A DNA stretch of 34,621 nucleotides from Spirochaetales bacterium (GTDB taxonomy: Bacteria; Spirochaetota; Spirochaetia; DSM-2461): assembly GCA_016936295.1 (NCBI GenBank), contig JAFGYD010000136.1, positions 1-34,621 on the forward strand. Direction: 5' to 3'. Both the position numbers and the translations under genes were made by a program. Below the pieces are notes generated by a model that saw only the letters and a list, made by a program, of their open reading frames with translations, was not told the DNA's origin and ran no database searches. Shown piece after piece: positions 1-34,621 of this stretch. The stretch's first letter is position 1, and each line of letters starts with the position of its first letter.

Positions 1-36
1 GGAAAAGAACATAGTGTATTAGTGACGCTAGGTTAA
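1..36 (+). CDS. Possible 3' end of a gene entering from the left edge
   Basis: Frame 1 reads eleven sense codons (GKEHSVLVTLG) and then TAA at 34-36; the other two plus frames hit stops sooner. A plus-strand terminator hairpin follows 30 bases later, which supports a plus-strand gene ending here. The fragment is too short to name a family, and chance cannot be excluded. Confidence 0.3.
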   Translation, partial: GKEHSVLVTLG

Positions 37-65
37 TTTTTTTATTTATATCTCTTGTTTTGTTT

Positions 66-95
66 GTGACCGGTTTAGCAGCCGGTCACTCTTTT
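66..95 (+). terminator. Rho-independent terminator of an upstream gene
   Basis: Perfect 8-bp stem gtgaccgg / ccggtcac (66-73, 82-89) with an 8-base loop, followed by a T-rich stretch on the plus strand. The minus-strand side is followed by A-rich sequence, so it should act mainly on transcription coming from the left edge rather than on the LysE-type gene. Confidence 0.7.
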
Positions 96-660
96 ATTTA
101 ATCATAAGTACAGCTGAGAATGCTGTTAATATACCTAATATTTTATTTACATACCCTCTATCCCCATTAATAAATTTTCCTATAAATGAACCAAATAGTG
201 CCCATAACGAGGTTGATAATGGTGGAATTATTAAATAAAAAATAATTATAACAATAAGTTTTGGATATAATGTAGATGCTGTTAAAGTCATTAAGTAAGC
301 CTTGGGATTTAAATACTGAAATGCGATACCCTTAAAAATGGATAGTGGCTTGTCTATTTTTGAATCTACTTTCACTTTACTATCTGTTGTAAATATTTTT
401 ATTGAAATATAGATTAAGTAACTAAAACCAATTATTTTAATTATTGTATTAAACAATGGGAAAATTTCAAAAACTGCATTTAAGCCTAAAGAAAAAAGAA
501 TTATTTGAGAAATAAGGCCTAATGCTATACCTATAATAAATGGAGTAGATTTAATATAACCGTACTTTGTTCCAGATATTGTTAGTAGCATATTATTAGG
601 TCCAGGTGTAACTGTCATCACTATTGTAAAAATTAATAAACTAATTATTTTTGTATCCAT
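94..660 (-). CDS. LysE/RhtB-family amino acid exporter
   Basis: A 188-residue, strongly hydrophobic inner-membrane protein with about six predicted membrane spans. The N-terminal motif PGPNNML at about residues 19-25 is the LysE/RhtB hallmark. Members export amino acids or related small molecules by proton exchange. The length is slightly below the usual 200-210. The start is ATG with AGGAGA a few bases upstream. It is divergent from a MocR-type regulator 91 bp away, and such regulators commonly control a neighbouring transporter, so the pair probably forms one regulated unit. The substrate cannot be read from sequence. Confidence 0.85.
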   Translation of the reverse strand: MDTKIISLLIFTIVMTVTPGPNNMLLTISGTKYGYIKSTPFIIGIALGLISQIILFSLGLNAVFEIFPLFNTIIKIIGFSYLIYISIKIFTTDSKVKVDSKIDKPLSIFKGIAFQYLNPKAYLMTLTASTLYPKLIVIIIFYLIIPPLSTSLWALFGSFIGKFINGDRGYVNKILGILTAFSAVLMIK

Positions 661-716
661 ACTATTCTCCTGATTAATAATAAAATAGAATATAAAACCA
701 TAGCAGATACACTTTA

Positions 717-751
717 TTGTTTTTTATACCAATACAGTTTATATTTCTGTT
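717..751 (+). promoter_or_regulatory. Promoter of the MocR regulator, leaderless arrangement
   Basis: A -35 box TTGTTT (717-722) and a -10 box TATATT (740-745) are 17 bp apart. The expected transcript start is about 752, which is the A of the regulator's ATG. No Shine-Dalgarno sequence precedes that ATG. The hexamer ATACCA, the half-site known for the MocR protein GabR, lies in the spacer at 726-731, but only one exact copy is visible. Confidence 0.45.
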
Positions 752-2164
752 ATGTATAAATATGAAAAAATTATAAAATACATTACAGATTCAGTAGAAA
801 CTGGAAATCTGAATTATGGGGAGAAAATTCCTTCATTGCGGTTTATGAGTGATAAGTTTGGATGTAATCTTTCTGTAGTTATGCAGGCATACTCAAATTT
901 GGAATCCCTTGGAGTAATCTACTCTGTTGAAAAATCCGGTTACTTTATTTCACCTCCTGGTTTAAATCCAATTCCAACTTTAGATGGCGAGATTTATTCG
1001 TTAAAAAAAGAGGAAGCTAAGCCATTAAGTATAATAGGAAATATAGTCGAAGCAAGTAATGATAAATCTATAGCTCCTTTAGGTGCAGGGATTCCTGATT
1101 CAACTATTTTACCAATAAAAGATATTCAAAAATCTATTAGCAGGGTTTTAAGGAATACACCTGAAGTTTTATATGGATATTCTAATGAAGCAGGCTCTTT
1201 TAAATTAAGACAAGAGATCTCCAGGGTTTTATTAAATAGAGGTATTACTGCAAAACCCGATGATATTTTAATAACTAATGGGTGTATAGAAGCTCTATCC
1301 CTAGCAATTCAGGCTATTTCTTATCCAGGTGATACTATAGCAATTGAAAGTCCTATTTTTATGGGAACTATACAACTTTTAAAGGAGTTAAAGCGTAACA
1401 TAATAACAATTCCAACATCCCCTGATTTAGGTATAGATATTGATGCATTAAAAAAGACTATTGAAAAAGAGGATATAAAAGGTGTTATATTGACATCTTT
1501 ATATCAAAATCCTTTAGGTTATATTATGCCTGTTGAGAACCGGAAAGAGATTAGCAAAATAAGTAGAGATTATTCAATCCCTATAATAGAGGATGATTTG
1601 TACAGTGATTGTTCACATTTAAATTCATTAGAAAATCCTATAAAAAGCTTTGATGAAAATGGTTCTGTAATTTATTGTTCTTCATTTTCAAAAACTGTAA
1701 GTCCAGGATTACGAATTGGTTGGGTAGTTGGAGGTAAGTATCATAAAAGATGTAAAGGGTATAAGGTTTCCAGTACTTTAGGGGGAAACAATCTCTTACA
1801 GGAAGCATTGGCTGACTTTCTCCATAGTAATGGATATTACAATCATGTAAAAAAACTTCAGAGAAATATTGCAAAACAGGCAGCAGAGATGAAAGTTCTT
1901 TTAGAAGAGTTTCTTCCCAAGGATGTTGCTATTTCTACTCCTAAAGGAGGACTTTTTTACTGGATTGAATTACGTAAGGATATAGATGTTATTTGCATTT
2001 ACAATGAATGCCTTAATAATAAAATAAGCATTGTTCCTGGGCAGGCTTTTTCTAGTGGGGAGAGGTTTACTAATTGTTTTAGATTAAGTTTTGGAAATCC
2101 TGTTACTCCATTTATTGTTAGTGCAATAAAAAAACTTGGAGAAATTATTTATGGGTATTACTGA
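752..2164 (+). CDS. MocR-type GntR regulator with aminotransferase domain
   Basis: 470 residues, the usual length for MocR/PdxR/GabR regulators. Residues about 1-70 form a GntR winged helix (PSLRFMSDKFG, then AYSNLESLGVI and SGYF). Residues about 105-465 are a fold-type I PLP aminotransferase-like domain. The Schiff-base lysine is K314 in SSFSKTVSPG, and the preceding EDDLYSD and YQNPLG motifs are intact. Such proteins sense amino acids, GABA or PLP through the aminotransferase domain and regulate a divergent gene, here the LysE-type exporter. The ATG has no ribosome binding site and sits at the predicted transcript start, so translation may be leaderless. Enzymatic aminotransferase activity is possible but less likely given the HTH. 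Confidence 0.9.
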   Translation: MYKYEKIIKYITDSVETGNLNYGEKIPSLRFMSDKFGCNLSVVMQAYSNLESLGVIYSVEKSGYFISPPGLNPIPTLDGEIYSLKKEEAKPLSIIGNIVEASNDKSIAPLGAGIPDSTILPIKDIQKSISRVLRNTPEVLYGYSNEAGSFKLRQEISRVLLNRGITAKPDDILITNGCIEALSLAIQAISYPGDTIAIESPIFMGTIQLLKELKRNIITIPTSPDLGIDIDALKKTIEKEDIKGVILTSLYQNPLGYIMPVENRKEISKISRDYSIPIIEDDLYSDCSHLNSLENPIKSFDENGSVIYCSSFSKTVSPGLRIGWVVGGKYHKRCKGYKVSSTLGGNNLLQEALADFLHSNGYYNHVKKLQRNIAKQAAEMKVLLEEFLPKDVAISTPKGGLFYWIELRKDIDVICIYNECLNNKISIVPGQAFSSGERFTNCFRLSFGNPVTPFIVSAIKKLGEIIYGYY

Positions 2165-2208
2165 ATATTGTAAAGAACCTTTCCGATAATAAAACATAAG
2201 GAGTTAAT

Positions 2209-2394
2209 ATGTTCAATTCTAAAAAAGCTAATTTTTATAGTAGATTGAAGATAGCTCTTGAGGCAGCAAAAGACGAGCTATCAATTATTGGGTATGCAAG
2301 CAGGTACAGAGTCTCCCTGAATGAAGCTAGGGAATTTAAAAAATGGTGTAGAGAGAGCTACTATTATAAGTCGTACAAAACTGAAAGTAACTAA
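2209..2394 (+). CDS. Small hypothetical protein, 61 aa
   Basis: I do not recognise this protein. It is 61 residues, basic and rich in Arg, Lys, Ser and Tyr, with a predicted helix near LKIALEAAKDEL and a second helix around SLNEAREFKKWC. It has no signal peptide or membrane span. The start is supported by AAGGAG seven bases upstream, and a strong terminator lies just after the stop, so it looks like a real gene with its own 3' end. It follows the MocR gene by 44 bp and could be read from the same transcript. Confidence 0.65.
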   Translation: MFNSKKANFYSRLKIALEAAKDELSIIGYASRYRVSLNEAREFKKWCRESYYYKSYKTESN

Positions 2395-2406
2395 CCTGTA
2401 AACTAC

Positions 2407-2436
2407 AATGAGCCAAAAATTGGCTCATTTTTTTTG
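2407..2436 (+). terminator. Rho-independent terminator
   Basis: Perfect 10-bp stem aatgagccaa / ttggctcatt (2407-2416, 2420-2429) with a 3-base loop, running into a stretch of eight Ts. It ends the MocR/61-aa transcript before the Fe-S protein gene. Confidence 0.85.
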
Positions 2437-2448
2437 TAGCAATATATA

Positions 2449-2483
2449 AAAAATTAGATATACTTAGATTAATACTAATTTTT
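2449..2483. promoter_or_regulatory. 9-bp inverted repeat before the NapH-like gene
   Basis: Arms aaaaattag (2449-2457) and ctaattttt (2475-2483) are perfect reverse complements with a 17-base spacer. The spacer region contains a -10-like TATACT (2459-2464). The right arm abuts the ribosome binding site AGGAG. It may be an operator or a weak RNA hairpin; the AT content makes chance plausible. Confidence 0.3.
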
Positions 2484-2493
2484 AGGAGTTGTT

Positions 2494-3978
2494 ATGAAGT
2501 TACGAAGGATTATTCAGGTTGCAGTTTTTATTCTGGTTCTATCAATATCAATAGGACACACTTTTGAAGAGGCTGGGAATCCTATACCTTTTCTCTCAAC
2601 AGCATCTGTTCACGCGGTCTGTCCATTTGGGGGAGTTGTTTCTATTTATGAATTTTTTATTTCGGGAAGTTATGTAAAAAAAATTCATGAATCATCCTTT
2701 ATTTTAATGTTTATTGTTTTTTTCCTGGCAATAATTATGGGGCCGGTTTTTTGTGGCTGGATCTGTCCTTTTGGTACATTCCAAGAGTGGATTTCAAAAA
2801 TTGGTAGAAGAATATTTAAAAAAAGATTCAATACGTTTATTCCCTATAAAATTGATAAATATTTAAGATTTATTCGATATTTTGTATTAGTAATGGTAAT
2901 AGTAAAAACAGCTCAGACAGCAGAATTAATGTTTGCAGATATTGATCCCTACTATGCACTTTTTAATATTTGGTCCGATGAAGTAGCAATTACAGCCTAT
3001 ATCGCTCTTTTTATAGTTACAGTTTTATCATTATTTGTAGAAAGGCCATTTTGTAAATATGCATGCCCTTATGGTGCATTGTTAGGTATTACAAATACAT
3101 TTAAGTTTTTTAAAATTGAAAGAAGGGAGTCTACTTGTATAAATTGTAAATTATGCGATAAAAAGTGCCCTATGAATATTCCATTATCCAATATTAAAAG
3201 ATCTATGAACCATCAGTGTATTACTTGTTTAGAGTGTACATCCGAAGCTGCATGTCCTAAGGAAAATACTTTGGTTCTAGCCTTTAAAAAAGTTGTTTTA
3301 AAATCCAGAAGTGTTGGAATTATAGCATTAGCTGCATTTATTGTTGGTATAGGAGGAACCATGATTTTAAATCTGTGGCAAACAGAAACTTCGAAAGTAC
3401 CTGCAAAATATACCACAAAAGAGTTAGCTGACCAGTATAACCCTGCAGATATTAGGGGTTCATACTCTTTGCAGGATATAGAAAATGCATTTGGTGTACC
3501 TGTTGAAGATTTAGCCAAAGCATTTAATATTATAACTGACAATCCAGGTTCTTTTTTAATAAAAGGGTTAGAAGATCTCTATTCTGTAAGTGAGGAGTAT
3601 GAGGTTGGTACCGATTCAGTGAGATTTTTTGTTGCTTTATATAAAGATCTTCCTTATACACCAGAGTCTACTACTAGATTACTAAATCCTGCTAAATCAA
3701 TTTTAAAGGATAAAATAAGCGATGACTTACTAGTCTCTGTTGCTGTAATTCTTGATCAGGAACCTGTAAGCCACGAAGAAGTCGAAGAAGTTTTTTTAAT
3801 TAAGGGTAAAACTACATTTAGAGAAGTTAATGAAGAGGGAGTTACTGTTGAACAAATTAAAACTATTGTTGGATCAGTTCCGGAAAATATGAATTTGTCT
3901 ATTAGAGATTATGCCAATGAAAATAACATTGAGTTTGAAACAATTAAAACTGAGCTACAAGCTTTAATTGATAAATAA
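2494..3978 (+). CDS. NapH-like 4Fe-4S membrane protein with C-terminal extension
   Basis: 494 residues. The N-terminal part has about five membrane spans and the CxxxCP motifs CGWICPFG (C87, C91) and CKYACPYG (C187, C191) typical of NapH/NosR/CcoG-type proteins. C43 in AVCPFGG is a further conserved cysteine. Two ferredoxin-type 4Fe-4S motifs follow: C215-C218-C221-C225 and C242-C245-C248-C254, the second with a longer last spacing. A further membrane span lies at about 272-294. The remaining 200 residues are soluble and contain the element IRGSYSLQDIENAFGVP and two later segments of similar flavour, so they may be a repeated small domain. The family passes electrons between membrane quinols and Fe-S partners. 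No partner oxidoreductase is encoded nearby, so the pathway is unknown. Start: ATG after AGGAG. Confidence 0.8.
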   Translation: MKLRRIIQVAVFILVLSISIGHTFEEAGNPIPFLSTASVHAVCPFGGVVSIYEFFISGSYVKKIHESSFILMFIVFFLAIIMGPVFCGWICPFGTFQEWISKIGRRIFKKRFNTFIPYKIDKYLRFIRYFVLVMVIVKTAQTAELMFADIDPYYALFNIWSDEVAITAYIALFIVTVLSLFVERPFCKYACPYGALLGITNTFKFFKIERRESTCINCKLCDKKCPMNIPLSNIKRSMNHQCITCLECTSEAACPKENTLVLAFKKVVLKSRSVGIIALAAFIVGIGGTMILNLWQTETSKVPAKYTTKELADQYNPADIRGSYSLQDIENAFGVPVEDLAKAFNIITDNPGSFLIKGLEDLYSVSEEYEVGTDSVRFFVALYKDLPYTPESTTRLLNPAKSILKDKISDDLLVSVAVILDQEPVSHEEVEEVFLIKGKTTFREVNEEGVTVEQIKTIVGSVPENMNLSIRDYANENNIEFETIKTELQALIDK

Positions 3979-4006
3979 AGAAAGGGGAAATCCCCTTTCT
4001 TTATTT
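3973..4006. terminator. Bidirectional terminator between convergent genes
   Basis: An 11-bp core stem (3977-3987 with 3992-4002) around the loop aaat, extended by A-T pairs to about 15 bp, with T-runs on the plus side and A-runs (Ts on the minus strand) on the other. It lies between the stops of the NapH-like gene and the DUF2147 gene, and both stop codons lie within it. Confidence 0.8.
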
Positions 4007-4492
4007 TACTTTAGGTATTTTGGGAGTAGGGTTTGTTGGAATAACAACCCACTCTGGAAGTGTAGAAAGATCGGTTACAGGAACCCATGTTTGGGATCTA
4101 CCAAATGGTCCAATTTTACCCCTAACAATTAAATTTCCACCCTCTATCCACATATCACAGGAGTATATTTTCCCTGGTAATGGATCTAAAATCTTTCCTT
4201 TACTCCACTTTTTACCTGAATCGGTCATGTCCCATATAAAATCTAAACCTGTGTATGTAGGTTCTCCTACTACTTGGGTTGTTTTTAGGTTGGGGTCTGA
4301 TAAACTTCCGTCATCTTCGTATGTTACTAAAAGTCTACCATAAACTTTACCGCTTTTTTCATAAATTATAGATACTGACTTTACTAAACCTGTAGTATCA
4401 TCAATACTCTTCCAAAGACCTGTAATCTTTTCAGCCGAAAAAATAGAAGCCGATAAAGATAAAACCATAACTAATAATAATATTTTTTTCAT
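4001..4492 (-). CDS. Secreted DUF2147-family protein
   Basis: 163 residues. Residues 1-19 form a Sec signal peptide (MKKILLL..., cleavage near FSA). The mature part follows the DUF2147 pattern: GLWKSIDDTTG near the N-terminus, a central GLDFIWDM, then KILDPLPGKIYSC, RGKIGPFGRSQTW at the end. The family is periplasmic or exported, and its molecular role is not established. It is transcribed alone, convergent with the NapH-like gene across a shared hairpin and divergent from the pentapeptide protein. Confidence 0.85.
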   Translation of the reverse strand: MKKILLLVMVLSLSASIFSAEKITGLWKSIDDTTGLVKSVSIIYEKSGKVYGRLLVTYEDDGSLSDPNLKTTQVVGEPTYTGLDFIWDMTDSGKKWSKGKILDPLPGKIYSCDMWIEGGNLIVRGKIGPFGRSQTWVPVTDLSTLPEWVVIPTNPTPKIPKVK

Positions 4493-4555
4493 AGTAATAT
4501 TATTTATATAGTTTTAATAAAGGTCAATAATTTTTTATTTATAAGGATGTTTCAA

Positions 4556-5140
4556 ATGGTTAATATAGAGTCATATAACGATTATGATGAATTAGATATT
4601 TTTGATATTGATATATCGGGTGAGAAATTTGAATCTTTATCATTTTCAAATTCTAATTTTAACAGGTTTTCTGCAGTGGATTCCGAAATTTATAGATTAG
4701 TGTTTGATGGAGCTGAAATAAATTCATCAAACTTCTCACTGTCCAAATTTGAAGGGATAAGAATATATAAAACATCATTCAAAGAGTCAAAATTGTCGGG
4801 GACTTATTTAAATGAGGCATTTACTGCTAACTTAAGAATGGAAAATTGTAAATGCGACATGATGCAGTTAAGGTTTGGTAAATGTCGTGGAGCAGAGTTT
4901 AGTAATTGTAATTTTCAGGATGCTGATTTTCAGGGAACAGATTTTAGTGATGCTACATTCATTAATTGCGATTTAAGAAATGCAACTTTTACCAGTTGTA
5001 ACCTTAAAGGGTGTGATTTTTCCACTTCCAATACCCTTGGAATCAATTTAAACCCTAAGGATTTAAAGGGATTAAATGTTAATTATGAACAAGCTATATA
5101 TTTCTCAAACTTTTTAGGAATAATAATAAAAGGGAATTGA
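4556..5140 (+). CDS. Pentapeptide-repeat protein
   Basis: 194 residues from the chosen ATG at 4556, which has AAGGA eight bases upstream; an in-frame ATG at 4547 overlaps that ribosome binding site and is less likely. From about residue 25 to 165 the protein is built of five-residue units with a central F or L (for example NSNFN, GAEFS, DADFQ, GTDFS, ATFIN, CDLRN, ATFTS, CNLKG), which fold as a right-handed beta helix. No signal peptide is present, so it is probably cytoplasmic. The family has no single function; a few members mimic DNA and protect gyrase, but nothing here shows that role. Confidence 0.85.
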   Translation: MVNIESYNDYDELDIFDIDISGEKFESLSFSNSNFNRFSAVDSEIYRLVFDGAEINSSNFSLSKFEGIRIYKTSFKESKLSGTYLNEAFTANLRMENCKCDMMQLRFGKCRGAEFSNCNFQDADFQGTDFSDATFINCDLRNATFTSCNLKGCDFSTSNTLGINLNPKDLKGLNVNYEQAIYFSNFLGIIIKGN

Positions 5141-5173
5141 CCTGGAGTTTACTCTATGTTGTAACCTTCTCAA

Positions 5174-6517
5174 ATGATTAAAGATTTTCTTAAAAGAGTA
5201 GTAGCAATTACAATACCTGTTAGTTTACAAAATTTATTAGGTTCTTCCAGAAATTTAGTAGATACTATGATGATTGGAACATTAGGTGTTGTTCAGGTTG
5301 CAGCTGTTGGTGCAGCAGGAAAACCATATTTTGTAATGCTAATAGTTATATTTGGTATAACTAATGGTGCTGGTATTTTAATATCCCAATATTGGGGAAA
5401 TAGGGATAGTGATGGTGTTGGGAAAAATGTAATTCTTACTATTTTAACTTCAGTTTCTATTTCCATTGTTTTAGTTATAATTATAAAAATATTTTCCAGG
5501 CAGATTATTGGTTTAACATCTACAGATATTGGTGTAATTGACTTAGGCTCAGAGTATTTAAGAATCATTAGTACAAATTTAATTTTACAATCTGTTATTT
5601 TATCATTAAATGTAGGTCTAAGAAGTACTGGGCAGGTTAAAAGGTGTACCACTATCAGTTTTGTTGGTGTTTCATTAAATATTGTTTTTAATTATATCTT
5701 TATATTTGGGAAGTTTGGACTTAATCCATTAGGGCTTAAAGGTGCTGCTTATGGTACTTTTATAAGTTGTTTAATTGAAGCCTTACTAATTTTAATTGTT
5801 GCTATTGTGTTTAATAAAAAATTTAAACTATCAATAAGAAAATTTATCTCTTTAGTATCTGTTGTAGATGTAAAGCGTCTATTAAGTGTATCAATTCCAT
5901 TAGCTATTAATAGTTTTGCATGGGCCGGGGGTACATATATATATTTTATGATTTATGGAAGAATTGGAAGTAGCCAGTTGGCTATTATGACAATGCTGGA
6001 ACCACTAACATCTATTATGATCTCCTTCTTTAATGGACTTGCAACAGGTACAGGTATAATTTTAGGCCATTCTTTAGGAGTTAGAGACTATGTAAAAGTA
6101 TGGAGAGATGCAAAATTTGCTATTTTATTTGGTTTTTTACTAGGATTAGTGATTTTTACATCTGTATTTTTCTTTAGAGATACTTTTTTAGGATTTTTTT
6201 CTTCTATGCCCGTAACAACTTTGGAAATGGCTAGAATTGTTTATCTATTTGTTATGCTTAAAGCTCTTTTTATGTCCTACAATATTATTGTTGTTGTTGG
6301 AGTATTAAGGTCTGGTGGTGATACAAGATATGTTCTATTTATAGATATGCTTTGCCAATGGGCGGTAGGGATTCCATTATGCTTTATTGCTGCATTCTTT
6401 TTAAAGCTACCTCTACATTGGGTTGCTATGTTGGCTGCATCGGAGGAATTTGTTAAAATTTTTCTTTCGACAAAACGACTTAAAAGTAAGAAATGGATAA
6501 GAACTTTAATTAACTAA
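5174..6517 (+). CDS. MATE-family multidrug/cation efflux transporter
   Basis: 447 residues with about twelve membrane spans in two halves, the usual size of MATE exporters. MATE-like features include SLQNLLGSSRNLVDTMMIG near the start and LNVGLRSTGQVKRCTTIS with LNIVFNYIFIFG in the middle. The family exports cationic compounds by Na+ or H+ antiport in the inner membrane. The ATG has no convincing Shine-Dalgarno sequence. It follows the pentapeptide gene by 33 bp and may share its transcript. Its last 12 bases overlap the 3' end of the convergent small gene. Confidence 0.9.
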   Translation: MIKDFLKRVVAITIPVSLQNLLGSSRNLVDTMMIGTLGVVQVAAVGAAGKPYFVMLIVIFGITNGAGILISQYWGNRDSDGVGKNVILTILTSVSISIVLVIIIKIFSRQIIGLTSTDIGVIDLGSEYLRIISTNLILQSVILSLNVGLRSTGQVKRCTTISFVGVSLNIVFNYIFIFGKFGLNPLGLKGAAYGTFISCLIEALLILIVAIVFNKKFKLSIRKFISLVSVVDVKRLLSVSIPLAINSFAWAGGTYIYFMIYGRIGSSQLAIMTMLEPLTSIMISFFNGLATGTGIILGHSLGVRDYVKVWRDAKFAILFGFLLGLVIFTSVFFFRDTFLGFFSSMPVTTLEMARIVYLFVMLKALFMSYNIIVVVGVLRSGGDTRYVLFIDMLCQWAVGIPLCFIAAFFLKLPLHWVAMLAASEEFVKIFLSTKRLKSKKWIRTLIN

Positions 6518-6697
6518 GTCTTTTTCGCTATCTTCTATATATTCTTGTAAATCGTCTTTAGTTATATAGTCTAATTCTAGAGCAATTTCACCAAATCTTT
6601 TATTAGGATTTAGCTCTTGTATTTTAAGTACTTCTTCAGCCTGTTCAAAAGAGAGCAGGCTTAATCTCACAAAATATTGACCTATCTTTTCTTCCAT
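6506..6697 (-). CDS. Small stand-alone MshEN/GspE-N-like protein, 63 aa
   Basis: 63 residues with the sequence IGQYFVRLSLLSFEQAEEVLKIQ followed by RFGEIALELDYITKDDLQEYI. This matches the helical repeat seen at the N-terminus of GspE/PilB-type secretion ATPases (MshEN), where related full-length domains bind nucleotides such as c-di-GMP. Here it is free-standing, acidic and probably cytoplasmic. The ATG has only a weak AAGG upstream. Its 3' end overlaps the MATE gene by 12 bp on the opposite strand. The function is unknown; nucleotide binding is an inference from the family only. Confidence 0.65.
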   Translation of the reverse strand: MEEKIGQYFVRLSLLSFEQAEEVLKIQELNPNKRFGEIALELDYITKDDLQEYIEDSEKDLVN

Positions 6698-6744
6698 ACC
6701 TTATCTTACCATTTATTGTAAATATATGTATATACTCCGATTTT

Positions 6745-6761
6745 TTAACACAAAGCTAACA
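6745..6761 (+). promoter_or_regulatory. PhoP-type box candidate upstream of pstS
   Basis: TTAACA, five bases, CTAACA: two direct repeats with an 11-bp period that match the PhoP (Bacillus-type) box TT(A/T/C)ACA-N5-TT(A/T/C)ACA with one mismatch. It lies about 70 bp before the phosphate uptake operon, a sensible place for a phosphate-starvation regulator. No PhoB/PhoR-type pair is identifiable nearby. Confidence 0.35.
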
Positions 6762-6794
6762 CAACTTGAATGAATTCTTAAATTACTAGTTTTA

Positions 6795-6811
6795 AATTGT
6801 TATCAACAATT
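6795..6811. promoter_or_regulatory. 7-bp inverted repeat in the pstS leader
   Basis: aattgtt, atc, aacaatt: perfect 7-bp arms with a 3-base centre, 18 bp before the pstS ATG. It could be an operator or a small leader hairpin. AT-rich, so low weight. Confidence 0.25.
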
Positions 6812-6829
6812 ACCGAATAGGAGTTATAA

Positions 6830-7813
6830 ATGAAAAAGATAGCATTATTTAGTGTTTTAGTAGTTCTGGGAATGGGACTTTTCGCTAATGGAAACAAAGA
6901 GATGAAAGCGGATGCTTCTGCTGAGAAATCTTGGAAAGTTGAATCTGAAGATGGAGTTTTACCAGGAGTAAACCCTTTAAATGTTACAGGAGATATTATT
7001 ACAGCTGGTTCTTCAACTGTTTTCCCTCTTTCTGAAGTAATGGCAGAAAGATTTAAAGATGAAGGTTATAAAGGAAATATTACTGTTGACTCAATTGGTT
7101 CTGGTGCAGGATTTGAGAGATTTACAGTAACTGGTGAAACTGATATTGCAAATGCTTCAAGACCTATTAAATCACAAGAGATTGAAGCTGCTAAGAAAAT
7201 TGGTAGAAATCCTATTGAATTTAGAGTTGGTACAGATGCTTTAGCAGTAACTGTTTCAAAAAAGAATGATTTTGCAAAAAATGTTACTCTTGAAGAGCTT
7301 GCTAAAATCTTTGTATCTGATAAATGGAGCGATGTAAATCCATCATGGCCTAACGAAAAAATCTTAAAGTTTATTCCTGGTACAGATTCAGGAACATTTG
7401 ATTACTTTGTAGAAGAAGTGTTTAAAAAAGATTCAGCTCCTTTATTAGGTGCTGCAAATGTACAAATGTCAGAAGATGATAATGTTCTGGTTCAAGGTAT
7501 TGAAGAGTCACCTTACGGTATTGGATTCTTTGGTTATGCTTACTACGTAGAAAATAAAGATGCTTTAAATATCTTAAGCATAGAAGGCGTAGAAGCTACT
7601 AAGGCTACTGTAGATGCAGCAGAATATCCTTTAGCTAGACCATTATTTATATATTCAGATGCAACAATTATGAAAAATAAGCCACAAGTTGCAGCATTTA
7701 TAGCATACTACCTTGCGCATGTTAACGATGAAATAACAAGAGTTGGTTATTTCCCTGCTAACGAAAGTGAGCTAATGAATGGTAAAAATGCTTGGTTAGA
7801 GGCTAATAAGTAG
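6830..7813 (+). CDS. pstS: Phosphate ABC transporter substrate-binding protein PstS
   Basis: 327 residues. A Sec signal peptide ends at about residue 19 (GMGLFA, then NGNKE). No cysteine follows, so it is not a classical lipoprotein. The mature protein has the PstS phosphate-loop signatures AGSSTVFPLSEVMAE, SIGSGAGFERF and PGTDSGTFDYF, and TDIANASRPI, which surround bound phosphate. It delivers phosphate to PstCA in the periplasm. It is the first gene of pstSCAB-phoU and has AGGAG before the ATG. pstC starts three bases downstream. The operon is normally induced by phosphate starvation, in line with the box at 6745. Confidence 0.95.
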   Translation: MKKIALFSVLVVLGMGLFANGNKEMKADASAEKSWKVESEDGVLPGVNPLNVTGDIITAGSSTVFPLSEVMAERFKDEGYKGNITVDSIGSGAGFERFTVTGETDIANASRPIKSQEIEAAKKIGRNPIEFRVGTDALAVTVSKKNDFAKNVTLEELAKIFVSDKWSDVNPSWPNEKILKFIPGTDSGTFDYFVEEVFKKDSAPLLGAANVQMSEDDNVLVQGIEESPYGIGFFGYAYYVENKDALNILSIEGVEATKATVDAAEYPLARPLFIYSDATIMKNKPQVAAFIAYYLAHVNDEITRVGYFPANESELMNGKNAWLEANK

Positions 7814-7815
7814 TA

Positions 7816-8697
7816 ATGAATAGTAGAGTTGTGGAACGTGTTGTTAAAGCAGTACTAATGTCGTGTGCAATAGTAAGTGTTTTAATAACACTTGGGATAA
7901 TTCTTATCCTTGGTAAAGAGTCTTTACTTTTCTTTAAGGAAGTTAGTATTGTAGAATTTTTTACTTCTACTAAATGGCAACCTACAATTGAAGAGTTTGG
8001 TGTATTACCTCTAATAAACTCGACACTAACGACAAGCTTAATTGCAATGATAGTAGCAGCCCCTTTGGGGCTGCTTGTTGCTATTTATTTAAGTGAGTAC
8101 GCAAGTGAAAAGGTTAGAAGCATATTAAAACCTATACTAGAGATATTAGCGGGAATACCTACAGTGGTTTATGGGTATTTTGCATTAACTTTCATGACCC
8201 CTCTTTTAAGATTGATTTTTGGACAATCTAATGTTGAGGTTTACAATACTGCTTCTGCAGGACTAGTAATGGGTATCCTTATTCTTCCATTAATTACATC
8301 AATTACCGAGGATGCATTAAGAGCTGTTCCAAGGTCTTTGAAAGAGGCTGCCTTTGGTTTGGGTGGAAATAAACTTGTTTCTACCATGACAATTATAGTT
8401 CCTGCAGCATTTAGTGGTATAGCTGCTGGTTTGATTTTAGGTCTGAGTAGAGCTATTGGTGAAACAATGATAGTTGCTTTAGCTGCTGGAGCAGGTCCTA
8501 AATTTACATTTAACCCTTTTGAGGCTGCTGAAACTTTAACAGGATATATAGTAAGAATATCAGGTGGAGATGTTAGTTATAATACGGTTGATTATAATAG
8601 TATTTTTGCACTGGGTCTTCTATTATTCTTTATCACTCTGACCTTAAATATTGTTAGTAGAAAAATAGTTGAGAAGTTCCAGGAGGAGTATGATTAA
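7816..8697 (+). CDS. pstC: Phosphate ABC transporter permease PstC
   Basis: 293 residues, about six membrane spans. After the first span come a periplasmic stretch with STKWQPTIEEFGVLPLI and the permease core. The EAA loop is EAAFGLGGNKLVSTMTIIVPAA, followed by LGLSRAIGETM, a strong PstC/PstA signature. It forms the membrane channel with PstA, driven by PstB. The gene starts two bases after the pstS stop and overlaps pstA by eight bases, so translation is probably coupled. Confidence 0.95.
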   Translation: MNSRVVERVVKAVLMSCAIVSVLITLGIILILGKESLLFFKEVSIVEFFTSTKWQPTIEEFGVLPLINSTLTTSLIAMIVAAPLGLLVAIYLSEYASEKVRSILKPILEILAGIPTVVYGYFALTFMTPLLRLIFGQSNVEVYNTASAGLVMGILILPLITSITEDALRAVPRSLKEAAFGLGGNKLVSTMTIIVPAAFSGIAAGLILGLSRAIGETMIVALAAGAGPKFTFNPFEAAETLTGYIVRISGGDVSYNTVDYNSIFALGLLLFFITLTLNIVSRKIVEKFQEEYD

Positions 8698-9868
8698 TGT
8701 AGTTTTTAAAGCAGCAACAGTATTTACACTGTTTATGTTGCTTTTACTTTTAGTAAACATAGTTAACGATGCATTTGGATATGTAGCTATAGAAAACAGT
8801 ATCGAACCAACCGAATTTGTAGAGTCTGGAAATTTAGATTTGTTAAAAAATAGCGAGCTTATTGGAATTTTAGAAAAGCATCTTTCTAAGGGATTAGTTA
8901 GACGATATAATTCGGAAAAACCTTTAGACGAAAGAAGTACAAAAGAGTTAATGGAAATAGTATTTACCCGAGTTATAGAACCAAGGGTAATAGAGAGTTG
9001 GAATTTAGGTGAGTCACTGTTACACAGAAATGAAATAATAGAAGAAATTCGAATATCTAACCCTAACGCATATGTAGAATTTAGAGCGTGGATAAATCCG
9101 AAATTTATAGTGACATCACAGTCTAGTGTGCCTGAATATGCAGGTATAAGAACAGCACTTCTTGGATCTTTAATGATTATTGCAATAACTATTTTAGTTG
9201 CATTTCCTTTAGGTGTTGGAACAGCAATCTATTTAGAAGAGTATGCTGGAGTTAATAAAGTAAGCAGATTAATACAAATAAATATATATAACCTCTCTGG
9301 AGTTCCATCTATTATTTATGGACTTTTAGGATTAACAGTTTTTGTTAGAGGAATGGAACCACTAACAAGTGGATCACTTTTTGGTTTTAGTGATGCATCG
9401 ACAGCAAATGGAAGAACTATTCTTTCGGCAGGACTGACTTTGGCAATTCTTGTGCTTCCTATAATAATAATTAATACTCAGGAAGCGTTAAAAGGTGTCT
9501 CAAAAAGCTTAAGATATGCAGGACTTGGACTTGGTGCTACAAAATGGGAAACAATTTGGGCTCATGTACTACCTAGTTCAATGGAGAGAATATTAACGGG
9601 GACAATTTTGGCTGTTTCAAGAGCTATTGGAGAAACTGCTCCTATAGTTGTAATTGGTGCATCTACATTTATTGCTGTAGATCCTAATAATATTTTTTCA
9701 AAATTTACAACTCTTCCCATACAGATTTATCAGTGGACTGCAAGACCTCAAGGGGAATTTAGGCATATAGCAGCAGCTGCAATTATTGTATTACTGGTTT
9801 TATTGTTATCCATGAATACCAGTGCAATACTGCTAAGAAACAGAATGGGGAAAAAAAGGAGTAATTGA
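8690..9868 (+). CDS. pstA: Phosphate ABC transporter permease PstA, long form
   Basis: 392 residues from ATG 8690; an in-frame TTG at 8669 would be longer, but the ATG has AGGAGG just upstream. The core permease (about 153-390) is typical: [33 protein letters not shown] is the EAA loop, and [17 protein letters not shown] is the PstA signature. Usual PstA proteins are about 280-300 residues; here about 120 extra hydrophilic residues (about 31-152) sit between the first span and the next, presumably on the outer face. Extended PstA proteins with an N-terminal DUF3333 region are known, and I cannot say whether this insert belongs to that family. It overlaps pstC by eight bases and pstB by one. 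Confidence 0.92.
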
Positions 9869-10635
9869 TGAGTGTTCAAATAAAGAACCTAAATGTGTTT
9901 TACGGGGATTTTCATGCTGTTGATAATGTAAATCTTCATTTAAAGAAAAATAAAGTTACTGCTTTAATTGGTCCTTCCGGATGTGGTAAAAGTAGTGTTT
10001 TAAGATCTGTAAATAGAATGAATGAACTTCTTTTAAATACTGTTGTTAAAGGTGAGATAGAGTTTGAAGGGCAAAATATCAATAGTAAGGATGTTGATGC
10101 TGTAGAAGTTAGAAAACGAATTGGTATGGTTTTCCAGAAACCCAATCCATTTCCAAAAAGTATTTACGATAATATAACTTGGGGTGTTAAAGTTCACGGT
10201 TTTAAAGGAGCTAAGTCCGAGTTAGACGATATTGTAGAAGACTCTTTAAGAAGATCTGCTCTATGGGATGAGGTTAAAGACAAACTGAAACAGAGTGCTT
10301 TTCAGCTTTCTGGAGGGCAACAGCAAAGGCTTTGTATTGCTAGGACAATTGCGGTTAAACCCGAGGTTATTTTAATGGATGAACCTGCTTCGGCTTTAGA
10401 CCCTATTGCAACAGGTAAAATAGAAGAACTTATATCTGAACTTAAAAACCAATATACAATTGCTATAGTTACTCATAATATGCAACAAGCAGGTAGAATT
10501 AGTGACTATACAGCCTTTTTCTTGGTAAACGAAGAGAGAAGAGGGCACTTGATTGAATACGGAGAGACAGACCAGATATTTTTTAACCCTACAGATAAGC
10601 GAACCGAAGATTATTTAAGCGGAAGATTTGGTTGA
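9868..10635 (+). CDS. pstB: Phosphate ABC transporter ATPase PstB
   Basis: 255 residues, normal for PstB. Walker [10 protein letters not shown] at 35-43, the Q-loop VFQKPNPFP with the PstB-specific [11 protein letters not shown], the signature LSGGQQQR at 147-154, Walker [10 protein letters not shown] at 167-175 and the switch histidine H203 in THNMQQA. It hydrolyses ATP on the cytoplasmic face to power PstCA. ATG 9868 shares one base with the pstA stop and has AAAGGA upstream; an adjacent TTG at 9865 is rejected. Confidence 0.97.
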
Positions 10636-10645
10636 TAGAGGATAT

Positions 10646-11302
10646 ATGAAAATTAGAACAAAGTACCATGAACAACTTGGAAACATTATGAAGGATGTTG
10701 TGGCAATGGGGGATTTAGTTATTGATTCCCTAAAAACAGGATTAAAGAGTTTAATTGAGATGGATCAGGAACTGGCTGATTCTGTCATTGAAAAAGACTC
10801 TTTGATTGATGAGCTACAACTTAAAATTGAGGATAGGGTAACCCTATTAATTGCTAAAGAGACACCTATAGCAACAGAACTAAGGGAGCTTTTAGCTGTT
10901 TTAAAAATAGTTGTAGAGCTTGAAAGACTTGGTGATCACGGTAAACATTTAGCAGAGAAAGCTTGTAAAGTTAGTAAAGAAGGGCTTAGAATGGCCTCTC
11001 CATTTTTAGTTGATATGACTGAGTTTGGATGTCAGATGGTTAAAGAATCCCTTGAATCATTTGTAGAGCAAGACTCTTTATGGGCAAAGGAAATTGCTAG
11101 TAGAGATAATTATATAGATGATAAGTATTACGACTTATATGATAGATTAATTAAGATAATTAAAGAAAAACCCAATAAAGTTGAAAATTTAGTGCCACTA
11201 CTGTTTTTAAATAGATATTTAGAAAGAATAGGGGACAGAGTAACAAATATTTGTGAAAATGTTGTATTTGCAATTACATGTAAACACACTGAATTAGGAT
11301 AA
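10646..11302 (+). CDS. phoU: Phosphate signalling protein PhoU
   Basis: 218 residues, the usual PhoU length, with two three-helix repeats each carrying a metal-site motif: ELERLGDHGKHLAE in the first and YLERIGDRVTNICENV in the second. PhoU links PstSCAB to the phosphate sensor kinase and limits uptake when phosphate is plentiful. ATG 10646 has AGAGGA upstream; a TTG at 10628 inside pstB would be longer but has no support. It is the last gene of the operon, eleven bases after pstB. Confidence 0.95.
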   Translation: MKIRTKYHEQLGNIMKDVVAMGDLVIDSLKTGLKSLIEMDQELADSVIEKDSLIDELQLKIEDRVTLLIAKETPIATELRELLAVLKIVVELERLGDHGKHLAEKACKVSKEGLRMASPFLVDMTEFGCQMVKESLESFVEQDSLWAKEIASRDNYIDDKYYDLYDRLIKIIKEKPNKVENLVPLLFLNRYLERIGDRVTNICENVVFAITCKHTELG

Positions 11303-11304
11303 AA

Positions 11305-11326
11305 CCGAAGATCGAAAGATCTTCGG
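11305..11326. terminator. Strong hairpin after phoU
   Basis: Perfect 9-bp stem ccgaagatc / gatcttcgg with the stable GNRA tetraloop gaaa, starting three bases after the phoU stop. No T-run follows on the plus strand, so it may be an RNA-stabilising 3' end or a terminator without a U-tract. The minus strand does have four Ts after it. Confidence 0.55.
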
Positions 11327-11369
11327 AAAGCGACATTTCTGGAGAAAAGATTCTCGCTGTGGAGTTTCC

Positions 11370-11403
11370 AAAAAATCCTCCCTACACTAACAGTATGGGG
11401 AGG
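11370..11403 (-). terminator. Terminator of the kdg operon
   Basis: Read on the minus strand: an 8-bp stem with one G-T pair (11377-11384 with 11396-11403), an 11-base loop, then six Ts (11370-11375). It lies 27 bases after the kdgK stop. The plus-strand side has a weaker T-run and may back up termination of the pst operon. Confidence 0.7.
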
Positions 11404-11429
11404 TTAGGAAATTTTTGTAAATGAATTAA

Positions 11430-12461
11430 TTACCTTTGCACTCGCCCTGATCCGTCACCTTTTAAAAGGTTGAGAACTTCGGCTTCTGTTACTAAGGCAA
11501 CATCACCAGGTATTGAGTGTTTTAAACAAGAAGTAGCAACTGCAAAATTAAGAGCTTTCTCATCGTTTTCTGTATAGGTTGTTAATCCGTAAATGAGTCC
11601 TGCTGCAAAGGAGTCTCCCCCTCCAACACGATCTATTATATTTCTAATCTCATATTTATTAGAGACAAAGAAATCTGTTCTATTATTGAGTATAGCTGAC
11701 CATGTATTATGATCTGCAGAGTGGCTCTCTCTCATTGTTATTGCAATTTTTTTCAAATTTGGAAATTGTGCCAACACTTTATTAGATATATCTTTATATC
11801 TTTCTAAACCTAATTCCGCCTTTGTTACATCTGCTTCAGATTCTATGCCCAGGCACATTTGGCAATCTTCTTCGTTAGCAATTGCTACATCAACATATTT
11901 TGTAATTTCATTCATAATTTCAGGAGCTGTTTTACCATATTGCCAAAGTTTTTTTCTAAAGTTTAAATCGCAAGAGACTGTGATGCCCCTTTTTTTTGCC
12001 TCTTTTACCGCTATTAAAGATAGTTCCGCCCCATTTGCAGATATAGCTGGAGTTATACCTGTAATATGGAACCATGTTGCATTGTTAAAAACTATATCCC
12101 AGTTAAAGTCAGTAGCTTTTGCAGTTGCTATAGAGGAATTGGCTCTGTCATATACTACTGCAGAAGGTCTCTGATTTGCACCAGTTTCTAAATAGTAGGT
12201 TCCAACTCTTTCCCCCTGCCTTAAAATCCTTGAAGTATCGACACCTCTAGCTCTTAAGGACGTGATTGCTCCATCTCCAATTGGATTTTTAGGTAGAGCA
12301 GTTACAAATGCTGTACTCTTTCCCAAAAGAGATAGTGCTGCAGCCACATTTGATTCACCACCACCAAAAGTTGCTTCTAATATTGGACTTTGAAAAAATC
12401 TCTCATTTCCCGGGGATTTAAACCTGAGCATAATCTCACCCATTGTAACTATTGTTCCCAT
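11430..12461 (-). CDS. kdgK: 2-keto-3-deoxygluconate kinase (PfkB family)
   Basis: 343 residues. PfkB/ribokinase fold with an N-terminal [15 protein letters not shown] and the C-terminal signature [17 protein letters not shown] holding the catalytic aspartate D283 and the anion hole. The order of motifs, including [13 protein letters not shown] and FHITGITPA, fits KDG kinases, which phosphorylate 2-keto-3-deoxygluconate to KDPG. It is directly downstream of the KDPG aldolase gene: the stop and start overlap as TAATG, with GGAGG five bases before the ATG. A GTG at 12473 would add four residues but has no such site. With kdgA it completes the lower part of uronate/pectin or Entner-Doudoroff breakdown. 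Confidence 0.9.
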
Positions 12462-13126
12462 TATTTCCTCCACTCAGTTATTAATTCTACAGCTTCTCTG
12501 CAAAGTTGTTCTATTTTTAAAAATTCACCATTATTTATCATATCCTGTTTAACCATCCAGGATCCTCCGCAAGCAATAATGTATTTAGAATCTAAATATT
12601 GGGTTACATTTGAAATACTTATTCCTCCTGTAGCCATAAACTTTACTTTCCCGTAAGGAGCACCCATTGCTTCTACCATTTTTACCCCACCAGAAGCTTC
12701 TGCCGGGAAAAATTTTAATATATCAAGACCTCGTTCCAGAGCCATTTCAATTCCTGTAGGGTTATTTACTCCTGGGTAGATAGGGATGTTGTTTAAAACA
12801 CAGTAGTCCACAACTGTAGGATTAAACCCGGGGCTTACTAAAAACTTTGACCCTGCATCCATTGCTTGTTTTACTTGGTCAATAGTTAAAACTGTTCCTG
12901 CTCCAGTAACAATTTGTGGATACTTTTTACTAATAATTTCTATCGATTTCTGTGCTGCCGCTGTTCTGAAAGTAATCTCTGCAGCGAGTAATCCACCATT
13001 TATTAGAGCCTCTGCTAAGGGTTCAGCATCCTTATGATTATCAAGGGCTATAACTGGAATTATTGCTAAGTCTTCTATCTTCTTTGCAATGCTGTAATAC
13101 TCTTTATTCAACTGTATCTCCTTCAT
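12461..13126 (-). CDS. kdgA: KDPG/KHG aldolase
   Basis: Up to 221 residues, a class I aldolase of the TIM-barrel Eda family. Catalytic residues are visible: E50 in LAAEITFRT and the Schiff-base lysine K138 in [17 protein letters not shown] and LVSPGFNP are further family motifs. It cleaves KDPG to pyruvate and glyceraldehyde-3-phosphate. The start is uncertain: ATG 13126 has no ribosome binding site, whereas an in-frame TTG at 13111 has AAGGAG six bases upstream and would give 216 residues. The gene overlaps the 3' end of the IclR regulator by 8 (TTG) to 23 (ATG) bases, so the three minus-strand genes form one operon. Confidence 0.93.
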
Positions 13127-13895
13127 TTATGTGAAAACCCATAGCCTTTGAAATATCTTTTGCGCAGGTGATAACCAAAGGGAGGTATTTTTCTTTTTTT
13201 ACATTAAAATCACCAAAAAATGGGATACTTAATGCAGCTATAACCTTTCCATCTGAATTTTTTATTGGGGCAGCTACAGCGTAGATTCCATCGGACTCCT
13301 CTTGATTATCAATTGAGTATTCCTGGGTTTTAATCTCCTCAATATATTTTGCAATCTCATCTATATTGGTAATTGTATTGTTTGTTAATTTTGTTAGTTC
13401 TAAATAGGGAAGGGTGTTTGCAAGATAATTTTCACCCTCTGGTGTCAGTGCTAAAAGAAGTTTCCCTGCAGCGCCAATATTAGGTGTAAAAACCGAACCC
13501 GTATCAAGGGTAATTCTCATTGGTTTTTTACTCTCTATACTTGCTATAGGATAAATTATATCGCCTCTAATTATACTTACTTTTACCATCTCGTTTATTT
13601 GTGCAGATAGTTTTTCAATAAATGGGTAAGCAATATTTGTAAGATTTAACCGTTTATTTACAATACTTCCTAGGGTTAAAAGCTTTGCACCAAGGGAGTA
13701 GTATCCACTTTTACTATCCTGTTCTATATAGCCCATTGTATTTAGAGTATTTATAAGCCTTGAAACCGTTGCTTTAGGCATATCTAACTGAGTTGATATT
13801 TCAGCCTGACTTAAACTTCTGTGCTCCTTTGCCAGCAGGTCAAAAACCTGATTCATTTTTATTATAGCCGGAACATCTCCATTTTTTTCTTCCAT
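13104..13895 (-). CDS. IclR-family regulator of the kdg operon (KdgR-like)
   Basis: 263 residues. An N-terminal winged helix (about 12-75: SLSQAEISTQLDMPKATVSRLINTL, then GYYSLGAKLLTLG) is followed by the IclR effector domain with the motifs SIRGDIIYPIAS, GAAGKLLLA and IYAVAAPI. IclR regulators of the KdgR type respond to 2-keto-3-deoxygluconate, which fits its position as first gene of a kdgA-kdgK operon; the effector is inferred from context. Its own promoter is overlapped by an inverted repeat, so autoregulation is likely. No ribosome binding site precedes the ATG, and the predicted transcript start coincides with it, so the message may be leaderless. Confidence 0.9.
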   Translation of the reverse strand: MEEKNGDVPAIIKMNQVFDLLAKEHRSLSQAEISTQLDMPKATVSRLINTLNTMGYIEQDSKSGYYSLGAKLLTLGSIVNKRLNLTNIAYPFIEKLSAQINEMVKVSIIRGDIIYPIASIESKKPMRITLDTGSVFTPNIGAAGKLLLALTPEGENYLANTLPYLELTKLTNNTITNIDEIAKYIEEIKTQEYSIDNQEESDGIYAVAAPIKNSDGKVIAALSIPFFGDFNVKKEKYLPLVITCAKDISKAMGFHINEGDTVE

Positions 13896-13901
13896 AGGGT
13901 A

Positions 13902-13930
13902 TTAATAAACCCCTATTTTGAAACTGTCAA
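13902..13930 (-). promoter_or_regulatory. Promoter of the kdg operon
   Basis: On the minus strand, a perfect -35 box TTGACA (13930-13925), a 17-bp spacer and a -10 box TATTAA (13907-13902). The expected start is near 13895, the first base of the regulator's ATG. Confidence 0.6.
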
Positions 13931-13975
13931 CAAGTTTCATATATAAAACTATGTTTCTTATATGAAACTTGTTGA
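13927..13975. promoter_or_regulatory. Long inverted repeat / double operator for the IclR regulator
   Basis: The arms tcaacaagtttcatata (13927-13943) and its exact reverse complement (13959-13975) are 17 bp each, separated by 15 bp. Each arm also takes part in a smaller palindrome of the form GTTTC-N6-GAAAC: 13934-13949 (one base off) and 13953-13968 (outer pairs exact). The centres are 19 bp apart, about two helical turns. This is the layout expected for two regulator dimers on one DNA face. It covers the -35 box of the kdg operon and lies just before the TATAAT (13979-13984) of the divergent SWIB gene. Confidence 0.7.
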
Positions 13976-14038
13976 TTTTATAATTTAAATGCTTGCCTAA
14001 ACCCACTATTTACAGCATTATTCATCGAGGAGATTTTT

Positions 14039-14365
14039 ATGGCAGAAGGAACAGGTCTTAATAAAAGCGTTACCCTTAAAAGTGAACTAGCATCATTTTT
14101 AGGTGAAAAAGAGTTATCTCGAACAGAGATTACTAAACGATTATGGGACTATATTAAAGCTAATGGACTTCAAACAAAAACTGAAAATGGAGCTCCTGAA
14201 AATGCAGGGAAGTTTATTGTAGCAGATGCAAAACTACTACCTGTGTTTAAAAACACATACTCAACTAGCAAGTCTGGTAAAGTAACTGATTTAAGAAGTT
14301 TACAACAGGGACAAACTATAAATATGATGCAGATGGCATCGGTAGTTAGTGCTAACGTAGAGTAA
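14039..14365 (+). CDS. SWIB/MDM2-domain protein
   Basis: 108 residues. Residues about 10-85 match the SWIB fold: SELASFLGEKELSRTEITKRLWDYIKANGLQ, then KFIVADAKLLPVF. Stand-alone SWIB proteins occur in chlamydiae, spirochaetes and some other bacteria and are thought to bind DNA or chromatin-like complexes; their bacterial role is not settled. No signal peptide is present. GAGGAG precedes the ATG. The gene is divergent from the IclR regulator and shares its operator region, so it could respond to the same signal, although housekeeping expression is equally possible. It ends at a terminator hairpin. Confidence 0.85.
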   Translation: MAEGTGLNKSVTLKSELASFLGEKELSRTEITKRLWDYIKANGLQTKTENGAPENAGKFIVADAKLLPVFKNTYSTSKSGKVTDLRSLQQGQTINMMQMASVVSANVE

Positions 14366-14371
14366 CAAAAG

Positions 14372-14398
14372 GCCCTCGATGAGAGGGCTATCTTTTTT
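14372..14398. terminator. Terminator between the SWIB gene and the AIM24 gene
   Basis: 6-bp stem gccctc / gagggc (14372-14377, 14383-14388), loop gatga, then tatcTTTTTT on the plus strand. The minus strand side has four Ts, so it may also end the convergent AIM24 operon. Confidence 0.75.
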
Positions 14399-15185
14399 AT
14401 AATCGTTCTAATATATTTCCAAGGCCACCTAAAACTGAGCCTTCACCTTTACTTGAACCGCCAGCATGTGGCATATGTTTTAAAATTCTGTTGGCCAGTC
14501 TGGAAAATGGTAATGTTTGTAAATATATTGTTCCATAACCACTTAAAGTTGCCAAGAATAACCCTTCCCCACCAAATACCATGGATTTTAAGTTTCCAGC
14601 CTGTTGTATATCATAATTAATCCCAGATGTAAAACCAACAATGCAACCAGTGTCTACTTTTATTGTTTCACCATTTAGTTCTTTTTTTACAATAGTTCCA
14701 CCAGCGTGTATAAATGCCATACCATCACCAGTTAATCTCTGAAGTATAAAACCCTCTCCTCCAAAAAATCCTGCACCCAATTTTTTGCTAAAAGCAATAT
14801 CAACCTTTGTTCCTAAAGCAGCACATAAAAAAGCATCTTTTTGACAAGTTATCTCACCTCCTGTTTTAGATAGATCGAGGGGTATTATCCTTCCAGGATA
14901 AGGAGCTGCAAAAGCTACTTTTTTCTTACCGGATCCACGGTTTGTAAAGTGAGTTATAAAAATTGATTCTCCGGTTATTGCTCTTTTTCCTGCATTTAGC
15001 AGTTTATCAAATAGACCGGTTTCTGGTTCTGAGCCGTCACCCATCTTAGCCTCGTACTCAATACCACTATCCATCCAGTTCATTGCACCACCTTCAGCAA
15101 TAACCACTTCCCCTGGGTCAAGCTCAATTTCAACAACCTGCATGTCATCCCCAAATATCTCATAATCTATTTCGTGTGATCTCAT
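14397..15185 (-). CDS. AIM24/TIGR00266-family protein
   Basis: 262 residues with the hallmark pattern of the family: [30 protein letters not shown] near the start, [22 protein letters not shown] in the centre and [19 protein letters not shown] at the end. The bacterial proteins form a double beta-sandwich like a tryptophan RNA-binding attenuator fold. The mitochondrial member AIM24 affects inner-membrane organisation, while the bacterial function is unknown. No signal peptide or membrane span is seen. AAGGAGA precedes the ATG, and it lies 22 bp after the histidine kinase, so it is probably the last gene of that operon. Confidence 0.88.
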
Positions 15186-15207
15186 ATTAGTCTCCTTGAA
15201 GAATATT

Positions 15208-16587
15208 CTAATCTATAGGGAGGTTAATTACAAATGTAGCACCACCTTGGCTATCGGATTCTGCAAAAATTGAACCATTATGAAGACGTATAATCTCTCG
15301 GGATATTGCTAACCCTAGGCCAGAGCCCCCTTTATCCCTATTTCTCGATGAATCTGTTCTATAAAATCTTTCAAATATCTTTTCAAGTTCATCTTTTCCA
15401 ATTCCTGTTCCTGTATCTGATATTCTAATTTCAATACTGTTTTTATTTACTATAAGTTCTGTATTAATAGACCCATTTTCTGGGGTGTGTCTAACAGCAT
15501 TGGATAGTATATTTACAAAAACTTGCTTTAACTTTTGGGAATCCCCCCGTACTGAATTTATATTTTTAGGTATGGAAATAAAAGAATTAATATCTTTTTT
15601 ATTAAAATCAGCCTTAAAACTATTCACTGTAGAATCTAAAAGTAGTCCAATATCAATTTTCTCCATATTTAGCTCTAAATTATTAGACTCTGCACTAGAT
15701 AGTTGTTGCAACTCTTTTATTAAGTTGGATAGAGTTACTGTTTCGTTATATATAGCCTCTATATTCTCTTTATTTGGGCTATAAACACCTTCTAAAATTA
15801 ATTCTAAATTTCCTTGTATAAGAGTTACAGGTGTTCTTAACTCATGGGCCGAGTCTGCAATAATTCGTTTTCTCCAGGAATCATTTTGTTCAAGACTTTC
15901 AGTCATCTGGTTAAAAGTTTTAGATAGTTCTGTAATCTCGTCATTACCAGTTATTTCTAAACGATAGTTGTAGTTCCCTTTACCAATATTTTTTGCAGCT
16001 ATTGATAGATTGTTTATAGGTTTAGTTAGCCTTTTTGAAAATATATATGAGAACAATATAGATAGAAATAATATAAATAGTGATACAAAAACTATTACAT
16101 ATGTTACTGTATTTAAAAATTTCTGCTCTGTTTGTGTAAGTTCAAAATTAATCATGGAACCAATTAATAGGTATCCAACAGTGTTATTGTTAACTTCTAT
16201 TTTAATTCCAATATTTTTAATTTTTTTGTCAAAATCTTCTAACCAAGTCGGGTTCATTGTAACTGTGTTATTGACTATAATCTTTCCGTTTTTATCCGTA
16301 ACAATTAGTGGTGGATTAATCTGAGCTCTTCTGCCCCTTTCCATCATTTGACCCATTCTGGGTTTTGGAAGTTGTAAATAATCTTCCAGATCATCCCAAT
16401 TTTGATTATTGATATAGTACTGCTCCATTAAAGGCAATAATGAAGTTCCAAATTCTAAATCATTCTCGTTTATAAATGTTTTATATCCCTGTCTTGTTGA
16501 GTAATTTATAATTGAAACCATTAAAATAGATCCTGAAAGAATTATAATAGTAAATGAAAGTAATATTTTATTACTTAATTTAAACAT
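15208..16587 (-). CDS. Membrane sensor histidine kinase (HAMP, HisKA, HATPase)
   Basis: 459 residues. A membrane span at about 7-29 is followed by a periplasmic sensor region (30-158) that is rich in charged residues and includes [13 protein letters not shown] second span lies at about 160-183, then come a HAMP domain (184-238), HisKA with the phosphorylated H248 in DSAHELRTP, and the ATPase with N-box [15 protein letters not shown]1 DTGTGIG, F-box FERFYR and G2 GSGLGLAIS. It is a complete BaeS/EnvZ-type orthodox kinase. It overlaps the response regulator gene by eight bases, so the two are co-translated. The ligand is unknown; the presence of a small secreted protein in the same operon suggests an envelope signal. 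Confidence 0.93.
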
Positions 16588-17305
16588 TAGCTTCTCCTCT
16601 ATCTGAAAATTTATATCCTGTACCCCAAACTGTCTCGATATATTCAGGTTCTGAAGGTTTACGTTCTAATGCCTTTCTTATGTTTTTTACGTGAACATCT
16701 ATTGTTCTTTCATAACCCTCAAAAAGATCCTCTTGGAAACTGTTTAAAATTTGTATACGTGTAAAAACCCTACCAGGGGATGACATTAGAAGTTTTAGTA
16801 TTGTAAATTGTAAAGATGTTAAGTGTATTTCCTGAGTTCCCCTATATACTTCCATCTTCTCCAAGTCCATTTTTACATCTTTTATTACAATTTGTTTAAC
16901 TTCTGTCTCTGCAACACTCTTGTTGTTATAATAGGATTCTCTTCTTAATAAAACCCGGATTCTTGCTCCAAGTTCCTTGAGGCTAAATGGTTTTACAATG
17001 TAATCATCGGCACCCATCTCTAAGCCGATAATTTTATCCCCTTCCTCTGCCTTTGCTGTTAACATTATAATAGGAACCCGAGATCTTTCTCTAATTCTTC
17101 GGGTTGCATCTATTCCGTCAATTCCGGGCATCATGACATCCATTAGTACTATATCTGGTTGTACTTCAACGACTTTAGAGACAGCATCTACTCCATCCAC
17201 GGCTGTTTCTGTAATAAAACCTACAGCTTTAAGATAGTCGCATATCATTGTTCTTATTTTTTCCTCATCGTCTACAACCAAGATTTTTTTCGCACTTTCA
17301 GTCAT
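16580..17305 (-). CDS. OmpR-family response regulator
   Basis: 241 residues. The receiver (about 7-120) has the acidic pair D12-D13, phosphoacceptor D56, T83 and K105. The OmpR/PhoB winged helix (about 138-235) ends with RTIDVHVKNIRKALERKPSEPEYIETVWGTGYKF. It is the partner of the histidine kinase that overlaps its 3' end and lies 14 bases after the secreted-protein gene. A BaeR-like or PhoP-like role cannot be separated from sequence alone. GGAGG precedes the ATG. Confidence 0.95.
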   Translation of the reverse strand: MTESAKKILVVDDEEKIRTMICDYLKAVGFITETAVDGVDAVSKVVEVQPDIVLMDVMMPGIDGIDATRRIRERSRVPIIMLTAKAEEGDKIIGLEMGADDYIVKPFSLKELGARIRVLLRRESYYNNKSVAETEVKQIVIKDVKMDLEKMEVYRGTQEIHLTSLQFTILKLLMSSPGRVFTRIQILNSFQEDLFEGYERTIDVHVKNIRKALERKPSEPEYIETVWGTGYKFSDRGEANV

Positions 17306-17319
17306 GAAGCCCTCCTGTA

Positions 17320-17805
17320 TTAGTTCCTGTTTTGAAATCTGCCGTTGTCACCTTTTCCAGATCCCATCATTCCGCCTCCAAGACCCATTGGGGCATAGTC
17401 AGCATCTAAATCAACTTCGGTTTTCTTTCCATTAATTGTAACAGATTTTATTACAAATGACTTCTCTTTATTGTCCCACTGCATAGGCATACTTATTTCA
17501 ACACCTTCGGCACTAATTTTATCACCATTTTTTAATTCTAAATCTATTAAGAATTGCCATGGTGCCATTAAGTAGTATGTTGTACCATTACTTACTAACT
17601 TAGCTCTCTCTCCGTTTACAAGTTCAAGTTTACCTGAAAGAGTAACAACTTCTTCGTTTTCAAATAACTCTTCGTGTCTCTCTTCCATTCCATCTTGTCT
17701 GTACCCATTCCCTCGGTTGTCTGAATTTCTTCCGCCCATTCCATAAGCTGAAACCATTGATACTGTACCTGCCACCATCATTAAACTAATAATCATTCTT
17801 TTCAT
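17320..17805 (-). CDS. Small secreted protein of the two-component operon
   Basis: 161 residues that I cannot place in a named family. Residues 1-20 are a Sec signal peptide (MKRMIISLMMVAG..., cleavage near VSA). The mature N-terminus is polar and charged (GGRNSDNRGNGYRQDG, then MEERHEELFENEE). The middle (about 50-130) is a beta-rich segment beginning VTLSGKLELVNGERAKLVSNGTTYYL that resembles a small OB-like barrel. The C-terminus is Gly/Met-rich (GLGGGMMGSGKG). It is the first gene of the operon with the regulator and kinase, so it may be the target or accessory sensor of that system, as CpxP is for CpxAR; this is an analogy only. An AGGAGAGA sequence precedes the ATG. Confidence 0.75.
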   Translation of the reverse strand: MKRMIISLMMVAGTVSMVSAYGMGGRNSDNRGNGYRQDGMEERHEELFENEEVVTLSGKLELVNGERAKLVSNGTTYYLMAPWQFLIDLELKNGDKISAEGVEISMPMQWDNKEKSFVIKSVTINGKKTEVDLDADYAPMGLGGGMMGSGKGDNGRFQNRN

Positions 17806-17896
17806 TTTCTCTCTCCTTGAATTGAATCTGACTTAAATCTAGACCCAAGATGTGAAGGAAATATGAATGTTCTCTGTTTGTTTTATATAAAAATAT

Positions 17897-17926
17897 TTGA
17901 ATTTTTATGTAAAAATACTCTATAGT
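17897..17926 (+). promoter_or_regulatory. Promoter of the 60-aa ORF and NarX/NarL-type pair
   Basis: -35 TTGAAT (17897-17902) and -10 TATAGT (17921-17926), 18 bp apart, in the 140-bp gap between divergent operons. The predicted start is near 17933, and the ORF begins at 17946. Confidence 0.4.
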
Positions 17927-17945
17927 TATAACCTGCGAGGTATAT

Positions 17946-18128
17946 ATGACAGAGGAAGAGTTAAAATTAGAGTTACAGTGTTACAAAGAGTATATAAATC
18001 CAGATTGTGATATAGATAATATGTCATTAAGTGAGTTGAAGGATTTTTATAGCATGTATGTTGCAAGTGAAAAATATCAGAAAACCCTTAATTTAGGAGA
18101 TAATAAAAAAGCTTTATATAAAAAATAG
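17946..18128 (+). CDS. Small hypothetical protein, 60 aa
   Basis: Not recognised. 60 residues, acidic at the start (MTEEELKLELQCYKEY) and basic at the end (DNKKALYKK), predicted mostly helical, with no signal peptide or membrane span. GAGG lies six bases before the ATG and a promoter is visible upstream. The histidine kinase gene starts 18 bases after its stop, so it is probably the first cistron of that two-component operon. Confidence 0.6.
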   Translation: MTEEELKLELQCYKEYINPDCDIDNMSLSELKDFYSMYVASEKYQKTLNLGDNKKALYKK

Positions 18129-18146
18129 TTGTGTTATAGTATTTTC

Positions 18147-19364
18147 ATGAAACTTGAAAAAGCTCAAATGACACTTTTGCTGTTAGGGTCAGGGATATTT
18201 TTACATTTATATGCTTTTATTGACTATTGGTTTTGGATTAATGAGTCAATTCTTCCTAGAATATGGTATAAGCAGAGCTTTTTACTTCTAGGATTATCTT
18301 TTACAGTTTCTGTGTTAATGATATATCTAAAAAAAGTTCGTTATTTTCTATTAATAGTAAAATCTATCATATTAATTATTCTTGGTTATCCCCTTGGTAA
18401 CTATTTAAATATAGAGACTCTTCTTTTAATTTCTATAATAATTGAGATAGTTTTTTATCTACCCCTATACTATGAGTTAGGATTTTCTATTTTTTTGATA
18501 TTTTTAATATTTTTGAACCAGAAAGCGGGTATTTCATGGGGTGTTAGTTTTGGAAAAGCCGATAGTCATCAGTTGCTTTTTTTTCTATTCATAACCTTTT
18601 TTATACTATCCTTAGCTTTTATTTTGAAGAGTGTTATTAGGGTATCGGAGAAACAAATTCTAAATATATATAGACTCGATAATGCAATTAAGGAGCTAAC
18701 AGAGACAAATTTAGGATTTCAGAATTATGTGACATCTGTAGAACACGACTCTATAGAGATGGAACGTAAAAGAATTTCACGGGAGATGCACGATATTATA
18801 GGGTATACTTTAACTAATCAGTTAATGATAATCCAAGCTGCATTAAGTATGAAATCACATATTCCTCCTGAGATTGAGAAGCTTTTACTGCAATCCCAGG
18901 AGCAGACAAGGGAAGGGATGACTCAGGCTAGAAGTGCTCTGTATCAGCTTCGAGAATTTACACCTCAAAGTGAATCCGGGATTAAAATTATATTTAAACT
19001 TGTAAAAACTTTTGAACAAGTAACTGGAATTAAAACAAAGGTTGATGTAAATAATGTTCCTGTAAGTTTTGGTGAGAAAATTGATAAAGTTATATATCGT
19101 TTAATTCAGGAAGGATTAACTAATGCCTTTAGACATGGACATGCAACAAAAATTTCTGTAATGATAAATTTAGAGGAAAAGGCAATTTTTGCTTCCATAT
19201 GGGATAATGGAATTGGATCAGGTAAATTTAACGAAGGTATAGGTTTATCTGGAATGAGAGAGAGAGTCGAATCTGTAAATGGAAGTTTTACTGCAAATTC
19301 AATGCAGTATGGATTTTCTATAAAAGTAAGGATACCATATAATAATGAAAATTCTTTTAGTTGA
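18147..19364 (+). CDS. NarX/DegS-type membrane histidine kinase
   Basis: 405 residues from ATG 18147; a TTG at 18129 would add six residues, and neither start has a clear ribosome binding site. The first 165 residues contain about six membrane spans with very short loops, so the sensor is membrane-embedded. A coiled-coil linker follows (about 166-200), then the HisKA_3 dimerisation domain with H215 in ERKRISREMHDIIGYTL, and the ATPase with RLIQEGLTNAFRHGHA and DNGIGSGKFNEGIGLSGMRERV. This arrangement always pairs with NarL/LuxR-type regulators, and one follows with a 20-base overlap. The polytopic sensor and position upstream of a sugar importer suggest it senses a membrane or nutrient state; the ligand is unknown. 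Confidence 0.9.
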   Translation: MKLEKAQMTLLLLGSGIFLHLYAFIDYWFWINESILPRIWYKQSFLLLGLSFTVSVLMIYLKKVRYFLLIVKSIILIILGYPLGNYLNIETLLLISIIIEIVFYLPLYYELGFSIFLIFLIFLNQKAGISWGVSFGKADSHQLLFFLFITFFILSLAFILKSVIRVSEKQILNIYRLDNAIKELTETNLGFQNYVTSVEHDSIEMERKRISREMHDIIGYTLTNQLMIIQAALSMKSHIPPEIEKLLLQSQEQTREGMTQARSALYQLREFTPQSESGIKIIFKLVKTFEQVTGIKTKVDVNNVPVSFGEKIDKVIYRLIQEGLTNAFRHGHATKISVMINLEEKAIFASIWDNGIGSGKFNEGIGLSGMRERVESVNGSFTANSMQYGFSIKVRIPYNNENSFS

Positions 19365-20001
19365 TGATCAACTCCTGTTTTTAGAAAGTTTAAAAATAGT
19401 AATAGAAAATTTAGCCTCGGATATGAAAGTTATCTCTTTAGCTGGCAATGGGAAGGAAGCTATAGCAAAAGTCGAAGAAGAGAAACCCGATTTAATTTTA
19501 ATGGATGTGCGAATGCCAGTAATGGATGGGGTTGCTGCTACTAAGATTATAAAAAAGATATATCCTAAGGTTCATATAATTATGCTTACAACTTTTGAGG
19601 ATGACGAGTACGTTAAAGAAGCTCTTTTAAATGGTGCTGCAGGATATATGCTAAAAAATATTCCTCCTGAAATGCTAATATCATCAATTAGAGCTGTAGC
19701 ATCTGGGGCCATATTAATTTCTCCATCAGTTGCTGGAACACTCCTTGAAAATGTATCTCACAGAAAGCCCCTTGGAGATAAAGTAGCAAAAGAGGATATC
19801 CCTCACTGGTACAAAGAATTAAACCATAAAGAGAAGGAAATTCTTAAACTCTTGGTAGATGGCAAAACTAATAGCGAAATTGCAGATACCATTTATGTAG
19901 GTCCTCAAACAGTTAGAAATTATATAAGTGTTATATATTCTAAATTAGATGTGAAAAACAGAGCCGAGGCTATAAGAAAAGCATTGGAGTTTGATATATA
20001 A
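19345..20001 (+). CDS. NarL/FixJ-family response regulator
   Basis: 218 residues. Receiver with acidic pair D7-D8, phosphoacceptor D54, T82 and K104; LuxR-type helix-turn-helix at about 153-215 (LNHKEKEILKLLVDGKTNSEIADTIYVGPQTVRNYISVIYSKLDVKNRAEAI). It is encoded in a 20-base overlap with its kinase. The sugar ABC operon starts 86 bp downstream in the same direction and is a likely target, though it has its own promoter. Confidence 0.95.
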   Translation: MKILLVDDQLLFLESLKIVIENLASDMKVISLAGNGKEAIAKVEEEKPDLILMDVRMPVMDGVAATKIIKKIYPKVHIIMLTTFEDDEYVKEALLNGAAGYMLKNIPPEMLISSIRAVASGAILISPSVAGTLLENVSHRKPLGDKVAKEDIPHWYKELNHKEKEILKLLVDGKTNSEIADTIYVGPQTVRNYISVIYSKLDVKNRAEAIRKALEFDI

Positions 20002-20014
20002 AGTATTAATAAAA

Positions 20015-20026
20015 GTACATTTGTAC
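20015..20026. promoter_or_regulatory. Palindrome upstream of the sugar-importer promoter
   Basis: gtac-attt-gtac, a short symmetric site about nine bases before the -35 box at 20035. LuxR-type regulators bind sites of this general size, and the gene for one ends just upstream, but a 4-bp half-site carries little weight. Confidence 0.25.
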
Positions 20027-20034
20027 CTAATAAT

Positions 20035-20063
20035 TTGAACAATGTCGACTTACAATTTAATAG
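20035..20063 (+). promoter_or_regulatory. Promoter of the sugar ABC importer operon
   Basis: -35 TTGAAC (20035-20040), 17-bp spacer, -10 TAATAG (20058-20063), expected start near 20070, followed by AAGGAG (20075-20080) and the ATG at 20088. Confidence 0.5.
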
Positions 20064-20087
20064 TAAAAAATTATAAGGAGACAAATA

Positions 20088-21368
20088 ATGAAAAAGTCAC
20101 TATGTTTGTTAATTGTGTTACTGTTGGCATTTACAAACTTAACAGCCAATGGAAACAAAGAAGCAGGAGCTTCTGATGCTGCTAATCAGAGTGTTGAATT
20201 GATTATGGGTTCTTGGAGAACCGATGATGCTGAACAGATGAAAGCAGTTTTAGGGGAGTTTACTAAAAAGTATCCCAACATAAAGGTTAAATTTCAACCA
20301 ACAATACCTGCAGAGTATAATTCAACCCTTCGACTACAGCTTGAAGGAGGAATTGGTCCAGATGTTATGTATGCAAGATCCTTTGCTACAGGTATACAAT
20401 TATTCAATGATGGTTATTTTGCAGATGTATCCAATGTTTTAGGCTACAACGAAAACTATAGTGATAGTAATAAGTCTCCATGGATGACTAAAGACGGAGT
20501 ACCTTTTGCTATTCCTTTTGCAGCTGTATCCCACGGTATTTACTATAATAAAGAGATTTTTAAAGAGCTAGGTCTTACAAAACCTAAAAATTGGGATGAT
20601 TTCCTATCATACTGCCAGAAAATTAAGGATGCAGGTTATATTCCTTTAGCAAATGGTTTAGCAGATGAGTGGGATATTACAGAAGTTGTATTTATGAATA
20701 TTGCACCAAATTTTATTGGTGGAATGGAAGGTAGACTTGCTTACGATTCTGGTAAGAAAAAATTTAATGGTCCGGAAGTTGTAAAATTATTCGAAGCTAT
20801 GGCATCTTTAAAACCTTACCTCCCTTCAGGATATGAAGCAATTAGCTATAATGATAGTAACGCTTTATTTGCGACAGGTCAGGCTGCTATGTATTTTGAC
20901 GGATCATGGACAATTGGAACTTTTGCTGATGTAGATTTTGAGTGGGGTATACTTCCTCCTCCCGCTCCTGCTGGATCAAAAAGTGAATATATTACATTCC
21001 ATGCTGATGCAGGAATGGCAATGAATACTAGTACAAAACATCCTAACGAAGTTAAAACACTGCTTTCATGGTTTGGATCTAGCGATGGAGCAGCCGCTTT
21101 AGCTAAATATCTTCCTACAGGATTCTTCCCTATGTCAGAGAATTCTGTTGTTATTCAAGACTCCCATGCAAATGAATTCCTAAACCTAAATAAAGGAAGA
21201 GGAACAGATGTTAGATGGGCATGGCCTGAATTACTTGCTGGTGAACCAAGTGGTTATACTTTAATGCAAGAGGGATCTATTGGAGTTATTACTGGTTATT
21301 TAACACCACAAGAAGCAGCTGATCAATTCAGAGCAGGACTTGCTGAGTGGTATACTCCAGCTAAGTAA
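20088..21368 (+). CDS. Sugar ABC transporter substrate-binding protein (family 1)
   Basis: 426 residues. Sec signal peptide (MKKSLCLLIVLLLAF...) with probable cleavage after LTA, leaving NGNKEAG; no lipobox cysteine follows. The mature protein is a family 1 (MalE/MsmE-like) solute-binding protein: FTKKYPNIKVKFQP, LQLEGGIGPDVMYARS, YYNKEIFKELGL.KPKNWDDFL and ALFATGQAAMYFDGSW are typical. It should bind an oligosaccharide in the periplasm; the sugar cannot be read from sequence, but the neighbouring ROK kinase points to a glucose-yielding one. It is followed by a hairpin and then two permease genes. Confidence 0.93.
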   Translation: MKKSLCLLIVLLLAFTNLTANGNKEAGASDAANQSVELIMGSWRTDDAEQMKAVLGEFTKKYPNIKVKFQPTIPAEYNSTLRLQLEGGIGPDVMYARSFATGIQLFNDGYFADVSNVLGYNENYSDSNKSPWMTKDGVPFAIPFAAVSHGIYYNKEIFKELGLTKPKNWDDFLSYCQKIKDAGYIPLANGLADEWDITEVVFMNIAPNFIGGMEGRLAYDSGKKKFNGPEVVKLFEAMASLKPYLPSGYEAISYNDSNALFATGQAAMYFDGSWTIGTFADVDFEWGILPPPAPAGSKSEYITFHADAGMAMNTSTKHPNEVKTLLSWFGSSDGAAALAKYLPTGFFPMSENSVVIQDSHANEFLNLNKGRGTDVRWAWPELLAGEPSGYTLMQEGSIGVITGYLTPQEAADQFRAGLAEWYTPAK

Positions 21369-21380
21369 TTTTATTAACAA

Positions 21381-21408
21381 CCGGTTGGGTAGACCCAACC
21401 GGATTTTT
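21381..21408 (+). terminator. Intercistronic hairpin / attenuator
   Basis: Perfect 9-bp stem ccggttggg / cccaaccgg (21381-21389, 21394-21402), loop taga, then aTTTTT. It lies between the binding-protein and permease genes of one operon. Such hairpins reduce read-through and protect the upstream message, giving more binding protein than permease. Confidence 0.7.
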
Positions 21409-21421
21409 AAAGGAGCAAATA

Positions 21422-22348
21422 ATGGGGAATAGCATAAATAAAAATAGAAGCTTTAGGTGGTTTATATATATTCTTCCAGCATTGGCAATTTATACTCTCT
21501 TTATGGCATTTCCAATTCTTAATTCAATTAAATTAAGTTTTTTTACAGAAAGTGGTTCTGAAGGTAGCAGTTTTGTTGGTTTTAATAACTATATTAAACT
21601 TTTTACACACCCGGAAACATCTGCAAGATATTGGTCAGCCTTTAGAAACACTTGGGTCTTCTTTGCTGTACATATGCTGGTACAAAATATTTTAGGAATT
21701 ATTTTTGCTAATTTCCTTTCAAATAAACTTTTAAAGGGTAGTGGTTTTTATAGAACAATTATCTTCTTACCAGCTACACTATCAATTCTGGTTACAGGTT
21801 ATATTTGGAAACTTATACTAAATCCTCAGTGGGGAGCCGTAAATCTTTTCTTAAAAAGTATTGGATTAGGAAAATTTGCTATTGCCTGGTTAGGAGATCC
21901 AAATATTGCGCTGATTATTATTAGTCTGGTTTCTTCGTGGCAATGGGTAGGAATGCCGACAATGATGTTCCTTGCAGGGTTGAATAATATTCCCGATGAC
22001 CTATACGAAGCTGCAGAAATTGCGGGCGCAACTGATTTTCAAGTCTTTTGGAATATAAAACTTCCACTGTTAAAACCTGTTATAGGAATTATAGCAATTT
22101 TGACATTTGTTAATAACTTTAATGCATTTGATGTTGTCTTCTCTATGGCAAACGTAAATGGAGCACCTATGTTCTCTACAGATATTCTTGGAACATTTTT
22201 CTATAGAGTTGGAATTGCAGGACAACACCCTGTAGGAATTCCAGATAGAGGTTTAGGAGCAGCAGTTGCAACAATTACATTTATTTTACTCTCTATTGGT
22301 GTTGCATATATTATGAGAATAACAAAATCTGATAAAGGAGAAGTATAA
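21422..22348 (+). CDS. Sugar ABC transporter permease (MalF/UgpA type)
   Basis: 308 residues with six membrane spans. N-terminal IYILPALAIYTLFMAFPILNSIKLSF and the cytoplasmic EAA loop EAAEIAGATDFQVFWNIKLPLLKP (about 195-220) identify the binding-protein-dependent permease family. AAGGAG precedes the ATG. Its stop shares a base with the next start (TAATG), so it is translated together with the second permease. Confidence 0.93.
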   Translation: MGNSINKNRSFRWFIYILPALAIYTLFMAFPILNSIKLSFFTESGSEGSSFVGFNNYIKLFTHPETSARYWSAFRNTWVFFAVHMLVQNILGIIFANFLSNKLLKGSGFYRTIIFLPATLSILVTGYIWKLILNPQWGAVNLFLKSIGLGKFAIAWLGDPNIALIIISLVSSWQWVGMPTMMFLAGLNNIPDDLYEAAEIAGATDFQVFWNIKLPLLKPVIGIIAILTFVNNFNAFDVVFSMANVNGAPMFSTDILGTFFYRVGIAGQHPVGIPDRGLGAAVATITFILLSIGVAYIMRITKSDKGEV

Positions 22349-23187
22349 TGAGTATAAATATTAAGGGAAAATTAAAATCATTAATTATGCCATATACAGT
22401 TTTATCGGTTTGGACTGTTATAGTTCTCTTTCCTATTTGGACAATGGTTGTTAATTCATTTAAATTTAAATTAGATATATATAAAGATCCATTTGGTTTC
22501 CCAATAAAATTTAATATTGGAAGCTATAAAACAGTTTTTCAGGATAGTGATTTCTTTATATATTTTAAGAATAGCATATTTGTAACAGTAATCTCTATTG
22601 TTTTTATTTTAATACTTGGTGCTTTGGCTGCCTACGCAATGGCAAATTGGAAAAGTAAATTATCAAGATGGATACATATGTTTTTTATTGCAGGATTAAT
22701 GATTCCATTAAGAATTGGAAGTATTAATTTATTGGAAATTATTAAGAGCATGAATCTATTAAATACATACTACAGTCTTTTGCCTATATATATTGCAATG
22801 GGCTTACCTATGGCAACTTTTGTATTAACAGAATTTATACAGCAAATCCCTGGGGAGTTAACAGAAGCGGCACTAATGGATGGTGCACGAAGATCCAGTA
22901 TTTTTGTAAAAATAATTGTTCCTTTGTTAAGACCTGCTCTTGGTACAGTGGCTATATTAAATCTTGTACCCATTTGGAATGACCTTTGGTTTCCACTGCT
23001 TTTTATTACAAATGAAAAGCATAAAACCCTAATTTTAGGAGTAACCAGACTTTTTGGTCAATATCAGACCGATTGGTCCAGAATATTGGCGGTATTAACA
23101 CTTTCCGCCCTTCCTGTTATGGGGTTATATCTTTTAATGTCTAAGCAATTTATTAAAGGTTTAACTGCTGGGTCTGTAAAAGGCTAA
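22348..23187 (+). CDS. Sugar ABC transporter permease (MalG/UgpE type)
   Basis: 279 residues, six membrane spans, EAA loop EAALMDGARRSSIFVKIIVPLLRP at about 174-197, and the N-terminal WTMVVNSFKFKLDIYKDPFGFP typical of the MalG class. It pairs with the preceding permease. No ATPase gene follows; a terminator does. A shared MsmK/MalK-type ATPase encoded elsewhere is probably used, as known for many family 1 sugar importers. Confidence 0.93.
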   Translation: MSINIKGKLKSLIMPYTVLSVWTVIVLFPIWTMVVNSFKFKLDIYKDPFGFPIKFNIGSYKTVFQDSDFFIYFKNSIFVTVISIVFILILGALAAYAMANWKSKLSRWIHMFFIAGLMIPLRIGSINLLEIIKSMNLLNTYYSLLPIYIAMGLPMATFVLTEFIQQIPGELTEAALMDGARRSSIFVKIIVPLLRPALGTVAILNLVPIWNDLWFPLLFITNEKHKTLILGVTRLFGQYQTDWSRILAVLTLSALPVMGLYLLMSKQFIKGLTAGSVKG

Positions 23188-23189
23188 TA

Positions 23190-23213
23190 AATGCTCCTTA
23201 TGGGGCATTTTTT
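23190..23213 (+). terminator. Terminator of the sugar importer operon
   Basis: 8-bp stem aatgctcc / ggggcatt with one G-T pair (23190-23197, 23202-23209), loop ttat, then a run of six Ts. It ends the operon just before the hybrid kinase gene. A TATAAT at 23217-23222 follows directly. Confidence 0.8.
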
Positions 23214-23234
23214 CATTATAATTTGCTTCCTTTA

Positions 23235-24749
23235 ATGATATCTATTATTATTATAAGTATGATTAAAGATAATAATCTATTTAAAAATGTTAAATTAAGA
23301 ATAGTAATTTCTGTGGTATTACTTCTGTTAATATCTGTTGTATATTTTATATTATCAAGATATGCATACAATAATTTTCAGGTAATTCTACTTCTTGTTC
23401 TTTATATCTCTTTAATGATAGTAAATTTAATATTTACTGTTACCCCAATACTTGCTTTACTAAAAAAACAACTACATATACAACAGAGTTATGCCCACGA
23501 GTTAGAGAATCATATGGAATTAGCTGAACATCTAATCCAGAAATCCAATAAAGATGCAAATATTAAAAATGAATTTCTCTCCAATATATCCCATGAAATT
23601 AGAACCCCAATGCATGGGATTATTGGAATGACAGAACTATTACAGGATACAGAATTAGATGAAACACAACTTGAATATCTACATATTCTAAAAAAAAGTG
23701 GAGGAACTCTTTTATCCTTAATTGATGATATGTTTGATTTTACAAAAATGGAAGAAGGCACATTGGAACTGGATAAAGTTAGTTTTAATCCCGGTTTTTT
23801 GATAGAAGACTTTGCAAGTTCCTATGCATACAGGGCTGAGGATAAAGGGCTTGAACTCGATTTTTTTGTAGATGATAATGTTCCTAAGTATATAATTGGT
23901 GACCCTGGAAGGATTAGTCAGATACTCTCTAATTTAACTGGAAATGCAATAAAATTTACATCTGAAGGCGGTGTTTTAATTGAGTGCAGAGTTAAAGACT
24001 TTAATAATGGAGTTGTTTATATTGAGTTTAGTGTTACTGATACTGGTGTTGGGGTAAATAATTCAGAATATGATGAAGTCTTTGATTTTTTTACCCAAAG
24101 TGATAGTAGCTTAACAAAAGAACATGCAGGAATAGGGATGGGTTTAGCAATTTCCAGACAATTAACCCTATTAATGGGTGGTGAGATTGGAGTAGATTCG
24201 GTTCCGGGTAAGGGCTCAAGGTTCTGGGTTAATATTCCATTTGAAAAGGTACATTTTCAAAATAATCATATTTTTAGTGGAGATATTAATCTTGCAAATG
24301 TCCTATATATTGGGAGTAACCAGACTAATAGAGATGTAATTAGCCATATGCTAATAAATTGTGGCGTTAAATTTATAATGGTTGAGAACGATTCCAAGGG
24401 TATGAAGGCTATAAAAGAGTCTTATTTAACAGAGAACCCTATAAATATTGTTATTATTGATAAGAGAATAGGGGAGTATATTAATCATGATTTTTGCAAA
24501 AATATAAGAAAGAATGAGACCTATAAAAATACTCATTTAATTTTACTTACTTCCAAAACCCTATATAGGGATGCAAAATTTCTTGAAGATATAGGTTATA
24601 CCGCATATTTAACTAAACCATTACAGCAGATAGATTTATACGACTGTATTGCAGAGATTGTTGGTCTGATTTTTAATACTAAATACTCCAAGAAGATAAG
24701 AATTATCTCTCCATACTCTCTGCATGAGAGACGAAATTCCCTGAATTAG
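23235..24749 (+). CDS. Hybrid sensor histidine kinase with degenerate receiver
   Basis: 504 residues from ATG 23235 (a TTG at 23223 would add four; no clear ribosome binding site). Two membrane spans at about 22-40 and 48-72 have almost no periplasmic part. A coiled coil (77-108) leads to HisKA with H120 in FLSNISHEIRTPMHGIIG and an ATPase with N-box LSNLTGNAIKFT, DTGVGV and GIGMGLAIS. The C-terminal receiver (about 354-478) keeps D409, T439 and K461, but the usual acidic pair is replaced by GSN (360-362), so Mg-dependent phosphorylation is doubtful. The last 47 bases overlap the ROK regulator gene on the other strand. No output regulator is adjacent. Confidence 0.87.
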   Translation: MISIIIISMIKDNNLFKNVKLRIVISVVLLLLISVVYFILSRYAYNNFQVILLLVLYISLMIVNLIFTVTPILALLKKQLHIQQSYAHELENHMELAEHLIQKSNKDANIKNEFLSNISHEIRTPMHGIIGMTELLQDTELDETQLEYLHILKKSGGTLLSLIDDMFDFTKMEEGTLELDKVSFNPGFLIEDFASSYAYRAEDKGLELDFFVDDNVPKYIIGDPGRISQILSNLTGNAIKFTSEGGVLIECRVKDFNNGVVYIEFSVTDTGVGVNNSEYDEVFDFFTQSDSSLTKEHAGIGMGLAISRQLTLLMGGEIGVDSVPGKGSRFWVNIPFEKVHFQNNHIFSGDINLANVLYIGSNQTNRDVISHMLINCGVKFIMVENDSKGMKAIKESYLTENPINIVIIDKRIGEYINHDFCKNIRKNETYKNTHLILLTSKTLYRDAKFLEDIGYTAYLTKPLQQIDLYDCIAEIVGLIFNTKYSKKIRIISPYSLHERRNSLN

Positions 24750-25899
24750 ATATATAATTTATTAGATCCATTCCTGCTAAATCCTCTATTTTATCCGATG
24801 ATGTAATATCTGGTAGGGTGAATATTCGTTCAACAACCATACCAGCCGATCCATAGGAAACATCGTAGTCCCCAAATGGAGTAAATATTATTTCAACTTC
24901 TGGGTCGTTAGGATAACCCCAGTTTCTTGAAATCTCTTTTTTTAGCAAACGGGTAATATCTACTTTGTAATCGTTAAAAACACCGGCAAATACAACCTTT
25001 GTAAGGTTAAATGAGTTAGAAAAAAGAGCTAAATGTTTTAGTAACTCCTCAATTGCATTTACAGTTTTATTCCTGTCTCCAGGTATTCTTCCTGCTGTCT
25101 CGTTGGAAATTGAAAACTGAGAAACCTGGGAATTTTCCCAAAAAATACTTTTAAACTCACCTGCCGAAAAATTTATTCCTGTGTGAACCTTTCCCCCAAT
25201 AACAATTCCAAGACCAACGACTAAACTTCTTTTCTCCTGTTCTTTTCTATTTAAAGAACGAATCTCTCCAAGGGCAACAATAAAATCTTCATTAACTTTA
25301 CCATTTCTAAATGTTAAATCCCCCCAACAGCAACAGTTCGCATCATTATCCAGATAGATAGGGTATTTGTATTTAGTTTTTATAAAACTATATATGTTTA
25401 ATGGTTCTGTTATATTTAGCGGGTTTGATTGAAAAATAATTCCTTTTTTCGGGTCTACATGGCCTGGAATACCAACACCAATTCCAAGGATATTATTATA
25501 TTTTTCTTCACATTTCAGAATTGTACCTTTAATAATAAAATCAAAGGAGTCTAAAAAATCCAGGTCTGGTTGTCGTTCCCGGTAGTTTAAAAGCATCTCT
25601 CCCGATAAATTTATAACAACTACATTGTAATACTCTGTCTGTATATCTATACCAATAACTACTCCATATTCATTATTTAAGCCTAGAGAAATTCTTTTCC
25701 TACCTGCGTGGGTAGATTCTTCACTGCTTTTTTTGTCCAAAATAAGATTCTGCTCTAATAAATCTGAAGTTATTTTAGATATGGTAGATTTGTCTAAATT
25801 TAGAATCTTTGCAATTTCTATTCTACTAATACCGTTTCTTTTTCTGATCTCTTGCAGAACTCTTGTTTTATTTATGGAATTTTTTATAGAAGGGTGCAT
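24703..25899 (-). CDS. ROK-family transcriptional repressor
   Basis: 398 residues, usual for NagC/XylR/Mlc regulators. The winged helix (about 10-72: RVLQEIRKRNGISRIEIAKILNLDKSTISKITSDLLEQNLI) is followed by a ROK sugar-binding domain with GIGIGVPGH-like and YLDNDANCC (182-190) motifs. The ROK zinc-site motif CxCGxxGC is absent. It should repress sugar genes and be released by a sugar or its phosphate. Likely targets are the divergent ROK kinase and the sugar importer. GAGG lies six bases before the ATG. Its 3' end overlaps the hybrid kinase by 47 bases tail to tail. Confidence 0.9.
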   Translation of the reverse strand: MHPSIKNSINKTRVLQEIRKRNGISRIEIAKILNLDKSTISKITSDLLEQNLILDKKSSEESTHAGRKRISLGLNNEYGVVIGIDIQTEYYNVVVINLSGEMLLNYRERQPDLDFLDSFDFIIKGTILKCEEKYNNILGIGVGIPGHVDPKKGIIFQSNPLNITEPLNIYSFIKTKYKYPIYLDNDANCCCWGDLTFRNGKVNEDFIVALGEIRSLNRKEQEKRSLVVGLGIVIGGKVHTGINFSAGEFKSIFWENSQVSQFSISNETAGRIPGDRNKTVNAIEELLKHLALFSNSFNLTKVVFAGVFNDYKVDITRLLKKEISRNWGYPNDPEVEIIFTPFGDYDVSYGSAGMVVERIFTLPDITSSDKIEDLAGMDLINYISNSGNFVSHAESMER

Positions 25900-25918
25900 A
25901 ACTATCCTCGTATCAAAG

Positions 25919-25947
25919 TTGACATAGAAAACTAATTAAATTAACTT
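25919..25947 (+). promoter_or_regulatory. Promoter and candidate operator of the ROK kinase
   Basis: A perfect -35 box TTGACA (25919-25924) and a weaker -10 box TAACTT (25942-25947) are 17 bp apart. The spacer holds the palindrome TAATT-A-AATTA (25933-25943), a possible operator for the divergent ROK repressor. The AT-rich content weakens the operator call. Confidence 0.45.
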
Positions 25948-25997
25948 ATTCATAATAGTTATATTTGTTTATAAATACAATTGGTAGGAGATGGAAA

Positions 25998-26924
25998 GTG
26001 TTAATTGGAATTGATGTTGGTGGAACTAATATTAAATCGGGTTTGATGGATATGAATAACAACTTGTTATTTGATCAATCTAGACCTACTGGGACTACTC
26101 AGGATGAGATTGTTAATAATCTTGCAGATATTATTAACGGGTTACAGGAAAAGGCTCGTAAAGAGTTTAACAAAGAAGTTCTAGGTGTGGGAATTGGTGT
26201 TCCCGGTGTGGTAAATAAAGAACTTGATCATGTTTTTAAATGTACAAATCTTGGTTGGTTCGATATTCCATTACGAAAAATTCTAAAAGAAAAAACAGAT
26301 TTCAATGTTTATTTAGATAACGATGCAAACCTTGCTGCTCTTGCTGAACACTATATTGGTTCTTTAAAAAATAAAGATACAGGAGTTTTGTTAACACTGG
26401 GAACAGGAGTTGGCGGTGGTGTTATTATTAATGGTAAACCTTATCGGGGTGGAAATGGTTTAGGCATGGAAATTGGTCATATGGTTATTGGTGAGAATTT
26501 TTATAACTGCTCATGTGGGAAAAATGGTTGCTTTGAAACATTTGCTTCTGCCACAGCAATTGTAAAACACTTTGAAAAACTGTTAGCCGATAATAATGTA
26601 ACAGTTGACCACGAAATATCTTCTAAAGAGATCTTTGAAAGAGCTGAAAAGGGTGAAGAGTTACCAATGAAAGCTGTTGATAGATATACAACATACTTGG
26701 CTACAGGTATTGTAAATGTTATAAATGCTATGGATCCCGAAGTTATATCTTTAGGTGGTGGAGTAGCTGCAGCAGGAGATTTCTTACTTAATATTTTAAC
26801 AAAAAAAGTTACAGATACTCTGTTTGTTAAAGGTTTCCCATCAGCAAAAATAAATTATGCTACGGCAGGAAACAAAGCAGGTATAATAGGTGCTGCTCTT
26901 TTAGTTAAAGAGGAAATAGCTTAA
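25998..26924 (+). CDS. ROK-family sugar kinase (glucokinase-like)
   Basis: 308 residues from GTG 25998, which has AGGAG seven bases upstream and yields the normal N-terminus (M/V)LIGIDVGGTNIK; a TTG at 25965 would add eleven atypical residues. ATP-binding DVGGTN (6-11), catalytic aspartate in YLDNDANLAALAE (106-117), TLGTGVGGGVI, and the zinc motif C171-x-C173-x4-C178 with H161 in EIGHMVIGE are all intact. It phosphorylates glucose or a related hexose in the cytoplasm. It is divergent from the ROK repressor and downstream of the sugar importer region, so it probably serves sugar taken up by that importer. Confidence 0.93.
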   Translation: MLIGIDVGGTNIKSGLMDMNNNLLFDQSRPTGTTQDEIVNNLADIINGLQEKARKEFNKEVLGVGIGVPGVVNKELDHVFKCTNLGWFDIPLRKILKEKTDFNVYLDNDANLAALAEHYIGSLKNKDTGVLLTLGTGVGGGVIINGKPYRGGNGLGMEIGHMVIGENFYNCSCGKNGCFETFASATAIVKHFEKLLADNNVTVDHEISSKEIFERAEKGEELPMKAVDRYTTYLATGIVNVINAMDPEVISLGGGVAAAGDFLLNILTKKVTDTLFVKGFPSAKINYATAGNKAGIIGAALLVKEEIA

Positions 26925-26925
26925 A

Positions 26926-27444
26926 TTATCTAATCAGGTTGTTTATAAGGTCATCTATATCAGCCTGATTGTAATCACTTTTTCTTTCATAGGCTAACTC
27001 TCTGTTGGCCTCTTTCAGCTTTTGAAGCAGACTATATATCATAATCATAAATATTTTATTACTGGCTATTGGGTTTTTTTTTACAAAACGTAGCATAGGC
27101 TCTCTATTTATTTTTAAAATTACAGAATCGTCTAAAGCTACAACATTTGCAGTTCTTTCCAGGTTTAGGAATATTCCAGCTTCTCCAAAAATTTCAGATG
27201 CACCTAAAGTGCATATATATGTATTGCCCTATTCATTATCAACAGTTACTTTGACATTTCCTTTTAGCACAGCAAAGAGACTTTTATCAATTTCCCCCTG
27301 TGTAATAATAATTTCATCCTGGCAGCAATGTAGTATTTCAGACTCTTCAATTAATTCTTCTACCTCTAAGTCTGATAAAAATCTGAATGGTAGTACTTTC
27401 TTTATATATGGGGTTATGGTCTCATTTATTTTTATTTTTTTCAT
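26926..27444 (-). pseudogene. Cyclic-nucleotide-binding-domain protein split by one in-frame TAG
   Basis: Read through, this is one 172-codon frame from ATG 27444 to TAA at 26926. The only interruption is TAG at 27229-27231 (codon 72). Before it lies the first half of a CRP-type cyclic-nucleotide-binding domain (IKKVLPFRFLSDLEVEELIEESEIL, then FAVLKGNVKVTVDNE). Directly after it, in the same frame, come the rest of the beta-roll and the phosphate-binding cassette (SEIFGEAGIFLNLERTANVVAL), helices and a short coiled coil (LLQKLKEANRELAYERK). There is no HTH and no membrane span. The gene is otherwise undamaged, so this is a recent nonsense mutation, a sequencing error or read-through. The first half alone (71 residues) lacks the ligand pocket. 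It ends one base from the ROK kinase stop. Confidence 0.75.
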
Positions 27445-27473
27445 ATAATAATTTTAGTTTAATTATTTATTTT

Positions 27474-27504
27474 TACAATAAAAATTAGACAAACTTTTAT
27501 TGTA
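27474..27504. promoter_or_regulatory. 10-bp inverted repeat between divergent CNBD and DHH-CBS genes
   Basis: The arms tacaataaaa (27474-27483) and ttttattgta (27495-27504) are perfect, with an 11-base spacer. The site overlaps a possible promoter of the plus-strand gene: TTAGAC (27485-27490) and TATATT (27509-27514), 18 bp apart. It could be an operator that controls both genes. Confidence 0.4.
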
Positions 27505-27531
27505 CCCTTATATTTAATGTTAGGAGAAAAT

Positions 27532-28845
27532 ATGAATATAATAATTGGGCATTCCAATATGGATCTTGATTGTGTAGGTTCAATGGTTCTTGCTGGTTAT
27601 CTCTACCCCGATTATGTAGTAATTAAAAGTCGTTTAGCACATCCTGTAGCCAGAAATGTATTAAATCTTTATAAAAATAGTTTAAATTTTAACTCCCCCA
27701 GGATTTTAAAGGGGGAGTATATTAACAGTGTTGTTATTGTAGATACACGTACTACTAACAGAGTTAACGAATATTTTGAATTTGCAGAATATACAATAAA
27801 CGATGTTGAGAATGTAACTATATTCGATCATCATACTGCCGATTGCTGTGATATCCATGGAGCAGATTTACATTCCGAGGCGCTTGGTTCAAATGTAGCT
27901 ATAATGGTTAGAAAATTAATTGAAAAAGGTATAACTATAGATCCAACCCACGCAACTATTGCTCTTACGGGATTATATGCAGATACTGGTTCCTTTGAAT
28001 TTGAAACAACAACATCCCATGATTTTTCTGCTGCTGGTTGGTTAATATCCCAAGGGGCTCAGGTAAAAATAGTAAGAAAACTTTTAAAACCTTTAAAGGA
28101 AGAGGCTCAGATCGATATCTTTCATATAATAATGAACAAGTTAGAGGTTAAGAAAATTCTTGGGAACTATGTTTTACTCTCTTTTATAGAGCTTGAAAAG
28201 CAACAATCCGGAATTAATGCTGTTGTTGAAAAGATTATGGATATAGAGAGTCCCGATGCATTTTTTTTAATTGTAAGTATAAAAAAGGGTTCTCAAACTC
28301 TTATTATAGGTAGAAGTCAGATAGAAAGAATTAATGTAAATACTCTTCTTAAAACATATGGAGGAGGCGGACACTCTATGGCTTCATCTGCAAAAATCAA
28401 AGAGGTTAAAGATCCATCTTTTATAGATGATTTCGTATGGCACTTAAGGTGTTCAATGATTCCATCTATTTCAGCCGGGAGTTTAATGACCCACGAAGTT
28501 TACACTATAAACGAAGATGCCACTCTTCTAGATGCATCTATGTATTTGGAGCAAATCCACCATACTGGTTGTCCTGTTGTTAATAGGGATGAAGAGTTGG
28601 TTGGAGTAATTACTTTAAGGGATATTAGTAAAGGACGTATGGCCGAACAGATGCAGTCTCCTGTAAAAAGTTATATGGCTAAAAAGATAGAGACATTTAA
28701 TATTGATTCTACTGTCAGGGAGATAGAAAATACTTTTTTTAGTAAAAATATAGGACATATACCTGTTGTTACTAATAAGAAGGTAGTTGGGATTGTTACC
28801 AGGCAGGATTTTTTAGACCATATAAATGGCTCAAATATTGCCTAG
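27532..28845 (+). CDS. DHH-family phosphoesterase with two C-terminal CBS domains
   Basis: 437 residues from ATG 27532, which has AGGAG five bases upstream; an ATG at 27517 precedes that site and is rejected. DHH motif I is GHSNMDLDCVGS (6-17), the DHH triad is D99-H100-H101 in IFDHHTADCC, and motif ALTGLYADTGSFEF follows. The DHHA1 part ends with YGGGGHSMASSA (276-287). Two CBS modules follow at about 315-368 and 379-432. DHH-DHHA1 enzymes cleave nanoRNAs, pAp or cyclic dinucleotides, and CBS pairs bind adenine nucleotides and often gate activity. The architecture resembles the N-terminal part of some CBS-containing tRNA nucleotidyltransferase fusions, but no nucleotidyltransferase domain is present. 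Cytoplasmic. Exact substrate unknown. Confidence 0.87.
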   Translation: MNIIIGHSNMDLDCVGSMVLAGYLYPDYVVIKSRLAHPVARNVLNLYKNSLNFNSPRILKGEYINSVVIVDTRTTNRVNEYFEFAEYTINDVENVTIFDHHTADCCDIHGADLHSEALGSNVAIMVRKLIEKGITIDPTHATIALTGLYADTGSFEFETTTSHDFSAAGWLISQGAQVKIVRKLLKPLKEEAQIDIFHIIMNKLEVKKILGNYVLLSFIELEKQQSGINAVVEKIMDIESPDAFFLIVSIKKGSQTLIIGRSQIERINVNTLLKTYGGGGHSMASSAKIKEVKDPSFIDDFVWHLRCSMIPSISAGSLMTHEVYTINEDATLLDASMYLEQIHHTGCPVVNRDEELVGVITLRDISKGRMAEQMQSPVKSYMAKKIETFNIDSTVREIENTFFSKNIGHIPVVTNKKVVGIVTRQDFLDHINGSNIA

Positions 28846-28847
28846 TT

Positions 28848-29879
28848 TTATATTTCTATTGCTGAGATAATACCACAGATGGAGTTTATATCCTGTTTGG
28901 ATATATCCAGATTTGTAACAAATCTTATTGTATTTGGTCCTGTTGCAAAGCATAATATTCCTCTTCGGAATAGTTTTCTTTCCAGTTTTTGTGCACTTAT
29001 TCCAATAGTATTAAAAAATACGATGTTTGTCTCAATTTTTGTTGAATCAACTTGAGCCCAGGATGTAGCATCAAGGGTTTTAGCCAGGGTTTTAGCATTT
29101 ATATGGTCTTCAATTAATCTGTTTCTGTTATTTTCAAGGGCATAGATTCCTGCTGCTGCTAAAATTCCAGCCTGTCTGGTTCCTCCCCCTAACATTTTAC
29201 GTACAGTTTTTGCTTCTTCAATGAATTCTTTACTCCCGGATAAAATAGCACCCACAGGCGCTCCCAATCCCTTGGCAAGACAGAATGTTACACTATCTGC
29301 ATAGGTGCAAATTTCTTTTACGCTCATTCCAGTTGCAACAGAAGCATTAAAAACCCTTGCTCCATCCATATGTATTTTAACTTCATATCTATCTGCAAAT
29401 ATTTTCACATCTTTAAGGTTCTCACGGTAGTAACATGTTCCCCCTGCAAAATTGTGAGTGTTTTCAATTACAATCATTGAAGTTTTTGCATCATGATATG
29501 ATCCATTTGGGGAGTTTACATAGTCTACCATTATATCAGATCTAAGTATTCCTCTCTCTCCGGGAACTCCTACCAGATTTACACCTGCTATAGCTGCGGG
29601 TGCCCCTAATTCATGGTGTAGTGAGTGTCCGTCTTTATGGATAATAACGTCTTTTCCCCTTCCTCCATTAATATAGAGTGCTATTAGGTTTGCCATTGAT
29701 CCACTTGATACAAATAGTGAGGCTTTTTTCCCTGTTATTTTAGAAGATAGATCCTGTAGTCTATTAACTGTAGGATCTTCTCCGTATACATCATCTCCGA
29801 CCTCGGCACGATAGATTGCTTTTCTCATCTCTTCCGATGGTTTTGTTACTGTATCGCTTCTAAGGTCGTAGATTTTCAT
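28848..29879 (-). CDS. ltaE: Low-specificity L-threonine aldolase
   Basis: 343 residues, fold-type I PLP enzyme. DLRSDTVTKPSEEMRKA and VGDDVYGEDPTVNRL at the start, HMDGARVFNA with D172 that pairs with the PLP ring, and the Schiff-base lysine K203 in FCLAKGLGAPVG are all characteristic. It cleaves threonine or allo-threonine to glycine and acetaldehyde. It lies 12 bp after aroA on the same strand, with TTAGGAG before its ATG, so the two are co-transcribed. Its 3' end is two bases from the convergent DHH-CBS gene, with no terminator between. Confidence 0.93.
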   Translation of the reverse strand: MKIYDLRSDTVTKPSEEMRKAIYRAEVGDDVYGEDPTVNRLQDLSSKITGKKASLFVSSGSMANLIALYINGGRGKDVIIHKDGHSLHHELGAPAAIAGVNLVGVPGERGILRSDIMVDYVNSPNGSYHDAKTSMIVIENTHNFAGGTCYYRENLKDVKIFADRYEVKIHMDGARVFNASVATGMSVKEICTYADSVTFCLAKGLGAPVGAILSGSKEFIEEAKTVRKMLGGGTRQAGILAAAGIYALENNRNRLIEDHINAKTLAKTLDATSWAQVDSTKIETNIVFFNTIGISAQKLERKLFRRGILCFATGPNTIRFVTNLDISKQDINSICGIISAIEI

Positions 29880-29891
29880 ATTTTCTCCTAA

Positions 29892-31139
29892 TTATATTTT
29901 TAGTCTGTTCAAGTGTTCAAAAAATCCTGGAAAAGTTATATCTACAGCTTCTGCTGTATCAATTATATTTATACCTTCACATCCTAGTGCAGCTATTGCT
30001 AGGGACATTACCACTCTGTGATCGTCGTGTCCACTAACTTCTGCTCCATGTAGTGGGCCTCCAGTTATCTCCATACCGTCTTCGAGTTCAACTATATTTG
30101 CACCCATTTTTCTTAATTCCGATGTCATTACAGCAATTCTGTCTGTCTCTTTCATACGTGCCTGTGGTACATTAAGAAGCCTGGTGGTTCCCTTTGCGTA
30201 ACAAGCACATGCAGATAGAGCAGGTAGAGCATCCGGTGTCGCATTTATATCTAAATCACAACCCTTCATCTCTTTTCCTGTAATTGTCATCTTGTCATTA
30301 TCAATTGTAATCTCACATCCCATTTTTTTCAAATAATCTACAATCGCTTTATCTCCCTGTGAGTCTGACATATCCAGACCTTCAAGGGTTAATGTGGAAC
30401 CTGTTACGGCAGCTGCTGTAAAAAAGAATGCAGATGATGAGAAATCCGCAGGTATTGCTCTTGAAAAGTTGTTGTATTTTTTATTTCCATCAATTATGAA
30501 ATGTGAATAATCTGAATCATCAATAGTAATTCCCTGTTCATCCATCCACCTAACTGTCATTTCTGCATAGGGTTTTTCGTGTAATAATGGTACATTTATT
30601 ACTGTTTTACCTTTAGATAGAGGCGCTGCAAGTAATAATGCCGATAAATACTGGCTTGTAGGACACTCTATTGAAGTCTCTCCTCCCATTATAGGTCCAG
30701 TAATTGTAAATGGTGCGCACCCGTTGTTGGATTCAACTTTAACTCCAAGATCTTCCAAGCTGTTTAAAAGATTTGCTGCAGATCTTCTTTGAATTTGATA
30801 GTCTCCAGTAAATGTGATTGGGAAATTTGCAAGTGCTGCTACTGCTGCTGCTAAATATAGGGTTGTTCCTGAGTTTCCTACATCGATAACTTCTGAAGGT
30901 TGAGTTAGTTTTCCTCCTGTTCCTTCAACTATCCACGAAGTTTCAGTTTCTGTTATTTTTGCACCCATTGCTATACATGCTGCTTTACATGCTCTTGTAT
31001 CTGCTGAGTTTAATGGATGTGATATTGTGCTCTCTCCCTCGGCAAGTGTTGCTATTAGTAGTGCCCTTATGGTATGGGACTTTGAAGCGGGAATTCTTAT
31101 GCTTCCTGCCAGTTTTCCCTTAGAAACTTCGACTTTCAT
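29892..31139 (-). CDS. aroA: 3-phosphoshikimate 1-carboxyvinyltransferase (EPSP synthase)
   Basis: 415 residues. PASKSHTIRALLIA (K20-S21, shikimate-3-phosphate binding), GNSGTTLYL (PEP site), TSQYLSALLLAAPL, KETDRIAVM and DDHRVVMSLAIAAL are the conserved EPSP synthase motifs. It joins shikimate-3-phosphate and PEP in the chorismate pathway. Slightly shorter than the E. coli enzyme, within the normal range. No other shikimate gene is adjacent; the downstream partner is the threonine aldolase. It is divergent from the large surface-protein gene across 134 bp. Confidence 0.96.
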   Translation of the reverse strand: MKVEVSKGKLAGSIRIPASKSHTIRALLIATLAEGESTISHPLNSADTRACKAACIAMGAKITETETSWIVEGTGGKLTQPSEVIDVGNSGTTLYLAAAVAALANFPITFTGDYQIQRRSAANLLNSLEDLGVKVESNNGCAPFTITGPIMGGETSIECPTSQYLSALLLAAPLSKGKTVINVPLLHEKPYAEMTVRWMDEQGITIDDSDYSHFIIDGNKKYNNFSRAIPADFSSSAFFFTAAAVTGSTLTLEGLDMSDSQGDKAIVDYLKKMGCEITIDNDKMTITGKEMKGCDLDINATPDALPALSACACYAKGTTRLLNVPQARMKETDRIAVMTSELRKMGANIVELEDGMEITGGPLHGAEVSGHDDHRVVMSLAIAALGCEGINIIDTAEAVDITFPGFFEHLNRLKI

Positions 31140-31273
31140 ATTTTTACTCCTCTATTGGCCATAATAATATCGGTTTTGCGGGTAGGTATCAATATTGTTG
31201 TAAATATTTAATACTATATGAAGTGTTAAGTTGAAGAATATGTGAAAAACACCGATAATAGATGTAGGAAGTT

Positions 31274-34200
31274 ATGAGGAAAATTAAGGGTCTCTTTTTA
31301 TTTATACTGTTTACTATCTCATTTTATGCATTTGGGCAGAGTCGTGTCCCAGCCGATTCTAATTCCTGGCTTATGTCTGCGTATAGGGGAGCAAGTGATT
31401 GGTATGGAGATTATGATAAAGTTACTGTAGTTTTTTTCGAGGTTGATAGTTCTGTTTCTCAAACTTTATATTTTGGTATTAATGATCCAGGTACAGATGC
31501 TACTGATTACGATTCTGGTAGTAATAATTATGGTGATATGTGGTATAGAGTTTATGGGGGTAGCGGGGCTTATTCAAACACAGGAGGGCGTCAGCTAGTT
31601 TTTTCCAATACAACTACTGCTTTAACTGGTAATCTTTTATATGAACTTGATATTCCTGCCGCACAGGCTGGAAATGCAGGATATCTAGATCAATGGGTAT
31701 ATTCCAGTGGAATTTCTCCAACACAAGGTGAATTAATAGGAAATAAGCGTTACTTTAAGTTTGTTATAATTGGAGCTAAAGATCCTGAAACAAATACCTA
31801 TACAGATGCGACTGATAATTTTTTGAATAGATATCAAATTGCTGTTTCATCAGCATCTTCTGGTGAACCTGTAATGGTTAATGGAGTGCGTGCTTTTTCA
31901 TATTGTATTCCTGTAGCACTATATACTGGTGCAACTTTTCAGTTTTATCCGTTCATTCCAGATACTGCTGCCAATGGCGATTATGTATTTTTTGAGAGTT
32001 ATGATGCAGATAATAGGGCTGGAAATGATCAAGCAGCTTCAATGAGTTTTCAAGGTTGGGAATGGGATGGATCTGTTTATTCTGGACCCACAGCTATGTA
32101 TGTTAGTGGTGATACCGTAAGGACTGAGGGGGATGGAGCATCTCCAGGGAGTACTTACGGACTCCCGTTTAATACCGGAGATCCTACAGGTTTAACTTGG
32201 AAGTTTCAGACAAATAATGGGGCAGAAAATGGGGGTACTTACAATGGTGCTGATATATGGTTCTCTCTTAATCCCGATAATAATATTGATCAATTTACAA
32301 ATCAGATTGCTGTCGATTCAAACGCTACACCATTAAGGTTTTACTTTGAGGAGTATGATGCTCCTGCAGATACAAGCATTAAGCTTTCAACAAGTGATGG
32401 TGTTGCTAAAAATGGTGGAGTTGATTATGAAGAAGTTGCAATACAGGTTGTAGATGCATCTGGTTATCCGGTTCCTTATACTAGACAATTGTATTTAAGT
32501 GTTGACTCTGGAACAGCTCTAATAGATTCAAAAATTGATAATAGTGGAACAACCGCTGTCAATGCAGCAAATACTCTTGTAACAACTGACAGTGGAGGGT
32601 CAGCAACAATTAGAATAGATCGAATTGGCGCTGGTAACGAGACTTCCGTAATAAGAGTTTATGCAAATGGTGCAAATCTTCCAGGAGGTGAGTCTGCTGA
32701 CTATGGAAAAGGTGTTGGAGTTTATGAAGATGAGGTTTCTATTGCTTTTAGTGATGCTTTACCTCCCTCAATTTCATCGACTTCAAATAAAAGTATAGCA
32801 TTTGGAACAACTGTTGATATGCCTCAAGTTGCGATAACGATTCCAGATAGTGGTTATCTTAAAGATACAGGTACCATAACACTAACTATTCCATCATCTG
32901 CGGATGCTACTTTTAATACGCGAACTACTCTTGGATTTTATATCCCTAGCACTTCAACGGCTCATAGCGGTCTTCTTAATACTACTGTATCTTATAGTGG
33001 TGGAGATAAGGTCTTATCAATTCCCATAATAGGAGATCTTAATGCAGGGGAATCAATTGCGATAGGAGCCTTAACCCCTGGAGCTGACAGTATCTCTATA
33101 ATTGCTGGAAATACAACTCAATCTTCTTTTCAACTTGAAATGAGATGGTCTGGGAGTATTAATAGTACTGATGGAGATGTTATATATGATGATAAATTAA
33201 TTACAACATCAGACACTTCTCTTTTAACATGGAACGGTATAGGGACTGATTGGTCTACTGCTGCAAACTGGACTCCAAATGCAATACCTGATGATCCAGC
33301 TGAAAGTGCGGTTATAACAAACCAGGCAAATAGTCCTATTTTTACTATGACTGCTAATGAAGAGATCAAGAATTTAACTCTTCAGAATAATTCAAATCTA
33401 GATATTGATGATAATGGAGGTGGTTCATATACATTAACAGTTGCAAATCTGACAATTGGAACTGGAGCTACTTTAAATTTAACAGATACAAACCTTGTAG
33501 TTACTGGACTAATTGATAATTCTGGAAGTATAACCATTGGTGCAAATAGTTCTATATCATTTGGAAGTTACACAGGAAATGGTTCCGATGTAATTACAAC
33601 AACCTCAGGAACAGTGACTGCTACAGGGGCTGGAGGTACAATTTCTACCTTTACTGTAGGAACATCTTCCACAATAAATGGAGGAACAGGTGTCACAGGA
33701 ATTGTGGTAACAAATCCGGTTGTTAATGCAATAACCACCACAGGTAAAGTTAGCCTTAATGGAACAGGGATAACTACTTTAACTGTAACTAGTGGGTTTT
33801 TAACTTCTAATAATGCTATAACAACCTCAGGTGATTTAGTTCTAACTGCAGGTGAATTAATAACTGGAAACAACGATGTTTCAATAGGTGGGAACTTAAC
33901 TGGAGCAGGAACTCTCACAGCTGGAACAGGAAATACAATAACAATTGTTGGAGACTGGGACATAACTACCTTTAATCATGGAACATCTATAGTTGAGTTT
34001 ATAACTAGTCCATCTAATATAACAGCAACTTCAGATTCAGAATTTTACGATTTAACAGTAACATCTAGTAGTTTAACTCAGCTAAAAGATACAACCATAA
34101 ATAGAGATCTAATTGTTGTAGGTACTTTTCTTACTGGAGACTTCTCTAACTCTGTTCTTGGGAATTTAACGGGAGTAGGAAGTTTTAATGCATCCACCAT

Positions 34201-34621
34201 GGGGGCAGGGAAATCCCTAAATATTGATGGGGATATTACCGTATCAACTCTTTCAGGCCCCGTAACAGCTGCATCTGGATTCACTGTAGGTGGAAACTGG
34301 GATGTCGCAAGTTATATCGATAACGGTGAAACTATTACATTTGATTCATTAAATACTACTCTAAGTTCTAATGGTCAAGATTTAGGTAAGATTCTTGTGC
34401 TTAAAGCTGGAGCTATAAACACATTGACTTTATTGGATGATTTAGTAACAACTAAAAACGTAACTATAACTCTAGGCGTTTTAACGACAGGAAATAATGG
34501 ATTATCAATAGGTGGAAATATATCAGGAGCCGGAAGTTTAAATGCTTCATCTATGGGTGCAGGTAAATCACTAAATGTTGATGGAAGTGTTACAGTAACA
34601 ACTCTTTCAAGCCCTTTAACA
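31274..34621 (+). CDS. Very large secreted repeat protein, 3'-truncated by the window edge
   Basis: From ATG 31274, preceded by AGGAAG, one frame runs 1116 codons to the last base with no stop. Residues 1 to about 22 are a Sec signal peptide (MRKIKGLFLFILFTISFYAFG). Residues about 23-370 are a beta-rich, Tyr/Asp/Gly-rich region that I do not recognise. Residues about 375-475 resemble an invasin-like Ig (Big_1) domain (GGVDYEEVAIQVVDASGYPVP, then SGGSATIRI). At 653 comes the motif WNGIGTDWSTAANWTP seen in many giant surface proteins, and after it a long Thr/Gly/Asn-rich stretch of beta-helix-like repeats. A 118-residue repeat begins to recur near the edge. It is probably an exported adhesin or sheath protein. 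Its full length, C-terminal anchor and export route lie outside the window. Confidence 0.85.
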   Translation, partial: MRKIKGLFLFILFTISFYAFGQSRVPADSNSWLMSAYRGASDWYGDYDKVTVVFFEVDSSVSQTLYFGINDPGTDATDYDSGSNNYGDMWYRVYGGSGAYSNTGGRQLVFSNTTTALTGNLLYELDIPAAQAGNAGYLDQWVYSSGISPTQGELIGNKRYFKFVIIGAKDPETNTYTDATDNFLNRYQIAVSSASSGEPVMVNGVRAFSYCIPVALYTGATFQFYPFIPDTAANGDYVFFESYDADNRAGNDQAASMSFQGWEWDGSVYSGPTAMYVSGDTVRTEGDGASPGSTYGLPFNTGDPTGLTWKFQTNNGAENGGTYNGADIWFSLNPDNNIDQFTNQIAVDSNATPLRFYFEEYDAPADTSIKLSTSDGVAKNGGVDYEEVAIQVVDASGYPVPYTRQLYLSVDSGTALIDSKIDNSGTTAVNAANTLVTTDSGGSATIRIDRIGAGNETSVIRVYANGANLPGGESADYGKGVGVYEDEVSIAFSDALPPSISSTSNKSIAFGTTVDMPQVAITIPDSGYLKDTGTITLTIPSSADATFNTRTTLGFYIPSTSTAHSGLLNTTVSYSGGDKVLSIPIIGDLNAGESIAIGALTPGADSISIIAGNTTQSSFQLEMRWSGSINSTDGDVIYDDKLITTSDTSLLTWNGIGTDWSTAANWTPNAIPDDPAESAVITNQANSPIFTMTANEEIKNLTLQNNSNLDIDDNGGGSYTLTVANLTIGTGATLNLTDTNLVVTGLIDNSGSITIGANSSISFGSYTGNGSDVITTTSGTVTATGAGGTISTFTVGTSSTINGGTGVTGIVVTNPVVNAITTTGKVSLNGTGITTLTVTSGFLTSNNAITTSGDLVLTAGELITGNNDVSIGGNLTGAGTLTAGTGNTITIVGDWDITTFNHGTSIVEFITSPSNITATSDSEFYDLTVTSSSLTQLKDTTINRDLIVVGTFLTGDFSNSVLGNLTGVGSFNASTMGAGKSLNIDGDITVSTLSGPVTAASGFTVGGNWDVASYIDNGETITFDSLNTTLSSNGQDLGKILVLKAGAINTLTLLDDLVTTKNVTITLGVLTTGNNGLSIGGNISGAGSLNASSMGAGKSLNVDGSVTVTTLSSPLT
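34160..34267 (+). repeat. Surface-protein repeat, copy 1
   Basis: 108 bp inside the large surface-protein gene encoding GNLTGVGSFNASTMGAGKSLN and the following IDGDITVSTLSGPVT. It matches copy 2 exactly 354 bp (118 codons) downstream with many synonymous differences. Confidence 0.7.
34514..34621 (+). repeat. Surface-protein repeat, copy 2 (runs off the edge)
   Basis: Encodes GNISGAGSLNASSMGAGKSLN and VDGSVTVTTLSSPLT, aligned to copy 1 without gaps at a 354-bp offset. A weaker related segment (SIGGNLTGAGTLTAG) lies near 33881-33925. The repeat continues beyond the window. Confidence 0.7.

Follow-up and report, generated by a model that had tools for sequence, protein, structure and literature searches.

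A stand-alone cyclic-nucleotide-binding gene interrupted by a single in-frame TAG in a spirochaete metagenome-assembled genome

Proteins of the PF00027 family include the regulatory cyclic-nucleotide-binding domains (CNBDs) of PKG, the cGMP-dependent protein kinase (3shr, 4z07), and the CRP-type regulators. The protein studied here resembles them in having one CNBD with the cassette FGE...RTA, and the solved structures closest to it in sequence are the tandem CNBDs of PKG (E about 1e-17). Unlike the PKG and CRP-type proteins, it stands alone without a helix-turn-helix or a kinase, it has an added C-terminal helix (LAYERK...Q.DID.L) and its reading frame is interrupted by a TAG. Our literature searches returned nothing bearing on this CNBD gene, nor an assigned function.

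Recent nonsense pseudogenes of bacteria have a single premature stop in an otherwise conserved gene, and intact orthologues are present in sister genomes. The CNBD gene has the same features, and we saw nothing that sets it apart from them. With UAG recoding by pyrrolysine or a suppressor tRNA it shares only the in-frame TAG in a conserved gene. Unlike in such systems, no pyl genes or CUA tRNA were found in this 81% complete genome, RF1 is present and TAG is widely used as a stop. The interruption is an ordinary, very recent gene break or a sequence-consensus error, and it points to no new reading of the genetic code.

The interrupted reading frame

The window, by which we mean the whole stretch of 34,621 nucleotides that was analysed, is the complete contig C225 of a spirochaete metagenome-assembled genome (MAG) of 2.85 Mb in 284 contigs. 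The gene and its two neighbours lie as follows.

25965..26924, plus strand: ROK-family glucokinase, convergent neighbour
26926..27444, minus strand: interrupted gene of the stand-alone CNBD protein (PF00027 match; homologues without the stop in 13 other family genomes)
26926..27228, minus strand: 100 codons after the TAG, with the phosphate-binding cassette (FGEAGIF...RTANV) and a conserved C-terminal helix, ending in TAA; by substitution counts still under purifying selection
27229..27231 (read 27231-27229), minus strand: in-frame TAG, codon 72; a sense codon in every aligned homologue and serine in both same-genus relatives
27232..27444, minus strand: N-terminal 71 codons, first half of the beta-roll; predicted 71-residue product without the phosphate-binding cassette
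27517..28845, plus strand: DHH-DHHA1-2xCBS protein, divergent neighbour, TAG-terminated (Pfam, a partial NCBIfam match and the stop codon)

The frame runs on the minus strand from the ATG at 27444 to the TAA at 26928-26926 and comprises 173 codons, or 172 residues if read through. The TAG at codon 72 is the sole in-frame stop ahead of this TAA, and zero frameshifts are needed. PF00027 (cNMP_binding) spans the TAG as one stretch, covering residues 40-124 of the read-through protein and profile positions 4-89 of 89, with a score of 67.6 bits (curated cut-off 27.5) and an E-value of 9.9e-19. The cassette with the conserved Gly-Glu and Arg, FGEAGIFLNLERTANV, is positioned downstream of the TAG and aligns with the homologues and with the PKG chains. 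At 30% GC, 100 open codons after a stop would be expected by chance with a probability of about 2.5e-4. The open segment is thus more than chance. The decisive point is that full-length homologues can be aligned with the CNBD segment position by position, before the TAG as well as after it. The claim of a sequence-only reading of this DNA, that one TAG splits a single continuous CNBD with no other stop, frameshift or decay in the gene, is borne out by these matches, by the frame open to the TAA and by the substitution counts given below.

In the alignments with the homologues and with PKG, the TAG falls in a short variable turn ahead of the phosphate-binding cassette, so the 71-residue product would be without the cassette. 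The first ATG downstream of the TAG (27096) comes 44 codons on and is already past the cassette. An internal restart at this position would probably not restore a CNBD domain.

Homologues and the age of the stop

The CNBD gene is present in 14 of the 26 family genomes, the window copy included, and only the window copy has the stop. A wider search at the order level returned the same 26 genomes. The relatives with homologues are Spirochaetales/Spirochaetaceae MAGs in public records, and the closest is SZUA-382, which is 71% identical and is taken to be the same genome as G016. Of the two same-genus copies, in G015 and G016, one is 71% and the other 67% identical to the window protein. Codon 72 is a serine codon in both of them and encodes Gly, Glu, Asp, Thr or Lys elsewhere, the alignment of the turn being loose in the distant homologues; row L014 was left out of this alignment for its wrong frame. 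The sequence-only reading had proposed to compare this codon in closely related strains and had named homologues that all end naturally here as the result that would speak against it. All 13 family homologues are open at this point. A second intact CNBD copy is absent from the assembled genome, where other matches are at most 29% identical.

G015 and G016 (the latter read from its public contig, locus L048) share with the window an order of seven genes: HK, ROK regulator, ROK glucokinase, CNBD, DHH-CBS, threonine-aldolase-like and AroA. The CNBD gene is open in both, and these are the intact syntenic orthologues looked for beside a recent pseudogene.

Changes specific to the window lineage were counted by reference to both copies of the same genus. 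Downstream of the TAG, its 100 codons carry 8 such changes that are nonsynonymous and 21 that are synonymous, against about 80 nonsynonymous changes expected if neutral, which gives a nonsynonymous/synonymous ratio of about 0.1. The window lineage has 3 unique amino-acid changes after the TAG, compared with 16 and 12 in its sisters. Assuming an earlier ratio of 0.1, the counts have a probability of about 0.035 if the neutral phase took 10% of the branch and of about 0.0005 if it took 20%. On this assumption the counts speak against neutrality over more than about 10% of the branch. The branch fractions are rough estimates, since pairwise comparisons come close to saturation at synonymous sites.

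Judged from these counts, the 100 codons are under clear purifying selection in the window lineage, which means that the break is very young or not real. Whatever the branch fractions, the stop would be of recent origin, missing in the majority of cells, or read through. The intact homologues and the substitution counts agree with the earlier statement that the change is very recent or an error.

Nonsense allele, consensus error or read-through

The best explanation of the sequence data is that the window probably carries a recent nonsense allele, a young pseudogene or a strain allele, of a normally full-length stand-alone CNBD gene. On this view the sequenced population acquired one recent nonsense mutation, at codon 72. 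Translation should then stop at residue 71, short of the phosphate-binding cassette; the truncated product would not be able to bind cyclic nucleotide and would presumably be degraded. The loss would be too young, or limited to some strains merged in the assembly, for further decay. The stop itself, the open homologues, the purifying selection on either side, the intact RF1 gene and the ordinary use of TAG are shown by the sequences; the presence of the stop in living cells and the loss of a working product are inferred. Conservation after the stop is equally expected from a recent nonsense allele, an error or efficient read-through.

We compared proteins from 1.2 Mb of G015 with 0.84 Mb (about 30%) of this genome, of which 216 kb were covered at an identity of at least 40%. 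A search for stop-split genes by codon usage alone, without a reference, was powerless at 30% GC, and the G015 protein comparison took its place. In about 72,000 homology-checked codons, the window TAG was the one true internal in-frame stop. At L107:7607 a second internal TAG seemed to be present, but there the alignment had run past a frameshift. Two further genes in the sample have frameshifts, with both halves conserved.

L113 (G000:C188) 4804-6062: sugar-binding-protein-like gene, extracellular, frameshift near 5440-5451; halves 66-71% identical to one G015 protein
L107 (G000:C122) about 7494-8407: homologue of a 1096-residue G015 protein, apparent frameshift near 7670, from frame -3 to -2

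Such isolated lesions at a low rate are as expected of young pseudogenes or MAG consensus errors alike. It is possible, if rather doubtful, that the TAG arose in assembly or consensus calling, through low coverage or merged strains, and that the gene of the living population is intact. The fragmented and incomplete assembly and the lack of decay around the TAG are consistent with this, and errors could also give the pattern of the two frameshifted genes. However, among assembly errors the exchange of one base away from any long homopolymer is not the most frequent kind, and only a single such internal stop was found in the checked codons.

The strong purifying selection on either side of the TAG would also fit a stop that is read through, by a suppressor tRNA, pyrrolysine or programmed read-through, to give a functional full-length protein. 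The rest of the evidence makes this improbable. The RF1 gene, prfA, is intact: its frame has 361 residues and closes with a TAG, and this terminal stop accounts for a TAG that had seemed to lie within the gene. In 180 genes that end together with their G015 homologue, the terminator is TAA in 124 cases, TAG in 34 and TGA in 22, and the adjacent DHH-CBS gene also uses TAG as its terminator. In the assembled genome, the best matches fell below the cut-off both for PylS (24 bits, cut-off 178) and for PylB (124 bits, cut-off 348), and they are probably to other synthetases and to radical-SAM proteins. The ARAGORN-scanned tRNAs and ten readable pattern hits included none with a CUA anticodon, with about 19% of the genome missing; the scanned stretches take in 35 of the 36 RF00005 matches and leave out a weak match on C84. 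No special RNA fold follows the TAG (z -0.60), and no homologue conserves a TAG at codon 72.

A recoded UAG should be seen in several conserved genes with an in-frame TAG or in a depletion of TAG as a terminator, and we found neither in the sampled part of this genome. General recoding of TAG is rejected because RF1 is intact and TAG-ended, TAG is a common terminator, PylS and PylB have no match above the cut-off and no CUA tRNA was found among those read. The sequence-only reading had likewise held TAG to be a normal stop and general recoding unlikely; its other option, a codon that is read through, gains no support here, and its proposed search for pyrrolysine genes or a TAG-decoding tRNA yielded none. 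That the TAG is read at a useful rate through an undetected tRNA or its context, as a switch giving little full-length CNBD protein, is very unlikely. We give even less credit to a 71-residue product that works as a shortened protein. Its ORF has a normal start, but none of the 13 family homologues ends at codon 72, the phosphate-binding cassette is absent and the downstream part is still constrained.

A recent nonsense allele has little significance beyond the CNBD gene itself, and it may serve as a clean case of such an allele caught ahead of decay. It also cautions against taking one in-frame stop in a metagenome assembly as a sign of recoding.

The neighbouring DHH-CBS gene and the CNBD family

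The CNBD and DHH-CBS genes are divergently transcribed neighbours in this genus only. The flanks searched around the CNBD genes of the other relatives (1.5-5 kb) contained no DHH-CBS gene, and in the more distant genomes none of the window neighbours turned up there. The pairing is a genus-level adjacency only. This weakens the earlier suggestion of a nucleotide-signalling pair, from which the adjacency within the genus stands.

The DHH-DHHA1-2xCBS protein (27517-28845) resembles the N-terminal half of an A-adding tRNA nucleotidyltransferase: it matches positions 1-426 of 880 in NF041569 and lacks the nucleotidyltransferase domain. The stand-alone CNBD proteins of this spirochaete family (the window copy, L005-L017 and L049-L055) are without an output domain and share the strongly conserved C-terminal helix.
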